Part shown: piece by piece, positions 1 to 64,000 of the stretch
Layout: each line of letters opens with the position of its first letter
Numbering within the stretch: position 1 is the first letter of the stretch
Source: Egicoccus halophilus
GTDB taxonomy: Bacteria > Actinomycetota > Nitriliruptoria > Nitriliruptorales > Nitriliruptoraceae
Assembly (NCBI RefSeq): GCF_004300825.1
Contig: NZ_CP036250.1
Span: 558,001 to 622,000 of the forward strand
Direction of reading: 5' to 3'
DNA: 64,000 nucleotides
Program-made: the position numbers and the translations under genes
The notes under the pieces: model-generated
What the model saw: only the letters and a program-made list of their open reading frames with translations
The model's database searches: none
What the model was told of the DNA's origin: nothing

Positions 1-308
1 TGAACCGCGCGCCGCGCACACCCCGACAGCGGGCGGAGCTGACCACGTCGATCGCGACTCTGCTCGCGGCGTCCGCGGACGCTGGTGGCGACCGACTGGC
101 CAACCCGCTGTACCTGCCGAGCCGCAAGGTCGACGAGGCGCTGCGTGACGGGGTCGGGCTTCCCGCACCACTGCCGGCACTGGTCGCGCGAGCCGTGCAG
201 GCGGTGCTCGACCGCGCCGCCGCTCCTGCGGAGCCGGTCGAACCGGAACCCGTGCCGATCGCGCCCGGCAGCCTGTCGGCGTTCTCCGGGCCGGAGCCGA
301 CCCCGTGA
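1..308 (+). CDS. C-terminal fragment of an unidentified Tad-locus protein (5'-truncated)
   Basis: An open frame enters from the left edge and ends at the TGA at 306-308, giving about 101 residues. The stop overlaps the GTG start of tadA by 3 bases, so the genes are translationally coupled. The visible part has a segment reading LPSRKVDEALRDGVGLPAPL followed by a short amphipathic helix and a Pro/Glu-rich tail. This weakly resembles the C-terminus of TadZ/CpaE-type ATPases, which often precede tadA in actinobacteria, but no catalytic motif lies inside the window. The identity is an inference from position; the reading frame itself is well supported by codon use and by the overlap. Confidence 0.55.
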   Translation, partial: NRAPRTPRQRAELTTSIATLLAASADAGGDRLANPLYLPSRKVDEALRDGVGLPAPLPALVARAVQAVLDRAAAPAEPVEPEPVPIAPGSLSAFSGPEPTP

Positions 309-1648
309 GCCGCACAGAGGTGGCGTCCCGGCCGGCCTTCGACTCGCCCCTGATCGAGATCGAGCGGCAGGTCCTGCGACGCGCGAAGGACGAGACCCTC
401 GACCTCGAGGGTGCCGACGCGACCGGCCGGGTGCGCGCCCTGGTCGCCGACGAGGTGTCTCGCTGGCGGTCGGACTACCAGCACGGGCTGCGGGACTTCG
501 ACCTGCCCGATCCCGACCTGGTGGCACAGCGGGTCGAACGCAACCTGCTCGGGTACGGCCCGCTCGAGTCGCTCCTGGACGACGACGACGTCTGGGAGAT
601 CATGATCAACGCCCCCGACGAGATCTTCGTCAAGCGGCACCTCGGCGTGTCCGGCTACCACGACGACGCGTTCCACGACGACGAGCACGTCACCCGGACC
701 CTCACCAAGCTGCTCGACGACGCCTCGCAGTCGCACCGCAAGCTGGACGCCTCCGAGGGGCTGCAGGACGCGCAACTCGACTCGGGTGCCCGACTGCACA
801 TCGTCCACCGCGACGTCGGTCGTGGTGGCCACCTGTTGGTCAACATCCGCAAGTTCACCGGGGTCGCCATCCGCTCGCTCGACGAGCTCGTCGAGCGGGG
901 TTCGCTGACGCCGGCGGTCGCGGCGTTCCTGCGGGCTGCCGCTCGGGCCACGCTCTCGATGGTGTTCGCGGGCCCACCGGGCTCGGGCAAGACGACGCTG
1001 TTGTCGTGCTGCACGGCCGAGCTCGACCCCCGCCTGCGGGTGGTGACGGCCGAGGAAGTGTTCGAGGTCGACGTTCCGTTGCCCAACGTCGCCTCGATGC
1101 AGACCCGGGCCGCACGACCCGATCGCCCCGCGGTGGACCTGCGCCGGCTCGTCGCCGGCTTCCTGCGCATGGCGCCGGACGTGGCGATCGTCGGGGAGGT
1201 GCGCGACCGCGAGGCGTTGCCGCTGCTGCTCACCCTGTCCTCGGGGGTCAAGGGCTACACCACCATCCACGCCGGCTCGGCACGACAGGCACTCTCGCGG
1301 CTGCGCTTCATCAGCCAGCTGGCCGACACGCGCTCAGAGCTGCCGATGCTCGCGTTGACCTCGCTGGTCACCGAGGCGGTCGACGTGGTCGTGCACTGCG
1401 CCCGCGTCGACGGCCGACCGCGGGTGGAGGAGATCGTCGCCGTCGAGGAGCTGCAGACCGGCGACGCGGCCGGTCGGTTCACCGTCACGGAGCTCTTCCG
1501 CCGCAGCGGGCCGGACGGGACGCTGACGTGGTCGGGGAACCTGCCGGTGCGGTGCGCGCTGGCCCTGGACGCGGCCGGCTACGACGTGCGCACCCTGCTC
1601 GAGGACGGTGCCGGCTGCGCGACCGAGGGGCCGGGAGGCGCGACGTGA
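305..1648 (+). CDS. tadA: TadA/CpaF-type pilus assembly ATPase
   Basis: Secretion ATPase of the VirB11/CpaF family (447 residues), the cytoplasmic hexameric motor that powers Flp pilus assembly. The Walker A motif GPPGSGKTT lies at about residues 223-231. It is followed by the Asp box around VVTAEEVFEVD, the Walker B-like segment APDVAIVGEVRDRE and the His-box region GYTTIHAGSARQALSRLRF, all in family order. The N-terminal domain contains the typical LLGYGPLESLLDDDDVWEIMI stretch. The GTG start overlaps the preceding stop, and the 3' end overlaps tadB by 4 bases. Length is normal for the family. Together with tadB and tadC this identifies the locus as Tad/Flp rather than a type II secretion or conjugation system. 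Confidence 0.93.
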   Translation: MSRTEVASRPAFDSPLIEIERQVLRRAKDETLDLEGADATGRVRALVADEVSRWRSDYQHGLRDFDLPDPDLVAQRVERNLLGYGPLESLLDDDDVWEIMINAPDEIFVKRHLGVSGYHDDAFHDDEHVTRTLTKLLDDASQSHRKLDASEGLQDAQLDSGARLHIVHRDVGRGGHLLVNIRKFTGVAIRSLDELVERGSLTPAVAAFLRAAARATLSMVFAGPPGSGKTTLLSCCTAELDPRLRVVTAEEVFEVDVPLPNVASMQTRAARPDRPAVDLRRLVAGFLRMAPDVAIVGEVRDREALPLLLTLSSGVKGYTTIHAGSARQALSRLRFISQLADTRSELPMLALTSLVTEAVDVVVHCARVDGRPRVEEIVAVEELQTGDAAGRFTVTELFRRSGPDGTLTWSGNLPVRCALALDAAGYDVRTLLEDGAGCATEGPGGAT

Positions 1649-2565
1649 GTGAGGGCACCGTGGCGCTGGTGCTCGCGGTCGTGGCTGGCTACGGGGCCTT
1701 CCTGCTCTACACGGCGCTCGCGCTCGGCTGGCGCGGGCTCGGACTCGGTCCCTCACCCCTGGGGCGACGGCGACGCACCGGCCGCCTCCGGGAGTTCCTC
1801 GTGCAGGCCGGCCTCGAACGCCTCCGGCCCGTCGAACTGGCCGCCGTCATGGTCGTGCTGTTCGGCGTCGCCGCCGCGCTGGGCTGGGCGGTCTACGGCG
1901 GGCGGCTCGTGCCGGTGGCCGTCGGTGCCATCGCGGCGTCGGTTCCCGTCTGGTCGGCCCGTGCCCGCCGCCAGGCGCGCCGGGAACTCGCGCGTGAGGC
2001 ATGGCCACGACTCATCGAGGAGATCCGGCTGCACGCGGTGACGCTGGGGCGGTCGATCCCCCAGTCGCTGTTGACCGTCGGGATGCGTGGGCCGCAGGAG
2101 TTCCGGCCGGCGTTCGCGGCCGCCCAACGCGAGTGGCAGATCTCGACCGACTTCGAGCGCACCCTCGACGTGCTGCGGACCCGGCTCGCCGACCCGACCG
2201 CGGACGCCGTCTGCGAGACGCTGCTCATCGCCCACGACGTCGGTGGCACCGACGTCGACCGACGGCTGCGTGCCCTGGTGGCCGACCGCGTGCAGGACCT
2301 GCAGGGCCGCAAGGACGCTCGCGCCAAGCAGGCGGGCGTCCGCTTCGCCCGCCTGTTCGTGCTGGTGGTGCCGTTGGGCATGGCCTTCGTCGGCCTGTCC
2401 ATCGGTGACGGCCGCGCCGCGTATGCCAGTGACGCCGGACAGGCACTCGTTCTGCTCGCCTTCGCGATGATCGCGGGCTGCTGGGCGTGGGCCGGGCAGT
2501 TGTTGCGTCTGCCCGACGAACAGCGGGTCTTCGTCGGCGTCGCGGTCGAGGAACCAGGCCGATGA
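1645..2565 (+). CDS. tadB: TadB-type pilus assembly inner-membrane protein
   Basis: Type II secretion F-domain membrane protein of the TadB kind, 306 residues from the GTG at 1645 that overlaps the tadA stop (GTGA). A hydrophobic helix occupies about residues 3-25 and a second region about 55-92. The cytoplasmic T2SF domain (about 110-235) has the pattern WPRLIEEIRLHAVTLGRSIPQSL, and two C-terminal helices follow (RLFVLVVPLGMAFVGLSI and QALVLLAFAMIAGCWAWAG). TadB pairs with TadC as the membrane platform on which the TadA ATPase acts. The frame stays open upstream of 1645, but that upstream part only shadows tadA; codon usage switches to this frame at the overlap. Confidence 0.88.
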   Translation: MSEGTVALVLAVVAGYGAFLLYTALALGWRGLGLGPSPLGRRRRTGRLREFLVQAGLERLRPVELAAVMVVLFGVAAALGWAVYGGRLVPVAVGAIAASVPVWSARARRQARRELAREAWPRLIEEIRLHAVTLGRSIPQSLLTVGMRGPQEFRPAFAAAQREWQISTDFERTLDVLRTRLADPTADAVCETLLIAHDVGGTDVDRRLRALVADRVQDLQGRKDARAKQAGVRFARLFVLVVPLGMAFVGLSIGDGRAAYASDAGQALVLLAFAMIAGCWAWAGQLLRLPDEQRVFVGVAVEEPGR

Positions 2566-3467
2566 CCGGGCTGGTGCTCCTCTCCGGGCTGGCCCTGTGG
2601 GTGGGCCTGGCGATGCTGTTCGCCGAGTTGCGGTGGTTCTCCCGCCCGACCCTGGTCGCCCGGCTCGGCCCGTACGTCCCCGGCGGCATGCGCGCGCAGC
2701 GCTGGTCGGGCGTGCTGTCGGCGGAGACCTTCCGGGAAGCCATCGGCCCGGCAGCCCGCCGCGTCGGCGAGGTCTCCTCCCGGCTGTTCGGGGTCAGCGA
2801 GGAACTCGAGCGCAAGCTGCGGCGTGTCCACGCCGACATGGACGCGACCGAGTTCCGGGTCCGTCAGGTCGGCTGGTCGCTGGCGACGCTGCTCGTGGGT
2901 GGCCTGCTGAGCGTCCTCGTCCGGCCACCGGCACCCGTGGCGGTGCTGTTCTGCCTCGGCGGGATGCTGCTCGCCTTCCTGGTGCTCGAACAGCAGATCG
3001 GCGCCGCCTCCAACCGTTGGAAGCGCTCGCTGCACCTCGAGCTGCCGGTCGTCGCCGAACAGGTCGCCATGCTGTTGGCGGCGGGATACTCGCTCGGTGG
3101 CGCGCTCGACCGTGTCGCTCGCCGCGGCCAGGGAACCGCGTCCAGGGACCTGCGTCGGGTGCTCGGCCGCGTCCGCCAGGGCCTCAGCGAGGAGCAGGCG
3201 CTGCAGGAGTGGGCCGAGCTGGCCGACGTCGCGTCCGTCGACCGTCTGGTCGCGGTCCTGGCCCTCAACCGCGAGGCGAGCGATCTCGGCCGCCTCATCG
3301 CCGAGGAGGCGCGTGCCATCCGTCAGGACGTGCAGCGCGACCTGGTGGAGCGGCTCGAGCGGCGCGGGCAGCAGGTCTGGATCCCGGTGACGGTCGCGAC
3401 GCTGCTCCCCGGCGTGCTGTTCATCGCCATCCCGTTCACCCGCGCGCTGGACGGGTTCCTGCGATGA
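2562..3467 (+). CDS. tadC: TadC-type pilus assembly inner-membrane protein
   Basis: Second T2SF-domain platform protein of the Tad system, 301 residues from the ATG at 2562 that overlaps the tadB stop (ATGA). N-terminal helix at about residues 2-22 (LVLLSGLALWVGLAMLFAEL), central helices at about 105-150, then the cytoplasmic T2SF domain with LHLELPVVAEQVAMLLAAGYSLGGAL at about 155-180. A C-terminal helix near WIPVTVATLLPGVLFIAIPF follows. Length and architecture are those of actinobacterial TadC. The start was chosen at the overlap; an upstream in-frame extension would only encode Arg-rich shadow sequence over tadB. Confidence 0.88.
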   Translation: MTGLVLLSGLALWVGLAMLFAELRWFSRPTLVARLGPYVPGGMRAQRWSGVLSAETFREAIGPAARRVGEVSSRLFGVSEELERKLRRVHADMDATEFRVRQVGWSLATLLVGGLLSVLVRPPAPVAVLFCLGGMLLAFLVLEQQIGAASNRWKRSLHLELPVVAEQVAMLLAAGYSLGGALDRVARRGQGTASRDLRRVLGRVRQGLSEEQALQEWAELADVASVDRLVAVLALNREASDLGRLIAEEARAIRQDVQRDLVERLERRGQQVWIPVTVATLLPGVLFIAIPFTRALDGFLR

Positions 3468-3597
3468 GCGACACCCGGGGACGGCGCCTTCCGCGCCGGT
3501 GCACGCGCAGTTTTCCACCGCCCGGAGAAATTGTGCGTGCGCAACGAGCGCTTTTCGGGCACCATGCTCCAGAACTAGACCGAACGGGGGATTCCAG

Positions 3598-3780
3598 ATG
3601 GTGGTGTACGTACGGCAGACGTTGGCGCGGCTCGCGGACGAGGCAGGCGAGGGCGTCATCTCGGCGGCCATCGTGGTGCTCATCATGGCGCTGCTCGGCG
3701 CCGCGATGTGGGCGGCCTTCAACGGCATCTTCACCAGCGCCACCAACGAGATCCAGACCACCGTGGAGTCGATCGGCTGA
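3598..3780 (+). CDS. Flp-like pilin subunit
   Basis: Short secreted subunit of 60 residues starting at the ATG at 3598, preceded by a purine-rich GGGGGATT. It has a hydrophilic N-terminus, then a glutamate-containing segment EAGEGVISAAIVVLIMALLGAA in which a roughly 20-residue hydrophobic helix follows the Gly-Glu-Gly, and a short C-terminus. This is the layout of Flp/Fap-type pilins processed by a TadV-like prepilin peptidase. The 130-base gap to tadC is the only real gap in the operon, as expected if the pilin has its own promoter or higher expression. The processing site is an inference; no peptidase gene is visible here. Confidence 0.78.
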   Translation: MVVYVRQTLARLADEAGEGVISAAIVVLIMALLGAAMWAAFNGIFTSATNEIQTTVESIG

Positions 3781-3811
3781 CACCGGCGTGCCCCGTACCG
3801 GTGTGCGGACG

Positions 3812-4171
3812 GTGACCGAGCAGGGCAGCAGCCCCATCGGTGCCGTCTTCGGGGTCGGCATCTTCCTCGCGTTCCTGCTGCTGGCCACGCAGACGCTGCT
3901 GCACCTGTACGCCACCTCGATCGTCTCCAGCGCCACGTTCGACGCGGCGCGACGGGCGGCGGCCGAGGACGGACTCGGCTGCGACGAGGTGCCGGCGCAG
4001 GTGCGGGCACGCCTGGGGTCGCACGGCGCTGCGGCACGGGTGACGTGCACGGACGACGGTGAGCAGTTGCACGTCGCGGTCACCGCCGATTCGCCGGCGT
4101 CGCTGCTGCGGGTCGTCGACGCCCGTGGCATCTCTCGGACCGCGACGGTGCGGGTGGAGCGGGTCCGGTGA
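3812..4171 (+). CDS. TadE-like pseudopilin/pilus assembly protein
   Basis: Membrane-anchored protein of about 119 residues with a short N-terminus, one hydrophobic helix (GAVFGVGIFLAFLLLATQTLLHLYA, about residues 8-32) and an extracytoplasmic domain with two cysteines (GCDEV and VTCTDD) that could form a disulphide. This matches small TadE-family minor pseudopilins. GTG codons at 3788, 3803 and 3812 are all possible starts with no convincing ribosome-binding site; 3812 leaves the most typical leader before the helix. The end overlaps the next gene by 4 bases (GTGA), so the three small genes are coupled. Confidence 0.7.
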   Translation: MTEQGSSPIGAVFGVGIFLAFLLLATQTLLHLYATSIVSSATFDAARRAAAEDGLGCDEVPAQVRARLGSHGAAARVTCTDDGEQLHVAVTADSPASLLRVVDARGISRTATVRVERVR

Positions 4172-4632
4172 TCGCGTCGCACCGATCGGGTGAAGCCGGC
4201 TTCGTGGCCGGGCTGGAGTCGCTGGCCTTCGGGGTGCTGGTCTTCGTGCTCGGGACGCTCGCCGTCGTCAATGCCTGGGCCGTCATCGACGCGAAGTTCG
4301 CCACCAGCGCTGCTGCCCGCGAGGCCGTACGCGCCGCGGTCGAGAGCCCCGACGCCGGCGCTCAGCCGGCACGAGCCGAGGCGGCGGCGCGGGCCGCCCT
4401 CGCTGGGCACGGTCTCGAGCATCCCGCCCAGATCGTGCCCGTCGTGGTCGGACTGGCCCGCTGTCAGGAGGTCGCCTACCGGGTGCGTACCGAGGTGCCC
4501 GCGCTCCTCCTGCCGGGCATCACCGCGCGCGTGCGGCCCTTCGTCGTCAGCAGCGAACACCGCGAGGTCGTCGACCCGTACCGGTCGGGCCTGGCCGTCA
4601 CCCAGGGGGAGGCACCGGCCTGTGGCTTCTGA
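4168..4632 (+). CDS. TadE/TadG-like protein
   Basis: A 154-residue protein with a Gly-Glu-rich leader (HRSGEAGFVAGLESLAF), one hydrophobic helix at about residues 17-40 and an Ala-rich extracytoplasmic domain. The sequence around the helix (FATSAAAREAVRAAVES) resembles the TadE signature in which a helix is followed by small and basic residues. The GTG at 4168 overlaps the preceding stop. A role as a minor pseudopilin or assembly factor of the Flp pilus is inferred from position and topology; the exact subfamily is not clear. Confidence 0.7.
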   Translation: MIASHRSGEAGFVAGLESLAFGVLVFVLGTLAVVNAWAVIDAKFATSAAAREAVRAAVESPDAGAQPARAEAAARAALAGHGLEHPAQIVPVVVGLARCQEVAYRVRTEVPALLLPGITARVRPFVVSSEHREVVDPYRSGLAVTQGEAPACGF

Positions 4633-5098
4633 CCCCCGTCCGCCTGCCGACGCTACCGAGCCGGCCACGGCGCGGCTGCGCGCCGAGGACGGGAACACAC
4701 TCGTCCTCATGCCGGCGGCCGTGCTCGTCCTCCTGGTCCTCGCGGCGATCGCCTTCGACGGTGCCGCGGTCTACCTCCAGCAGCGGCGTCTGGCCGACCT
4801 CGCCGCCAGCCTCGCCAACGACGTCGTCGCCGGACTCGACCCGGCCTCGTTGTACGACACCGTCCGCGATCCCGACATCGATCCCGGTCGGGCCGCCGAC
4901 CTCGCCCACGCCCGTCTGGCGGCCTTCGGCCGCGACCGGACGCTGCAGGACGTCCACTGCACGCCGGCGGTCGACGGCAGCCAGGTGACCGTCAGCTGCG
5001 AGGCCGTCGTCCGGGCCACCTTCGGGCGGGCCCTGGCGCCCGACCGCGGCACCTACCGCGTCCGCGCCGTCGAGTCCGCCCGCGCCGCCGTCAGCTGA
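4622..5098 (+). CDS. Tad-locus pseudopilin-like secreted protein
   Basis: A 158-residue protein from the GTG at 4622, overlapping the preceding gene by 11 bases. After a hydrophilic N-terminus comes the segment EDGNTLVLMPAAVLVLLVLAAIAFDGAAVYLQQRRLADLAASLANDVV in family order: a prepilin-like helix followed by the 'L..R.LADLAAS.AND' pattern typical of TadE/TadG-neighbourhood proteins of actinobacteria. Two later cysteines (VHCTPA and VSCEAV) may pair outside the membrane. It is the last gene of the operon; a GC hairpin starts right after its stop. The protein is probably membrane-anchored and exported, though the exact function is unknown. Confidence 0.7.
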   Translation: MASDPRPPADATEPATARLRAEDGNTLVLMPAAVLVLLVLAAIAFDGAAVYLQQRRLADLAASLANDVVAGLDPASLYDTVRDPDIDPGRAADLAHARLAAFGRDRTLQDVHCTPAVDGSQVTVSCEAVVRATFGRALAPDRGTYRVRAVESARAAVS

Positions 5099-5118
5099 GG
5101 CCGCCGCGGGCGGCGGCC
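5099..5118 (+). terminator. GC hairpin after the Tad operon
   Basis: A perfect 9-bp inverted repeat (GGCCGCCGC and its complement, 2 nt apart) begins one base after the last Tad stop codon. There is no T-run, so it is a stem-type terminator at best, as is common in G+C-rich actinobacteria. Confidence 0.5.
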
Positions 5119-5169
5119 ACGGCCGGCGCACCGGTCGTGCTCGGGCTGCCACAGACCACCCGCCGCCTG

Positions 5170-5208
5170 ACGTAAGGGTTGTCATGTCGAACGTGACTTA
5201 CGTAGCGT
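5170..5208 (+). promoter_or_regulatory. Promoter with overlapping inverted-repeat operator upstream of the CGNR gene
   Basis: TTGTCA (5179-5184) and TAGCGT (5203-5208) are separated by 18 nt and form a good sigma-70-type promoter. The inverted repeat ACGTAAG (5170-5176) / CTTACGT (5197-5203) flanks the -35 box, and its right arm touches the -10. A dimeric repressor bound there would block polymerase. Autoregulation by the CGNR protein encoded immediately downstream is the natural guess. Confidence 0.6.
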
Positions 5209-5238
5209 GGCGTCACCCGACCCGACCCGGACCCCGCC

Positions 5239-5772
5239 TTGCGATTCGACCGCTACGACAACCGTGCCGCGCAGGTCGCGGCCGCGCTCGTCACTGCCGC
5301 CCACGATGGGCTCACCCCTGACGGGCTGGCCGCGGTCGTCGACGACTTCGACCTGCCCGTCGTCGTCACCGAGACCGACGTCGCACCGGCCGCCGAACTG
5401 GCCGCCGAACTCGACCCGCTGTTCGGCGCGGATGCCGACGCCACCGTCGCGGCGGTCGACGCCCGACTCGCCGCCCTCGACGTCCGTCCGCGGCTGACCA
5501 CCCACGACGGGCGCGACCCGCACCTGCACTTCGAGCCCGACGGGGCCGACACCGTCACGCGCCTGCGCGTCAACTGCCTGATGGGCATCGCCGCGGTGGT
5601 CGCCGACGCCGGCCCGGGGCGCCTCGGCCGCTGCGGCGCCGCCCACTGCGAGGTCGTCTACGTCGACGTGTCGCGCAACGGACGCCGCCGGTTCTGCTCG
5701 ACCGCCTGTGCCAACCGCACCCACGTCGCCGAGCACCGCTCGCGGCGCCGCGACGCTCCGGACTCCGCGTGA
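5239..5772 (+). CDS. CGNR zinc-finger protein (putative transcription regulator)
   Basis: A 177-residue protein of the ABATE/CGNR family. The N-terminal half is an acidic Ala/Asp-rich domain; the C-terminal zinc finger begins at about residue 130 with RCGAAHCEVVYVDVSRNGRRRFCSTACANR, that is C-x4-C then C-x3-C followed by the conserved NR that names the family, and a basic tail. Such proteins are usually small DNA-binding regulators encoded beside a transporter, and this one overlaps a MATE exporter gene by 4 bases. The only start in frame is TTG at 5239, because an in-frame TAG lies at 5203; it is about 25 nt from the predicted transcription start. It likely controls its own promoter and the exporter. 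Confidence 0.82.
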   Translation: MRFDRYDNRAAQVAAALVTAAHDGLTPDGLAAVVDDFDLPVVVTETDVAPAAELAAELDPLFGADADATVAAVDARLAALDVRPRLTTHDGRDPHLHFEPDGADTVTRLRVNCLMGIAAVVADAGPGRLGRCGAAHCEVVYVDVSRNGRRRFCSTACANRTHVAEHRSRRRDAPDSA

Positions 5773-7172
5773 ACCGCTTCCGCGGAAGCGCTCCCGGCAG
5801 GGGCCGTTCCCGCGGGAGCGACGGGAGCGGCGTCGCGTCGGGCGCCGTCCCGTCCCGCCGGCAGCGGCGACGGCGCGTGCTCGGGCTCGCGATCCCGGCC
5901 GTCGCGACGCTGGTCGCCGACCCGCTGCTCGGGCTGGTCGACACCGCCGTCGTCGGCCGGCTCGGCGCCGCCGAACTCGGCGCGCTCGGGCTCGCCGTCA
6001 GCGTGCTGGGCGCCGTGTCGTGGATCTTCAACTTCCTCGTGTTCGGCACCACCTCCACCGTCGCCCGCGCCGTCGGCGCCGGCGACCCCGAGGCCGCCGG
6101 ACGCCGCGTCAGCCACGCCGTGCAGGTCGGGCTCGCGATCGGGGTCGTCGTCGGGGCGGTGCTGTTCGTCGCCGCCGGCCCGCTGCTGCGCGCGCTCGGC
6201 ACGGTCGAGGAGCTGCTGCCTCCGGCGGTCGTCTACCTGCAGGTCCGGGCCGTCGGCGTGCCGCTGCTGCTGCTCACCTACGTCGGCCACGGCGCGTTCC
6301 GTGGCGTCTCCGACACCCGCACCCCGATGGGCATCGTCGTCGCCGCCAACGTCGTCAATGCCGTGCTGACCGTGGTGCTGGTGTTCCCGGTCGGGCTCGG
6401 CATCGCCGGCGCCGCCTGGGCGACCGTGGTCGCCGAGGCGCTCACCGCCGGTGCGCTGCTGCTGCGACTGCGGCGCACCGGGCTGCCACTCATCGGGCAC
6501 GGGCGGCCCGACCGCACCCAGCTCGCCGCGCTGGTGGTCGTCAGTCGCGACCTGTTCCTGCGCACCGGTGGGCTGCTCGCCGGCCTGCTGGCCGTCACCG
6601 CCGCCGCCGGACGCACGGGCGCGGTCACCGCCGCCGGCCACCAGGTGCTCTACCAGACGTTCCTGCTGGTCTCGTTCCTGATGGACGGGTTCGCGATCGC
6701 CGCCCAGGCCATCGTCGGCACCGCGCTCGGGGCCGGACGCATCGAGGAGGCCCGCGCCTACGGCCGCGACCTCGTCCGGTGGGGCGTGGGCGGCGGTGCC
6801 GTCATCGCCGCGCTGCTGCTCGCCGGCGGCGGGGTGCTGCCGCGCCTGCTGACCGACGACCCGACCGTGCTGGCCGTCATCGCCACCGCCTGGTGGTTCG
6901 CCGCGCTCGGGCACGTGGTCAACGGTCCCGTGTTCGCGCTCGACGGGGTGCTGATGGGAGCCGAGGACTTCGCGTACCTTCGGACCTGGACGGTGCTGGC
7001 AGCACTCGTCGGCGGTCTCGGTGGGCAGCTCGTCGCCACCTTCGGTGGCGGTCTGCTCGGCCTCTGGGTCGCCGTGCAGGCGATGATGCTCGTCCGGCTC
7101 GTCTCGCTCGTGGCCCGCGTCCGCGGCACCGCCTGGACGCGTACCGGTGCCGGACTGGTCGTCGAGCCCTGA
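5769..7172 (+). CDS. MATE-family multidrug/metabolite exporter (DinF-like)
   Basis: Twelve-helix secondary transporter of 467 residues. The first helix region LGLAIPAVATLVADPLLGLVDTAVVGRLGAAELGALG (from about residue 38) is the classical MatE/DinF N-terminal signature, and a second MatE repeat starts near residue 240. Such proteins expel cationic drugs or metabolites using Na+ or H+ gradients. The GTG at 5769 overlaps the CGNR stop (GTGA), so the two are one transcription unit. An internal GTG at residue 37 would remove an Arg-rich leader that is encoded by two strong DNA palindromes; either start is possible. The substrate cannot be told from sequence. Confidence 0.88.
   Translation: MNRFRGSAPGRGRSRGSDGSGVASGAVPSRRQRRRRVLGLAIPAVATLVADPLLGLVDTAVVGRLGAAELGALGLAVSVLGAVSWIFNFLVFGTTSTVARAVGAGDPEAAGRRVSHAVQVGLAIGVVVGAVLFVAAGPLLRALGTVEELLPPAVVYLQVRAVGVPLLLLTYVGHGAFRGVSDTRTPMGIVVAANVVNAVLTVVLVFPVGLGIAGAAWATVVAEALTAGALLLRLRRTGLPLIGHGRPDRTQLAALVVVSRDLFLRTGGLLAGLLAVTAAAGRTGAVTAAGHQVLYQTFLLVSFLMDGFAIAAQAIVGTALGAGRIEEARAYGRDLVRWGVGGGAVIAALLLAGGGVLPRLLTDDPTVLAVIATAWWFAALGHVVNGPVFALDGVLMGAEDFAYLRTWTVLAALVGGLGGQLVATFGGGLLGLWVAVQAMMLVRLVSLVARVRGTAWTRTGAGLVVEP
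5775..5820 (+). repeat. Two GC palindromes in the start region of the MATE gene
   Basis: CGCTTCCGCGGAAGCG at 5775-5790 is a perfect 16-bp palindrome. A related near-palindrome, CGTTCCCGCGGGAGCG, lies at 5805-5820. Both fall in the first codons of the exporter gene and could fold in the mRNA or bind a protein. Confidence 0.6.
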
Positions 7173-7249
7173 ACCGCACCACCCCGTCGCACGATCCGGC
7201 GCCCTGCCCGGCCCCCGCGTCACCGCTCCCTCCCGTCGAAGGTCGCGTC

Positions 7250-7642
7250 ATGTCCCGCCTCCGCCCGTCGCACCTCCTCGTCGCCGCTGCCGCGTCCGTC
7301 GGCCTCGCCGCCTGCGGTGGCGCCGGCCCCGACACCACCCCGGCGGCGTCCGCCGCGGCCGCCGACTTCGCCGACGCCGACCTCGTGCTCGTCGCGGGGG
7401 ACATGTTCTACGAGGACCCGCCGGCCACCCTCGCCGCCGGCACGTACGTGATCGGCATCGACAACCAGGGCCGGGCGCCCCACGACGTCGTCCTCGACCG
7501 GGGCATCGGCCAGGTCGCCTACGCCGGTGGCGGTGAGCAGGACGCCGGCGAGATCGCGCTCGAGCCCGGCGACTACGTCGTCTACTGCTCGATCCCGGGC
7601 CACCGTTCCTCCGGCATGGAGTTCGACCTCACCGTCGAGTGA
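7250..7642 (+). CDS. Cupredoxin (plastocyanin/azurin-like) lipoprotein
   Basis: A 130-residue exported copper protein. The N-terminus is a lipoprotein signal with lipobox LAAC, lipidated Cys at residue 22. The fold ends with the type-1 copper motif: His78 (in APHDVV) and the cluster C113-SIP-G-H118-RSSG-M123, i.e. the His-Cys-His-Met ligand set of blue copper proteins. It probably carries electrons on the outer face of the membrane, for instance between a bc complex and an oxidase, but no redox partner is adjacent. It stands alone between the MATE gene and a gene-poor stretch. The ATG at 7250 is the only start giving a proper signal peptide. Confidence 0.88.
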   Translation: MSRLRPSHLLVAAAASVGLAACGGAGPDTTPAASAAAADFADADLVLVAGDMFYEDPPATLAAGTYVIGIDNQGRAPHDVVLDRGIGQVAYAGGGEQDAGEIALEPGDYVVYCSIPGHRSSGMEFDLTVE

Positions 7643-8097
7643 GGACGGCAGGGGGCGCTGGACAGGCCGACAGCACGGCCGCGGATGACGGCCCTCGGCG
7701 TTGACCGGCACCGGGCACCGACGCCGGTGGCCGCCCGGGTGCCGACGGCAGGGTCTGGTCGGCGCCATCCGTGCGCCCTGGTCCGCACCGCCCGACGTCC
7801 GGACGCACGGATCGCGATCAGCGCCACCGCGACCGCACGATCCGTGCGTACTCATCTGCACACGGCCGGCTTTCGGCGCACGTGCGTCCGCACCGAACGT
7901 GCCGGCTGGGTCGCGTGTCGCCGGGTCGGGCGGGCGGGACGCATCACGACCGACGGGCCGGCCCGTCGAGCTACGGCCGTGTTCTGCGCACCAACGTCGG
8001 CCGATCGTGGCAACACCTGCCGACCTCGCCGTCGGGTGAGCCGGTGCTGGCCCGTTGGCTCGCCTGACGGTCGGCCAGCGGGTCCGCTCGGTCAGGG
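7643..8097. other. Gene-poor stretch with a 12-bp inverted repeat
   Basis: No open frame here has a recognisable protein or a convincing ribosome-binding site; the frames are Arg/Pro-rich as expected from G+C-rich noncoding DNA. The stretch holds a perfect 12-bp inverted repeat, ACGCACGGATCG (7803-7814) and its complement (7838-7849), with a 23-nt loop, and a third partial copy (ATCCGTGCG) near 7768. It could be a terminator, a small structured RNA or a protein-binding site. Confidence 0.5.
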
Positions 8098-8517
8098 CTA
8101 GGCGACGCCAGGAGGTCTGCGCCGAGCGACGACGGCACCGGCAGCGCTCAGCGCGACGAAGACCAGCGAGGCGATCCACCACCCCGGGTGGGCGGGCTCG
8201 AACGACGACAGCCCGCCCGTCGCCAGCTCACGCTCCAGGCGTGCTGCCTGGGCGAGGAACAGGCGGATCCCGATCACCTCACCGACGAGGACGCCGAGCA
8301 CCAGACCCGTGATGCTGAGCGCTGGAGGCAGCGCTCGGCGGTACCGGACGGCGAGGAGGAGGGTCACGGGAGCGAAGATCCACGCGATGCGACGCGACGC
8401 CCACTCGGCGGTGTAGACCTGATCGAGGGGACCCTGCCCGAGCAACCACAGGACCGAGTAGGCGGCCACGACCGCCGCGACGAGACCCAGCAGCCGGTAT
8501 CGGCGGACGTCGCTCAC
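8098..8517 (-). CDS. Small multi-pass membrane protein of unknown function
   Basis: A 139-residue protein starting at the GTG at 8517, with about four hydrophobic helices: residues 9-27 (LLGLVAAVVAAYSVLWLLG), 43-58, 66-88 (ALSITGLVLGVLVGEVIGIRLFL) and 115-135. A short acidic or polar loop lies before the last helix (ATGGLSSFEPAHPGWW). I do not recognise the family. Its start overlaps the stop of the tiny Gly-rich membrane peptide gene (GTGA), so the two are surely co-translated, suggesting they form a complex. The frame extends upstream on the same strand, but the extra Arg-rich sequence is a shadow. Confidence 0.68.
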   Translation of the reverse strand: MSDVRRYRLLGLVAAVVAAYSVLWLLGQGPLDQVYTAEWASRRIAWIFAPVTLLLAVRYRRALPPALSITGLVLGVLVGEVIGIRLFLAQAARLERELATGGLSSFEPAHPGWWIASLVFVALSAAGAVVARRRPPGVA

Positions 8518-8681
8518 CGGACGTCGGATCGTTCGCGCTCCGGGACGGCTGCCACCCCGCCGTCGGGACCGTCGGGGCCGTGCGGCTCCCATCCGCGGCC
8601 GCCACCGCCGCCGCCGCCGCCGCCGAACAACCGCAGCACCAGGAGCAGAACCAGCGCGATCAGTACGACGATCACGACCAC
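8514..8681 (-). CDS. Tiny membrane peptide with a nine-glycine run
   Basis: A 55-residue protein from the GTG at 8681, preceded by a perfect AGGAGG 8 nt upstream of the start. Residues 1-19 form a very hydrophobic helix (VVVIVVLIALVLLLVLRLFG) that leads directly into an unbroken run of Gly residues encoded by a GGC/GGT trinucleotide tract, then a Pro/Asp-rich tail. The strong ribosome-binding site and the 4-base overlap with the next membrane gene argue that it is real in spite of its size. The Gly run may act as a flexible linker or a membrane-proximal hinge. No known family is recognised. Confidence 0.68.
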   Translation of the reverse strand: MVVIVVLIALVLLLVLRLFGGGGGGGGGRGWEPHGPDGPDGGVAAVPERERSDVR

Positions 8682-8776
8682 GGAGTGTTCCTCCTGGCGA
8701 GCCGGGCGCCCGCCGTGCGCGAACGACGGTACCTCGGCGACGTGCGGAATCGTCGCCCGACCTCGTTGCCGGCCGG

Positions 8777-10150
8777 TCAGGCCGTGACGGCGATCGCCCG
8801 ACGGACCTCCGCGGCGGCAACCTCGACGTCGCCCTCGGTGGTGGCGTGGTCGGACACGCTGATCCGCAGCGAGGTGACCCCGCGACGCACGGTCGTCCCG
8901 AGCCAGACGACCCCCGCCCGCTGCACCTCGGCCGCCACCGCCAACGTCCGGGCGTCGTCGTCGCCGACGCGCACCAGCGCCTGGTTGAGCACCACGTCGT
9001 TCAGTACCGTGACCGCCGGCTCCTCGGCCAGCAGGTCGACGAAGCGGGCGGTCAGCGTGCAACAGCGGGCCACCAGGTCGCCGACGCCCGTGCGGCCCAG
9101 CGAGCGCAGCGCCGCCCACACCGCGAAGGCCCGCGCCCGCCGCGAGCTCTCCGGGGTCCAGTCGGTGCCGTCCCGGCCGCCGTCCTGACGTGCCAGGTAC
9201 GACGCGCTCAGCGTCATCGCACGCCGATGCGCCTCCGGCGACGCGCAGATCACGAACCCGCTGTCGTAGGGCACGTTCAGCCACTTGTGCCCGTCGGTCG
9301 CCCACGAGTCCGCGAGCCCGATCCCGTCGACCAGGTCGCGGTGGTCGGGTGACGCGGCCGCCCACAACCCGAACGCCCCGTCGACGTGCACCCAGGCCCC
9401 CGCGTCGTGTGCCACCTCGGTGACGGCACGCATCGGGTCGCACGCGCCGGTGTTGACGTTGCCCGCCTGTGCGCACACGATCGCCGGCCCGTCCCCGATC
9501 CGCTCGCGCAGGCCCGCGACCGTCATGCGTCCCTGGTCGTCGGCGGGCTGCACGACCACCCGGCGCTCCCCCATGCCGAGCAAGCGCAGGGCACGGCCGA
9601 TCGTGGCATGGCGTTCCTCGCCGACGACCACGGTGACCGGCGGTGCCCCGAACAGCCCGTCCGCGTCGACGTCCCAGCCGACGCGGCGCAGCACCTCGCC
9701 GCGTCCGGCCGCCAGCCCGGTGACGTTGGCCGCCTGCGCGCCGGTGGTGAAGCCGACCGAGGCGTGCGACGGCAGTCCCAGCAACTCGAGCAGCCACCCC
9801 TGGCACACCGTCTCGAGCGCGGCCGCCGTCGGTGACAGCACGGCGAACCCGGGGTTCTGGTCGTAGGTGGAGGCGAGCCAGTCGGCCGCCAGTGCCGCCG
9901 GGAGGACCCCGCCCTCGACGAAGCCGAAGTACCGGCCGGCGTTGGTGCGCACCAGTCCCGGCGCGGCGTCGCGCGCCAGGGACTCGACGACCGCCAGCGG
10001 GTCGGACGGGCCGTCGGGCAGCGGTCCGCCGAGGACGGCGACCAGCGCGGCGGGGTCCACGGGCCGGGAGACCGGCGTGTCCACCGGGGCGGCGAGATGG
10101 TCGGCCGCCAGCTCGGCGGTGCGTGTCAGCAGCGTTCGGATCTCGTCCAC
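8777..10150 (-). CDS. PLP-dependent group II decarboxylase family protein
   Basis: A fold-type I PLP enzyme of 457 residues. The cofactor lysine is K289 in the segment TDGHKWLNVPYDSGF, and the upstream HVDGAFGLWAA segment (Asp binding the pyridine nitrogen) and the TTGAQAANVTGLAAGR segment are in the expected order for aromatic-amino-acid/glutamate decarboxylase relatives. It probably decarboxylates or cleaves an amino acid, but the substrate is not predictable and many such proteins are annotated only as aspartate aminotransferase-like. It is transcribed away from the Fur-katA unit, with a 127-base divergent region containing the Fur-type palindrome, so the same operator might influence both. 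Confidence 0.85.
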   Translation of the reverse strand: MDEIRTLLTRTAELAADHLAAPVDTPVSRPVDPAALVAVLGGPLPDGPSDPLAVVESLARDAAPGLVRTNAGRYFGFVEGGVLPAALAADWLASTYDQNPGFAVLSPTAAALETVCQGWLLELLGLPSHASVGFTTGAQAANVTGLAAGRGEVLRRVGWDVDADGLFGAPPVTVVVGEERHATIGRALRLLGMGERRVVVQPADDQGRMTVAGLRERIGDGPAIVCAQAGNVNTGACDPMRAVTEVAHDAGAWVHVDGAFGLWAAASPDHRDLVDGIGLADSWATDGHKWLNVPYDSGFVICASPEAHRRAMTLSASYLARQDGGRDGTDWTPESSRRARAFAVWAALRSLGRTGVGDLVARCCTLTARFVDLLAEEPAVTVLNDVVLNQALVRVGDDDARTLAVAAEVQRAGVVWLGTTVRRGVTSLRISVSDHATTEGDVEVAAAEVRRAIAVTA

Positions 10151-10237
10151 GAGGCTCGCTCCCCGTCGGGTGTCGCCAGCGGCGGGAGCCTACGGACCGG
10201 ATTCGTCCGCGCGCGGCCGGGGCCGATCGCTTCCCGT

Positions 10238-10260
10238 CAAACTTGAACGATTCAAGTTTG
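10238..10260. promoter_or_regulatory. Fur/PerR-type operator (perfect 10-3-10 palindrome)
   Basis: CAAACTTGAA and its exact reverse complement are separated by 3 nt. The AT-rich block stands out in this G+C-rich region and ends 17 nt before the ATG of the Fur-type regulator gene. It resembles operators of actinobacterial Fur/CatR/FurA proteins and overlaps a plausible -35 (TTGAAC, 10244-10249). Confidence 0.85.
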
Positions 10261-10277
10261 TCGGTACGGTGGGTGAC

Positions 10278-10712
10278 ATGATCACCGAGGAACGAATGCG
10301 GGACCGGTTGCGGTCGGGCGGGCTGAAGGTCACCGCCCCTCGGCTCGCCGTGCTCGCCGCACTGCAGTCCGCCGGACACGCCGAGGTCAGCCAGATCGCC
10401 GCGGCCGCGCGGGAGCGTCTGGGCAGCCTGTCCACGCAGGCCGTCTACGACATCCTCGCCGCGTTCACCGCCGCGGGTCTCGTCCAACGCATCGAACCGG
10501 CCGGCAGCCCCGCCCGGTTCGAGACCCGGGTCGGCGACAACCACCACCACGTGGTGTGTCGCTCCTGCGGCGCCGTCGCCGACGTCGACTGCGCCGTCGG
10601 GGCGGCCCCCTGCCTGACGGCGTCCGACCCCGCGGGGTTCGTGATCACCGAAGCCGAAATCACCTACTGGGGCCTGTGCCCCGACTGCCGACAAGGAGCT
10701 GCGCATGGCTGA
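10278..10712 (+). CDS. Fur-family peroxide/iron regulator (CatR/PerR-like)
   Basis: A 144-residue Fur-family repressor. An N-terminal winged helix ([44 protein letters not shown]) is followed by the dimerisation domain with the [10 protein letters not shown] metal and zinc motif at about residue 91 and a second CxxC (LCPDC) near the C-terminus; the two CxxC pairs form the structural zinc site. The genetic arrangement, a Fur-type gene overlapping a catalase gene by 8 bases, is that of CatR-CatA in Streptomyces and FurA-KatG in mycobacteria. Peroxide-dependent derepression of the catalase, and autoregulation through the palindrome at 10238-10260, is therefore the best guess. The ATG at 10278 was chosen because the frame upstream merely shadows the operator. 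Confidence 0.9.
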
Positions 10713-12390
10713 GGACCGGATCCTCACCACCCGACAGGGCCATCCCGTCACCGACAACCAGTCGACCCGCACCGTGGGCGACCGCGGGCCGGCGACGCTC
10801 GAGAACTACCAGTTCCTCGAGAAGATCAGCCACTTCGACCGCGAGCGCATCCCCGAGCGGGTCGTCCACGCCCGCGGCTTCGTCGCCTACGGCGAGTTCG
10901 AGGCCACCGGCAGGATCGGCGACGAGCCGGCGTCGCACTACACCCGCGCGAAGCTGTTCCAGGAGGCCGGCAAGAAGACCGACCTCGCGATCCGCTTCTC
11001 GACGGTCATCGGCGGTCGCGACTCCTCCGAGGCGGCCCGCGACCCGCGCGGCTTCGCGGTCAAGTTCTACACCGAGGACGGCAACTGGGACCTCGTGGGC
11101 AACAACCTCGCGGTGTTCTTCATCCGGGACGCGATCAAGTTCCCCGACGTCATCCACGCGCTCAAGCCCGATCCGGTCACGTTCCGTCAGGAGCCCAACC
11201 GGATCTTCGACTTCATGTCGCAGACGCCCGAGTCCATGCACATGCTGACGCACCTGTTCAGCCCGCGTGGCATCCCGGCGACCTACCGCCACATGGAGGG
11301 CTTCGGCGTCAACACCTACAAGATGGTGAACGACCAGGGCGAGACCGTCCTGGTCAAGTACCACTTCCACCCCCGGCAGGGCGTCGCGTCGCTGACCGAG
11401 GAGGAGGCCGCCAAGGTCCAGGGCGCCGACCTCGGGCACGCGTCGAAGGACCTCTACGAGGCCATCGAGCGCGGTGACCACCCGCAGTGGGACCTCTACG
11501 TCCAGATCATGGAGGACGGCCCGCACCCGGAGCTCGACTGGGACCCGCTCGACGACACCAAGATCTGGCCCGAGGACGCGTTCCCGCTGCGCCACGTGGG
11601 CGTCATGACGCTCAACCGCAACGTGCAGGACTTCCACAACGAGAACGAGCAGATCGCGATGGGCACCGGCGTGCTCGTCGACGGCCTCGACTTCTCCGAC
11701 GACAAGATGCTGGTCGGCCGCACCTTCAGCTACTCCGACACCCAGCGCTACCGCGTCGGGGCGAACTACCTCCAGCTGCCGGTCAACCAGGCCAAGCACG
11801 CCACGGTCGCGACCAACCAGCGCGGCGGGTCGATGTCCTACGGCGTCGACCTCGCACCGGGGCAGAACCCGCACGTCAACTTCGAGCCCTCGCTGCACGA
11901 CGGCCTGCAGGAGTCGCCGCGCGAGGAGCCCAACGACGCGCCGGAGGTCACCGGGCGGCTCACGCGATCGGTCCTCGAGCGTCGCAACGACTACTGGCAG
12001 GCCCGTGGTCGCTACGTCACCATGCAGGACTGGGAGCGCGACGACCTGGTCGAGAACCTGGGCGACCTGCTCGGCGACTGCGAGCGTGACGTGCAGGAGC
12101 GGATGCTGTGGCACCTGTTCCTGATCCACGACGACTACGGCACCCGCGTCGGGGAGGCGATCGGGCTGAGCGCCGACGACGTGCGCGACCTCGAGCCGCT
12201 GCCCGGCCAGGTCCTGACCGACGCCGACCAGCAGCGGGTGGCCGCCCTGGGCAAGAACGGCGACGACTTCACGGCCGAGCCGTTCGGTACGCACACCAGC
12301 TCGGTGACCAACTACCGGGCGAGCGCCGAGGAGGTCCTGTCGGGCCAGCTCGGCGAGGTCGGTGGGACCATGCAGGACGCCGTCGGCTGA
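10705..12390 (+). CDS. katA: Monofunctional heme catalase
   Basis: A 561-residue clade-type heme catalase (2 H2O2 to 2 H2O and O2), cytoplasmic, no signal peptide. The catalytic histidine is H55 ([12 protein letters not shown]), the distal Asn lies within [14 protein letters not shown], and the proximal heme ligand is Y343 in [12 protein letters not shown]. The [26 protein letters not shown] signature is present. Length fits small-subunit catalases with a short C-terminal extension. The ribosome-binding site AAGGAG lies at 10693-10698, inside the regulator gene, and the start overlaps that gene by 8 bases. It likely detoxifies peroxide from the respiratory chain encoded later in the window. 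A strong hairpin terminator follows. Confidence 0.95.
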
Positions 12391-12427
12391 CCTGTTGACG
12401 GCCACGCCCGGGCGACACCCCGGCTCT

Positions 12428-12460
12428 CGCGGCCCCGGACCCCTGTGGTCCGGGGCCGCG
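12428..12460 (+). terminator. Strong hairpin terminator after katA
   Basis: A perfect 14-bp stem with a 5-nt loop: left arm 12428-12441, right arm 12447-12460. It lies 38 nt after the katA stop. There is no T-run but the stem is very stable. Confidence 0.8.
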
Positions 12461-12614
12461 TCGCGTCCGGGACGCGACGTGGACCCCGGAGCGGGCGGAG
12501 CAGCGTGACCCGGTGTTGCGGCGTCCTGACGGCTTGGTTCCGTGCGTTCACCGCCCCGCCCGACCACTCTCCGTTGCGGATGAACGCGCTCCGAGAGAAA
12601 GCGCGGAGAAAACC

Positions 12615-12639
12615 GCTCAAGTCCGGGCGGTGGGCGCCG
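12615..12639 (+). promoter_or_regulatory. Sigma-28 (FliA/WhiG)-like promoter upstream of the S8 peptidase
   Basis: TCAA at 12615-12618, a 15-nt spacer, then GCCGAT at 12634-12639. This matches the TAAA-N15-GCCGATAA layout of FliA/WhiG-type promoters and the TCAA variant known to me from motile actinobacteria. Transcription would start about 110 nt before the peptidase ATG at 12757. The surrounding leader has an A-rich patch (12590-12612). Confidence 0.6.
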
Positions 12640-12756
12640 ATGTCGTCCCAGGGGCCTTCAAGACGTGGGGGTCCCGCCGCTCCGTTCGGGTCGACGTGCC
12701 GACGCGCCCGTGGGCGGCTCGCCCCGGCCGCACGGAAGCGGCAGGAAGGAACGACC

Positions 12757-14583
12757 ATGGGACACCACGAGGGGGGCGCGTCCGTGCCCGCCGTCGCGGC
12801 GCACCGACGCTCCTGGAGCTGGCGCCTGACCGCGACGGCGCTCACCGCCGCGCTCGCCGCCTCGCTGCTGCCCACACCGCAGCCGGCCGCCGCCGACGAC
12901 ACCGTCCGGGTCAACGTGCAGGCCGCACCGGGACAGCTCAACGCCGCGGCCAGGGCCGTGACGGCCTCGGGCGGCCGGGTCGCCGCCCAGCTGCCGGCGC
13001 TCGAGACGCTGGTCGTGGACGTGGCGGCCGGTCAGGTCGACGGTCTCACCGCGCTGTCGTCGGTGATCGCCGCCACCGAGGACGGCGTGGTCCCCCCGGC
13101 CGCGGTGCCGGCCGAGGCGATCGCCGAGGGTGTCGTGGACAGCCCGCTCGACCACGACGAGGCCTACACCGACCCGGCCCGTGGTGTCAGCCTCGACCAC
13201 GTCACCCGCGTCATCGGCGCCCGCGAGCTGTGGGCCCGCGGCGTCACCGGTGCCGGCGTCGGCGTCGCCCTGATCGACTCGGGCGTCGTGCCCGTCGACG
13301 GGCTGACCGCCGGCAACGTCCGCAACGGTCCCGACCTGTCGTTCGAGTCGCAGCTCGAGGAGCTCGCCTACCTCGACACCTACGGGCACGGCACCGCCAT
13401 GGCCGGGATCATCGCCGCGCAGGACCCGGGCCCGCGCAACGCCGCCGGCGGATTCGACGCGGCGCACACCTCCGGCCGCCACCTCGGTGTGGCCCCGGAC
13501 GCCGGACTGCTGAGCCTCAAGCTCGCCAGCTTCGAGGGCGCGACCGACGTGTCGCAGGTCCTGGCCGCGATCGACTGGGTGGTGCAGCACCGCGACGACG
13601 AGGGCCTCAACGTACGGGTGATCAACCTCTCGTTCGGCACCGACGGCGCCCAGGACTACCGGCTCGACCCGCTGGCCTACGCGGTCGAGGTGGCCTGGCG
13701 CCACGGCATCGTGGTGGTCGTGTCGGCCGGCAACGACGGCGACGACTACGGCCGGCTCGCCAACCCGGCGATCAGCCCGTTCGTGATCGCCGTCGGTGCC
13801 GCCGACACCAGGGGCACGCTGCGCACCGACGACGACGAGGTGACCGCGTTCTCCAACCGCGGTGACGGGGTCCGCAACCCCGACCTGCTCGCGCCGGGGC
13901 GCTCGGTGCTCTCGCTGCGCAGCCCGGGCTCCTTCATCGACGTGCGCAACCCGCAGCCCGACGTCGCCGAGCGCTACCTCAAGGGCTCGGGGACCTCGCA
14001 GGCCGCGGCGGTCGTGTCGGGTGCGGTGGCCCTGCTGCTGCAGGAGCGCCCGGAGCTGACCCCCGACGAGGTCAAGTACCTGCTGACCGCGCACGCCACA
14101 CCGCTGGCGGCGCCGGCGACCGAGGCCGGTGCCGGTCTGCTCGACCTGCGCGCGGCCGTGAGCGCGCCGCTGCCTGCCGACGGCGTCGCACAGACCCACG
14201 AGTTCGGCACGGGCACCGGCTCGCTGCAGGCCGCACGCGGGTCGGTGACCCTTGGTGAGGGGGACGAGGCGCTCGTCGGCGAGCACACGATCCTCGGGCC
14301 GTTCGACAGCACCGCCTGGGCCCGCGAGAGCCTGGCGACGCGGTCCTGGCGTGATGGTGCGTGGCTCGGCCAGGAGTGGTCCGACGACTGCTGGTGTGCC
14401 GAGAGCTGGACCGGTCGGACCTGGCGCACCCGAAGCTGGCGCGACGACAGCTGGGCGACCCGCAGCTGGCGCACCGGCGACTGGGACACCCGGTCGTGGC
14501 GTGAGGCCGGGTGGGACACCCGCTCGTGGCGCGATGCCGGGTGGTACACCCGCTCCTGGCGGGCCGAGGACTGGACGAACTAG
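12757..14583 (+). CDS. Secreted S8 (subtilisin-like) serine peptidase with a Trp-pentad C-terminal tail
   Basis: A 608-residue exported protease. N-terminal Sec signal with hydrophobic core LTATALTAALAASLLPTP; a propeptide-like region follows. The catalytic triad is in order: Asp174 in ALIDSGV, His211 in YGHGTAMAG and Ser414 in GSGTSQAAA, with the oxyanion Asn in SAGNDGD. After the catalytic domain (ending near residue 470) comes a linker and then residues 529-608, which are 16 contiguous 5-residue units each with Trp at position 3 (W531, 536 and so on to 606), running right up to the stop. The ATG is preceded by AGGAAGGA. Upstream sits a sigma-28-like promoter; downstream a GGDEF-EAL gene starts at the next base after the stop. 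The substrate is unknown; the tail may anchor the enzyme to a surface structure. Confidence 0.92.
   Translation: MGHHEGGASVPAVAAHRRSWSWRLTATALTAALAASLLPTPQPAAADDTVRVNVQAAPGQLNAAARAVTASGGRVAAQLPALETLVVDVAAGQVDGLTALSSVIAATEDGVVPPAAVPAEAIAEGVVDSPLDHDEAYTDPARGVSLDHVTRVIGARELWARGVTGAGVGVALIDSGVVPVDGLTAGNVRNGPDLSFESQLEELAYLDTYGHGTAMAGIIAAQDPGPRNAAGGFDAAHTSGRHLGVAPDAGLLSLKLASFEGATDVSQVLAAIDWVVQHRDDEGLNVRVINLSFGTDGAQDYRLDPLAYAVEVAWRHGIVVVVSAGNDGDDYGRLANPAISPFVIAVGAADTRGTLRTDDDEVTAFSNRGDGVRNPDLLAPGRSVLSLRSPGSFIDVRNPQPDVAERYLKGSGTSQAAAVVSGAVALLLQERPELTPDEVKYLLTAHATPLAAPATEAGAGLLDLRAAVSAPLPADGVAQTHEFGTGTGSLQAARGSVTLGEGDEALVGEHTILGPFDSTAWARESLATRSWRDGAWLGQEWSDDCWCAESWTGRTWRTRSWRDDSWATRSWRTGDWDTRSWREAGWDTRSWRDAGWYTRSWRAEDWTN
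14341..14580 (+). repeat. Tandem 15/30-bp repeats encoding the Trp pentads
   Basis: Eight 30-bp units (16 pentads) end at the stop codon. The last five units (14431-14580) are the most alike, each beginning with an Arg-Ser-Trp-Arg block; the first three are degenerate but keep every Trp codon in register. Confidence 0.9.
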
Positions 14584-17103
14584 GTGCGACGAGCAGACGG
14601 CGCCGGCTCGGCCCTTCGGGGCCGGGTCCGGTTCGGTGGCGAGCAGCGGGTGTGGATCTTCACCCTGCTGCTCGCTGCCGTCGCGCTCGCGCTCACCGTC
14701 CGCTACGTCGCGCCGCTCACCCTGCCCGGTGACCACCTCCAGATCCCGTTCTGGGTCTTCGTCCCGATCTTCCTGGTCACCGAACTGCTGGTCGTCCACC
14801 TCTACTTCGGTCGCTCGGCACACGCACTGTCGTTCAGCGAGACCCCACTGGTGGTCGGGTTCGTCTTCCTGCACCCGCTGGGGCTGATCGCGGCCCGCCT
14901 CCTGGGCTCCTTCGCGGCCCTGACCCTCAAGGTCCGCGTGCCGCCGATGAAACTCGGCTTCAACCTCGCGGTCGGCTGGCTCGAGACGGTCGTTGGCCTG
15001 CTGGTCTGGCACGCCGTGGTCGGCACGGCCGATCCGCTCGGTCCCCGCGGCTGGATCGCGGCGCTGCTGGCGGTCATCGCCGCCGACGCCCTCTCGACGC
15101 TGGCGTTCGTGGTCGTGCTCTCGCTGCACGAGGGGTCGCTGCAGCGCGAGACCCTCGACGGGCTGTTCGTCGCCGGGCTGCGCACCGCGTTCACCAACGC
15201 GAGCTTCGGGGTCATCGTCGCGACGGTCATCGCGGTCGACTGGCGCGGCGTGTGGGCGCTGGCCGCGGTCGCGGTGACCCTGGTGCTGGCCTACCGGGCC
15301 TACGACCAGCTCAAGCGCAGCCACACGCAGATGGAACAGGTGCACGCGTTCGGCCGCGCCGTGGAGGCCTGCGCGGACGCCGAGGCGGTCGTGGACGTCC
15401 TGCTCGAGCACAGCGCCCACCTGCTGCGCGCCGAGCTGGTCGAGGTGCGTCTCGCCGATGGGGCCGAGGGTCCCGAACGGCGGCGTCGTCGCGAGGATCG
15501 GGTGCAGGTGTCGGGTGCCCCGTCGGCCGACGGGCCGGGGCTGACCACCCCGGTGCATCTCGCCGCGTCCGACTCGGCGACGGCCGATGCGCTGGCCACC
15601 GCCTGGCCCGGGCACGACGAGGCGCTGGGAGTGCCGTTGCGCGGCGACGACGGACAGATCGTCGGTGAGCTGTGGGCGGTCGACCGGCTCGACGACGTCA
15701 GCAACTTCGAGACCGCCGACCTGCGGCTGCTCGAGACGCTGGCGAACCAGGCGGCCGTCGCCTTCCAGAACCGGCGGCTGGTCGACGAGCTGCGGCGCCA
15801 GGGCGCGGCGACCCTGCACCAGGCCCGCCACGACGACCTGACCGACCTGCCCAACCGGGCCCACTTCCAGGAGCGCATGCGCGAGGCGCTGGCCGACGGG
15901 GGACGGGCCGCCGTGCTGCTGCTCGACCTCGACCGGTTCAAGGAGGTCAACGACACGCTGGGTCACCACGCCGGCGACCAGCTCCTGCGACAGGTCGCCG
16001 AGCGGCTGCGGGCCTGTACGCCCGACTGCGCCGTGGTCGCCCGCTTCGGCGGCGACGAGTACGCGGTGCTGGCCCCCGGTCACGGCGACGAGGCCTCGGC
16101 CCGGGTCGTCGCCAACCAGGTCCTGGGTGCGTTCGAGGTGCCCTTCCGCATCGACGAGGTGTCGTTGGAGGTGGCGGTCAGTGTCGGCCTCGTGCTGGCC
16201 CCCGACCACGGCGACCAGCCCGAGGTGCTGGTGCAGCGCGCCGACGTCGCGATGTACCAGGCCAAGGAGCACCGCACCGGCGTCGAGGTGTACGCGCACG
16301 AGCGCGACCCCTACAGCCCTCGACGCCTGGCCATGATGAACGACCTGCGCGGCGCGATCGAGGCCGCCGCGCTCGACGTGCACTACCAGCCGCTGGTCGA
16401 CCTGCTCACCGGCGGGATCCGGGGGCTGGAGGCGCTGGTGCGCTGGGAGCATCCCCGGCACGGACCGATCTCGCCCGACGAGTTCATCCCGCTGGCCGAG
16501 CAGACCGGCCTGATCCTGCCGCTCACCGAGGCGGTGCTGCGGGCCGCCCTGCAGCAGTGCCGGGCCTGGCACGCCCGCAACGCGCGGGTGGTGATGGCCG
16601 TCAACGTCTCCGCCCGCAGCCTGCTCGACGTCGACTTCCCCGACCTCGTCGAACGGCTGCTGCACGAGTCGCGGATGCCGGCCGAGGTGCTCACGCTCGA
16701 GATCACCGAGACGGCGATGCTGCTCGACTCGCTGCGTACCAAGGAGATCCTCGAGCGCCTGTCCGGCATGGGCGTCAAGCTCGCCATCGACGACTTCGGC
16801 ACCGGGTTCTCGTCGCTGGCACGCCTGAAGAACCTGCCCGTCGACGAGCTCAAGATCGACCGCTCGTTCGTCAGCAACATGATGGTCAACGCCGACGACC
16901 GCGCGATCGTGCAGTCGACGATCGACCTCGGCCGCAACCTCGGCCTGCTCGTGGTGGCCGAGGGCGTCGAGGACGAGGAGACGATGCGCCGGCTCGCGAC
17001 CCTCGGCTGCCACGTCGGCCAGGGCTACTGGTTCAGCCGGCCGCTGGCGGCGGCCGACCTCGAACGCTGGTTCCGCCACACGGGTGCCTACCTGGCGGTC
17101 TGA
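14584..17103 (+). CDS. Membrane-bound GAF-GGDEF-EAL cyclic-di-GMP enzyme
   Basis: An 839-residue sensor. Residues about 25-240 are a multi-helix membrane sensor (helices from RVWIFTLLLAAVALAL onward); about 250-400 is a GAF-like domain; then a diguanylate cyclase domain with intact RFGGDEYAVL at residues 486-495, and a phosphodiesterase domain with the EAL motif at about residue 615 (GLEALVRWEHP). Key EAL residues are all present: NVSARSL, EITETAM, DDFGTGFSSL, LKIDRSFV and AEGVED, so it can probably both make and break cyclic-di-GMP, or one activity regulates the other. No RxxD inhibitory site is seen in front of GGDEF. The GTG start directly abuts the peptidase stop with no room for an independent ribosome-binding site, so translation must be coupled. 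Confidence 0.92.
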   Translation: MRRADGAGSALRGRVRFGGEQRVWIFTLLLAAVALALTVRYVAPLTLPGDHLQIPFWVFVPIFLVTELLVVHLYFGRSAHALSFSETPLVVGFVFLHPLGLIAARLLGSFAALTLKVRVPPMKLGFNLAVGWLETVVGLLVWHAVVGTADPLGPRGWIAALLAVIAADALSTLAFVVVLSLHEGSLQRETLDGLFVAGLRTAFTNASFGVIVATVIAVDWRGVWALAAVAVTLVLAYRAYDQLKRSHTQMEQVHAFGRAVEACADAEAVVDVLLEHSAHLLRAELVEVRLADGAEGPERRRRREDRVQVSGAPSADGPGLTTPVHLAASDSATADALATAWPGHDEALGVPLRGDDGQIVGELWAVDRLDDVSNFETADLRLLETLANQAAVAFQNRRLVDELRRQGAATLHQARHDDLTDLPNRAHFQERMREALADGGRAAVLLLDLDRFKEVNDTLGHHAGDQLLRQVAERLRACTPDCAVVARFGGDEYAVLAPGHGDEASARVVANQVLGAFEVPFRIDEVSLEVAVSVGLVLAPDHGDQPEVLVQRADVAMYQAKEHRTGVEVYAHERDPYSPRRLAMMNDLRGAIEAAALDVHYQPLVDLLTGGIRGLEALVRWEHPRHGPISPDEFIPLAEQTGLILPLTEAVLRAALQQCRAWHARNARVVMAVNVSARSLLDVDFPDLVERLLHESRMPAEVLTLEITETAMLLDSLRTKEILERLSGMGVKLAIDDFGTGFSSLARLKNLPVDELKIDRSFVSNMMVNADDRAIVQSTIDLGRNLGLLVVAEGVEDEETMRRLATLGCHVGQGYWFSRPLAAADLERWFRHTGAYLAV

Positions 17104-17211
17104 GCCGCGATGGCGTGCGGCTGTCCGCCCGGGGCCCCTGGTCGGCCGGCCGGTCACCCGAGCCGCGTCGGGCACCGAACCTCCGGCGACGACCCCGAGC
17201 AGGAGCAGTAC

Positions 17212-17427
17212 ATGTCCGGACCCTTCCGCCAGGGCGACGAGGTCGCCTGGAACCACGCCCAGGGCGAGAGCACCGGCCGGGTGAAGCAGATCCACAAGGA
17301 GCGGATCGAGTTCGAGGGGCAGGCCTTCAACGGCTCCGAGGACGACCCGGTCTACATCGTCGAGTCCGACGACACCGGTGCCCGGGCCGCCCACAAGCAG
17401 GGTGCCCTGCGGCGCGTCGGGGACTGA
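17212..17427 (+). CDS. DUF2945/HVA1-family small protein
   Basis: A 71-residue cytoplasmic protein. The pattern FRQGDEVAWNHAQGESTGRVKQIHKERIEFEGQAFNGSEDDPVYIVESDDTGARAAHKQGAL is the single-domain Tudor-like DUF2945 (hypervirulence-associated HVA1) family, of unknown but possibly nucleic-acid-related function. The ATG at 17212 has an AGGAG 6 nt upstream. It sits alone between the GGDEF-EAL and AcuC-like genes with its own ribosome-binding site, so it may form its own unit or be read through from upstream. Confidence 0.8.
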   Translation: MSGPFRQGDEVAWNHAQGESTGRVKQIHKERIEFEGQAFNGSEDDPVYIVESDDTGARAAHKQGALRRVGD

Positions 17428-17509
17428 ACCGCCGACACGTCGGCGACTTCGGGACCCCACCGGTCACGCCGATACGCTGCCGTTGCTGCCGACCGGGAGG
17501 AGCAGCGGC

Positions 17510-18709
17510 GTGGCGGGACGCAGCGCACGAGCCGCCGGACGGGTCGCCCTGCTCTGGGACGACCGGTTGGGTGCCTACGACCTCGGTCCCGAGCATCCGC
17601 TGGCCCCGGTGCGGGTCGAGCTCACGATGGCGCTGATCCGCGACAGCGGACTGGTCGGGGGCGGAGCGGTCGAGGTCGCGCCCGGCCCGATCGACGAGGC
17701 GGAACTGCTGCGGCTGCACCGACCCGACTTCGTCGACACGGTCAAGCGGCTCTCGGCCGACGCGACCGCCCGCGCCGACGACGTCTACGGCCTCGGCCCG
17801 GGGGACACCCCGGCGTTCGTGGGCATGCACGCGACCTCCCTGCTGGTCTGCGCGGCGTCCAAGGAGGCCGCCCGGCAGGTGTGGGAGGGCGAGGCCGACC
17901 ACGCGTTCAACCCGGCGGGAGGGCTGCACCACGCCATGCCCGACCGCGCGGCGGGTTTCTGCATCTACAACGACCCGGCCGTCGCCATCGACTGGCTCCT
18001 CGAGCACGGCGCCGAGCGGATCGCCTACGTCGACGTGGACGTGCACCACGGTGACGGGGTCGAGGTGCTGTTCGCCGACGACCCGCGGGTGCTGACCATC
18101 TCGCTGCACGAGTCGGGACGGTTCCTGTTCCCCGGGACGGGACACGCGACCGACATCGGCGGCGCCGGTGCTCCCGGTTCCGCCGCCAACGTGCCGCTGC
18201 ACCCCGGCACGACCGGGGACGTCTGGCTCGGGGCCTTCGACGCGGTCGTCGAGCCGCTCGTGCGGGCGTTCGCGCCCGACGTGCTCGTCACCCAGCTCGG
18301 CTGTGACACCCACGCGTCGGACCCGCTCGCCCACCTCGCGCTGACGGTCGACGACGACGCGCGCATCTACCGACGCCTGCACGAGTTGGCGCACGAGGTC
18401 TGCGACGGCCGCTGGGTCGCGTTCGGCGGTGGTGGCTACCAGGTGGTGCAGGTGGTCCCGCGCGCCTGGACGCTCGCCTTCGCCGAGATGAGCGGACGCG
18501 CCGTGCCGGTCGACACGCCGATGACCTGGCAGGAGCTCGCCGTCGCCCGCACCGGGCGAACCCCTCCACGCTCGTTCACCGACGACCCCGTCGACGTCGG
18601 TGCGGAGCTGCACGCGCAGGCGCGTCGGGCCGCCGAGGAATCGGTCGAGGCCGTCCGGCGCCTGGTGCTGCCGCACCACGGGGTGGCCGCACCGCCCGTG
18701 CACGGCTGA
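17510..18709 (+). CDS. acuC: AcuC-like histone-deacetylase-family protein
   Basis: A 399-residue zinc-dependent deacetylase of the arginase/HDAC fold. The family order is seen: HHAMPDRAAGFCIYNDPAVA (the HH dyad and substrate loop), YVDVDVHHGDGVEVLF (Asp and His zinc ligands and the second Asp/His pair), then SLHESGRFLFPGTG, QLGCDTHASDPLAHL and FGGGGYQ. This is the AcuC type, which in Bacillus removes acetyl groups from acetyl-CoA synthetase lysines; a partner acetyltransferase is not present here. The GTG at 17510 follows GGGAGGAG at 17496-17503. Assignment to the family is strong; the acetylated target is inferred. Confidence 0.88.
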   Translation: MAGRSARAAGRVALLWDDRLGAYDLGPEHPLAPVRVELTMALIRDSGLVGGGAVEVAPGPIDEAELLRLHRPDFVDTVKRLSADATARADDVYGLGPGDTPAFVGMHATSLLVCAASKEAARQVWEGEADHAFNPAGGLHHAMPDRAAGFCIYNDPAVAIDWLLEHGAERIAYVDVDVHHGDGVEVLFADDPRVLTISLHESGRFLFPGTGHATDIGGAGAPGSAANVPLHPGTTGDVWLGAFDAVVEPLVRAFAPDVLVTQLGCDTHASDPLAHLALTVDDDARIYRRLHELAHEVCDGRWVAFGGGGYQVVQVVPRAWTLAFAEMSGRAVPVDTPMTWQELAVARTGRTPPRSFTDDPVDVGAELHAQARRAAEESVEAVRRLVLPHHGVAAPPVHG

Positions 18710-18791
18710 GGGGCCGGGGCGACGTCGCGGGCGACGCGGGCCGTCTGGTTCACTCGGCCACGAGGAGACCCGCGTACGAGGAAGGCTGCAG

Positions 18792-19862
18792 GTGACCGAG
18801 GGACGTCGGGTGCTGCTCACGGGCGCCGCCGGCGACCTGGCCGGTCTCCTCGCCACGGCGCTCGCTCGCCGGGAGGACGTCGAGCTCGTCGTCGGGGTCG
18901 ACGTCCGGGACCCGCACCCGGAGCTGGCCGTCGACGAGTTCGTCCGCGCCGACGTGCGCAACCCGCTGGTCGGCGCGACACTGCACGCGCACCGGGTCGA
19001 CACGGTCGTGCACCTGAGCACGGCCAGCACGCCGGGGCCCTCCGGCAGCCGGTCGCTGATGAAGGAACGCAACGTCATCGGCGCGATGCAGCTGTTCGCC
19101 GCGTGTCAGAACGCCCCGACCGTCCGCCGGTTCGTGCTCAAGTCCAGCACGGCCGTGTACGGCTCGGAGCACACCGACCCGGTCAGCTTCCGCGAGACCG
19201 ACCTGCCGCGCACGCCCCCCCGGCACGGGTACGCCAAGGACGCCAGCGAGATCGAGGGCTACGCGCGCTCCTTCGCCCGCCGGCGTCGCGACGTCGACCT
19301 GACGATCCTGCGCTTCGCGAACCTGCTCGGGGGGCGCATCGACAGCTCGTTCCACGCCCTGTTCAGCCTGCCGGCCGTGCCGACGGTGCTCGGCTTCGAC
19401 CCCCGGCTGCAGTTCTGCCACGAGGAGGACGCCGTGGCGGTGCTCGAACGGGCCGTCGCCGGCGCGCCGCCGGGCATCTACAACGTCGCCGGGGAGGGCG
19501 TGGTGTACCTGTCCCAGGCGATCCGGCTCGCCGGGCGCCTGCCGGCCCCGGTCCCGCAGCCGTTCGTCGACGCGGTCGCCTCGCTGGTGCGGCGCAACCG
19601 GCACGTCGACCTCTCGCCCGAGCAGCTGCGCTTCCTGCGCTTCGGGCGGGCGGTCGACATCACCCGTCTGCGCGAGGAGTTCGGGTACGAGCCGCGGCAC
19701 ACCAGCCGTTCGGCGTTCGAGGACTTCGTGCGTCGGCGTCGCATCCGGGGCCTGGTCCCGCACGAGGAGGTCGAGCGGCTCGAGCGCGAGGTCAACGCCT
19801 TCCTGGCCCGCCAGGACCAGCGGCGCTTCCTCGCCGGTCGCTCGGAGGGGCCGACCTCGTGA
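18792..19862 (+). CDS. NAD-dependent epimerase/dehydratase-family protein (Rv0501-like)
   Basis: An extended short-chain dehydrogenase of 356 residues. The Rossmann motif is VLLTGAAGDLAG at about residues 7-18 and the acidic end of the second strand is GVDVRD. The usual Tyr-x3-Lys pair is replaced by GYAKDASEIEGY, as in the atypical GalE2/Rv0501 clade of actinobacteria, so a classical UDP-sugar epimerase reaction should not be assumed. The gene overlaps the acyltransferase gene by 4 bases, the same pair as Rv0501-Rv0502 in Mycobacterium, where they lie near the hem genes as they do here. The start GTG at 18792 has GAGGAAGG about 6 nt upstream. Confidence 0.82.
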   Translation: MTEGRRVLLTGAAGDLAGLLATALARREDVELVVGVDVRDPHPELAVDEFVRADVRNPLVGATLHAHRVDTVVHLSTASTPGPSGSRSLMKERNVIGAMQLFAACQNAPTVRRFVLKSSTAVYGSEHTDPVSFRETDLPRTPPRHGYAKDASEIEGYARSFARRRRDVDLTILRFANLLGGRIDSSFHALFSLPAVPTVLGFDPRLQFCHEEDAVAVLERAVAGAPPGIYNVAGEGVVYLSQAIRLAGRLPAPVPQPFVDAVASLVRRNRHVDLSPEQLRFLRFGRAVDITRLREEFGYEPRHTSRSAFEDFVRRRRIRGLVPHEEVERLEREVNAFLARQDQRRFLAGRSEGPTS

Positions 19863-21127
19863 ACGCCGCCTCCCGGGACGCCGACGTGATCTCCATCGCC
19901 GAGCAGCGGGCCGCGCGCTCCCGCGCCACCGGTGTCGCGCGCGAGCGGTGCGCGGCCACCACCGCCGACGGCCGCCCCTGCCGCAACTACGCCGTCGACC
20001 AGGGCCGGTGCCGCGTCCACGCACCGCGGCCGGCGGCGACCACCGACGCCGACCCCGGTGTCGATCCCGGTGTCGATCCCGGGGCCGACCCCGGTGTCGA
20101 TCCCGGGGCCGATCCCGGGGCGAGCGACGATGCCGGGCACGCCACGTCGTCGGGCGCACGCGCCCGGATCCGGCGGGCCGACGACGAGGCGGCACGGGCG
20201 GCCGCCCGCGTCGCCCGGGAGGCGCAGAAGCGTGGCTGGCAGCCGCCGGTGGATGCGCTCGGGGCGTTGCACGAGGTCGCGGGGGCCTCGTGGACCGACC
20301 ACCTGCGCGAGGGTGCGGCGTTCCTGCGCCGACGCCTGACCGGTGACTACGAGGTCGACGAGTTCGGCTTCGACGAGGACCTCACCAACTCCGTGCTGAT
20401 GCCGCTGGTGCGCCCCCTGCACCGTCACTGGTGGCGGGTGGCCAGCCACGGCGCGGCCAACGTGCCTTCCTCGGGCGGTGGCCTGGTCGTGGCCAACCAC
20501 GCCGGCACGCTGCCGGCGGACGCGCTGATCACCCGGCTCGACATCCTCGAGCAGACCGGTCGCCACGCCCGCGAGCTGGCGGCGGACCTCGCGCTGCGCA
20601 CCCCCTTCGTCGGTCCCTTCGCCCGCAAGACCGGCGCGACGCTGGCCTCGGGCCCCGACGCGGACCGCCTGCTCGAGCGGGGCGAACTCGTCGCCGTGTG
20701 GCCCGAGGGCTTCAAGGGGGTCGGCAAGCCATGGCGCGACCGCTACCGACTGCAGCGCTTCGGGCGGGGCGGCTTCGTCGCCACCGCGCTGCGGGCCCAG
20801 GTCCCGATCGTGCCGACGGCGATCGTGGGCAGCGAGGAGATCTACCCGCTGCTCTACGACCTGCGGGTCGTCGCCCGCCTGTTCGGTCTGCCGTACTTCC
20901 CGATCGTGCCGCAGCTGTTCGCGCTGCCGGTGCTCGGCCCGTTGGCGCTGCTGCCGCTGCCCTCGAAGTGGGTGATCGAGTACGGCGAGCCGATCGACAC
21001 CAGCGCCTACGGTCCCGAGGCCGCCGACGACCCGATGGTCGTGTTCGAGCTGACCGACCACGTGCGCGACACGATCCAGCGCATGCTGCACCGCAACCTG
21101 ATGGGGCGGCGCTCGGTGTTCCTCTAG
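19859..21127 (+). CDS. PlsC-type acyltransferase with a Cys/His N-terminal motif
   Basis: A 422-residue protein. Residues about 23-50 contain CAATTADGRPCRNYAVDQGRCRVH, a Cys-Cys-Cys-His pattern like the small DUF5763-type zinc motif. About 58-83 is a DPGVDPG repeat. The C-terminal 270 residues are a PlsC-like lysophospholipid acyltransferase domain, with ANHAGTLPADAL (the family's His/Asp block, here His-x6-Asp), PEGFKGVGK and IVPTAIVGSEE in order. It matches the Rv0502 family of actinobacteria, which pairs with the Rv0501-like epimerase. It probably acylates a lipid precursor at the membrane. The GTG at 19859 overlaps the epimerase stop. Confidence 0.85.
   Translation: MNAASRDADVISIAEQRAARSRATGVARERCAATTADGRPCRNYAVDQGRCRVHAPRPAATTDADPGVDPGVDPGADPGVDPGADPGASDDAGHATSSGARARIRRADDEAARAAARVAREAQKRGWQPPVDALGALHEVAGASWTDHLREGAAFLRRRLTGDYEVDEFGFDEDLTNSVLMPLVRPLHRHWWRVASHGAANVPSSGGGLVVANHAGTLPADALITRLDILEQTGRHARELAADLALRTPFVGPFARKTGATLASGPDADRLLERGELVAVWPEGFKGVGKPWRDRYRLQRFGRGGFVATALRAQVPIVPTAIVGSEEIYPLLYDLRVVARLFGLPYFPIVPQLFALPVLGPLALLPLPSKWVIEYGEPIDTSAYGPEAADDPMVVFELTDHVRDTIQRMLHRNLMGRRSVFL
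20051..20122 (+). repeat. Six 12-bp tandem repeats in the acyltransferase gene
   Basis: Six units of the form GA[CT]CCCGG[TG]G[TC][CG] encode (DPGV/DPGA). All unit lengths are multiples of 3, so change in copy number would lengthen or shorten the linker without frameshift. Confidence 0.9.
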
Positions 21128-21155
21128 GCGCGGTCCACCGGCTGGCGAGTGCGGT

Positions 21156-21248
21156 TCACAGGCCGGCGGCCCGCGTCAGTTGCACCACGGCCGCGACGAC
21201 GATGACGGCCAGCAGCACGACGAGGGCCAACGAGGTGCCGGGTCGCAC
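21156..21248 (-). CDS. 30-residue single-helix membrane peptide
   Basis: A 30-codon open frame from the GTG at 21248, with AAGGAG 7 nt upstream of the start. The product is MRPGTSLALVVLL followed by AVIVVAAVVQLTRAAGL: two basic or polar residues, one helix of about 20 hydrophobic residues and a short polar end. It begins 24 nt after the isomerase stop on the same strand, so it is probably the last gene of that unit. No family is recognised; the good ribosome-binding site, position and perfect single-helix composition are the support. Confidence 0.55.
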   Translation of the reverse strand: MRPGTSLALVVLLAVIVVAAVVQLTRAAGL

Positions 21249-21272
21249 GGGACTGCTCCTTCGTCGGGTGGG

Positions 21273-22178
21273 TCAGGTCGGCTCGCCCGCCCCGGGGGGC
21301 GGGACGGTCGGCTGGTCCGGGTCGTCCTCGTCGGCGCCCGGGGCGACCGCGACCACGTCGGGTCGGCCGAGGACCTCCTCGGCCGGTGCGCCGTCCAGCA
21401 GTGCCAGGCACTTCTCGCGTTCCTGGCGCAGGTAGCCGACCAGCGCGCTGCGGTCGTCGAGGTAGCGGCGGCAGTCGAGCTCGAGCGTGATCGACGCCCG
21501 GGCACCACCGGGCTCGGCGTGGTCCTCGCCGACCGCCTGCAGGAACCCCGCCAGGGGCAGCCGCCCGTGCCCGAGCGGGGCGTGGCTGTCGCGGCCGCCG
21601 CCACGGTTGTCCGAGACGTGCAGGTGCACGGCCTGCGAGCGCAGCCGCCGGTACGCCGCGGTGATGTCGACGTTGGCGACCCCGAAGTGGCTGGTGTCGA
21701 GCACCACGTGCCGGAAGGGCAGCAGGTGCTCGGGCACGGTGTAGCGGTGGAAGCGCACCGGACGTCCGGCGACCGACACCGGGTAGAGGTTCTCCACCCC
21801 GATGCGGGTCCCGTGTTCCTCGGCCTCCGCGTCCCCCTCGCTCAGCAGCCACTCGTGGAACGGTCGCTGCCACCGGAACGGTGGGTGCACGATCATCAGG
21901 TCGGCGTCGACGTCGTCGGCGAGCTCGAGCGTGCGGCGCGCCTTGGCGACGAGGTCGGTACCGAACACCCGCCGGGTGAGCAGCAGGAACGGGCCGTGGA
22001 CGACCGGGATGCCCACGCCCTCGGTGGCCGCCGCGGTGACGATGCGTTCGGCGTCCTGGGTGGCCGGGTCCTGGGTGACCATCAGCTCGACGCCGTCGTA
22101 GCCGGCCTCGGCGATCACCGCGAGCGCCCAGTCCAGAGGACGGGCGAACAGGGGACCGGTCGAGGCGAGGACACGCAT
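21273..22178 (-). CDS. TIM-barrel sugar phosphate isomerase/epimerase-like protein (Rv0498-like)
   Basis: A 301-residue member of the xylose isomerase-like (AP endonuclease family 2) TIM barrel group. Conserved blocks are AGYDGVELMV near the start, PVVHGPF, DLMIVHPP, GIGVENLYP-like (RIGVENLYP), VVLDTSHFG, HLHVSDN and TLELD, which supply metal ligands (Glu, Asp, His). Such proteins act on small sugars or polyols; the exact substrate is unknown. Orthologues sit close to the heme genes in mycobacteria. Start ATG at 22178; the longer open frame reading through the rex-hemA region on this strand is only a shadow. Confidence 0.8.
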   Translation of the reverse strand: MRVLASTGPLFARPLDWALAVIAEAGYDGVELMVTQDPATQDAERIVTAAATEGVGIPVVHGPFLLLTRRVFGTDLVAKARRTLELADDVDADLMIVHPPFRWQRPFHEWLLSEGDAEAEEHGTRIGVENLYPVSVAGRPVRFHRYTVPEHLLPFRHVVLDTSHFGVANVDITAAYRRLRSQAVHLHVSDNRGGGRDSHAPLGHGRLPLAGFLQAVGEDHAEPGGARASITLELDCRRYLDDRSALVGYLRQEREKCLALLDGAPAEEVLGRPDVVAVAPGADEDDPDQPTVPPPGAGEPT

Positions 22179-22262
22179 GCCGGCGAGGGTAGTCGTCTCC
22201 GGGCCACCCCATCCGTCCTCGCCCGCGACCCCGCCCGCGCCCGTCCCCGACGCCGGCTGACG

Positions 22263-22268
22263 TAGGCT
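22263..22268 (+). promoter_or_regulatory. -10 box of a probable leaderless promoter
   Basis: TAGGCT ends 6 nt before the ATG at 22275, so transcription would begin at or next to the start codon. No Shine-Dalgarno sequence lies in that gap. A -35 box is not evident. Confidence 0.5.
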
Positions 22269-22274
22269 CGCGGC

Positions 22275-22547
22275 ATGCCGTTCCGACGTTCGCGCCGCAC
22301 CCGTCCCGAGGTGGTCGTCTACACCCGCGCCGGCTGCGGCCTGTGCCGCCGTGCGGAGCACCTGGTCGCCCGCGAGGCGCGGGGCGCCGTCATCCGGGCC
22401 GTCGACGTGGACACCGACGAGGACCTCGTCCGGCGCTACGGGGTACGCGTGCCGGTCGTGGTCGTGGACGGGACCGAGGTCGCCGAACTCGAGGTGGCGC
22501 CGGGCACCGTCCGTCGGGCCGTCCGCGACGCCCGGCGCCCGAACTGA
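22275..22547 (+). CDS. Glutaredoxin-like small thiol protein
   Basis: A 90-residue thioredoxin-fold protein. The N-terminal strand VVVYTRAGCGLCRRAEHLV carries a CGLC redox motif at about residues 20-23; the cis-proline region is VRVPVVVVDG. This is the short DUF836-like glutaredoxin found next to hem genes in actinobacteria (compare Rv0508). It likely reduces disulphides in the cytoplasm; a role near Rex and heme synthesis is inferred from neighbours only. It starts with ATG at 22275 and is preceded by a -10-like box 6 nt away, consistent with a leaderless transcript. Confidence 0.83.
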   Translation: MPFRRSRRTRPEVVVYTRAGCGLCRRAEHLVAREARGAVIRAVDVDTDEDLVRRYGVRVPVVVVDGTEVAELEVAPGTVRRAVRDARRPN

Positions 22548-22571
22548 CGGCCGGGCGTCCAGAGGTCCGAA

Positions 22572-22600
22572 TTGGCCGCATCGGGCCGGCGGCGTAGCCT
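22572..22600 (+). promoter_or_regulatory. Promoter of rex
   Basis: TTGGCC at 22572-22577, 17-nt spacer, TAGCCT at 22595-22600. Start of transcription would be near 22607, giving a leader of about 50 nt. No Rex operator is seen here, so autoregulation of rex from this site is not supported. Confidence 0.55.
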
Positions 22601-22658
22601 CGACGGCGCCGCGTGCATCGGTACGGACGGCGTCGGGCGACGACCAGGAGGCGGAAGC

Positions 22659-23306
22659 GTGACGGCTCGCCGCATCCCCGAGGCCACGGTGGCACGTCTG
22701 CCCCAGTACCTGCAGGCGCTGGTGGAGGCCGCCGACGCGGGCCGCCGCACGGTCTCCAGCGAGGACCTGGCCCGCGCCTCGGGGTTGACCTCGGCGAAGG
22801 TGCGCAAGGACCTGTCGTTCCTCGGCAGCTACGGCACCCGGGGCGTCGGCTACGCGGTCGAGGAGCTCACCACGGAGATCTCGACCGTGCTGGGGCTGAC
22901 CGACGACCGGCCCGTGGTCATCGTGGGCATCGGCAACCTCGGTCGGGCCCTGGCCAGCTACGACGGGTTCAGCCGCCGGGGCTTCCGGGTCGAGGCGCTG
23001 GTCGACGCCGATCCCACCAAGATCGGCACGCAGGTCGGCGACCACGTCGTCCAGCCGGCCGCGCAGCTGCCGGATCTCGTGCGTGACCGCGGCATCACCA
23101 TCGCGGTGCTCGCGACCCCGGCAGGGCGGGCCCAGGCGGTCGCCGCGGAGGTCGTCGCGGCCGGCGTGACCGCCATCCTCAACTTCGCGCCGGTCCACCT
23201 CGACGTTCCCGAGCACGTCTCGGTGCGCACGGTGGACCTGTCCACCGAACTGCAGATCCTGTCCTTCTACGAGCAGCTCGGGCAGGTGTCGGCCGCCGCG
23301 AGCTGA
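22659..23306 (+). CDS. rex: Redox-sensing transcriptional repressor Rex
   Basis: A 215-residue Rex protein: N-terminal winged helix (IPEATVARLPQYLQALVEA through SSEDLARASGLTSAKVRKDLSFLGSYGTRGVGY) and a Rossmann domain beginning VVIVGIGNLGRALASY at about residue 88, which binds NADH or NAD+. NADH releases Rex from DNA, so it derepresses respiratory genes when NADH is high. The order rex-hemA-hemC-hemD is as in Streptomyces. The GTG at 22659 has a perfect AGGAGG at 22646-22651. Its only clear target in this window is the operator at 51663-51680 upstream of the reductase-nuo genes. Confidence 0.95.
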   Translation: MTARRIPEATVARLPQYLQALVEAADAGRRTVSSEDLARASGLTSAKVRKDLSFLGSYGTRGVGYAVEELTTEISTVLGLTDDRPVVIVGIGNLGRALASYDGFSRRGFRVEALVDADPTKIGTQVGDHVVQPAAQLPDLVRDRGITIAVLATPAGRAQAVAAEVVAAGVTAILNFAPVHLDVPEHVSVRTVDLSTELQILSFYEQLGQVSAAAS

Positions 23307-23363
23307 GCCGCCGGGCCGCCGACGGCGCGGCTGGCCGCCGAGGCCGCACGGCCGCGGCGCGCA

Positions 23364-23393
23364 TTGGTCGCGACGGGCGCCGGCGGGTACGCT
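23364..23393 (+). promoter_or_regulatory. Promoter of hemA
   Basis: TTGGTC at 23364-23369, 18-nt spacer, TACGCT at 23388-23393. Located between rex and hemA, so the heme genes can be transcribed apart from rex. Confidence 0.5.
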
Positions 23394-23492
23394 CGCCCCC
23401 TCGTGGGGACACGCGGGCCGGTGGCCCGCCGCGTCGCCCTCCTCGGCACCGGCTGTGCCGTCCGTCCGCGGATCGTCGAACCGATCGGGCCC

Positions 23493-24788
23493 ATGTCCCT
23501 CCTCGTCGTCGGGTGCAACCACCGCAGCGCCGATCTGTCGCTGCTGGAACGTCTCGCCGTGCCCGCCGACGAGCTGCCCAAGGCGCTGAAGTCGCTGGTC
23601 GGGCTCGAGCACGTGCAGGAGGCCGTCGTGCTCTCGACCTGCAACCGGGTCGAGATCTACGCCTCCGTCAGCCGGTTCCACCCGGGCCTGCAGGAGCTGC
23701 GCGGCTGGCTCGCCGAGCGCGGTGACATCCATCCGCAGGACCTCGACGACCTGCAGTACAGCTACCACGACGACCGGGCGGCGGCGCACCTGTTCGCGGT
23801 CGCGGCCGGCCTCGACTCGATGGTCGTGGGCGAGCGCCAGATCGCGATGCAGGTCAAGCAGTCGATGGAGGCGGCCCGCGGGGAGGGCTCCGCCCGGCGG
23901 ATGCTGCAGCGGCTGTTCCGTCAGGCCGTCCGCGTCGGTCGCCGTGTCCGCAACGACACCGCGATCGCCCGGGGGGCGTCCTCGATGGTCGACGTCGGCA
24001 TCGACGTCGCGACCGAGCGTCTCGGCGGGCCGATCGCCGGACGGAACGTGCTGCTCGTCGGCGCGGGGAAGATGGGCGGGCTGACCGCCAGCCGGGTCGT
24101 CGACGAAGGTGCGGGTCACGTCGCGGTCTGGAACCGGTCGGCCGACAAGGCCCAGCGCCTGGCGCTGCGCACCGGCGGGGTGGTCGTCGAGGCCGGCGAC
24201 CTGGAATGCGCGGTCGCGTCCGCCGACCTGGTGGTGTGCACGACCGGCGCACCCGAACCGGTGCTCGACCTCGACCTGGTGCTCGCCGCCCGCCAGCAGC
24301 GTCTCGCCGCGCGCGACGCGTCGCCGCTGGTGCTGCTCGACCTCGCCATGCCGCGCAACGTCGACCCGCGCTGCGAGGACGTGGCCGGGGTCGAGGTCGT
24401 GGACATCGCCGACGTGCGCGCGGTCGCCGACCGCGGCGTGACCGGCGAGGTGGTCGCCGCCGCCCGTGACATCGTCGAGGAGGAGGCCGCGCGGTTCCTG
24501 GCCTGGACCCGCGCGAGCGCGGTCGAGCCCACGATCCGCGACCTGCGTCGCCAGGCCGAACAGGTCCGCGCCGACGAGCTCGACCGGCTCGCCGGCAAGC
24601 TGTCCACGCTCGACGACCGCCAGCGCGAGGCGGTCGAGGCGCTCACGCGCGGCATCGTCAACACGTTGCTGCACACGCCGACGGTCCGGCTCAAGGAGCT
24701 GGCCGACCGCACCGGCGCGCACGACCAGGCCGACGCGCTGCGCGACCTGTTCGCGCTCGACGACGTCGCGTCCGACTCGGACACCTGA
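23493..24788 (+). CDS. hemA: Glutamyl-tRNA reductase
   Basis: A 431-residue enzyme that reduces glutamyl-tRNA to glutamate-1-semialdehyde with NADPH, the first step of C5-pathway tetrapyrrole synthesis. The N-terminal catalytic domain starts MSLLVVGCNHRSADLSLLERL and has the catalytic Cys50 in STCNRVEIY; the NADPH domain starts NVLLVGAGKMGGL at about residue 182; a C-terminal dimerisation helix follows. Length is typical. The conserved family N-terminus supports ATG 23493, although the frame is open upstream to 23364 and includes a GTG at 23403 close to the predicted transcription start. The stop overlaps hemC by 1 base (TGATG). Confidence 0.96.
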   Translation: MSLLVVGCNHRSADLSLLERLAVPADELPKALKSLVGLEHVQEAVVLSTCNRVEIYASVSRFHPGLQELRGWLAERGDIHPQDLDDLQYSYHDDRAAAHLFAVAAGLDSMVVGERQIAMQVKQSMEAARGEGSARRMLQRLFRQAVRVGRRVRNDTAIARGASSMVDVGIDVATERLGGPIAGRNVLLVGAGKMGGLTASRVVDEGAGHVAVWNRSADKAQRLALRTGGVVVEAGDLECAVASADLVVCTTGAPEPVLDLDLVLAARQQRLAARDASPLVLLDLAMPRNVDPRCEDVAGVEVVDIADVRAVADRGVTGEVVAAARDIVEEEAARFLAWTRASAVEPTIRDLRRQAEQVRADELDRLAGKLSTLDDRQREAVEALTRGIVNTLLHTPTVRLKELADRTGAHDQADALRDLFALDDVASDSDT

Positions 24789-25759
24789 TGGCCAGCGCGT
24801 CCGACCGCGGTCCCTGGCGGATCGCGACCCGCCGCTCCACGCTGGCGCAGACCCAGGCGCGCCACGTCGGCGAGTCGCTCCAGGAGGCCACCGGACGGCC
24901 GTTCGAGCTGGTGCCGATGGCGACCACCGGCGACGACCACCCCGACCGGGCACTGGAGGCCTTCGACTCCAAGGGCCTGTTCGTCGACTCGACCCGTCGT
25001 GCGGTGCTCTCGGGTGACTGCCACCTCGTCGTGCACTCCTACAAGGACCTGCCGACCGAGCCGGCCGAGGGCCTGGTCATCGGCGCCGTCCCCCAGCGCG
25101 TCGACCCGCGCGACGCCCTGGTGACCCGGGCCGGACACCGCCTGGCGGAGCTGCCCCGCGACCGCCAGGTCACCATCGGGACCTCCTCGCCACGCCGCAG
25201 GGCGCAGCTGCAGAAGGCCCGCCGCGACGTGCTGGTCCAGCCGATCCGCGGCAACCTCGAGACCCGCCTGGGCAAGGTCGTCAACGGCGAGGTGGACGGC
25301 ATCGTGCTGGCCCTGGCCGGCCTGCTGCGCCTGCGGCCGCAGGGCTTCGACCTCACGGTGGTCCCGCTCGAGCACGGCGAGCTGCTGCACGCCCCGGCGC
25401 AGGGCGCGCTCGCGATCGAGTGCCGGGTCGACGACGCCACCACCCGCAAGGGGCTGCGCCGGCTCGACCACGCACCCACCCGGACCGTGGTCGCCGCCGA
25501 ACGCGAGCTGCTGCTGCAGCTCCAGGGCGGCTGCACGGCACCGATCGGCGCCCACGCGTCGCTGCTGCCCGGACCGGACGGCGGTGAGCGGCTCGAGCTG
25601 CTGGGCCTGCTCTCCGACCCGTCGGGGACCCGGCTGTACCGCGCGTCGCACGAGACCGCCGCGGACGAACCGCAGCTGCTCGGTCGTGTCATGGCGGCCA
25701 CGTTGCTCGAGGCCGGGGGGCACGAGGTCCTCGAGACCCTGCGGCGACAGGCCGGCTGA
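24788..25759 (+). CDS. hemC: Hydroxymethylbilane synthase (porphobilinogen deaminase)
   Basis: A 323-residue enzyme joining four porphobilinogens into hydroxymethylbilane. Recognised by WRIATRRSTLAQTQARHV at the N-terminus, KDLPTEPAEGLVIGAVP, TSSPRRRAQLQKARRDV, GNLETRLGKV, and Cys249 in LQGGCTAPIG, which holds the dipyrromethane cofactor. Cytoplasmic. Overlaps hemA and hemD by one base each (TGATG), typical of an operon with coupled translation. Confidence 0.96.
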   Translation: MASASDRGPWRIATRRSTLAQTQARHVGESLQEATGRPFELVPMATTGDDHPDRALEAFDSKGLFVDSTRRAVLSGDCHLVVHSYKDLPTEPAEGLVIGAVPQRVDPRDALVTRAGHRLAELPRDRQVTIGTSSPRRRAQLQKARRDVLVQPIRGNLETRLGKVVNGEVDGIVLALAGLLRLRPQGFDLTVVPLEHGELLHAPAQGALAIECRVDDATTRKGLRRLDHAPTRTVVAAERELLLQLQGGCTAPIGAHASLLPGPDGGERLELLGLLSDPSGTRLYRASHETAADEPQLLGRVMAATLLEAGGHEVLETLRRQAG

Positions 25760-26532
25760 TGGGCGGCGCACCGCCGTTGGCGGGCCAGCGGGTGCTGGTG
25801 GCCCGCTCGCGCGCGCAGGCGTCGGCGCTGTCCGAGCGGGTGCGCGTCCTCGGGGGCGAACCGGTCGAGGCGCCCGTGCTGCGCATCGAGGACGGCGACT
25901 CCGGCGCCCTGCGCGCCGCGTTGCACGACCTCGCCGGCGGCGCGTTCACCGTGGTGTGCCTGACCTCGCCCAACGGGGTCGACGCGGTCGCCGACGCGAT
26001 CGAGCAGGACGGCCTCGATGCCCGGGTGTTCGCCGGCGTGCCGACGGTCGCCTGCGTCGGGCCGGGGACCGCGGGACGGCTGTGGGACCGGCTGCGGGTG
26101 CGTGCCGACCTGGTGCCCGAGCGCGCCACCACCGAGGCGCTCGGCGAGGCGATCCCGCCCGGCAGCGGCCGCGCACTGCTGCCGCGGGCCGACATCGCCA
26201 GCGAGATCCTGCACACGCTGCTGGCCGACAAGGGCTACGAGCCGGTCGAGGTCGTGGCCTACCGGACCGTGCTGCCCGACGCGCTGCCCGACGAGGTCCT
26301 CGACGACCTCGCCGCCGGCCGGATCGACCTGCTGGCGTTCGCCTCGTCGTCGACGGTGCGCAACTTCGTCACCCTGGTGGGGGAGCGGCCGTGGCAGGGC
26401 CGGGTCGTCTCGATCGGCCCGGTCACCTCGCGCACCTGCCGGGAGCTGGACGTACCGGTCGCCGTCGAGGCCGACCCCCACGACCTCGACGGCCTCGTCG
26501 ACGCCTTGTGCGCCGCGGTCCCGGGCGCCTGA
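25759..26532 (+). CDS. hemD: Uroporphyrinogen-III synthase
   Basis: A 257-residue single-domain enzyme that closes and inverts the D ring of hydroxymethylbilane to give uroporphyrinogen III. The poorly conserved HemD family is recognised by two Rossmann-like halves with LTSPNGVDAV, VACVGPGTAGRL, LLPRADIASEIL, VEVVAYRTV, FASSSTVRNFV and VSIGPVTSRTCREL in order. It is not fused to a CobA methyltransferase, unlike the HemD of Streptomyces and Mycobacterium. The start overlaps hemC by one base. Separated from the next gene by about 100 bp. Confidence 0.92.
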   Translation: MGGAPPLAGQRVLVARSRAQASALSERVRVLGGEPVEAPVLRIEDGDSGALRAALHDLAGGAFTVVCLTSPNGVDAVADAIEQDGLDARVFAGVPTVACVGPGTAGRLWDRLRVRADLVPERATTEALGEAIPPGSGRALLPRADIASEILHTLLADKGYEPVEVVAYRTVLPDALPDEVLDDLAAGRIDLLAFASSSTVRNFVTLVGERPWQGRVVSIGPVTSRTCRELDVPVAVEADPHDLDGLVDALCAAVPGA

Positions 26533-26631
26533 GCCGCCGGAACCCTCCGTCCGCCTGCCCCTTCGTCGGCGATCCCCGGTGCGGGCGGTTCCTAACCTCC
26601 GGCGAGCCCGCGTCGGGCGCAGGAGGGCCGC

Positions 26632-27930
26632 ATGGCGTTCACGGACAAGCTCGAGCGGGTACCGGTGATCGGTACCGCGTGGCAGATGCAGCAGCGCTAC
26701 CGCCTCGACGCCGCCGACCAGTTCGCCGCCGCGATCGCGCTGTTCGGGTTCCTCTCGCTGGTCCCGCTGCTGGTGCTGGCGGTCGCCGTCGCCGGCTTCG
26801 TGTTCCAAGACCCCGCCGACCAGGCCGAGATCGCCCGCACGATGACCTCGGCCGTGCCCGGCCTGCAGGCCGCGCTCGAGGCCACGGGCCAGGGGGTCGA
26901 CGGGTTCGTGCAGACCGTGGTCGCCAACCGCGGCGCGATCGCCGGCGTCGGTGCCGTCACCCTGCTGGTCACCGGTCTGAAGGTGATCAACTCGGCCATG
27001 GTGGCCACCACCATGGTGTTCCGCGGGGCCCTGCCGTCCGGCGTCAGGGGCAAGCTGCTGCAGGTCGTCGCCCTGCCGGTGCTGGGCCTGGTCGCGCTCG
27101 CCGCCGCCGGCGCCTCCAGCCTCGTCGGCTTCCTCGACCTGCCCGGCTGGTCCGCCACCCCGGTGGCGCTGCTGGCCACCTTCCCACTCGACCTGTTGCT
27201 GTTCCTGGCCGCCTACCGGATGTTCTCGCCCACCTCCGAGCTCGGGTTGCGCCGGCTGCTGCCCGGCGCCGCACTCGGGGCGCTCGGCTGGGCCGCGCTC
27301 AAGATCGCCGGCGCGGCCTACGTCGCCAACCAGGCCGAGGACGCCAACGCCCTCTACGGCGCGTTCGGCGGCATCATCGCGTTGCTGCTGCTGCTCTACC
27401 TCGCCGGTCGGCTCTACCTGTACGGCGCGGAGCTCAACGCCCTGCTGACCGAGCGGCGGCGGGGGATCCTGGTCTCGCCGGAGGTGCACGGGGTGCCGAT
27501 CGTCGACGACAAGGACGTCGACGGCGCGCCGTCGGACGCCCAGGCCGAGGGGATGGGGGCCGCCCACGCGGCCGACACCCGCCAGCTCCCCAGCGTCGTG
27601 GCCGGCAACCGGCCGCTGCCGCAGGACGTCGCCGCCGGGCGCGCGCCCGAGTCCGCGCTCGACGACGAGGTCCGCGCTCCGAGCGCCGACAGCGAGACGG
27701 CCGGGCACCCGACCGTCGGGTCGTCCGCGACGAGGACCGACGCTGCGCCGGCCGCGGGCCGCACCGGGGCCGTCGCCGTCGTCGGCGCGCTGCAGGCCGC
27801 CGCCGTCCCGCCCCCGGCGGACCGCGTCGGGCGCGTGCTGGCGAACGCGTCACCACCTCCGGTCGCGGCCTACGGCGTGGCCGCGACCGCGGTCGCGGCG
27901 GCCTGGAAGCTGTGGCGCGACGGTCGCTGA
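26632..27930 (+). CDS. YihY/UPF0761-family membrane protein with a long disordered tail
   Basis: A 432-residue membrane protein with about six helices within residues 35-275, including AAIALFGFLSLVPLLVLAVAVAGF, GAVTLLVTGLKVINSAM and GAFGGIIALLLLLYLAGRLYLYGAELNALL, the hallmark C-terminal motif of UPF0761 (formerly called RNase BN). The function of the family is unknown. The remaining roughly 150 residues are Asp/Ala/Pro-rich, low in complexity and probably disordered, ending in a short hydrophobic segment. The ribosome-binding site AGGAGG at 26621-26626 precedes ATG 26632, and a TAACCT -10-like box lies at 26593-26598. It sits between hemD and hemB. Confidence 0.82.
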   Translation: MAFTDKLERVPVIGTAWQMQQRYRLDAADQFAAAIALFGFLSLVPLLVLAVAVAGFVFQDPADQAEIARTMTSAVPGLQAALEATGQGVDGFVQTVVANRGAIAGVGAVTLLVTGLKVINSAMVATTMVFRGALPSGVRGKLLQVVALPVLGLVALAAAGASSLVGFLDLPGWSATPVALLATFPLDLLLFLAAYRMFSPTSELGLRRLLPGAALGALGWAALKIAGAAYVANQAEDANALYGAFGGIIALLLLLYLAGRLYLYGAELNALLTERRRGILVSPEVHGVPIVDDKDVDGAPSDAQAEGMGAAHAADTRQLPSVVAGNRPLPQDVAAGRAPESALDDEVRAPSADSETAGHPTVGSSATRTDAAPAAGRTGAVAVVGALQAAAVPPPADRVGRVLANASPPPVAAYGVAATAVAAAWKLWRDGR

Positions 27931-28004
27931 CCGACGGACGGCGACGGGGGAACCGCTCCTACACTCGCCGAGGTCCCGCTCCCGAGCCGCCGTCGAGGTC
28001 GTCC

Positions 28005-28985
28005 GTGCCCTTCCCCGAGACCCGCCTGCGTCGCCTGCGCCGCACGCCCGCGCTGCGGCGCGCCTTCGCCGAGACCCGGATCGACCCCGCCGGGCTGGTC
28101 CTGCCGATCTTCGTCAAGGACGGGGTCGAGGGGGAGGTGCCGATCTCCTCGATGCCCGGCGTCGCGCAGCACGACGTCGACTCGGCGCTCGCGCTCGCCC
28201 GGCGGGCCGCCGACGTCGGCGTCGGCGGGGTGATCCTGTTCGGCATCCCCGCCACCAAGGACGCCGACGGCACCGGCGGGTGGGACCCGCAGGGGCCGGT
28301 GCCCCGGGCGGCGCGGGCGATGAAGGACGCCCTGGGTGACGACCTGGTCGTGTGGGCCGACGTCTGCCAGTGCGAGTACACCGACCACGGCCACTGCGGC
28401 CCGCTCGACGCGCGCGGTCAGGTCGTCAACGACGCCGCCGTCGAGGCCTACGTCCGCGACGCCCTGACCTACGCCGACGCCGGCATCGACGTCGTCGCGC
28501 CCTCGGGGATGATGGACGGGCAGGTCGCCGCGATCCGCGCCGGGCTCGATGCCGGCGGCTTCGGTGAGGTGGTGGTCGTCGCCTACGCGGCCAAGTACGC
28601 CTCGGCGTTCTACGGCCCGTTCCGCGAGGCGGCCGAGTCGACCATGGTCGACGGCGACCGGGCCGGTCACCAGATGGACCCCGCGAACCGGCGCGAGGCG
28701 CTGCTCGAGCTCGCCGCCGACGTCGACGAGGGCGCCGACGTGCTGATGGTCAAGCCCGCGCTGGCCTATCTCGACGTCATCGCCGACGCCCGGGTGTCCT
28801 TCGACGTGCCGGTGGCCGCCTACCAGGTGTCGGGGGAGTACGCGATGCTGCACGCCGCCGCCGAGCGCGGCTGGCTGGACGGCCCCCGCGCCATGCGCGA
28901 GGCGGTGGTCTCGATCCGCCGCGCCGGCGCGGACCTGGTGCTGACCTATGCCGCGGTCGAGCTCGCCACCACCGCGGACGCCTGA
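28005..28985 (+). CDS. hemB: Delta-aminolevulinic acid dehydratase (porphobilinogen synthase)
   Basis: A 326-residue enzyme condensing two aminolevulinates to porphobilinogen. Zinc-type active site: ADVCQCEYTDHGHCGPLD gives the three cysteines. The Schiff-base lysine is K250 in LMVKPALAYLD, and AYAAKYASAFYGPFREAA holds the second Lys. The N-terminus RLRRLRRTPALRRAFAETRIDPAGLVLPIFV is typical. The GTG at 28005 is the start fitting the family; upstream sequence is shadow. A TACACT -10-like box lies at 27960-27965. Overlaps the next gene by one base. Confidence 0.96.
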   Translation: MPFPETRLRRLRRTPALRRAFAETRIDPAGLVLPIFVKDGVEGEVPISSMPGVAQHDVDSALALARRAADVGVGGVILFGIPATKDADGTGGWDPQGPVPRAARAMKDALGDDLVVWADVCQCEYTDHGHCGPLDARGQVVNDAAVEAYVRDALTYADAGIDVVAPSGMMDGQVAAIRAGLDAGGFGEVVVVAYAAKYASAFYGPFREAAESTMVDGDRAGHQMDPANRREALLELAADVDEGADVLMVKPALAYLDVIADARVSFDVPVAAYQVSGEYAMLHAAAERGWLDGPRAMREAVVSIRRAGADLVLTYAAVELATTADA

Positions 28986-29728
28986 TGGAGCCGTCGGCAC
29001 CCGACTGGCTGCGGCAGGTCCCGCTGGCCCACCGCGGCCTGCACGGGCCGCAGGTGCCGGAGAACTCGCTGGCGGCGTTCCGGGCCGCGGCGGCCGCCGA
29101 CTACGGCGTCGAGCTCGACGTGATGCTCGCGGGCGACGGTACGCCGGTGGTCGTCCACGACGCGGTGCTCACGCGCCTCACCGGCGACGGTCGCCGGGTC
29201 GGTGAGCTCGACCTCGCCACGTTGCGGACCCTGCGCCTGCGCGACGGCGACGGCGCGGTCACCGACGAGACCGTGCCGACCCTGCCCGAGGCACTCGCGG
29301 CGCTCGACGGTCACCCGGCGATGGTGGAGGTCAAGTCGGTGCGGTTGCGCGCCGGGCGGCTCGAGCGCGCGGTCGCCGAGGTCCTCGACGCCCACGACGG
29401 TCCGGCGTGCGTGGCGAGCTTCAACCCGGCCACGGTCGGCTTCTTCACCCGTCGCCGGCCCGCCCTGACCCGGGTGCTCACCGCCACCGCGGCCGAGGAC
29501 CAGCGGTTGCCCGCGGTCGTGCGCCGCCGCCTGGCGCAGCTGCGCGACGCCGCCACCGTCCGTCCGCACGCCATCTCCTACGACCTCGCCGGACTGCCCA
29601 ACGCCGCCACCGACGCCTGGCGGGCCGCCGGCGGCACGCTGGTGACCTGGACGGTGGCGGACGCCGACGACCTCGCCCGGGCCCGGGCGCTGGCCGACAA
29701 CGTCATCTTCGAGCACGTCCGTCCCTGA
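28985..29728 (+). CDS. Glycerophosphodiester phosphodiesterase-family protein
   Basis: A 247-residue TIM-barrel GDPD domain protein without signal peptide. It begins with LAHRGLHGPQVPENSLAAF (catalytic His-Arg and Glu), followed by GVELDVMLAGDGTPVVVHD (metal-binding Glu-Asp and second His) and VEVKS. It likely hydrolyses glycerophosphodiesters to glycerol-3-phosphate and an alcohol in the cytoplasm. Its ATG overlaps the hemB stop (TGATG), so it is co-transcribed with a heme gene, although no functional tie is apparent. Length is near the family norm. Confidence 0.85.
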   Translation: MEPSAPDWLRQVPLAHRGLHGPQVPENSLAAFRAAAAADYGVELDVMLAGDGTPVVVHDAVLTRLTGDGRRVGELDLATLRTLRLRDGDGAVTDETVPTLPEALAALDGHPAMVEVKSVRLRAGRLERAVAEVLDAHDGPACVASFNPATVGFFTRRRPALTRVLTATAAEDQRLPAVVRRRLAQLRDAATVRPHAISYDLAGLPNAATDAWRAAGGTLVTWTVADADDLARARALADNVIFEHVRP

Positions 29729-29748
29729 GCCGTCCCGCGGGCGGGAGC

Positions 29749-29807
29749 GAGCGTCGCCGGACCGGGGAGCGTCGCCGGGCCGGGGCGGGTGCGGGCGCCG
29801 CTAGCCT
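29749..29807 (+). promoter_or_regulatory. Direct repeats and -10 box upstream of hemL
   Basis: Two adjoining 18-bp copies of GAGCGTCGCCGG[AG]CCGGG (29749-29766 and 29767-29784) differ at one base. They lie immediately upstream of a TAGCCT -10-like box at 29802-29807. They could be a tandem activator site or a stray duplication. Confidence 0.45.
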
Positions 29808-29862
29808 CGACCGCGAGCGCCGGTCGTCGGCCGCTCGCCGGCCTCACCCGCCAGGAGTCCCC

Positions 29863-31143
29863 ATGGACACCGAGATCTCCGCGCGCCTGTTCGAGCGCGC
29901 CCGCGCCGTCATCCCGGGTGGGGTGAACTCCCCGGTCCGGGCCTTCGACAGCGTCGGGGGCACCCCGCGGTTCATCGCCCGCGGCGAGGGCGCCGAGCTG
30001 GTCGACGCCGACGGCAACCGCTACCTCGACCTGGTGAACTCCTGGGGGCCGCTGCTGTTCGGCCACGTGCCCGCCGAGGTGCGCGAGGCGGCCGTGGACG
30101 CCATCGGCCGTGGCTCGTCGTTCGGCGCCCCCACCGAGGGCGAGATCGCGCTCGCCGAGGCGATCGTCGACGCCGTTCCCTCGGTCGACAAGGTGCGCCT
30201 GGTCAACTCCGGCACCGAGGCCGGCATGTCCGCCATCCGGCTCGCGCGCGGCGCCACGGGCCGACGCAAGCTGCTGAAGTTCGTCGGGCACTACCACGGG
30301 CACTCCGACGCGCTGCTGGTCGCCGCGGGATCCGGGGTCGCCACCCTCGGCATCCCCGGCAGCCCCGGGGTCACCGACGGCGCCGCCGAGGACACCGTGC
30401 TGGTGCCGTGGAACGACCGCGACGCGGTGGCCGAGGCGGTGCAGGTCCACGGCCACGACCTCGCCGCCATCCTGTGCGAGCCGGTGCCGGCGAACATGAA
30501 CCTGGTGGCGCCCGAGGACGGCTTCCTCGCCTTCCTGCGCGCGCAGGCCGACGCCAGCGGCGCGGTCCTGGTGTTCGACGAGGTCATCAGCGGCTTCCGC
30601 GTCGCCCGCGGTGGCGCCCAGCAACTGCACGGGGTGACGCCCGAACTCACCGTGCTCGGCAAGATCGTCGGTGGCGGCTTCCCGCTGGCGGCCTTCGGTG
30701 GCCGCGCCGAGCTGATGGACGCCCTCGCCCCCGCCGGGCCCGTCTACCAGGCCGGCACCCTGTCGGGGAACCCGGTGGCCGTCGCGGCCGGCCTCGCGCA
30801 GCTGCGCCTGCTGACCGACGACGTCTATGCCCGGCTCGGCGTGGTGACCGACGGGCTCGTCGACGGGCTGCGGACCGCCTTCGACGCCGCCGGCGTGCCG
30901 GCACAGGTGCTGCGGCACGCGACGCTGGCCGGCGTGCTGTTCGCCGAGACCGCGCCACGCCGCTACGAGGACGTCGCCGCCGCCGACCATGCCCGCTACG
31001 CCCGGTTCTTCCACGGCATGCTCGAGCGCGGCGTCTACCTGGCCCCGTCGGGCTACGAGGTGATCTTCCCCTCCACGGCGTTGTCCGACGCCCACGTCGA
31101 ACGGATCGTCACGGCCGCCGACGAGGTGGCGCGCATGCTGTGA
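29863..31143 (+). CDS. hemL: Glutamate-1-semialdehyde 2,1-aminomutase
   Basis: A 426-residue PLP enzyme that turns glutamate-1-semialdehyde into 5-aminolevulinate, the second step of the C5 pathway after HemA. Recognised by the N-terminus RARAVIPGGVNSPVRAFDSVGGTPRF, the FDEVISGFRVARGGAQ block and the PLP-binding Lys267 in VLGKIVGGGFPLAAFGG. Start ATG 29863 with a CAGGAG upstream. Together with hemA, C, D and B this gives the route to uroporphyrinogen III within 8 kb. The gene is followed by 265 bp before the bc-complex genes. Confidence 0.96.
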   Translation: MDTEISARLFERARAVIPGGVNSPVRAFDSVGGTPRFIARGEGAELVDADGNRYLDLVNSWGPLLFGHVPAEVREAAVDAIGRGSSFGAPTEGEIALAEAIVDAVPSVDKVRLVNSGTEAGMSAIRLARGATGRRKLLKFVGHYHGHSDALLVAAGSGVATLGIPGSPGVTDGAAEDTVLVPWNDRDAVAEAVQVHGHDLAAILCEPVPANMNLVAPEDGFLAFLRAQADASGAVLVFDEVISGFRVARGGAQQLHGVTPELTVLGKIVGGGFPLAAFGGRAELMDALAPAGPVYQAGTLSGNPVAVAAGLAQLRLLTDDVYARLGVVTDGLVDGLRTAFDAAGVPAQVLRHATLAGVLFAETAPRRYEDVAAADHARYARFFHGMLERGVYLAPSGYEVIFPSTALSDAHVERIVTAADEVARML

Positions 31144-31177
31144 CGCGCACGCGGTGACGCGCGCCCACCCGGGTCGA

Positions 31178-31207
31178 TTGTTCGGGCTACGCGGCGATTG
31201 GTAGCCT
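31178..31207 (+). promoter_or_regulatory. Promoter of the bc-complex operon
   Basis: TTGTTC at 31178-31183, 18-nt spacer, TAGCCT at 31202-31207. The mRNA leader to the first gene at 31409 would be about 195 nt. No Rex-type operator is visible. Confidence 0.5.
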
Positions 31208-31408
31208 CCGGGTCCCGGCCGGCATGCATCTGTACGGGCGGGGCCGGGCCTGTCCCGCTCCGGCCGGAGCAGGACATTCGTCGGGAGCTCAGCGTGACGC
31301 CTCTCGTGGGCGGCACGGGGTCGTCCAGCGTGGCCGCGGCGCACCGCGCCGATGGTGGGAAATGCGAGGCGGCCCAGGCGTCGCAGCACCGTGCAAGGAG
31401 AGTCAGAC

Positions 31409-31924
31409 GTGGGTGAGTGGTTCGGCGAGTTCGGCGCGGCACTGCCCGACGCGCTGCGCGCGGCCTACCAGTTCGGTGACCCGTACGACCTCGGCCGCGG
31501 CTGGGTCGGACTCGTGGTCATGGTGCTGTGGGTCGGTCCGCTGATGATCCTGCCGTTGTGGCTGGCCAAGATCTTCCGCGGCAAGCGCGAGTGGTTGTCC
31601 GCGGCGATGGGCGTCATGGCCGGCAGCAGCTTCCTGTGGTGGCTGCACGGCGTCATCCCGCACGCCTGGATCCAGTTCACCGAGTCCAACGAGAACGTCC
31701 TGTCCGGGACGATCATCCCGGCCACCGCCGGCATCGACATCAACCCGGACTACCGCCTCGACATCGCCTCCAACCTGTACTCGGTCATCACCGAGGGCGT
31801 GGTCGGGGCGATGATGGTCATCGGCATCGTGCTCACGTGCTGGCTCGCGCTGCGCGTGCAGAAGTCGCTGCCCAAGACCCTCGCCCCCGGCGAGACCAAG
31901 CCCGAGGCCGGTGGCTACAAGTAG
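31409..31924 (+). CDS. Uncharacterised three-helix membrane protein of the bc operon
   Basis: A 171-residue protein with hydrophobic helices at about residues 31-53 (VGLVVMVLWVGPLMILPLWLAKIF), 61-82 (SAAMGVMAGSSFLWWLHGVIPHAW) and 122-148 (SVITEGVVGAMMVIGIVLTCWLAL). Between the second and third helix lies a 30-residue loop with FTESNENVLSGTII. The C-terminal Lys/Glu tail is cytoplasmic by the positive-inside rule. I do not recognise the family. It is the first gene of the operon, has AAGGAG at 31395-31400 before the GTG at 31409, and is followed by a ferredoxin-like gene and cytochrome b, so it is probably a structural subunit. Confidence 0.72.
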   Translation: MGEWFGEFGAALPDALRAAYQFGDPYDLGRGWVGLVVMVLWVGPLMILPLWLAKIFRGKREWLSAAMGVMAGSSFLWWLHGVIPHAWIQFTESNENVLSGTIIPATAGIDINPDYRLDIASNLYSVITEGVVGAMMVIGIVLTCWLALRVQKSLPKTLAPGETKPEAGGYK

Positions 31925-31966
31925 CCACCGAGCCATCCACCGGACGCGGCAGGAAGGAGGGACGAC

Positions 31967-32311
31967 GTGGGAAAGACGGACAAGGGCGAACACCCGCTGA
32001 TGTTCGACGACTACGTCGTCCAGCAGGTCGACCCGCAGTGGCTCCAGGAACGGGTCAAGCCCAAGCGGCACATCGGGCTCACCCCGGAACTGTGCATCCT
32101 GTGCCGGGCCTGTGAGGACGTCTGTCCCTGGGAGTGCATCTACATGATGTCCCCCGACATCGTGCGCGACGCCGACAGCCCGTCGCTGATGACGCTGGCG
32201 TCGCAGTCACACGCGGTGTTCATCATCGACGACAACGAGTGCACACGCTGTGCCATCTGCGTCGAACGCTGCCCCTCCGACGCCCTGTGGCTCGGTCGGG
32301 TCGACAACTAG
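31967..32311 (+). CDS. 2[4Fe-4S] ferredoxin-like subunit of the bc operon
   Basis: A 114-residue protein with two classical cluster motifs: Cys43, 46, 49 and 53-Pro ([12 protein letters not shown]) and Cys92, 95, 98 and 102-Pro ([12 protein letters not shown]), a NuoI-like 2[4Fe-4S] domain. It lacks membrane helices and a signal, so it should be cytoplasmic and could hand electrons to, or accept them from, a membrane complex. No such subunit exists in known bc1 or b6f complexes as I know them. The GTG at 31967 follows AGGAAGGAGG. Distance to cytochrome b is 82 bp, same strand. Function inferred. Confidence 0.88.
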
Positions 32312-32393
32312 CCGCCGTACACCCCGCCAGACGCGCACCCACACCGGCACACGGACCGCCGGTGGGTCCGACGAGGAAGAAGAGGACGAGAAC

Positions 32394-33164
32394 GTGGCCA
32401 GGAAGCCCCCCAGCTTCTCGGACGTCAAGACCAACGTCCAGGACAACGTGATCTGGAAGTCCATCTTCCGGCCGGGCTCGATCTACCGCAAGGGCTACCG
32501 CGACACCTCGCGTGACCGGGCGCTGGCGGCGATGAACAACGTGCTCTACCACCTGCACCCGGTGAAGGTGAAGCGGCACGGGCTCAAGCTCACCTACACC
32601 TACTGCCTGGGTGGGTTGAGCTTCTTCCTGTTCATCCTGCTCACCATCACCGGCATCTTCCTGATGTTCTTCTACACGCCGGCCGCCGGTGCCGGCACCG
32701 AGCTCGCCTATGCCAACATGCGAGACATCTCGGCATCGGTGACGTTCGGCAACCTGGTGCGCAACCTCCATCGATGGGGGGCGCACGCGATGGTCTTCAC
32801 CGTCTTCCTCCACATGGCGCGGGTCTTCTACCACGGTGCGTACAAGCCCCCGCGCGAGTTCAACTGGGTGGTCGGCGTCATCCTGTTGCTGCTGACGCTG
32901 CTGCTGTCGTTCACCGGCTACCTGCTGCCCTGGGACCAGCTGGCCCTGTGGGCGGTCACGGTCGGTACCAACATGATGGGCTACACGCCCGTCTTCGGTG
33001 ACCAGGTCCAGTTCGTGCTGCTCGGCGGCGTGACCATCGGTCCCAACACGCTGCTGCGCTGGTACGTGCTGCACGTGCTGTTCATCCCGTTCATCACCGT
33101 CATCTTCCTCGCGGTCCACTTCTGGCGGATCCGCAAGGACGGCGGCATCTCCGGCCCGCTGTGA
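32394..33164 (+). CDS. Cytochrome b6-type subunit of a menaquinol:cytochrome c reductase
   Basis: A 256-residue four-helix cytochrome b. Heme ligands can be assigned: H126 and H140 on helix B and H227 and H242 on helix D; the 15-residue step on helix D is of the b6 rather than the mitochondrial bc1 type. Cys71 in TYCLGGLS matches Cys35 of chloroplast cytochrome b6 and the QcrB cysteine of Bacillus, the covalent ligand of heme c(i). Together with the next gene it forms the split b6/subunit IV pair. Starts at GTG 32394 with a weak purine-rich leader. Located in the cytoplasmic membrane, it oxidises menaquinol made by the men genes further along. Confidence 0.94.
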
Positions 33165-33206
33165 TCGTGGCTACGAACCGGTCCCAGGCGCAGGAACGAG
33201 GCTGAC

Positions 33207-34046
33207 ATGTCCGAAGAGGTGCAGATCGACCAGGAGGTCTACGACCGCCTGATCGCGGGAGGCACGTCCGAGCGCATCGCGCGGGCGAAGGCCAAGGCCG
33301 CCGCCGTGCGCAAGGCCAAGATCGCCGAGGGCCAGAACCTCGGTCCGCGGCCGGCCGAGCAGGCGTCCAAGGCGCTCGAGGACTTCCGCGCCAACCAGGG
33401 CGGAGGTGGCGGCGGCGCCGTCGCGACCAAGACGGCCGCCGACGAGAGCGCCGGCAACGGTGGCCGACTGACCCCCGAGGAGCGTTCCGCGCGGGTCGCG
33501 GCCTCGCTGGGTGGCAACGGCAGCACGTCGATCGGCGTGCCGACCTCCAGCTCGCACACCCACCGGCTGCTCGCCCTGGTCCCGCCCGCCGGCATCCAGC
33601 AGGTGCAGTCCAAGCAGATGGACAAGGTCTACACCTGGCCCCACCTGCTGCTGGTCGAGTTCGTGGCGCTGCTGGCCGTCGGTTCGCTGCTGCTGGTCGC
33701 GTCGTTCTTCCTGGACGCGCCGCTCGGGTCGCTGGCCAACCCCAACGAGGTGCCGGCCATCAACAAGGCCCCCTGGTACTTCATGGGCCTGCAGGAGCTG
33801 CTGCGTTACTTCCACCCCATGGTCGCCGGCGTCACGCTGCCCGGTGTGGCCGTGGTGATCCTGATGGCCGTCCCGTACCTGGACAAGAACCCCTCCGCCC
33901 GCCCGGAGAACCGCAAGGTCGCCAACATGGCCTTCACGTTCTTCCTCGCCTTCTGGGGCGTGCTCGTGATCATCGGCTCGTTCCTGCGGGGCGCCGGTTA
34001 CGAGTGGGTGTGGCCGTGGACACAGGGCCTGGGCTTCACGCTGTAA
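33207..34046 (+). CDS. Subunit IV-like C-terminal half of cytochrome b, with a long N-terminal extension
   Basis: A 279-residue protein. Residues 1-130 are hydrophilic, Ala/Lys-rich and include a run of Gly; they have no counterpart in PetD. From about residue 140 comes the three-helix domain: HLLLVEFVALLAVGSLLLVASF, then PWYFMGLQELLRYF at 189-202 (the Qo-site motif, PWYF as in Firmicutes QcrC rather than PEWY), and two more helices. The domain pairs with the b6-type subunit. Starts at ATG 33207, preceded by AGGAACGAGG. The extension starts with ordinary charged helix-forming sequence and may face the cytoplasm, where it could contact the ferredoxin-like subunit. Confidence 0.9.
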   Translation: MSEEVQIDQEVYDRLIAGGTSERIARAKAKAAAVRKAKIAEGQNLGPRPAEQASKALEDFRANQGGGGGGAVATKTAADESAGNGGRLTPEERSARVAASLGGNGSTSIGVPTSSSHTHRLLALVPPAGIQQVQSKQMDKVYTWPHLLLVEFVALLAVGSLLLVASFFLDAPLGSLANPNEVPAINKAPWYFMGLQELLRYFHPMVAGVTLPGVAVVILMAVPYLDKNPSARPENRKVANMAFTFFLAFWGVLVIIGSFLRGAGYEWVWPWTQGLGFTL

Positions 34047-34098
34047 GCCGCACACGTCACCGTGCCCGGCGACGGGCACGAGACGAGTCGAGGAACCA

Positions 34099-34692
34099 AT
34101 GGCAGACGACAACAAGCGCCGACTCCAACCGGTCGAACGGCGCACCTTCCTGCGCTACGGACTCATCGGGTCCGTCAGCGCCGGGCTGGGTGGGTTCGCC
34201 CTGAGCGCACTCGGCTTCCTGTGGCCCCGCCCCGGTGACGAGCTCACCGGTGAGGTCCCGATCGGGCCGGCGGCGGAGATCGCCGCGGAGATCGACGCCG
34301 ACCGTGCGCCGTACCGCGTTCCCGAGGGTGGCCTGTCCATCGTGCGCTGGGACCCGGGCAATGCCGCGGCCGAGCGCAACTACGGCCCCGACCACGCCTT
34401 CGACGGCGGCGTCGGCTTGATGGCGCTGTTCACCCAGGCCTGCCCCCACCTCGGCTGTGCCGTCCCGTGGTGCCAGAGCTCGCAGTGGTTCGAGTGCCCC
34501 TGCCACGGCTCGCGCTACAACCGCTACGGCGAGTGGACCGGCGGTCCGGCGCCCCGCGGCCTGGACCGGTACGCCTCGTTCATCGAGGACGGCCTGTTCG
34601 TCGTCGACTTCGGCAACCTCATCACCGGTCCGGCCCGGACGGCCAACGCACTCGAGCAGTCGCCCGAGGGCCCGTCCTGCGTCGACGCCTGA
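34099..34692 (+). CDS. Rieske iron-sulfur subunit
   Basis: A 197-residue membrane-anchored Rieske protein. The N-terminus ERRTFLRYGLIGSVSAGLGGFALSALGFL is a twin-arginine-like signal-anchor. The cluster ligands are in C115-P-H117-L-G-C120 and C133-P-C135-H136-G-S; Cys120 and Cys135 would form the usual disulphide. A sequence of about 30 residues (AERNYGPDHAFDGGVGLM) precedes the first box. It accepts the first electron from menaquinol at the outer face and passes it to the diheme cytochrome c. Start ATG 34099. Confidence 0.94.
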   Translation: MADDNKRRLQPVERRTFLRYGLIGSVSAGLGGFALSALGFLWPRPGDELTGEVPIGPAAEIAAEIDADRAPYRVPEGGLSIVRWDPGNAAAERNYGPDHAFDGGVGLMALFTQACPHLGCAVPWCQSSQWFECPCHGSRYNRYGEWTGGPAPRGLDRYASFIEDGLFVVDFGNLITGPARTANALEQSPEGPSCVDA

Positions 34693-34710
34693 GCTTCACG
34701 GAGTTCGTCC

Positions 34711-35727
34711 ATGCCTGGTCTGTTCATCCTCGCCGAGGGCGGCGGTAGCGGCGGCAACGTGCCGATCGTCATCCTGCTGGCGGCGCTCGCCGCGTTCGCG
34801 GTCGCCTACTTCGTCGTCGGCCCCGGCCGCGGCAAGAAGGGCCCGCACCGGCTCGGCGACATCCCACTGGCGATGCGCCCGTACCACTCCGACGAGGAGC
34901 TCGAGACCACCGGCATGGAGCGCGCCATGGCCTGGGGCGTGGCCCTGGCCGTGTTCGCGTCGCTGTTCCTGCCGCTGTACTGGCTGATCGAGCCCGGGCG
35001 GATCAACAACCGGGTCGACGAGTTCTACGAGCAGGACGTGGCCTCCGGCCGGCAACTGTTCACCGACGCCTGCGCGTCGTGTCACGGCACCAACCTGGAG
35101 GGCGGGTCCGCACCCCACCCGAACCAGGAGATCGAGGCCCCCTGGCCCGCGCCCGCGCTGAACAACATCGTGGCGCGCTACCAGGAGTCCGAGATCGTCG
35201 ACGACGTGGCCGAGTTCATCCACATGACGCTCGTCAACGGACGCCCCGGCACCCCGATGCCGGCGTTCGGTGTCGGTGAGGGTGGCCAGTACTCCGACCA
35301 GCAACTGCAGGCGCTGTTGGCCTACATCCTGTCGGTGCAGACCGGCGAGGTCGACGCCGCCGAGGGCGACATCGACGAGGCCCAGGCCTTCGAAGGCGCC
35401 TCGGGCGAGGACATCTTCGGGGCCAACTGCGCCCGTTGCCACGGCGAGAACGCCGAGGGTTACGTCGGCCCGCAGCTGCTCAACGTGTTCGAGCGCTACG
35501 GCTGGGACGGCGAGGGTGACACCGAGCAGGTCCGGGCGGTCGTGCGCGACGCGGTGGAGAACGGCCGGCTCGTGCCCGGCAAGGCGCCCATGCCCAGCTT
35601 CGCCGGTGTCCTGAGCGACGACGCCATCGAGGCCGTGATCGACCACATCGAGGGGCTGCAGGAAACCGGCGGTCCGCGCTTCGGCCAGATCGGCGGGGAC
35701 CCCGTCACGGAGGGCAACGAGGAATGA
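34711..35727 (+). CDS. Membrane-bound diheme cytochrome c subunit
   Basis: A 338-residue protein with two N-terminal helices (about residues 18-37 and 72-93), then two class I cytochrome c domains: CASCH at 121-125 and CARCH at 240-244. Methionine sixth-ligand candidates are in GTPMPAFG and KAPMPSFAG. It takes the place of cytochrome c1 or f as electron acceptor from the Rieske centre, as the diheme PetA of heliobacteria does. Needs the cytochrome c maturation genes just downstream. Starts 18 bp after the Rieske gene; its stop overlaps the next gene by 4 bases (ATGA). Confidence 0.92.
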   Translation: MPGLFILAEGGGSGGNVPIVILLAALAAFAVAYFVVGPGRGKKGPHRLGDIPLAMRPYHSDEELETTGMERAMAWGVALAVFASLFLPLYWLIEPGRINNRVDEFYEQDVASGRQLFTDACASCHGTNLEGGSAPHPNQEIEAPWPAPALNNIVARYQESEIVDDVAEFIHMTLVNGRPGTPMPAFGVGEGGQYSDQQLQALLAYILSVQTGEVDAAEGDIDEAQAFEGASGEDIFGANCARCHGENAEGYVGPQLLNVFERYGWDGEGDTEQVRAVVRDAVENGRLVPGKAPMPSFAGVLSDDAIEAVIDHIEGLQETGGPRFGQIGGDPVTEGNEE

Positions 35728-36665
35728 ACCAGCTCTTCAGCTCCCTGCTGCCGCTGCTCGACGGCCCGCTCGTCGCGGTCGAGCAGGCCATCCCGTCGAC
35801 CCACCCGGCCGCCTGGCTCGCGGTGCCGCTCGGGCTGCTGTTCTTCGGCGGCTCGGTGTACGCGCTGCTGTGGTCCAACTACGGCGCCCGCAAGGCCGGC
35901 GCGATCTACGGCGTCGCCTTCTTCGGCTTCGGGCTGCTGATCGGCGTGTTCTGGTGGTTCGGCGGGCCCGGCATCCCGCCCTACCTCGGCATCACCCATC
36001 TGCCCGGACAGAACAACGCCCACTACGCGGAGAACTGGTTCGCCTTCGAGCCCGGTGCCGAGCGCGGGGAGTTCTTCGCGCCCGAGCAGGCCGAGTTCGT
36101 CTCCGTCGAGCAGTACCTGGGCCTCGAGGGGCAGGACGAGGAGGAGATCCTCGCGGATCCGGCCTATGCCAGCCTGTCCGGCTCGGTCAACGCCGCGGTC
36201 GAGCAGATGCAGGACCAGTTCCTGCCCATCGACGGCAACGGGGTGGCGCAGATCGGTGTCGAGCGGCGCAGCGCCCTCGAGGAGGAGGTCGCCGAGGTGC
36301 AGCCGGAGGACTCCCGGCGTGCCAACCCCTTCTACACCGCCGATGTGGTCGGGGAACCGCGGATCGCCGACGACCCGGAGACCGGGCTGCGGCTGCTGAC
36401 CGCCGAGTTCCAGACCTTCGCGAACTTCGTCGACGACGACGGCGTCCCGGTCACCGACCCGATCGCGGTCGGTGAGCCCGGCGCCTGGTACTCCTTCTTC
36501 GATCCCGGCATGCGCTGGCTGCCCTCGGCGCTGTGGACCATCGTGTCGCTGCTCGGCTTTCTCGCCAGCCTGTTCTGGCTCGACCGGCTCGAGATGCGCG
36601 AGAAGCGCCTGCTGGCCGACCAGGTCGAGGAGCCCGAGGACCTCGCCGTGCCGATCGCCCAGTAG
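35724..36665 (+). CDS. Uncharacterised membrane protein at the end of the bc operon
   Basis: A 313-residue protein with two N-terminal helices (AWLAVPLGLLFFGGSVYALLW, about residues 28-48, and YGVAFFGFGLLIGVFWWFG, about 62-80), an acidic extracytoplasmic domain of about 180 residues containing many Glu/Asp and the pattern AHYAENWFAFEPGAERGEFF, and one C-terminal helix (LWTIVSLLGFLASLFWL). It has no heme or iron-sulfur motif. I do not recognise the family. Coupled to the diheme cytochrome gene by an ATGA overlap and followed by a terminator, it is most likely an extra subunit of this complex or a link to an oxidase. Confidence 0.75.
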   Translation: MNQLFSSLLPLLDGPLVAVEQAIPSTHPAAWLAVPLGLLFFGGSVYALLWSNYGARKAGAIYGVAFFGFGLLIGVFWWFGGPGIPPYLGITHLPGQNNAHYAENWFAFEPGAERGEFFAPEQAEFVSVEQYLGLEGQDEEEILADPAYASLSGSVNAAVEQMQDQFLPIDGNGVAQIGVERRSALEEEVAEVQPEDSRRANPFYTADVVGEPRIADDPETGLRLLTAEFQTFANFVDDDGVPVTDPIAVGEPGAWYSFFDPGMRWLPSALWTIVSLLGFLASLFWLDRLEMREKRLLADQVEEPEDLAVPIAQ

Positions 36666-36676
36666 ACGCACCACCT

Positions 36677-36714
36677 CGACGACGCCCGCCGCTCCCTCGC
36701 GGCGGGCGTCGTCG
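36677..36714 (+). terminator. Hairpin terminator of the bc operon
   Basis: A perfect 16-bp stem with a 6-nt loop (TCCCTC): left arm 36677-36692, right arm 36699-36714. It follows the last bc-operon stop by 11 nt. It separates that operon from the cytochrome c maturation genes. Confidence 0.8.
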
Positions 36715-36838
36715 TCGCCGCGCGCGTCGTGGTCGGCCGCCGGGAGCGTGGGGGCGCGCGGTGTTGGCAGTTCGGACAACGGCCGGGCACCCTGGGGGTC
36801 CGTGGCTGGTCCGCCGAAGTGAACAGGAACGCCCCGTC

Positions 36839-37438
36839 GTGTCCCGTGTCCTGACCGGTCTGTTGGCCGCGCTCGCCCTCGTCGCCACCGCGTGCACGAG
36901 TTCGTCGAGCGCCGCCGACTGCGAGGACATCCCCGGCGTGCGCCCGGGGGTCTGCCCGATCGCGGCCGAGGACCGACAGCCGGCCCCGCAGGACGCCATG
37001 CCGGTGCTCGGCGAGGACGGCGGCGAGGTGACCATCGCCGACCTGCGGGGACGGGTCGTGGTCGTCAACTTCTGGGCGTCGTGGTGCGGTCCGTGCCGGG
37101 TGGAGCAGCCCCACCTCAACGCCGCCCACGGGATGCTGCCCGACGACGAGGTCGCGTTCGTCGGCGTCAACATCGAGGATGCCCGGGCCAACGCGCTCGC
37201 CCACGAGCGTGAGTTCGACATCCCCTACCCGAGCCTGTTCGACCCGGACAACGTCTACGCCTCGCGCTACGGCGGCGTCGGGGCCCGCACCATCCCCACG
37301 ACGCTGTTCCTCGACGAGCAGGGCCGGGTCGCCGCCCGCCTGTTCGGCTCGCCGCGGGACGCCATCGAGGTGGTCGCGCTGGCCGAGGCCGTCCTGGCCT
37401 CCGGCGCGTCGGCCGACGCCGCGCCGGCGGGGCCGTAG
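36839..37438 (+). CDS. TlpA/ResA-type thiol-disulphide lipoprotein for cytochrome c maturation
   Basis: A 199-residue extracytoplasmic thioredoxin-fold protein. A lipoprotein signal peptide ends at the lipobox VATAC (Cys19). The redox motif is WCGPC (Cys83 and Cys86) in NFWASWCGPCRVEQP, and the cis-proline region is GARTIPTTLFLD. ResA/TlpA proteins reduce the CxxCH motif of apocytochrome c before heme attachment. It is the first gene of a ResA-CcdA-ResB-CcsA set (system II) and only 2 bp from ccdA. Start GTG 36839 chosen as the first one yielding the signal peptide. Confidence 0.88.
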   Translation: MSRVLTGLLAALALVATACTSSSSAADCEDIPGVRPGVCPIAAEDRQPAPQDAMPVLGEDGGEVTIADLRGRVVVVNFWASWCGPCRVEQPHLNAAHGMLPDDEVAFVGVNIEDARANALAHEREFDIPYPSLFDPDNVYASRYGGVGARTIPTTLFLDEQGRVAARLFGSPRDAIEVVALAEAVLASGASADAAPAGP

Positions 37439-37440
37439 CC

Positions 37441-38190
37441 ATGGGAGAGACGGTCCAGGTCCTGATCTTCGACGCGAACGTCCTGGTGGCGGCGGCGATC
37501 GCGTTCACGGCCGGGCTGGTGTCGTTCGCCAGTCCGTGCGTCGTTCCACTCGTGCCCGGCTACCTGTCGTTCATGACCGGCCTGTCGGGCGAGGACCTCG
37601 CCGACGCCGGCGCGCGCGCCCGCGGCCGGGTGGCGCTCGGCTCGTTGCTGTTCGTGATCGGCTTCGCGATCCCGTTCGTGATGCTCGGTTCGTTCGTGGC
37701 CGCGTTCGACGTGCTCGCCCGCTCGACGGCGGCGCGGGTCTCGATGGGCAGCCTGGTCGCCGTGCTGGGGGTGCTGATGGCCAGCGGTCGGCTGATGCGC
37801 GAGTTCCGACTGCTGGACCGCGCCCCGACCGGGCTCGCGTCCGCGCCCATGCTCGGCTTCGTCTTCGGCGTCGGGTGGACGCCGTGCATCGGTCCGGCCG
37901 CCGGCGCCATCCTGACCATGTCCGCCAGCGTCACCGAGGGCGTCTCCGCCCGCGGGGCCTTCCTGGGCTTCGTCTACGCGCTGGGCCTGGGCGTACCGTT
38001 CATCGTCTTCGGCTTGTTGTTCCGCCGCCTGTCCGGTGCGCTGGACGTGCTCAAGCGCAACGCCCGGACCCTGCAGGTCGCTGGTGGCTCGCTGCTCGCG
38101 CTGGTCGGCGTGGCGATCGCCACCGGTGCGTGGGACCAGTTCATCCGGCTGCTGCGGCCACTGATCGTCGGGTTCGAGCCGCCGATCTGA
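37441..38190 (+). CDS. ccdA: CcdA-type cytochrome c biogenesis transmembrane protein
   Basis: A 249-residue six-helix protein of the DsbD membrane-domain family. The two transmembrane cysteines are in SFASPCVVPLVPGYLSF and GWTPCIGPAAGAIL, the pair that carries reducing power from cytoplasmic thioredoxin to the outside. It probably reduces the TlpA/ResA-like lipoprotein encoded upstream. The ATG at 37441 lies 2 bp after that gene. Length is typical of CcdA. The last helix ends at a short cytoplasmic or external tail. Confidence 0.92.
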   Translation: MGETVQVLIFDANVLVAAAIAFTAGLVSFASPCVVPLVPGYLSFMTGLSGEDLADAGARARGRVALGSLLFVIGFAIPFVMLGSFVAAFDVLARSTAARVSMGSLVAVLGVLMASGRLMREFRLLDRAPTGLASAPMLGFVFGVGWTPCIGPAAGAILTMSASVTEGVSARGAFLGFVYALGLGVPFIVFGLLFRRLSGALDVLKRNARTLQVAGGSLLALVGVAIATGAWDQFIRLLRPLIVGFEPPI

Positions 38191-38288
38191 GCCGACGACC
38201 GGCGGTCGTCCCCCCCCAAAGAAAATTAGGAACCACCTCCTGCCCGTCTCCTCCCGCCCCACCCCGTCGACCCGAGGCAGCCCCCGCC

Positions 38289-40064
38289 GTGACCGGCACC
38301 GACTCCACCACGCCTCCCGAGGCGAACCCGAAGGTCCGACCGCCGCGCCGCCGCGGCACGGGCCCGCTCGCGTTCGTCTGGTCGTCGGTCGTCATGGGTT
38401 GGCGGTGGCTGGTGCGGATGCGCACGGCGCTGTACCTGCTGGCGCTGCTGGGGCTGTGGACGCTGGTGGCGACCGTCGTCCCCCAGGAACCCAACGTCGG
38501 GCAGACCGTCGACGACTGGCGGACGGGCGTGGAGGGCCCGGGCACGGCCGTCTCGGCCGTCCTCGACGCGTTCGGGGCCTTCGACGTCTACGGCTCCCCG
38601 GCGTTCCTGGCCACCCTGCTGTTGCTGTTCCTCAGCCTCACCGCCTGCCTGGTCCCGCGCATCCGCGGCTGGGTCCGCCTGGTGCGCCACAGCCAGCCGC
38701 CGCTGACCCGCAACGCCGGCCGCCAGGAGGTCGTCGCCCGGCTCACCACCGACCGGCCGGCCGACGAGGCGCACGCCACGGCCGCCGAGCTGTTGCGCGG
38801 CTCGCGCTGGCGGGTGCGTACCCAGCGGACGGCGGCGGCGGACGGGCTCGCCGCGGCGGGGCCGCCGGCGCAGGTCGCCGCGGAGAAGGGGCTGTGGTCC
38901 CGTGAGGGTGGCAGCCTGCTGTTCCATCTCAGCTTCTACGTGCTGCTCGCGGCGATCGTGTTCGGTCAGCTGCTGACCTTCGAGGGCCAGCGCGCGGTCG
39001 TCGAGGGTGCCCGCTTCGCCGACACACCGGTGTCGTACTGGACCTACCAGCCGGGCCGCTGGTGGACCGAGGACTCCCACCGCGGCTGGGTCCTCGACCT
39101 CGACGAGTTCCACGTCGACTGGGTCCGCGACCCGCTCGCGCCCGGTGCCGGGCAGCCGACGCTGTTCCGCTCCGACGTGCGGATGACCCATGCCGACGGC
39201 ACCGTCGAGGAGGCCGTGGTCGAGGGCAACCGTCCGCTGGTCGTCGACGGCATGAAGATCCACCAGCTCGACTGGGGCTATGCGCCACTGGTCCAGGTCG
39301 AGGTGGACGGCGAGGTGGTCTTCGAGGACTTCCTGACCGCCACCGCGACCGACGGCGGCCACTTCCGCGCGGCCGTCAAGGCGCCGGCCGCCAACCCCGA
39401 CCTCGGCCTGTCGGTGTTCTTCTACCCCTACGCCCCCGAGGGCGACGACGGCAACCCGGTGCCGACCGGCGCACCGTTCGCCGACGCGCCGCTGGTGCTG
39501 TTCCAGATGTTCCGTGGCGACCTGCAGCTCGGCCGGACCCAGCAGACCATCAACGAGCTGGACACGTCGGCGCTCGACAGCGCCGGGGGCGCCTGGCTGC
39601 GTGAGGGTGCCGAGGTCGACATGGGCGACGGCGTGACCATCCGGTTCGTCGAACTGCGGCGCTGGGTCGGGTTCCAGATGAGCGTGCGGCCGCAGATCCC
39701 GTACCTGCTGCTCGCCAGCGCGCTGCTGCTCGGCGGGCTCTGGCCGGCCCTGTACGCCTACCGTCGTCGCCTGTGGGTGGTCGCGGAGCGCGACGTCACG
39801 GACGGCCGTACGATCGTCACCGTCGCGGGGCGCGCCTTCCAGCGTCCGCAGGCCTTCGACGACGAGCACGCCGCGTTCGTCCGACGTCTGGCCCGCGAAC
39901 TGGACGGGGAACTGGTCCGCCAGCCGGCCCACCCCCCGGCCCACGGCCCGGCCGGGGACCCCGACGGGCGCCCGGTCGGTGCGGCAAGCGCCGCAGCGTC
40001 GTCCGCGCCCACCGTGACCGCCGACACCGCCCCCGCGGGGGACGAGGCACCGGAGAGAAGATGA
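38289..40064 (+). CDS. resB: ResB/Ccs1-type cytochrome c synthase subunit
   Basis: A 591-residue membrane protein of the ResB family. It has three N-terminal helices (MRTALYLLALLGLWTLVATVVPQEPNV; AFLATLLLLFLSLTACLVPR; LLFHLSFYVLLAAIVFGQLL), a large extracytoplasmic domain and a C-terminal helix (IPYLLLASALLLGGLWPALYAYRR). With CcsA it handles heme export and ligation to apocytochrome c in system II. The C-terminal 90 residues are a charged, Pro/Ala-rich tail. The start at GTG 38289 avoids an Arg-rich shadow upstream. It overlaps the next gene by 4 bases (ATGA). Confidence 0.9.
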   Translation: MTGTDSTTPPEANPKVRPPRRRGTGPLAFVWSSVVMGWRWLVRMRTALYLLALLGLWTLVATVVPQEPNVGQTVDDWRTGVEGPGTAVSAVLDAFGAFDVYGSPAFLATLLLLFLSLTACLVPRIRGWVRLVRHSQPPLTRNAGRQEVVARLTTDRPADEAHATAAELLRGSRWRVRTQRTAAADGLAAAGPPAQVAAEKGLWSREGGSLLFHLSFYVLLAAIVFGQLLTFEGQRAVVEGARFADTPVSYWTYQPGRWWTEDSHRGWVLDLDEFHVDWVRDPLAPGAGQPTLFRSDVRMTHADGTVEEAVVEGNRPLVVDGMKIHQLDWGYAPLVQVEVDGEVVFEDFLTATATDGGHFRAAVKAPAANPDLGLSVFFYPYAPEGDDGNPVPTGAPFADAPLVLFQMFRGDLQLGRTQQTINELDTSALDSAGGAWLREGAEVDMGDGVTIRFVELRRWVGFQMSVRPQIPYLLLASALLLGGLWPALYAYRRRLWVVAERDVTDGRTIVTVAGRAFQRPQAFDDEHAAFVRRLARELDGELVRQPAHPPAHGPAGDPDGRPVGAASAAASSAPTVTADTAPAGDEAPERR

Positions 40065-41299
40065 GCCAGGACCAGCTCGCCGACCTGTCGCGCCTGCTCT
40101 ACAGCCCGGTCACGCTGCTGCTCTACGTCAGTGCGGCCATCGTCTGCCTCTACGCGCTCTCGACCCGGGTGGCGCTGCACGAGACCCGCAGCGGCAGGCC
40201 GGTCGGGGAACGCCTGCAGCGGCTGGGCATCGCCCTGGCCTGGACGGCGGTCGCCGCCCACGTCGCCCACGAGATCGTGCGCGGCCTGGCACAGAACCGC
40301 CTGCCGCTGGGCAACATGTTCGAGTTCACCTCGGCGATGGCGCTCGCCGGCGCCCTGGTCGGTCTGGTGTATCTCACGCTCGTGCGCCGCAAGCCGGAGC
40401 TGGTCGGTTTCGTGATGCTGGCGGCGGCGGTCGTGGTCAGCTCGGCGATGCTGACCTACGCCGACCCGGGTCCGCTGATGCCGATCCTCGACACCTGGTG
40501 GCGGACCTTCCACGTCACCGTGATCGTCGTGGCCGCCGGCATCTTCACCGTCGGCTTCCTGTTCAACGGACTGCACCTGCTGCGCGACACCGCCGAGCAG
40601 GGGCTCGCGGCGGCCAGGGCCGTGCCCACCGGCCGGTCGACGGTCGGTGCGGCCCACATCGACGACCTCGCACCGGGCGTCGTCGACGACGAGCGCGACC
40701 GCGGTGCCGACGACCCCGGACGCGACGTCTCCGGCCGCGTCGCGCCCGACGAGGACCACGAGGTCGCGACGCTGCCGCGCGAGGCGGAGCGCAACGCCAT
40801 GCGGGCGGCGATCTCGCCGCTGCGGCTGGCCGTGGGCACGTTCCTGGGTACCTCGACGGTGTCGTGGGTCTTCGTGGCGACGCCGACGACCACCCTCCAG
40901 GAGGGCCTCACCCGCGCGCTGACGGTCAACCTGGTGCTGGTCGCGCTGGCGCTGGTGGCGCGCTGGTTCGTGCCGTTCCTGCCCCAGGCGTCCACCCTCG
41001 ACGGGCTCGCCTACCGGATCATCGCCCTGGGCTTCTTCGCCTGGACCTTCGGGGTCATCGCCGGGGCGATGTGGGCCGAGCAGAGCTGGGGTCGTTTCTG
41101 GGGCTGGGACCCCAAGGAGACCGCGTCGTTCCTGACCTGGATCGCCTACGCCGCCTACCTGCACGCGCGGGCGACCAAGGGGACCCGCGGACGTGGCGCC
41201 GGCTGGATCGGCATCGGTGCGTTCGCGGTGCTGATGTTCACCTACTACGCCGTGAACCTGGTGTTCGTCGGCCTGCACTCCTACGCCGGACTGTCCTGA
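40061..41299 (+). CDS. ccsA: CcsA/ResC-type heme handling protein of cytochrome c synthase
   Basis: A 412-residue multi-helix member of the CcmC/CcmF/CcsA heme-handling superfamily. The tryptophan-rich signature WGRFWGWDPKE with flanking helices is in the C-terminal third (about residues 345-355), and histidines in HVAHEIVRG, WRTFHVTV and the final FVGLHSYAG are candidate heme ligands. Between helices it has an unusual hydrophilic insert of about 60 Asp/Arg-rich residues (about 190-245). It attaches heme to the CxxCH motifs of the diheme cytochrome together with ResB. The ATG overlaps the resB stop. Confidence 0.92.
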   Translation: MSQDQLADLSRLLYSPVTLLLYVSAAIVCLYALSTRVALHETRSGRPVGERLQRLGIALAWTAVAAHVAHEIVRGLAQNRLPLGNMFEFTSAMALAGALVGLVYLTLVRRKPELVGFVMLAAAVVVSSAMLTYADPGPLMPILDTWWRTFHVTVIVVAAGIFTVGFLFNGLHLLRDTAEQGLAAARAVPTGRSTVGAAHIDDLAPGVVDDERDRGADDPGRDVSGRVAPDEDHEVATLPREAERNAMRAAISPLRLAVGTFLGTSTVSWVFVATPTTTLQEGLTRALTVNLVLVALALVARWFVPFLPQASTLDGLAYRIIALGFFAWTFGVIAGAMWAEQSWGRFWGWDPKETASFLTWIAYAAYLHARATKGTRGRGAGWIGIGAFAVLMFTYYAVNLVFVGLHSYAGLS

Positions 41300-41395
41300 G
41301 CGCCCGTGTCCGGTGCCACGCCCGACGCGCGTCGGCCCAGGCGTCGGGGCTCCGGAGCAACCCTGCCGGCGGGTGACGACGAACCCGTGACGGAA

Positions 41396-41411
41396 GGTCC
41401 CGCGCGGGACC
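41396..41411. promoter_or_regulatory. 16-bp palindrome before the ECF sigma gene
   Basis: GGTCCCGCGCGGGACC is a perfect palindrome 19 nt before the GTG at 41431. A little upstream lies GCAACC (41357-41362), a plausible ECF -35 element, with GACGAAC at 41378-41384. The site could be an operator, or a hairpin in the leader. Confidence 0.45.
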
Positions 41412-41430
41412 GCCCAGACACGAGGTCAGG

Positions 41431-42051
41431 GTGAGCGACGAGCAACCCTCCGTCGGGCCCGACGGTCGGAGCCGACGCCTGGAGTCGGTGGTGCCCGGCG
41501 ACGGGCCGGTCAGCGTCGAGCAGCTGCTGGTGGAGGTCGCCCGCGGCGACCAGCAGTCCTACGCCCGGCTCTACGACCGCGTCGCCGGCGTCGTCTACGG
41601 CGTGATCCGGCGGGTGGTGCGTGACCCGGCGCAGTCCGAGGAGGTCGCGCAGGAGGTGCTCGTGGAGGTGTGGCGGACGGCGGCGCGCTTCGACCCCGAT
41701 CGGGGCAGTGCGTCGACCTGGATCCTCACCATGGCCCACCGGCGGGCGATCGACCGGGTCCGCTCCGAGCAGGCGAGCCGGAGCCGGACCGAGCGGGTGG
41801 GACGTGGTCAGCACCAACGGGCGTTCGACGAGGTCGCCGAGGAGGTCGAGGTGGGCTTCGAGCACGAACAGGTGCGTGCCGCGCTCGGGGCCCTGACCGA
41901 CCTGCAGCGCGAAGCGGTCGAGCTCGCCTATTACAAGGGCTACACCTACCGCGAGGTCGCGGAACTGCTCGACACCCCGCTGGGGACCATCAAGACCCGC
42001 ATGCGCGACGGGTTGATCCGTCTGCGCGACGCGCTGGGGGTGGCCTCGTGA
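41431..42051 (+). CDS. ECF sigma factor (SigK-like, group ECF19)
   Basis: A 206-residue sigma-70 family factor with only regions 2 and 4. Region 2: DQQSYARLYDRVAGVVYGVIRRVVRDPAQSEEVAQEVLVEVWRTAARFDPDRGSASTWI. Region 4: LGALTDLQREAVELAYYKGYTYREVAELLDTPLGTIKTRMRDGLIRLRDAL. The pairing with an RskA-type anti-sigma gene, overlapping by 4 bases, defines ECF19/SigK relatives. The GTG at 41431 is 131 bp after ccsA. Control of the flanking cytochrome c or menaquinone genes is possible but not shown; signal unknown, often redox in RskA systems. Confidence 0.9.
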   Translation: MSDEQPSVGPDGRSRRLESVVPGDGPVSVEQLLVEVARGDQQSYARLYDRVAGVVYGVIRRVVRDPAQSEEVAQEVLVEVWRTAARFDPDRGSASTWILTMAHRRAIDRVRSEQASRSRTERVGRGQHQRAFDEVAEEVEVGFEHEQVRAALGALTDLQREAVELAYYKGYTYREVAELLDTPLGTIKTRMRDGLIRLRDALGVAS

Positions 42052-42782
42052 CCGCCGACATCCACCTGCTCACCGGCGCCTACGCCGCCGACGCCCTCCC
42101 CGACGACGAGCGGCGCTTCTTCGAGCAGCACCTCGGGGTGTGCGCCGCCTGTGCCCAGGAGGTCACCGAGCTGCAGGCGACCGCCGCCCGGCTCGGGGCC
42201 GCGGCCGCGGAGCCGCCACCGCCGGCACTGCGGGCGCGGGTGCTGGCGCAGATCGACCAGACCCGGCAGGAGGCGCCGCCGCCGCGCGAGGAGCACGCCG
42301 GACCGGCGGGCGGCGCGCCGTGGTGGCAGCGACTGCTGGTGCCGGCCGCCGCGATCGTCGCGGTGGTCGCCGTGGGCCTCGGCGTGCTGGTCGGCGACCT
42401 GCGCGGTCGGCTCGACGCGCTCGAGCAGGACCAGACCCGGGTCGCCGAGCTCATGGCCGCGCCCGACGCGCAGTGGGTCGAGCACGCCGGTGAGGGCGGG
42501 GCGCTGGTGCGGGTGGTGGTCGCCCCGAGCCGGGGGGAGGCCATGCTGCTGGTCGACAACATGCCGCCGGCGCCCCACGAGCACGTCTACGAGCTGTGGT
42601 TGATCGACGACGCGGGCGCGACACCGGCCGCCCTGTTCGACGTCGACGACGACGGCCGGGTCAGCCGGATGCTCGACGGCGACTTCGCCGGCACGGCCGC
42701 GATCGGGGTCACCATCGAGCCCGACGGCGGCTCACCGCAGCCCAGCGGTGACCCGGTGATGGTGCTCGAGCTCGACACCTGA
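42048..42782 (+). CDS. RskA-type transmembrane anti-sigma factor
   Basis: A 244-residue single-pass anti-sigma factor. The cytoplasmic zinc-binding anti-sigma domain has H28-x3-C32-x2-C35 (HLGVCAAC). A helix at about residues 97-118 (LLVPAAAIVAVVAVGLGVLVG) crosses the membrane and the extracytoplasmic RskA domain ends with HVYELWLIDDAG and VTIEPDGGSPQPSGDPVMV. It sequesters the sigma factor until released, usually by regulated proteolysis. The GTG at 42048 overlaps the sigma gene stop. Converges with menE 17 bp further on. Confidence 0.9.
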   Translation: MTADIHLLTGAYAADALPDDERRFFEQHLGVCAACAQEVTELQATAARLGAAAAEPPPPALRARVLAQIDQTRQEAPPPREEHAGPAGGAPWWQRLLVPAAAIVAVVAVGLGVLVGDLRGRLDALEQDQTRVAELMAAPDAQWVEHAGEGGALVRVVVAPSRGEAMLLVDNMPPAPHEHVYELWLIDDAGATPAALFDVDDDGRVSRMLDGDFAGTAAIGVTIEPDGGSPQPSGDPVMVLELDT

Positions 42783-42799
42783 CCGACGCCGGCCGCGGC

Positions 42800-44020
42800 T
42801 CAGGACTCCGCGAGCAGCTTCACGGCCGTGCGCGGCAGCTTGCCCATCGCGTCCCGGGGCAGCGCCTCCACGACCACCACGGCGCGGGGGGCGTAGGTCG
42901 CCGGGTACTCGCGGCGGACGTGCTCACGCAGCTCGTCCAGCGTCGGCGGCCGCTGCGGGTCCCGGGGGACGAGCACGGCCACGACCGCCTCGCCCCACTC
43001 GGCGTCGGGTCGGCCGGTGACGGCGACGTCACGCACCTGCGGGTGGCTGCGCAGCGAGGCGGCGACCGCGCCGGCCGGGACGTTGACCCCGCCGGAGACC
43101 ACGACGTCGTCGACCCGCCCGAACACCTCGAGGGTGCCGTCGGGACGCCACCGACCGAGGTCGCCGGTGAGGAACCAGCCGTCGTCGTCGACCAGGGGGA
43201 CGGTCCCGGTGCGGGTGCGGTAGCCCGACCCGAGCAGCGTGCCGCGGATGCGGATGCGGCCCGTGTCCCCGTCGGCCGCGACCGTTCCGCCTTCGGCGCC
43301 GGTTCCGCCGGCGGCGACCACCTCGACCTCGGCCCCCGTGAGCGGCCGGCCGTCGTAGACGCAGCCACCGGCGGTCTCGGTCATGCCGTAGGAGACGACC
43401 ACGTGGACGCCCGCGTCACGGGCCGCGTCGAGCAGCGACGCCTCCGGTCGGGCCCCGCCGAGCAGGACGTTGCGGAAGTCGGACAGCGGCGCCCGCGCCT
43501 CGAGCAGACGCATGAGCTGGGTCGGCACCAGCGACACGTGCGCCGCACCACCGGGGTCGGACGCGTTCCCACCCGGGGCGCTCAGGACCGGTTCGGTGCC
43601 CAGCGCACGTGAGCGCAGAACCACCTGGATGCCGGCGACGTGGTGGATCGGCAGGGCCAGCAGCCACGACTCGCCGTCGCGGCAACCGAGCCGTTCGACG
43701 CTGGTCCGGGTCGACGCCTGCAGCACCTCGTGGGGCAGCACGACGCCCTTGGGCCGGCCGGTCGACCCGGAGGTCGCGACCACCAGGGCGGTGCCCTCGG
43801 CGACGTCGGGCGCGTCACCCAGCGGCTCGTCGACGAACCCGCCGTCGTCGTCGAGATGGCGGAAGCGTGCCGGTCGCAGCGCCCGCAGCGTGCGCTGCAC
43901 GGTGGCGGCCGGGGCGTTGGCCGGGATCGGCAGGACCGCGTCGCCGTCGGCCCAGATCCGGTCGAGTTCGGTCACGAACCGCTCGGGCGTGGCCCGCAGC
44001 GCGACCAGGCGTGCTGGCAC
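42800..44020 (-). CDS. menE: o-Succinylbenzoate-CoA ligase (MenE-like)
   Basis: A 406-residue ANL-superfamily adenylating enzyme. The P-loop-like motif TSGSTGRPKG is at residues 83-92; SYGMTETAGG is the A5 motif; LTGDLGRW and GRVDDVV follow, and the catalytic Lys is in DAMGKLPRT at the C-terminus. The short length (about 400 rather than 500) is typical of actinobacterial MenE. It activates o-succinylbenzoate to its CoA ester in menaquinone synthesis. It is divergent from menB with an 85-bp intergenic region, and all other men genes flank it, which supports the substrate assignment. Confidence 0.87.
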   Translation of the reverse strand: MPARLVALRATPERFVTELDRIWADGDAVLPIPANAPAATVQRTLRALRPARFRHLDDDGGFVDEPLGDAPDVAEGTALVVATSGSTGRPKGVVLPHEVLQASTRTSVERLGCRDGESWLLALPIHHVAGIQVVLRSRALGTEPVLSAPGGNASDPGGAAHVSLVPTQLMRLLEARAPLSDFRNVLLGGARPEASLLDAARDAGVHVVVSYGMTETAGGCVYDGRPLTGAEVEVVAAGGTGAEGGTVAADGDTGRIRIRGTLLGSGYRTRTGTVPLVDDDGWFLTGDLGRWRPDGTLEVFGRVDDVVVSGGVNVPAGAVAASLRSHPQVRDVAVTGRPDAEWGEAVVAVLVPRDPQRPPTLDELREHVRREYPATYAPRAVVVVEALPRDAMGKLPRTAVKLLAES

Positions 44021-44105
44021 CCGACATCCTCCCGAGCTGACGCGCGGAGCCCTTCCGCGCCGGTGTTAGCGTAGAGCGGGAGCGCCGTCGCCCCGTACGC
44101 AAAGG

Positions 44106-45037
<932 letters not shown>

Positions 45038-45038
<1 letters not shown>

Positions 45039-45934
45039 TGACGCCGTATGTCGAGGCGGCGCGGCCGCGGACGCTGCCGGCGGCGCTCGCGCCGGTGCTG
45101 GTCGGTACGGCGGCCGCGCGCACGCCGTTGACGGACGTGTCGTGGCTGCGGTTCGCGCTCGCGCTGCTGGTGGCGCTGGCCCTGCAGGTGGCGGTGAACT
45201 ACGCCAACGACTACTTCGACGGCGTCCGGGGCGTCGACACCGAGGCACGGGTCGGTCCGCGCCGGGCGGTCGCGAGCGGCCTGGTCGCGCCGGGCGCGAT
45301 GAAGCGCGCCATCGCCGCGGCGCTGGCCGTCGCGGCGGTGGCCGGGCTCGGGCTGGCCGTACTCGTCGGGTGGGAGCTGCTGCTGGTCGGGCTGGCGGCG
45401 ATGCTGGCCGCGCTCGGCTACAGCGGCGGTCCGCGCCCGTACGCCTCCGCCGGGCTCGGCGAGGTGTTCGTGTTCGTGTTCTTCGGCCTGGTCGCCACCG
45501 TCGGCTCGACCTACGTCCAGGACGAGGGGTTCGGACTGGTGGCCGTCCTCGCCGCGATCCCCATGGGGTGTCTGGCGACCGCTCTGCTGGTGGTGAACAA
45601 CCTGCGCGACATCCCGACCGACCGGGAGGCGGGCAAGGTCACGCTCGCCGTCCGGCTGGGCGAGTCCGGCACGCGCCGGCTCTACGTCGGGCTGGTCGCC
45701 GCGGCGCTCGTCGTGCTGCTGCCGCTCGCGCTCCTCACCGGTGAGGGGTGGCTGGCGCTGCCGCTGCTGAGCCTGCCGCTGCTGTGGCCCGGCGTGCAGC
45801 TGGTACGCCACGCGGCCCTCGGGCCGCGGCTGATCGAGGCGCTGGAACGGACGGCCAAGGGACAGCTCGCGTACGCGGTGCTGTTCGCGCTCGCGCTGGC
45901 CGTGGCGACCGGGCTCACGGAGTCGCGCACATGA
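45038..45934 (+). CDS. menA: 1,4-Dihydroxy-2-naphthoate polyprenyltransferase
   Basis: A 298-residue UbiA-family membrane prenyltransferase with about eight helices. The first Asp-rich motif is NYANDYFDGVRGVD at about residues 52-65 and the second is NLRDIPTDREAGK at about 188-200, both of which bind the magnesium-prenyl diphosphate. It attaches the isoprenoid tail to dihydroxynaphthoate, giving demethylmenaquinone. ATG 45038 overlaps the menB stop (TGATG); the gene ends with a 4-base overlap with menC (ATGA). Length is normal. Confidence 0.95.
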
Positions 45935-46911
45935 GCGCGCTCACCGGCCTGCGCCTGTTCGAGGTGCCGATGCGGCTGCGTTTCCGGCGGGTGACCTCGC
46001 GCGCGGGCGTGCTGCTCGAGGGGCCGGCCGGATGGGGCGAGTTCTCGCCGTTCCCCGACTACGGGCCGGCCTACGCGTCGCGGTGGCTGGCCGCGGCACG
46101 GGAGGCGGCCACGGTCGGGTTCCCCGATCCGGTGCGCGACCGGGTCCCGGTCAACACCACCGTGCCGGCGGTCGACCCGGAACGGGCGCACGCCCTGGTG
46201 GCGGCCAGCGGCTGTCGGACCGCGAAGGTGAAGGTGGCCGAGACCGGACAGGACCTCGCCGACGACCTCGCCCGCGTGTCCGCGGTCCGCGACGCACTCG
46301 GACCGGGCGGACGGGTCCGCGTCGACGCCAACGGTGCCTGGGACGTGGAGACCGCCGTGCTGGCACTGACGCGACTCGACCGGGTCGCCGGCGGACTCGA
46401 GTACGCCGAGCAGCCGTGCGTCACCCTCGAGGAGCTGCGCGAGGTCCGTCGCCGGGTGCCGGTCCCGCTGGCTGCCGACGAGTCGGTGCGCACGGCCGAG
46501 GACCCGCTGCGGGTGGCCGGCCTCGACGCCGCCGACGTGGTGGTGGTCAAGGTCCAGCCGCTCGGCGGCGTGCACCGGGCGCTGGAGGTGATCGACGCCG
46601 CCGGGCTGCCGGCCGTGGTGTCCTCGGCGCTCGAGACCTCCGTCGGCCTGGCGGCCGGTGTCGCCCTGGCGGCGGCGCTGCCCGAGCTGCCGCACGCCTG
46701 CGGGCTCGGCACGGCGACACTGCTGGCCGCCGACGTCACCGACCGGCCGCTGGTGCCCGAGGACGGGTTCCTGCCGGTGCGGCGGGTGGCACCCGAGCCC
46801 GCCATGCTCGACCAGGCGGCGCCCGGGCCCGAACGGATGGCGGACCTGCTCGAGCGTCTGCAGGCCGCCGCGGCGGTGCTCGAGGGCCGCGCTGGCGACG
46901 GGGAGGCCTGA
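45931..46911 (+). CDS. menC: o-Succinylbenzoate synthase
   Basis: A 326-residue enolase-superfamily enzyme dehydrating the SHCHC intermediate to o-succinylbenzoate. Seen: an N-terminal capping domain with WGEFSPFPDYGP, then the barrel with TAKVKV (catalytic Lys), VDANGAWD (Asp), YAEQPC (Glu), LAADESVR (Asp/Glu) and VVVKVQPLGGV (second Lys). These are the expected Lys-Asp-Glu-Asp-Lys residues in order. The ATG at 45931 overlaps the menA stop. A C-terminal tail of about 40 residues after the barrel is Pro/Ala-rich. Confidence 0.93.
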   Translation: MSALTGLRLFEVPMRLRFRRVTSRAGVLLEGPAGWGEFSPFPDYGPAYASRWLAAAREAATVGFPDPVRDRVPVNTTVPAVDPERAHALVAASGCRTAKVKVAETGQDLADDLARVSAVRDALGPGGRVRVDANGAWDVETAVLALTRLDRVAGGLEYAEQPCVTLEELREVRRRVPVPLAADESVRTAEDPLRVAGLDAADVVVVKVQPLGGVHRALEVIDAAGLPAVVSSALETSVGLAAGVALAAALPELPHACGLGTATLLAADVTDRPLVPEDGFLPVRRVAPEPAMLDQAAPGPERMADLLERLQAAAAVLEGRAGDGEA

Positions 46912-46916
46912 CACCC

Positions 46917-48674
46917 GTGGACGCGGCCGCGAACCCCTCCCACGCGCTGGCGCTCGTGCTGGTCGACGAGCTCGCGCGCAACGGCGTCACCGACGCGGTC
47001 CTCGCGCCCGGCTCGCGCTCGACCGCGCTCGCGCTGGCGCTGCACGACGACCCGCGCATCCGCCTGCACGTCCAGGTCGACGAGCGCTCCGCCGGCTTCC
47101 TCGCCGTCGGGCTGGCCCGGGCGACCGGCCGGCCGGCCCCCGTGGTGGTCACCAGCGGGTCGGCGGTCGCCAACCTGCATCCGGCCGTCGTCGAGGCCGA
47201 CACCGGCGCGGTGCCGCTGGTGCTGCTGACGGCCGACCGGCCACCCGAGCTGCGCGGCACCGGCGCGAACCAGGCCATCGACCAGCTCGGCGTCTTCGGC
47301 CGGGGGGTGCGCTGGTTCGTGGAGGTCGGGGTGCCCGAGGACCGGCCCGGGGTGGTCGGCTACTGGCGGGCGACGACCTGCCGGGCGCTCGCGGAGGCCC
47401 GCGGCCTGTCGGGCCCGCCGGGCCCCGTCCACGTCAACCTCGCCTTCCGCGAGCCGACCGTCCCGCTGACCGACGACGGACGCACCGCCGCGGCGGGACC
47501 GTTCGCCGGGCCGCTCGCGGGCCGCTCGGGGCGGCGGCCGTGGCTGGTGGTCGACCGCACGCCGCGGCACGCGCCGGCGGCGGAGCTCGAGGCACTCGCC
47601 GGCCGCATCGCCGGCACCGAACGCGGTCTGGTCGTGGTCGGGCAGACCGCCGCCGACGCGGCCCCGGTGCTCGACCTGGCCCGTCGTGCCGGGTGGCCGG
47701 TGATCGCCGAACCGACCTCGAACGTGCGGTACGGCGACCAGGTCGTCGCCTCGGCGCACCTGCTGCTCGGACACGCCGGCTTCGCGGCGGCGCACCGGCC
47801 CGAGTTCGTGCTGCGGGTCGGTCGCACCGGGTTGTCGCGCAACCTGGCGCGGCTGCTCGGTCCGGACGTGCCGCAGCTGCTGCTCGACCCGGACGGTGCC
47901 TGGCACGACCCCGAGCGGGCGGTCGCGGAACTGCTCGTCGCCGACGTCGGCCTCACCGCGGCGACGTTGCGCGACGCGCTGGCGGTGTCGGCGAGCTCCG
48001 AGTGGTCGGAGCGCTGGCGGACGGCCGACGCGCGGGTGCGCGAGGTCGGCGACCGCGTGCTCGACGCGGAGGCCGCCCCCAGCGAACCACGCGTCGCCCG
48101 CGACCTCGCCGCGGGACTGCCCGACGGCACGACCCTGGTGGTCGCCTCCTCGATGCCGATCCGCGACCTCGACCAGTTCCTCGCCCCACGCGAGCACCTG
48201 CGCGTGCTGGCCAACCGCGGGGCGTCGGGCATCGACGGGTTCGTGTCGACGGCGCTCGGGGTCGCGCTGGCGGGGACGCGGCCGACGGTGGCGCTCACCG
48301 GTGACCTGTCGCTGTTGCACGACGCCAACGGCTTCCTGCTCGCCCCGGACGCGCAACGGATCGACCTGCCGATCGTCGTGGTCGACAACGACGGTGGCGG
48401 GATCTTCTCGTTCCTGCCCCAGCACCGGTTCCCGGCCGCGTTCGAGCGGGTCTTCGGCACGCCGCACGGACGCGACCTGGCCGATCTCGCGCGGCTGCAC
48501 CGGCTCGGGTACACGCCGGTCGCCGCGGCGGCCGACCTGGTCCCGGCGGTGGACGCCGCGCGCCGGGCTGGCGGGATCGGGCTCGTGCACGTGCGCACCG
48601 ACCGGGCCGACAACCTCGCCCTGCACCGCCGCCTCACCGCCGAGGTGCACGCCGCCCTGGACGCGCTCGCCTGA
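46917..48674 (+). CDS. menD: 2-Succinyl-5-enolpyruvyl-6-hydroxy-3-cyclohexene-1-carboxylate synthase
   Basis: A 585-residue thiamine-diphosphate enzyme, the first committed step of menaquinone synthesis. The N-terminal domain contains VLAPGSRSTALALALHDDPRI and HVQVDERSAGFLAVGLARATG with the catalytic Glu; the C-terminal domain has GDLSLLHDANGF, the ThDP-magnesium motif, and VDNDGGGIFSFLPQ. It condenses 2-oxoglutarate and isochorismate made by the convergent menF product. GTG 46917 lies 5 bp after menC. A bidirectional hairpin separates it from menF. Confidence 0.95.
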   Translation: MDAAANPSHALALVLVDELARNGVTDAVLAPGSRSTALALALHDDPRIRLHVQVDERSAGFLAVGLARATGRPAPVVVTSGSAVANLHPAVVEADTGAVPLVLLTADRPPELRGTGANQAIDQLGVFGRGVRWFVEVGVPEDRPGVVGYWRATTCRALAEARGLSGPPGPVHVNLAFREPTVPLTDDGRTAAAGPFAGPLAGRSGRRPWLVVDRTPRHAPAAELEALAGRIAGTERGLVVVGQTAADAAPVLDLARRAGWPVIAEPTSNVRYGDQVVASAHLLLGHAGFAAAHRPEFVLRVGRTGLSRNLARLLGPDVPQLLLDPDGAWHDPERAVAELLVADVGLTAATLRDALAVSASSEWSERWRTADARVREVGDRVLDAEAAPSEPRVARDLAAGLPDGTTLVVASSMPIRDLDQFLAPREHLRVLANRGASGIDGFVSTALGVALAGTRPTVALTGDLSLLHDANGFLLAPDAQRIDLPIVVVDNDGGGIFSFLPQHRFPAAFERVFGTPHGRDLADLARLHRLGYTPVAAAADLVPAVDAARRAGGIGLVHVRTDRADNLALHRRLTAEVHAALDALA

Positions 48675-48687
48675 GCGCCGCCCGCTG

Positions 48688-48714
48688 CGCGCCGCCCCCG
48701 TGACGGGCGGCGCG
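48688..48714. terminator. Bidirectional hairpin between convergent menD and menF
   Basis: A perfect 10-bp stem, CGCGCCGCCC at 48688-48697 with its complement at 48705-48714, and a 7-nt loop. It lies between two convergent stops (48674 and 48722), fitting termination from both sides. Confidence 0.72.
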
Positions 48715-48721
48715 ACCCGGG

Positions 48722-50014
48722 TCAGCGTGCCGGGTCCTCGCCGAGCGCGGCCTGCATCGCGAGCAGCTTGAGCCGGGTCTCCTCGAGCTCGGCCTCCGGC
48801 AGCGAGGCGGTGACGATGCCGACACCCGCGAACAGGCGCGCCCGGGCACCGTTGAGCTCGGCGCACCGCAGCGCGATGCCCCACTCGCCGTCGCCGTCGC
48901 GGTCGGTCCACCCGACCGGGGCGGCGTAGCGGGCCCGGTCCATCCCCTCGAGCTCGGCGATCATCGCCACGGCACGCCCACGCGGGGTGCCGCCGACCGC
49001 CGCGGTGGGGTGCAGCGCGGCCACGACCTCGAGCGCGGAGCGGTCCGCGCCCAGCGTCCCCTCGAAGGCGGTCGCGAGGTGCTGGACGTTGTCGAGCCGC
49101 AGCAGCCGCGGCGTGTCGTCGTGGACGAGGTCGGCGCACCGCGGGGCGAGCACGTCGCGCACCGACTCGGCCGCGAACCGGTGTTCCTCGAGGTCCTTGG
49201 CCGAGGCGAGCAGTGCCGCCCCGAGCGCGGCGTCCTGCGCCTCGTCGTCGCTGCGCCCGGTGGTGCCGGCCAGCACCCGGGAGAACACCGCCCGCCCCCG
49301 TCGCGCGAGCAGCAGTTCGGGGGTGGCCCCGACGAACCCGTCGACGACGAAGGTGTGGCAGCGCGGGAACCGGGCGGCCAGACGGCGGGCGAGGTCGCCG
49401 GCGTCGAAGGGCTGCTCGGACCACACCGCGTGGTCGCGGGCCAGCACCACCTTGGCGGCCTCGCCGGCACGGAGGCGCTCCACCGCGCGCGCCACCGCCT
49501 CGAGCCAGTGGACGTCGGGCTGCGACGAACCGGCGAACCGGGCCCGGTCACGGGCCGGGTCGGCCAACGCCGCACCCGCCGCGGGCAGGCCCGGCAGGGC
49601 GGGCAGGACCCGGTCGACCACCTCGACCGTGGTGCGCCACGTCACCCCGTCCCGGCGTCCGATCACGACCCGCGGGACCACCAGCAGCGACCCCTCACCG
49701 GCGTCGGTGAACGCGAACGTGCCGAACCCGACCAGCCCCGTACCGAAGTCGGACACCTCGTCGCGCTCGTCGACGTCGAGCGCGCGCAGCGCGGCCTCGG
49801 CGGCCGCGAACCGGTGCGGGCCGGCGCCCGGGGACAGGCGCGCGGCCGTGCCCCAGCCGACCAGCCCCTCGTCGGCGGGTGCGTCCCCGGCCCGGGCCGA
49901 CGTGCGTACCCAGGCGACCGCGTCGGCCGGTCCCGTGCCGTCGTCGGCGCGGGGCAGCAGCGACAGCAGGGGCCGGTCGTCGTCGAGGGCGACCGTGCGC
50001 ACCCGCAGCCTCAT
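48722..50014 (-). CDS. menF: Isochorismate synthase
   Basis: A 430-residue chorismate-binding enzyme turning chorismate to isochorismate. Its C-terminal catalytic half has KVVLARDHAVW (Lys for water activation), RLDNVQHLATAFEG, HPTAAVGGTPRGRA, YAAPVGW and LFAGVGIVTASLPEAELEE in family order. The N-terminal 130 residues are less conserved, as usual. It could in principle feed salicylate or siderophore synthesis, but the surrounding men genes point to menaquinone. It converges with menD. The ATG at 50014 overlaps the stop of the MerR-like gene upstream on this strand by 4 bases. Confidence 0.92.
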   Translation of the reverse strand: MRLRVRTVALDDDRPLLSLLPRADDGTGPADAVAWVRTSARAGDAPADEGLVGWGTAARLSPGAGPHRFAAAEAALRALDVDERDEVSDFGTGLVGFGTFAFTDAGEGSLLVVPRVVIGRRDGVTWRTTVEVVDRVLPALPGLPAAGAALADPARDRARFAGSSQPDVHWLEAVARAVERLRAGEAAKVVLARDHAVWSEQPFDAGDLARRLAARFPRCHTFVVDGFVGATPELLLARRGRAVFSRVLAGTTGRSDDEAQDAALGAALLASAKDLEEHRFAAESVRDVLAPRCADLVHDDTPRLLRLDNVQHLATAFEGTLGADRSALEVVAALHPTAAVGGTPRGRAVAMIAELEGMDRARYAAPVGWTDRDGDGEWGIALRCAELNGARARLFAGVGIVTASLPEAELEETRLKLLAMQAALGEDPAR

Positions 50015-50577
50015 CCGCCGTTCCCGGTCTCGGCGCCGAGATCGTCGGCGAGCGCTGCCGGGATCCGGCGGGCCGCGTCGTGCAGGACCCGTCGACGCAG
50101 GTGATGGGCGACCAGTCGCTCGGTCGCCGGCAGCATGCGTTCGTAGGCGGTGACCAGCCGCTGCGTCGCCTCGTCCTCGCTGGCGGCCGTCCCGCGCACG
50201 GGATCCCGGACGAACTGCAGGAAGGCGTCGACGGCGGCCTCGGCGATCTCGCCCACCGCCGCGTCGGTCCGTCGTGCGAGGTCCAGCAGTTCACCGAGTG
50301 GCAGGCCGGCCTCGAGCAGGGTCAGCCCCGCCCGGACCGACGCCACGTCGGCGGCCGAGTAGCGCGCCACGCCGTCCTCGTCGACGGAGTGGGGCAGCAG
50401 CAGCCCCGTCCGGGCGACCGCGTCGAGCAGGGCCCGGCCGGCGCCGACCTGTTCGGCGACGTCGTCGAGGGTGAACGGCGCCTCGCGGTCGTCGTCGCTC
50501 GACCACGGCGCGGGCGGCCGCTCGACGGCCCGCGCGAGCGCGGCGTCGGGTGGGTCGAGGTCGTGCTCGCCTGCCAT
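50011..50577 (-). CDS. MerR-like winged-helix regulator upstream of menF
   Basis: A 188-residue protein. Residues about 34-100 form a MerR-type helix-turn-helix (FTLDDVAEQVGAGRALLDAVARTGLLLPHSVDEDGVARYSAADVASVRAGLTLLEAGLPLGELLDLARR), then a helical C-terminal region of about 85 residues. No metal-binding cysteines are seen, so it is not a metal sensor of the classic type. It overlaps menF by 4 bases (ATGA) and the two are co-transcribed away from menG, making it a candidate regulator of quinone supply. Start ATG 50577. Ligand unknown. Confidence 0.75.
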   Translation of the reverse strand: MAGEHDLDPPDAALARAVERPPAPWSSDDDREAPFTLDDVAEQVGAGRALLDAVARTGLLLPHSVDEDGVARYSAADVASVRAGLTLLEAGLPLGELLDLARRTDAAVGEIAEAAVDAFLQFVRDPVRGTAASEDEATQRLVTAYERMLPATERLVAHHLRRRVLHDAARRIPAALADDLGAETGNGG

Positions 50578-50699
50578 GGTGCGCTCGCGCTCGGGGACGC
50601 CCGACAGGCTAGGCGACCCCGTCCCGGTGCCCGGTGGCGGTCGCCGGCCGACCGGCGACCGCCGCGACCACCGGCACCGGGGGGCGGGAACGGGTGCAG

Positions 50700-50705
50700 T
50701 AGCCT
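50700..50705 (+). promoter_or_regulatory. -10-like box upstream of menG
   Basis: TAGCCT 57 nt before the menG start, followed by CGCGGG as at other promoters of this window. The -35 region (about 50677-50682) shows no match to TTGACA. Confidence 0.4.
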
Positions 50706-50762
50706 CGCGGGCCAGCGTGCAGCCGCACCCCTCGTCCGCACCCGTGCAGGAGCCGTCGCGCC

Positions 50763-51512
50763 GTGACCACCACCTCCGAGGCCCGTCGCAGCGGCGGCGG
50801 TGACGGCGAACGACTCCCGGCGGCCGGCCGCGAGGGCAAGGAAGCCGCCCTCGTCCAGGCGATGTTCGACCAGGTGGCGCCCCGCTACGACCTCGCCAAC
50901 GCGGCCCTCTCGCTCGGGCAGGACGCCCACTGGCGCCGCGTCACCGCCCGCGCGGCGCAGCCGGCTGGTGCGCACGCGCTGGACGTCGCGGCCGGGCCCG
51001 GCAACGTCGCCGTCGAGCTGGTCGCGTCCGGTGCTCGGCGGGTGACCGCGCTCGACCTGTCGTTCAACATGCTCGCCGAAGGTGCCCGCCGCGGACACGA
51101 CCACATCGACTGGGTGAACGGCGACGCGCAGGCGCTGCCCTTCCCCGACGCGAGCTTCGACGCGGTCACCATCTCCTTCGGGTTGCGCAACGTCCCGGAC
51201 CCGGCCCGGGCACTGCGCGAGTTCGCCCGGGTCACGCGTCCCGGCGGGCGGGTGGTGGTGTGCGAGTTCGCCAACCCGACCTGGGCGCCGTTCCGAGCCG
51301 TCTACCGCCGCTACCTGGTGGGGGCCCTGCCTGCGATGGCCAAGGTGGTGTCCTCCTCGCCCTCGGCGTACCGCTACCTGGCGGACTCGATCCTGGCCTG
51401 GCCCGACCGGCGCGCCGTCGCCGACTGGATCGTCGCGGCCGGCTACGCCGAGGTGCGGGTCAAGGACCTCGCCGGCGGCATCGTGGCGGTCCATCGCGGC
51501 GTGCGGGCCTGA
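50763..51512 (+). CDS. menG: Demethylmenaquinone methyltransferase
   Basis: A 249-residue SAM-dependent methyltransferase of the UbiE/MenG family, the last methylation in menaquinone synthesis. Motif I is ALDVAAGPGNVAVELV, motif II TALDLSFNMLAEGARR, post-motif VNGDAQALPFPDASFDAVTISFGLRNVPDPARALREFARVTRPGGRVVVCEFANPTW, as in UbiE. An N-terminal segment with YDLANAALSLGQDAHWRR is the family hallmark. The start at GTG 50763 follows CAGGAGCCG. It stands 417 bp before the geranylgeranyl reductase gene. Confidence 0.94.
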   Translation: MTTTSEARRSGGGDGERLPAAGREGKEAALVQAMFDQVAPRYDLANAALSLGQDAHWRRVTARAAQPAGAHALDVAAGPGNVAVELVASGARRVTALDLSFNMLAEGARRGHDHIDWVNGDAQALPFPDASFDAVTISFGLRNVPDPARALREFARVTRPGGRVVVCEFANPTWAPFRAVYRRYLVGALPAMAKVVSSSPSAYRYLADSILAWPDRRAVADWIVAAGYAEVRVKDLAGGIVAVHRGVRA

Positions 51513-51621
51513 GCGCCTCCCGGGGGCGGACGGGCGACGGTGGAACCGCGCCGGTGCGTCACGAACCGCAGGTGCGGGTCGAGCCGTCCAGGGCCGGGTG
51601 ACCCCTCCCGCCAGGGCCGCG

Positions 51622-51651
51622 TTCCACGGTCGGCGCGAGAAGAGCTAGACT
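51622..51651 (+). promoter_or_regulatory. Promoter of the geranylgeranyl reductase gene
   Basis: TTCCAC (weak -35) at 51622-51627, 18-nt spacer, TAGACT at 51646-51651. Transcription should begin near 51658, just before the Rex operator. Confidence 0.5.
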
Positions 51652-51662
51652 GGGCACCGAGC

Positions 51663-51680
51663 TTGTGAACGCGTTCACGA
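51663..51680. promoter_or_regulatory. Rex operator
   Basis: TTGTGAACGCGTTCACGA, containing the perfect 14-bp palindrome GTGAACGCGTTCAC at 51665-51678. This matches the known Streptomyces Rex operator form TGTGAAC...GTTCACA with a single outer mismatch. Placed at about +5 to +22 from the predicted start, it would let Rex block transcription when NADH is low. Confidence 0.85.
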
Positions 51681-51929
51681 GTGGGCGTGTTCGCAGGTGG
51701 ACGCGTCCGCCCGCGGGGCGCCCGTCGCCCCGTCCCGGTCCCCCCGCGTGCCTCGTCGCGGTGCGGCGCACCGTGACGGTCGCGCGGCGGCCCCGGCGTA
51801 CGGCAGGCGGACGCCACCCCGTCCGTCCTCGAACCACCGACAACCGGGGACGGCGAGCGCCGTCCCGGTCGTCGCCGCAGCACCCACGGGACCGCCCGTG
51901 CCGAACCCCGTTCCGCCAAGGAGCCGACC

Positions 51930-53219
51930 ATGTCGCGCGACGCCACCGGAGGGCCGCTGGCCCCGGTGACCGATGCCGATGTCGTCGTCGTCGGTGCGGG
52001 ACCGGGTGGTGCGGCCGCCGCGGCGCACCTGGCCGAGCTGGGCCGGGACGTCGTCCTGCTCGAGAAGGACCCGTTCCCCCGGGACAAGGTCTGTGGCGAC
52101 GGGCTCACCCCACGCGTGGTCAAGGAACTGCTCGAGCTCGGCATGCGCGACGAGGCCCACGGTCGCGTCGACGGCTGGGCCACGCAGCAGGGGCTGCGGA
52201 TCCACGGCGGTCACACGGTGATGGAGCTGCCCTGGCCACAGCTCGACGACTGGCCGGGCTGGGGCGCCACCGCGACCCGCAAGGTGTTCGACGAGGCGGT
52301 CGCCCGCCTGGCCGAGCGTCGGGGCGCCCGCCTGCACGAGGGCGTGACGGTGACCGGCCCGGTGTGGCGCGACGGCAGCGAGTCCCGCGTGGCGGGGGTG
52401 CGCTGGAAGGACGCCGACGAGCGCGAGGGCATCGTGCGCGCGCCGGTCGTGATCGCCGCCGACGGCGCCAGTGGCGGCCTCGCCCGCGCCCTCGGGGTGA
52501 AGCGACGCGAGGACCGTCCGATGGCGGTCGCCGCGCGCACCTACTACCGCTCGTCGCGTGCCGACGACCCGTGGATCAGCTCGTTCCTCGACCTGCGCGA
52601 CGCCGAGGGTGACCTGCTGTCGGGCTACGGCTGGATCTTCCCGCTCGACGACGGGACGCTCAACGTCGGGTTGGGGCTGCTGTCGACCTCGAAGGACTTC
52701 CAGGCCGTCAGCTACCGCAAGCTGCTCACCTCGTGGGCGGGCGGGCTGGCCGACGAGTGGGAGACCACCGAGAACAACCGCACCGAACGGATCCGTTCGG
52801 GGCCGATCCCGATGGGCTTCAACCGCACGCCGCTGCACCAGCGGGGCGTCCTGCTCGTCGGCGACGCCGGGGGCATGGTCAATCCCTTCAACGGCGAGGG
52901 GATCAGCTACGCCATGGAGGCCGCCCGCCTGGCCGCCGAGGTGGTCGACGGCGCGCTGGTCACCAAGCGCACCGCCGACCTCGACGCCTACGACGCCGAG
53001 CTGCGGCAGCGGTGGGGTGGCTACTACACGCTGGGCAAGGTCTTCGCCGAACTCGTCGGGCACCCGGCCGTGATGCACGTGTGCACGGAGTACGGCATGC
53101 CGCACCGGCCGCTGATGCAGCTGGTGTTCAAGCTGATGGCCCACCTCACCGACGCGCGCCCCGCCGACACCAAGGACGTGCTGATCAACACGCTCCAGCG
53201 TCTGGCACCGGCGGCATGA
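51930..53219 (+). CDS. Geranylgeranyl reductase-family FAD protein (MenJ-like)
   Basis: A 429-residue flavoprotein. The FAD-binding motif is [42 protein letters not shown] at the N-terminus, and [28 protein letters not shown] is the second FAD block. MenJ in mycobacteria saturates one isoprene unit of menaquinone; the position next to menG and nuoA as in Streptomyces supports the same role here. A different polyprenyl substrate is possible. ATG 51930, AAGGAG at 51918-51923. It is the first gene behind the Rex operator and is followed by nuoA after about 200 bp. Confidence 0.85.
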
Positions 53220-53304
53220 ACGTCCTCTCGCCATCACGTGTGACGGTCCCGGCCCGGGTCGGTGCCGCCGTGCGGCGGCCCCGGACGGCCGACCGGCCGC
53301 TGTC

Positions 53305-53334
53305 TTGCGGCCCCCGTCCACACGGCCCTACCGT
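53305..53334 (+). promoter_or_regulatory. Internal promoter in front of nuoA
   Basis: TTGCGG (53305-53310), 18-nt spacer, TACCGT (53329-53334). Leader to nuoA about 75 nt. It would let the nuo genes escape Rex control in part. Confidence 0.45.
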
Positions 53335-53416
53335 GGATCCCGTTTCCGAGGGGTTGTCCCCGCTGTGCAGCCTGGGCCCGACTCCGGTCGGGTCGCACGC
53401 CGAAAGAGACTGACCC

Positions 53417-53776
53417 GTGCTTGCCGACTACTTCCCGGTACTGCTGCTGTTCGCCCTGGCGCTGCTGTTCGCCGCCGGCGGCGCGGTCACCAGTACCTTC
53501 ATCGGACCCAAGTCACCGAACCCGACCAAGCTCGGTGCGTACGAGTCCGGCAACGAGCCGCTCGCGAAGATCAAGGGCACCCGCTTCACCGTCAAGTTCT
53601 ACATGGTGGCGATGCTGTTCCTGATCTTCGACGTCGAAGCGGTGTTCCTCTACCCGTGGGCGGTCGTCTTCCGCGAGCTCGGCTGGTTCGGGCTCGCGCA
53701 GATGGGGATCTTCATCGTGATCCTCGGCGTGGCGTTCGTCTACGAACTCGGCCGTGGAGGCCTCGAATGGGACTAG
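53417..53776 (+). CDS. nuoA: NADH-quinone oxidoreductase subunit A
   Basis: A 119-residue three-helix subunit of the membrane arm of complex I. Recognised by [40 protein letters not shown] and [26 protein letters not shown], both family hallmarks. It is the first of ten nuo genes visible, all in the usual A-to-J order. GTG at 53417 is the first start after the promoter; the gene overlaps nuoB by 10 bases. Confidence 0.95.
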
Positions 53777-54255
53777 AGAGCAAGCTCCCCAACGGCGTCC
53801 TGCTGACGAACCTCGAGAAGTTCGTCAACTACGGGCGCTCCACCTCGATGTGGCCGGCGACGTTCGGCCTGGCCTGCTGCGCGATCGAGATGATGAGCGC
53901 CGGCGGCCCGCGCCACGACATGGCGCGCTTCGGCATGGAGGTCTTCCGCGCCTCGCCGCGTCAGGCCGACCTGATGATCGTCGCGGGTCGCCTGTCGAAC
54001 AAGATGGCTCCCGTGCTGCGTCGCATCTACGACCAGATGTCGGACCCCAAGTGGGTCATCTCCATGGGCGTTTGCGCGACCTCGGGCGGCATGTTCAACA
54101 ACTACGCGCTCGTGCAGGGCGTCGACCACGTCGTGCCGGTCGACATGTACGTGCCGGGCTGCCCACCCCGACCGGAGATGCTGATGGACGGGATCCTCAA
54201 GCTGCACGCCAAGGTCCGTGGTGAGCAGTTCGCGGACAAGGCGGCGCGCTCATGA
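53767..54255 (+). CDS. nuoB: NADH-quinone oxidoreductase subunit B
   Basis: A 162-residue subunit that holds iron-sulfur cluster N2. The ligand cysteines are in [10 protein letters not shown] (two adjacent), [10 protein letters not shown] and VPGCPPRPE. Clusters pass electrons to menaquinone at the junction with subunit D and H. The ATG at 53767 sits inside the end of nuoA, and the 3' end overlaps nuoC by 4 bases. The N-terminus [29 protein letters not shown] is usual. Confidence 0.96.
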
Positions 54256-54962
54256 GCAGCGCCCACACCTCCTCGGGCAGCAGCGCCTACGACACCTCGG
54301 GACTGCCGCTGGCGTCGGCCGCCGGCCGGCTCGGCACCGACGTGCCCGCCCCCGGTCGTGGCACCAACGGCAGCTCGCTGACCAACGAGCAGCTCCGTGA
54401 GCGGCTCCTGACCCGGTTCCCCGACCTGCGCGCCGACGAGTACCGCGGTGAGCTCACCGTGTTCGTCGAGCCCGGGCAGCTGCTCGAGGTGGCCACCTAC
54501 TGCCGCGACGACGAGGAGATCGCCTGCGAGCTGCTCAGCGACCTCTCCGCGGTGCACTGGCCCGCCGGGGACCACGTCATCGAGCGGCAGATCTCCACCA
54601 CCGGGTGGCCCGAGTACCGCACCTCCCGCGAGCACGGCGTCGTCGAGGTCAACTACCTGCTGCGCTCGGTGCGGCGCAACCACCGCTTCCGGGTCTCGGT
54701 GGGCACACCGGACGACGCGGCGCGGATTCCCTCGGTCACCTCGCTGTGGCCGACGGCGAACTTCCACGAGCGCGAGGTGTTCGACATGTTCGGGGTCGAG
54801 TTCCCCGGCCACCCGAACCTCGTCCGCATCCTGATGCCCGACGACTGGCTCGGCCACCCGCAGCGCAAGGACTACCCGCTGGGCGGCGTCGAGATCAACT
54901 ACGAGAACGACAAGTTCATCCCGCCGCCGCACGAGCGCAACCTGCGCGAGGTCGTCGAATGA
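54252..54962 (+). CDS. nuoC: NADH-quinone oxidoreductase subunit C
   Basis: A 236-residue 30-kDa-type subunit of the peripheral arm. The first 60 residues are Ser/Thr/Gly-rich and probably flexible; the domain that follows has [70 protein letters not shown], the family signature. Not fused to subunit D. ATG 54252 overlaps nuoB (ATGA). Confidence 0.95.
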
Positions 54963-55023
54963 GCGGCGCCCACGCCCCCCTGAGCGGGCCCCGGCGCCCG
55001 GCAGCGGTCGCAGAGGAGCGGTC

Positions 55024-56364
55024 ATGAGCATCGACCAGCACAGCACCGAGCCGGCCTCCGCCGAGGTGCCGGCCACCGGCACGTCGGCGGACGATCCCAA
55101 CGAGCTGTTCGTCGAGGGCGCCGACTGGGAGACCGTCGTCGACGCGATCGAGGACGACACCCTCACGGTCAACATGGGCCCGCAGCACCCGTCGACGCAC
55201 GGTGTGCTCCGGCTCGTGCTCGAGCTCGACGGCGAGACCGTCCTGCGGGTCTCCCCGATCATCGGCTACCTGCACACGGGCATCGAGAAGAACGCCGAGT
55301 ACCGCACCTGGGTGCAGGGCTCGACGTTCGTCACCCGCATGGACTACGTGGCCCCGCTGTTCAACGAGTGGGTGTACTGCATGGGCGTCGAGCGGCTGCT
55401 CGACGTGCAGGTGCCCGAGCGGGCACAGGCCGTGCGCGTGATCCTCTCGGAGTTCAACCGCATCTCGAGCCACCTGGTGTGGGTCGCGACCGGCGGGATG
55501 GAGCTCGGCGCCACCACCGTGATGACCAACGGCTTCGGCGCGCGTGAACACATCCTCGACCTGTTCGAGTCGCAGTCCGGGCTGCGGATGAACCACGCCT
55601 ACTACCGCCCCGGCGGGCTGGCGCAGGACGTCACCGACGACTTCGTCGAGCGCTGCGAGTCGTTGCTGCGCTACCTGCCGGGCAAGATCGGTGAGCTCGA
55701 GGACCTGCTCACGCACAACCCGATCTTCGTCGACCGTACGCAGGGCATCGGCGTCCTCACCGGCGAGGAGGCGCTCGCGTTCGGGGTCACCGGACCGATG
55801 CTGCGTGCCGCGGGCGTGCCGCACGACCTGCGCAAGGCGCAGCCGCACTCGGGCTACGAGCAGTACGACTTCGCCGTGCCGACCGAGACCGCCGGGGACT
55901 CCTACGCCCGCTACCTCGTGCGCATCGCCGAGATGCGCGAGTCGATGAAGATCATCCGGCAGGCGCTGGACACCCTGCCCGGCGGCGAGGTGATGGTGAG
56001 CGACAAGAAGATCCGCTGGCCCTCCCAGCAGGCGCTGGGCCCCGACGGCAGTGGCAACGACCCCGAGTACATCCGCCACATCATGGGTGAGTCGATGGAG
56101 TCGCTGATCAACCACTTCAAGCTCGTCACGCAGGGCTTCACGGTTCCCGCCGGACAGGTCTACATCGCCACCGAGTCGCCCCGCGGCGAGCTCGGGTGCG
56201 CCCTGACCTCGAACGGGACCAACAAGCCGTACCGACTGCACCTGCGCGACTCGTCGTTCGTCGGGCTGCAGGCCATGGACCACATGAGCCGTGGCCACTC
56301 GATCTCCGACGTGATCGTGGTCGTCGCGAGCCTCGACCCCGTCATGGGCGGCTGCGACCGCTAG
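55024..56364 (+). CDS. nuoD: NADH-quinone oxidoreductase subunit D
   Basis: A 446-residue 49-kDa-type subunit shaping the quinone site. Blocks: [22 protein letters not shown] with the quinone-binding His, [54 protein letters not shown] and [28 protein letters not shown]. The N-terminal 35 residues are Ser/Ala/Glu-rich and disordered. ATG 55024 with AGAGGAGCGGTC directly upstream; 61 bp after nuoC. Confidence 0.96.
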
Positions 56365-56427
56365 TCGTCTCGCCCACGTCCTTCGATCTCCCCTCGCACC
56401 AGCCTTCACCCCGAGGAGCACGCCCCC

Positions 56428-57540
56428 GTGCCGATCTCCGAGACCACGCGCGAGGAAGCGCGGCGCCTGGCCAAGCGCTATCCCGTCGCGCGTTCCGCAC
56501 TGCTGCCGATGCTCCACCTCGTGCAGTCCGACGAGGGCTTCGTCAGCGAGGACGGCGTCGCCCTGTGCGCGCAGACGCTCGGCCTGACCAAGGCCGAGGT
56601 CGGTGCGGTCGCGACCTTCTACACCATGTTCAAGCGGGAGCCGGTGGGCAACTACCTGCTCAGCGTCTGCACGAACCCGACCTGCAAGATCGCCGGTGGC
56701 CAGGCCATCTACGAGTCCTACGTCGAGCGTTGCGGCGGTGCGCACGCCACCACCGAGGGTGAGGGCGTCAGTGTCGAGCACGCCGAGTGCCTCGGGATCT
56801 GCGACGCGGCGCCGGTCGTGCAGATCAACTACGAGATGTACGGCCCGGTGACCCACGACGAGGCCATGGGTCTGTTCGACCGCGCGAAGGCGGGTGACCC
56901 GCCGGCGTCGAACTGGTCCGACGAGGTCCCCGAGCACTTCCGCGGTGTCGAGCGGCAGCTGTCGGGCATCGACGACGGCGTCGACGAGTACCTGATCGAG
57001 GCCGCGCGGCTGCAGGCGATGGCGGACGTGCCGCCCGCCTACCGGACCGGCGAGACCGACCTGCCCGTCACCCACCCGGGCGGCGACCCGTTCGGTCACG
57101 GCGGCGAGGCGTTCCGCAACCAGGCCAGGCTCGGCGACACCGCCGAGCGCCCGGAGACCAAGGCGGGGGAGATGGACCCGGTCACCGCGTCCAAGATCGA
57201 GGACCTCGCCGAGCAGCAGACTGGCGCGGCCAGCGAGCTCGCCGAGCAGGTCCTGCGTCCCACGCCGGACACGCCCTCGGCCCAGGAGCAGCCCTCGGTC
57301 ACGGCCGCGGACGGATCGGCCAAGCCCTCCGAGGCGCAGCGCGACCGCGCCCCGGCCGGCACCGAGCAGGACCCGAGCGACTCCATGGCGGGCGAGAAGG
57401 GCGCCGAGACGCCCACCGACCCGCCGACCGACCGCCAGCCGGACACCGATCCGGACGTCGCCGGCGGGGACGACCAGCCACTGGGTGGTCGGACCTACCA
57501 GGGCGAGCGGCGCACCGACGACACCGACGAGGAGGGCTGA
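56428..57540 (+). CDS. nuoE: NADH-quinone oxidoreductase subunit E with a long acidic tail
   Basis: A 370-residue protein. The first 165 residues are the thioredoxin-like 24-kDa subunit with a [2Fe-2S] site in CTNPTCKIAGG and AECLGICDAAPVVQINYEMYGPVT. Residues about 170-370 have no counterpart in ordinary NuoE (usually about 160-250 residues) and are rich in Asp, Glu, Ser, Pro and Thr, so probably disordered. The tail is in frame, keeps codon usage of its neighbours, and ends 2 bp before nuoF, so it is not a frameshift artefact. Starts at GTG 56428. Confidence 0.92.
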   Translation: MPISETTREEARRLAKRYPVARSALLPMLHLVQSDEGFVSEDGVALCAQTLGLTKAEVGAVATFYTMFKREPVGNYLLSVCTNPTCKIAGGQAIYESYVERCGGAHATTEGEGVSVEHAECLGICDAAPVVQINYEMYGPVTHDEAMGLFDRAKAGDPPASNWSDEVPEHFRGVERQLSGIDDGVDEYLIEAARLQAMADVPPAYRTGETDLPVTHPGGDPFGHGGEAFRNQARLGDTAERPETKAGEMDPVTASKIEDLAEQQTGAASELAEQVLRPTPDTPSAQEQPSVTAADGSAKPSEAQRDRAPAGTEQDPSDSMAGEKGAETPTDPPTDRQPDTDPDVAGGDDQPLGGRTYQGERRTDDTDEEG

Positions 57541-57542
57541 GC

Positions 57543-58967
57543 ATGGGGACCACCGGACCCTGCGTCGCCCTGAGCGAGCGCTACGCGATCGAGGGCGCCG
57601 ACGGCATCGACGTCTACGAGCAGCACGGCGGCTACGTCGGGCTGCGCAAGGCGCTCGAGATGCAGCCGTCGGAGATCATCGACGTCGTCAAGGAGGCGGG
57701 CGTCCGCGGCCGCGGCGGCGCGGGCTTCCCGACCGGCATGAAGTGGTCGTTCGTGGCCCAGGACACCGGCAAGCCGGTCTACATCGTCTGCAACGCCGAC
57801 GAGGGCGAGCCGGGCACCTTCAAGGACCGCGAGCTGATGGAGCGTGACCCCCACCAGTTGGTGGAGGGCATGGTCGTCGGCGGCCTCGCGCTCAACTCGG
57901 TGCAGGGCTACATCTACCTGCGCGGGGAGTTCGCCCACGCCGGTCGGCAGCTGACCCGGGCGATCCGCGAGGCGTACGCCAAGGGCTACCTCGGCGCCGA
58001 CATCCTCGGCTCGGGCAAGCGGTTCGACCTGACCGTGCACCGCGGTGCGGGCGCCTACATCTGCGGCGAGGAGACGGCGCTGCTCGACTCGCTCGAGGGG
58101 CGTCGTGGTCAGCCGCGGTTGCGCCCGCCGTTCCCGGCCACGCACGGTCTCTACGGCTGCCCGACGACCGTCAACAACGTCGAGTCGATCTCCTCGGTGC
58201 CGTTCATCCTGCGCCACGGGGTGGACTGGTACCGCCAGTGGGGGACCGAGAAGTCGCCCGGCCCGAAGCTGATGTGCATCTCGGGCGAGCTCCAGCGGCC
58301 CGGCAACTACGAGTTCGCGCTCGGCACGCCGGTCAGCGAGATGATCGACGCCTGCGGCGGGATGCTCGAGGGTCGTGCGCTGAAGTTCTTCTGCCCGGGT
58401 GGTTCGTCCACCCCGCTGCTGCCGGCGTCCAAGGCCGACGTGGCCTACACCTACGAGGACATCATGGAGGCCGGGTCGATGCTGGGCACCGGCGCCCTGA
58501 TGATCTACTCCGACCAGACGTGCGTCGTCGACACGGTGCTGCGCTTCACCGAGTTCTACGAGCACGAGTCCTGCGGCAAGTGCACCCCGTGCCGCGAGGG
58601 TGGCTACTGGCTCTCGCAGGTCCTGCGCCGCATCGAGACCGGCAACGGCCGCATGGAGGACCTCGACCTGCTGCAGGACATCTGCGACAACATCCTCGGT
58701 CGCAGCTTCTGCGCCCTCGGTGACGGCATGACCTCGTCGATCACCTCGGGGCTCGAGTACTTCCGTGACGAGTTCGAGGCCCACATCCGTGAGGCGCGCT
58801 GCCCGCTCGGCACCACCGAGCCGCGTCGCGACATCGCGGTGCTCGACACGCACGGTGGGGGTGGCTATGCCCCCGAGACCGGCGCCGCCGAGATTCCGGC
58901 GATGCCGGGCCGCAGCACTGCCGCCACGACCGGTGCGACGGACAAGACCGTCGCCGGACAGGCCTGA
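57543..58967 (+). CDS. nuoF: NADH-quinone oxidoreductase subunit F
   Basis: A 474-residue 51-kDa-type subunit, site of NADH oxidation. FMN/NADH motifs: RGRGGAGFPTGMKWSF, CNADEGEPGTFKDRELME, YICGEETALLDSLEG, and [4Fe-4S] cluster ligands in ESCGKCTPCREGGYW with the fourth Cys in GRSFCALGDG. Cytoplasmic. A Gly/Ala-rich 50-residue C-terminal tail is present. ATG 57543, 2 bp after nuoE. Confidence 0.96.
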   Translation: MGTTGPCVALSERYAIEGADGIDVYEQHGGYVGLRKALEMQPSEIIDVVKEAGVRGRGGAGFPTGMKWSFVAQDTGKPVYIVCNADEGEPGTFKDRELMERDPHQLVEGMVVGGLALNSVQGYIYLRGEFAHAGRQLTRAIREAYAKGYLGADILGSGKRFDLTVHRGAGAYICGEETALLDSLEGRRGQPRLRPPFPATHGLYGCPTTVNNVESISSVPFILRHGVDWYRQWGTEKSPGPKLMCISGELQRPGNYEFALGTPVSEMIDACGGMLEGRALKFFCPGGSSTPLLPASKADVAYTYEDIMEAGSMLGTGALMIYSDQTCVVDTVLRFTEFYEHESCGKCTPCREGGYWLSQVLRRIETGNGRMEDLDLLQDICDNILGRSFCALGDGMTSSITSGLEYFRDEFEAHIREARCPLGTTEPRRDIAVLDTHGGGGYAPETGAAEIPAMPGRSTAATTGATDKTVAGQA

Positions 58968-58972
58968 CGTCC

Positions 58973-61498
58973 ATGAGTGCTTCCGAGAACCAGGATCTGG
59001 TCACGCTGACCATCGACGGTCAGGAGGTGAGCGTCCCCAAGGGCACGCTCATCATCCGGGCCGCCGAGCAGCTGGGCACGATCGTGCCGCGCTTCTGCGA
59101 CCACCCGTTGCTCGACCCCGTCGGCGCCTGCCGCCAGTGCGTGGTCGACGTCGAGGGACAGCGCAAGCCGGTGATGTCGTGCACCATGCCGGTCGCCCCG
59201 GACATGGTGGTCAGGACCCACCTCACGTCCGACATGGCGAAGAAGGCGCAGGAGGGCACGCTCGAGTTCCTGCTGATCAACCACCCGCTCGACTGCCCGA
59301 TGTGCGACAAGGGCGGTGAGTGCCCGCTGCAGGACCAGGCGCTGGCCCACGGCGCGAACGTGTCGCGGTTCGTGGACCAGAAGCGCCGCTACCAGAAGCC
59401 GGTCGCGGTTAGCCAGCAGATCCTGCTCGACCGCGAGCGCTGCGTGCTGTGTGCCCGCTGCACCCGCTTCTCCGAGCAGGTCTCCGGCGACCCGTTCATC
59501 GAGCTGTTCGAGCGCGGTGCGCTGGAGCAGGTCGCGATCTACGAGGACGAGCCCTACGAGAGCTACTTCTCGGGCAACGTCATCCAGATCTGCCCGGTCG
59601 GTGCGCTGACCTCGGCGTCGTACCGCTTCAAGGCGCGTCCGTTCGACGTCGTCACCACGCCCAGCGTCTGCGACCACTGCTCGGCCGGCTGCACGCTCAC
59701 CGTGCAGTCGCGTCGCGGGGAGATCCAGCGGCAGCTGGCCCGCACGAACATGGCCGTCAACGAGTCGTGGAACTGCGACAAGGGTCGCTTCGGCTTCACC
59801 CACCTCACCGGCGAGCTGCGCATCTCCGAGCCCCGGTTGCGGGTCCCCTCGACGGGCGGAGCCGGCGCCGCCGGCGAGCTCGAGACGGCGTCGTGGTCGG
59901 ACGTGCTGCTGCGCGTCACCGGCGCGATCCAGGAGGCGCGCGACGCCGGCCCGGGACGCGTCGCCGTGGTGACCGGGTCGCGGCTGGCCGACGAGGACGC
60001 CTACGCGGTGTCCAAGTACGTCCGCACCGTCCTGCACACCGACGATCTCGACCACCGCACCCGCTTCGCCGGTCCGGGCGAGACCGAGGAGCTCACCGCG
60101 CTCGTCGGTGCCGACACCGCGCAGTACCGCGACGTCGAGGACGCGCCGGTGATCGTGGTGGCGGGGCTGGACCCCGAGGAGGAGGTCCCGATCCTCCACC
60201 TGCGCATCCGCAAGGCGTGGCGGGCCCACAAGGCGCGCATCGTCGTCGTCGGCCCGCACCTGGGCTCGCTCGGCGAGTTGGCGTGGCGGCGCGTCGCCAC
60301 CGCTCCCGGCCAGGAGGCGGCGGCGATCGCCGGCCTGCTCGACGGGGACGACGACATCGCGACCGCGCTGCGCGCCGAGGGTGCGCCGGTGGTCCTCGTC
60401 GGCGAGCGGGCCGGTGCCGGCACGCTGACGGCGGGCGCCGCCCTGGCCGCCGCTGCCGGTGGCAAGGCCGGCTACGTCGCCCGCCGCGGCAACGCCCGCG
60501 GGGCGCTCGAGGCCGGACTGGCCGCGGGGATCCTGCCGGGTGGCCGGCGTCTGACCGACGCCGCCGACCGTGCCGAGCTCGAGGCGCACTGGGGCGTGTC
60601 CCTGCCCGCCGAGCCGGGCCGCGACCTGCACGCGATCCTGACCGACGCCGCGGCCGGCAAGATCGACGTCCTGCACCTGATCGGCGTCGACCTGGCCCGT
60701 GACTGCGCGTCACCGGAGCTGGCGCGCAGGGCCCTGGAGAAGGTCAAGCTGGTCGTCGCCCAGGACCTGGCCGCGACCGAGACCGTCACCCGCCACGCCG
60801 ACGTCGTGCTGCCGGCCACCGGCACGCAGGAGCGCTTCGGCAGCACGACGAACTGGGAGGGCCGCACCCAGCGGTTCGCCAAGGTCGTCGACGGTCCCGA
60901 GCTCGCGCAGGAGGACTGGGAGATCATCGTCCAGCTCGCCGCGCTGCTCGGCGAGGACCTCGGCTTCAGCGACCTCGACCAGCTCCGCCACGAGATCGCC
61001 ACGCTCGGCCTGCGCACCGAACCCCACGCCTTCCCGCCTGCGAGCGTGTTCGCGCCTGCCGGGGAGCAACGCGCGGGCGACGCGACCGACGACGCGGTCA
61101 CCACCGCCGGCAGCTCGCCGGCCGGCGGGAACGGCGCGAGCGAACCGCGCGAGACGGGGGACCCGGCCGCGCTCGAACTCGTCGTGCGTCCGCTGCTGCT
61201 GGACCGCGGGACGATGCTGACGGGAGCCAGCGACCTGCTGGCGACGGCCCGCACCCCGGTGGTCGACCTCAACACCGCCGACGCCGAGCGCCTCGGCATC
61301 GTCGACGGTGCGCCGGTCGAGCTGTCCGGCAACGGCGCCACGCTGCGGTTGACCGCCCGGGTCGGCCACGACGTGGTCCCGGGCGCCGCGGTCGTGCCCG
61401 CCAACTCCACCGACGAACCGGCTGCGGTGCTGCTCGGCACCGACCGCGCCGGTCAGGTCACCGTGTCCGCACTCGAGCCCGCCGGGGACGTCGCATGA
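58973..61498 (+). CDS. nuoG: NADH-quinone oxidoreductase subunit G
   Basis: An 841-residue 75-kDa-type subunit. The N-terminus has a [2Fe-2S] ferredoxin domain ([18 protein letters not shown] and SCTMPV), the His-ligated N5-type cluster in [19 protein letters not shown], a cluster site in [16 protein letters not shown], and the fourth cluster in [12 protein letters not shown], followed by a molybdopterin oxidoreductase-like domain that lacks a cofactor. Length fits actinobacterial NuoG. ATG 58973 is 5 bp after nuoF; it overlaps nuoH by 4 bases. The segment near residues 690-735 is Ala/Gly-rich and may be a linker. Confidence 0.95.
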
Positions 61499-62745
61499 TC
61501 GAGACCTCGCAGGACCTGCCCCTCTGGGCGCACCTGATCCGGGTGTTGGCGGTCTTCCTGTTCTTCCTGGCCGGAACCGGCCTGCTGACCTGGGGCGAGC
61601 GCCGCCTGCTGGGTCGCATGCAGGCCCGACTCGGTCCGAACCGCATCGGCCCGCTGGGCGTCGGCCAGTTCCTGATGGACGCCGTCAAGATGCTGTTCAA
61701 GGAGGACGTGACGCCGGGCATGGTGAACCGGCCGCTGTTCCGCCTGGCGCCACTGATCGGTGTCGTCGCGGCCATCACCTCGATGGCGGTGATCCCGATC
61801 AGTGGGCCGCTGGAGATCGGCGGCTACATCTTCCCGCTGCAGGTCGCCGACCTCGGGGTCGGGGTGCTCTGGGTGCTGGCGATCGGCTCGATCCACGTCT
61901 ACGGCCTGTTCCTGGCCGGCTGGTCGTCGAACTCGCCGTACCCGCTCATCGGTGGCGTGCGCTCCAGCGCACAGATGATCAGCTACGAGATCGCCCAGGG
62001 TCTCGCGGTGGCCAGCGTGTTCATCTACGTGGGCTCGCTGCGGGTGAGCGACATCGTCAACGCGCAGGCCGGCGACGGGCTGTGGGCCGGCATGCCCGGC
62101 TGGTTCGTGGTCCCGCTGTTCCCGGCGTTCGTGGTCTTCCTCGTCGGCATGGTCGCCGAGGCCGGCCGCACCCCGTTCGACCTCGCCGAGGCCGAGGGGG
62201 AGCTCGTCGGCGGGTTCGTCACCGAGTACTCGGCCCTGCGGTTCGGCCTGTTCATGATCGCGGAGTTCATGGGCGCGATCACCCAGTCGGCGATCATGGT
62301 CACGCTGTTCTTCGGTGGCCCGAGCGGTCCGACGTTCGGGCTCGAGGGCACGGCGGCCGGTCTGCTCGGTTTCGTGTGGTTCGCGCTCAAGACGCTGTTC
62401 TTCGTGTTCTTCTTCATCCTGCTGCGTGGTGCGCTGCCGCGCTACCGCTACGACAAGCTGATGGAGCTGGGCTGGAAGATCCTGATCCCGATCGCCCTGG
62501 TGTGGACCATGGTCACGGCCGTGTTCGTGCTCCTCGCCGAGCAGGGCGGCCTGGCCACCGAGGCCCGTGTCGGCCTCGCCGTGGGTGCGGTCCTGATCCT
62601 CGCCCTGCTGCTGTTCGTCCGCCCCAAGGGCGACGACGACGCACCGTCGGATCCCGCGTCCACCGACCGGTCACGCGACATCGACACGCCCGCCCACACC
62701 GTGGCGCCGCCCGCGGACTCCACCACCACCGGGAGGAACGGCTGA
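61495..62745 (+). CDS. nuoH: NADH-quinone oxidoreductase subunit H
   Basis: A 416-residue eight-helix membrane subunit that joins the peripheral and membrane arms. Typical stretches: [59 protein letters not shown] and [26 protein letters not shown] 45-residue Asp/Thr-rich C-terminal tail extends beyond the last helix. ATG 61495 overlaps the nuoG stop (ATGA) and the gene ends in TGATG with nuoI. Confidence 0.95.
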
Positions 62746-63524
62746 TGCCTGCCCCCCTCGTCACCCTGCTGTTCTTCGTCGTCATCGTCGCGCTGCTGGC
62801 GCTGTTCCTCACCCAGACGCACTGGGGGCGCGGATTCCTCGTGCCGCTCAAGGCGATGGTCCGCAAGGCGGAGACGGCGCAGTACCCCGAGCAGCCCCGT
62901 CCGGTCACGCCGCGCTTCCACGGGCGGCACCAGCTCAACCGATACGCGGACGGGCTGGAGAAGTGCATCGGCTGCGAGCTGTGCGCGTGGGCGTGTCCGG
63001 CGGATGCGATCTACGTCCAGGGCGCCGACAACACGCTCGAGGCCCGCTACTCGCCGGGTGAGCGCTTCGCCGACGACTATCAGATCAACTACAACCGCTG
63101 CATCCTGTGCGGCCTGTGCATCGAGGCGTGCCCGACCCGGGCGCTGACCATGACGCACGACTACGAGTTCTCGGCCGACACCCGCCGTGGGCTGATCTGG
63201 ACCAAGGAGAACCTGCTGGTCCCGGTCGCGCCCGGCGGCGAGGACACCCCGCACACCGACCGCGAGGTGCGTCAACGGGGGCTCAACTACTACGGTGGTC
63301 TGGCGGTCACGCCGCCCAACCTCCATGGTGGGCGTTTCGAGCCGGCGGCCAACGCACCGTCCGCTCGGGCCGGACAGGTCATCCCGTCGGGTGAGCTGCC
63401 CTCGACCAGCGAGGACCCGGTCGACTCGGCCATCGTCAGCCGTGCCAACTCCACCGACCCGTCGCGCCGCGACGGGGCGTCCGCGCCCAGCCAGGGCAAC
63501 ACCGACCCATGGGGGGAGCGCTAG
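62745..63524 (+). CDS. nuoI: NADH-quinone oxidoreductase subunit I
   Basis: A 259-residue subunit with two [4Fe-4S] clusters (N6a and N6b): [16 protein letters not shown] and [16 protein letters not shown]. An N-terminal hydrophobic segment ([18 protein letters not shown]) precedes the domain and a C-terminal tail of about 60 residues rich in Ser, Pro and Asp follows, longer than usual. ATG 62745 overlaps nuoH by one base. It carries electrons towards subunit B. Its cluster domain is the closest relative in the window of the ferredoxin-like bc-operon protein. Confidence 0.94.
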
Positions 63525-64000
63525 ATGTCCCTGCTTGCCCAGGCCGCCGACGGGGCGGCCGTCGGAGGCAGCACGGCCGAGGTCGTGTTGTTCTGGATCT
63601 TCGCGGTGATCGCGCTCGGCGCGGCCATCGGCGTGGTGACCATGCGCAACATCGTGCACGGCGCGTTGATGCTGGTGGTGAACCTGCTGGCCGTGGCCGG
63701 GCTCTACCTCGGCCTGGAATCGCCGTTCCTGTCGATCATCCAGGTGCTGGTCTACGCCGGCGCGATCATGGTCCTGTTCCTGTTCGTCATCATGCTGCTC
63801 GGCGTCGACCGCGACGACCTGCTGCTGGCGACCGACGTCCGTGCTCGGGTGTTGGCCGGTGCGGGCGGGGCGTTGTTGGCCGGCGCACTGCTGTTCGGCT
63901 TCGTCGGTCCCTACACCGGGGACGCATCGGTGTGTCCGCACGGTGAGGCGGTGGCCGCGCCGGCGACCGGCGACGGCGTGAGCTGCGTCGGACTGGCCCA
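63525..64000 (+). CDS. nuoJ: NADH-quinone oxidoreductase subunit J (3' end cut by the window)
   Basis: The frame starts at ATG 63525 directly after the nuoI stop and runs to the window edge without a stop. It has helices VLFWIFAVIALGAAIGVVTMRN, GALMLVVNLLAVAGLYLGLE and IQVLVYAGAIMVLFLFVIMLLG, which is the NuoJ signature (helix with VYAGAIMVLF). About 158 residues are visible. The rest of the complex I operon (K to N) is expected to the right. Confidence 0.92.
   Translation, partial: MSLLAQAADGAAVGGSTAEVVLFWIFAVIALGAAIGVVTMRNIVHGALMLVVNLLAVAGLYLGLESPFLSIIQVLVYAGAIMVLFLFVIMLLGVDRDDLLLATDVRARVLAGAGGALLAGALLFGFVGPYTGDASVCPHGEAVAAPATGDGVSCVGLA

Follow-up and report, generated by a model that had tools for sequence, protein, structure and literature searches.

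A tryptophan pentad tail on an S8 protease of Egicoccus halophilus as a candidate ligand of an adjacent MASE9-like membrane sensor

An S8 (subtilisin-family) protease of Egicoccus halophilus ends in a tail of 16 tryptophan pentads, and the next gene encodes a multi-TM membrane sensor with predicted c-di-GMP enzymatic domains. The tail is conserved across many bacteria of soil and water, its adjacency to the sensor is conserved, and at sensors of the same family the protease can be replaced by small proteins that end in Trp. Genetic pairing of the exported Trp motif with the sensor is strong, and the two genes probably form a signalling module in which the exported pentad tail serves as a multivalent aromatic ligand or as a docking segment. 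All coordinates in Table 1 are positions in the window, the 64,000-nt stretch of DNA that was analysed (NZ_CP036250.1, 558,001-622,000).

Table 1. Features of the tailed subtilase gene and the downstream sensor gene in the window
Feature	Position	Strand	Evidence or remark
S8 (subtilisin-family) protease	12757..14583	+	608 aa, ATG start; Pfam Peptidase_S8 1.1e-42
Putative export signal, hydrophobic N-terminal segment of residues ~22-47 with an Ala-rich end	12820..12897	+	sequence; AF2 helix 23-37
Propeptide-like domain, residues 47-108	12895..13080	+	AF2 pLDDT ~90
Catalytic domain, residues 165-454	13249..14118	+	Pfam; Foldseek to subtilisins, TMt ~0.9
Conserved linker domain and first Trp units, residues 480-543	14194..14385	+	AF2 pLDDT 87-98 to ~541
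Trp pentad tail, 16 units, W531-W606, up to stop codon	14341..14580	+	sequence
Membrane sensor with GAF, GGDEF and EAL, 839 aa	14584..17103	+	GTG start immediately after S8 stop
Multi-TM sensor domain, residues 18-264, MASE9-like, ECF S-component-like fold	14635..15375	+	AF2 pLDDT 91
GAF domain	15373..15768	+	Pfam GAF_2 2.9e-6
GGDEF domain	15823..16275	+	Pfam 1.2e-40
EAL domain	16339..17043	+	Pfam 4.2e-74

The subtilase and its tail

The protein belongs to the peptidase S8 family (PF00082) by its profile match and by the presence of the Asp, His and Ser residues. In an alignment of 72 homologues, D174 and S414 are invariant and H211 is at least 90% conserved. The hydrophobic N-terminal segment suggests that the subtilase is exported. 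The propeptide model Inhibitor_I9 gives a weak match in five of the 72 homologues, and the linker has the family consensus G.GSLE.ARGS...L.GEQDIFG..W....WA. The top NCBIfam similarity of the catalytic domain is to mycosin, the type VII secretion protease (TIGR03921, 5.1e-43), but the score of 147.5 bits lies well below the cut-off of 278.75; unlike mycosin, the window protein has no C-terminal TM anchor and carries the Trp tail instead. A plasmid search gave generic S8 matches only, none of them spanning 80% of the query.

The register of the tail is strict, as originally predicted. Trp occupies residues 531, 536 and so on to 606 (codons 14347-14574), all spacings are five residues, and the final unit, EDWTN, abuts the stop codon at 14581-14583. 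The chance that all 16 Trp residues would share one phase in a shuffled tail of 80 residues is about 2e-16. At the DNA level Tandem Repeats Finder detects only a weak 15/30-nt periodicity. Since 14 of the 16 pentads are distinct and their codons vary, the repeat reflects conservation at the protein level and not a fresh expansion of DNA. No Pfam or NCBIfam family model spans the tail, in line with the earlier statement that it has no assigned function.

A scan of GTDB genomes and 101 related whole genomes yielded about 110 loci. Where the end of the gene is intact, almost every relative has the tail, and in the same register; its absence from all close orthologues, combined with a predicted lack of an ordered solenoid, had been named as an outcome that would speak against the original prediction. 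Across 113 distinct tails on S8 proteins, the number of Trp residues per run has a median of 14 and a maximum of 37, the last Trp lies no more than six residues from the stop codon in 76%, and the unit profile is [S/A/R/N/G/T/V]-[S/T]-W-[S/T]-G. Within one protein, units that are identical in amino acids have a median third-codon identity of only 0.53, which indicates that selection acts on the protein. The tails occur in Actinomycetota, Chloroflexota and Dormibacterota. Named carriers include Actinoplanes, Micromonospora, Spirilliplanes, Modestobacter, Kineosporia and Ilumatobacter, and among further carriers are MAGs of Acidimicrobiia, Thermoleophilia, Chloroflexi, Dormibacterota and Dehalococcoidia.

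When 150 genomes were searched with a DNA pattern of seven in-register pentad Trp codons, the window locus was the sole match in the E. halophilus genome, and all ten long-frame carriers that were scanned are S8 subtilases. Six other pattern matches (L121, L122, L124, L126, L137 and L141) appear to be out-of-frame or low-complexity DNA and were rejected as tails, and the ‘Lamprin’ matches in three homologues look like an effect of composition. At L098, L095, L102, L013 and L006, tailed S8 genes come in tandem sets of two or three, often with different unit types. A 1538-aa frame at L079:5692-10305 looks like a natural fusion of tailed S8 protease and sensor; it is probably the product of a sequencing indel, because the sequence at the junction is SGSCCSAERIAWWWND and a separate ATG for the sensor lies downstream, and it was not used.

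The tail resembles pentapeptide repeat proteins (PF00805, PF13599) in its period of five and in their consensus A/S/T - polar - large hydrophobic - S/T/R - G. It differs from them in having Trp at every centre and a variable position -2, in the lack of a Pfam match and in the lack of order in the AF2 model. That model, built on the 72-sequence alignment, orders the propeptide, the protease and the linker to about residue 541, except for the loop between propeptide and protease, while pLDDT is below 50 over residues 544-608. The first Trp units, 531-540, form short strands every five residues, and the ordered solenoid expected from the original prediction was not obtained beyond them. Neither PF00805 nor PF13599 matches the window protein; a pentapeptide-repeat match occurs in one of the 72 homologues, at 3e-4, and a sub-threshold one in a relative with VNWRG units (L131). 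Position -2, where the pentapeptide fold wants a small residue, is often R, N, Q, K or L. On the grounds of low pLDDT, negative Pfam result and position -2, the four-sided β helix gains no support, while a Trp tail that becomes ordered upon binding would be compatible with the single-chain model. What stands of the original prediction is thus a real, in-register tail with no assigned function; the β helix is not supported, and the membrane sensor encoded downstream had been overlooked.

The sensor and its upstream partners

The presence of both GGDEF and EAL domains makes the sensor a predicted c-di-GMP enzyme. Its TM domain has a conserved K...N pair, K123 and N127. The window sensor has no MASE9 (PF20972) match at the Pfam cut-off, and 14 of 44 sensor relatives give weak, sub-threshold matches. 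Some relatives that are paired with small peptides pass the cut-off (28.9 bits in L249, compared with 24.3), and all 18 members of the alignment of peptide-linked sensors (A6) match the model. Peptide-linked sensor domains thus match MASE9, and the K...FN motif is common to both, whereas the window sensor and most S8-linked sensors fall below the cut-off of MASE9 proper. In Foldseek searches the TM model matches the ECF transporter S components TmRibU and CbiM/NikM with a probability of 1.0, E values of 0.01-0.08 (best 0.013) and TMt of 0.57-0.67; the viral structure library gave no match. Any likeness to S components lies in the predicted fold; in place of an ECF module, the sensor domain here is joined to GAF and GGDEF-EAL or to kinase domains. 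The model has short outer loops, which, together with the S-component-like fold, suggests that a small ligand or a chain end would suit the domain better than a folded protein.

Of the 116 tailed S8 genes followed by 700 nt or more of sequence (some of them duplicate records), 85 are directly followed by the sensor gene on the same strand. Actinoplanes and Modestobacter (L042, L104) are among the genera that have the pair. In nine more the sensor lies elsewhere in the locus, for example after two tandem tailed S8 genes. The 63 neighbours that were scanned contain 32 GGDEF, 31 EAL, 15 HisKA and 39 GAF domains; the output of S8-linked sensors is GGDEF-EAL or HisKA/HATPase.

The reverse search, in which 61 genomes were searched with the alignment of the TM domain and the DNA upstream of the sensors was examined, gave 81 near sensors. 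Their upstream partner is a large Trp-pentad protein in 38 cases, a small predicted-exported protein with Trp in its last six residues in 13, and neither in 30. The control on the opposite strand gave three. The sensor genes of L193 and L194 follow putative low-complexity frames of period five, TPAQL and APAQV, and not Trp pentads.

E. halophilus itself has both kinds of partner. A second sensor, MASE9-like with HisKA/HATPase output (from G000:C1:182988), is directly preceded by the gene of a 159-aa, predicted-exported GISWVG-repeat protein (G000:C1:182399-182878, equal to L242:912-1391). Other repeat forms before sensors in relatives are GISWT (L243, L244), GISWLGAIWTS (L217) and EVRWN (L167). 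The motif is reduced further in a 63-aa protein ending in ...GLSWLGLSWL (L245), in ...QGISWF (L247) and ...AWSWFR (L246), in 42-aa proteins ending in ...AGWVWIR (L171, L249) and in a 30-aa peptide ending in ...GASLSWIAR (L222).

The tiny-peptide partners fall together on one side of a supported branch of the sensor tree. On the other side, small Trp-repeat and S8-tail partners interleave, and L167, with EVRWN and no protease, lies inside an S8-tail group, so the partner protein changes while the exported Trp motif stays. Since small Trp proteins occur beside the same sensor family without a protease, the protease is dispensable to the pairing, and it is the exported C-terminal Trp motif that is coupled to the sensor.

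Tiny Trp-ending peptides before MASE9 genes

The motif is found in its smallest form before more distant sensors. MASE9 genes were present in 65 of the 296 genomes of the phylum that were searched; a control search also picked up those of Thermotoga maritima and Thermus composti. In 26 of 68 cases the MASE9 gene is immediately preceded by a short ORF that has a hydrophobic segment and Trp among its final three residues. The same arrangement occurs once on the opposite strand and in none of 63 stretches farther upstream, and dinucleotide shuffles predict 1.2. Nine more have only F or Y in the last three residues, some of them by chance, and roughly half of the MASE9 genes lack a recognisable Trp partner at this position. 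The peptides are 20-32 aa long and end in ...RW, typical examples being MKKLMRVLIALGSLVGICSTVRW, MKRIFLLLTTLATLVLSGGAAARW and MKTKIIVLLTSLAALVLGGGAGWRW; each is hardly more than one hydrophobic helix with an aromatic end of 3-5 residues. When two families were followed up, the peptides recurred, and most have ATG and Shine-Dalgarno sites. The peptides of L253 and L331 are identical in their last 18 residues across 12 synonymous codon differences. Within one family, a Trp-ending ORF precedes 12 of 16 MASE9 genes but none of nine other HD-GYP genes, a small control. The outputs of peptide-linked MASE9 sensors are mostly HD-GYP, that is, c-di-GMP. Nine peptides that were scanned gave no NCBIfam match of note, the AgrD family included. 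Across lineages the sensor family thus shows the layout of peptide pheromones, with the gene of a small predicted-exported peptide beside that of a membrane receptor; the window departs from it in that the motif sits on a protease.

Several loci vary this arrangement. Two tandem identical genes of a 23-aa peptide, VKKLMRVLIALGSLVGICSTVRW, precede a MASE9 HD-GYP gene at L256:1155-1232 and 1269-1346, and L327 seemingly has two variant copies of the peptide gene. Peptides of the same build ending in GARVRV, GARSRV, GGRLG or GSRMG precede MASE9 genes at L289, L290, L295, L299, L304, L315 and L320, and the ligand end may vary by lineage. In one genus, the MASE9 HD-GYP genes of L260, L266 and L267 have no RW peptide; another small protein (KWWEKL...hydrophobic...FK.WYQKS) is encoded 290-405 nt upstream of them.

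A signalling model, its alternatives and related systems

In the model that we favour, the subtilase would be exported bearing a short Trp motif, repeated 16 times, at its C-terminal end, and the downstream MASE9-like, ECF S-component-like sensor would recognise this motif from outside and change c-di-GMP inside through its GAF-GGDEF-EAL domains. The protease may liberate units by cutting tails or, alternatively, may use the tail to signal that it is present or what state it is in, and the many copies on it would provide multivalence or a supply of cleavable units. Physical recognition, peptide release and the direction of the c-di-GMP response are the inferred parts of this model. The broader proposal, in which we place about even trust, is of a widespread peptide-receptor class in which exported aromatic, mostly Trp, C-termini would be read by MASE9/ECF-S-type domains that set c-di-GMP (GGDEF-EAL, HD-GYP) or kinase output, on carriers from the 4-5 residue ends of signal-sequence-like precursors to 37-unit subtilase arrays that carry or release their own signal. 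Several observations count against a ligand: the want of a recognisable Trp partner immediately before 30 near sensors and some half of the MASE9 genes, the 14 unit types among 16, which are unlike a precursor of many identical peptides, the short outer loops of the sensor model, and the fact that RW peptides and S8 tails share Trp close to the C-terminus and predicted export but cannot be aligned.

The strongest rival takes the protease as the true partner of the sensor, cleaving the sensor or another surface protein, with the tail only holding the protease at the membrane or wall. Conservation of the S8 active site, the frequent pairing of S8 and sensor genes and the preference of Trp for membrane interfaces speak for this, but the same sensor family is also paired with protease-free small Trp proteins, in E. 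halophilus as elsewhere, which leaves the protease an unlikely partner. The peptides and tails could instead be structural or regulatory subunits of the sensor, serving its assembly or control, and not diffusible or released signals; MgrB, a small membrane protein that controls PhoQ, is the model for such a role. It would suit the tiny peptides, which have little beyond a single helix and an aromatic end, but it fits poorly for the small proteins of 60-160 aa, which have long Trp repeats and ordinary signal peptides, and for full predicted-secreted proteases, and we regard a subunit role as quite unlikely.

The reading originally offered, a pentapeptide-like Trp β-solenoid with a role in fixing the protease to a glycan, filament or lipid or in inhibiting it, now seems improbable. 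The family consensus, [SANTV]-[ST]-W-[ST]-G, resembles that of pentapeptide repeats, and the sub-threshold matches in L131 and one of the 72 homologues and the short strands at 531-540 point the same way; against these stand the low pLDDT over the rest of the tail and the frequent R, N, K, Q and L at position -2. Anchoring and self-inhibition gained no specific support, and the solenoid leaves the sensor pairing and the single-copy peptides unexplained. It is more improbable still that Trp codons before the stop stall ribosomes when Trp is low and so control translation of the sensor. Such attenuation would account for Trp codons near the stop and for a sensor start that often overlaps or comes immediately after; however, conservation extends to the hydrophobic export segments, some ends have F, Y, V or other residues at the equivalent place, gaps between peptide and sensor can be long, peptide genes can be tandem (L256), and non-Trp residues are kept despite free synonymous change.

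By function, the Trp-tail/sensor module would resemble peptide-receptor signalling. In Agr-type systems (AgrD with AgrC), a small exported peptide is encoded beside a polytopic membrane sensor, as here; unlike in Agr, no AgrB-like processing gene was seen and the C-terminus itself is the conserved end. LapD/LapG is a module of c-di-GMP-controlled proteolysis in which an extracytoplasmic protease acts with an EAL/GGDEF membrane protein. The likeness is in this pairing, at the level of genes only, while the protease family and the membrane domain are different and the Trp tail has no counterpart there. The ComS/XIP-ComR systems of streptococci use double-tryptophan pheromones that are read by ComR, a cytosolic regulator (PMC5131902). 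There, as in the present system, the gene of a short C-terminal peptide with Trp lies next to that of its receptor or putative receptor; unlike ComR, the partner here is a sensor with a multi-TM domain whose output is c-di-GMP or a kinase, and a protease can carry the motif in many copies.

No paper on MASE9, its ligands or the Trp tail was found in the open literature, outside which most subscription journals lie. MASE9-type sensors are common, and genome context names a chemically simple candidate ligand for them; ...TVRW, GISWVG and the RSWRD-type units of the window are all synthesisable. If the model is true, it would add a peptide-signalling class, most likely undescribed, on an ECF-S-like receptor, would link secreted proteolysis to c-di-GMP in Actinomycetota and Chloroflexota, and would explain a striking protein tail while identifying a family of unannotated genes of 20-30 aa.

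Downstream of the sensor gene, the window encodes a small protein with an Hva1_TUDOR domain (17110-17427), and a GC-rich tandem repeat of 12/24/36 bp lies at 20048-20121.
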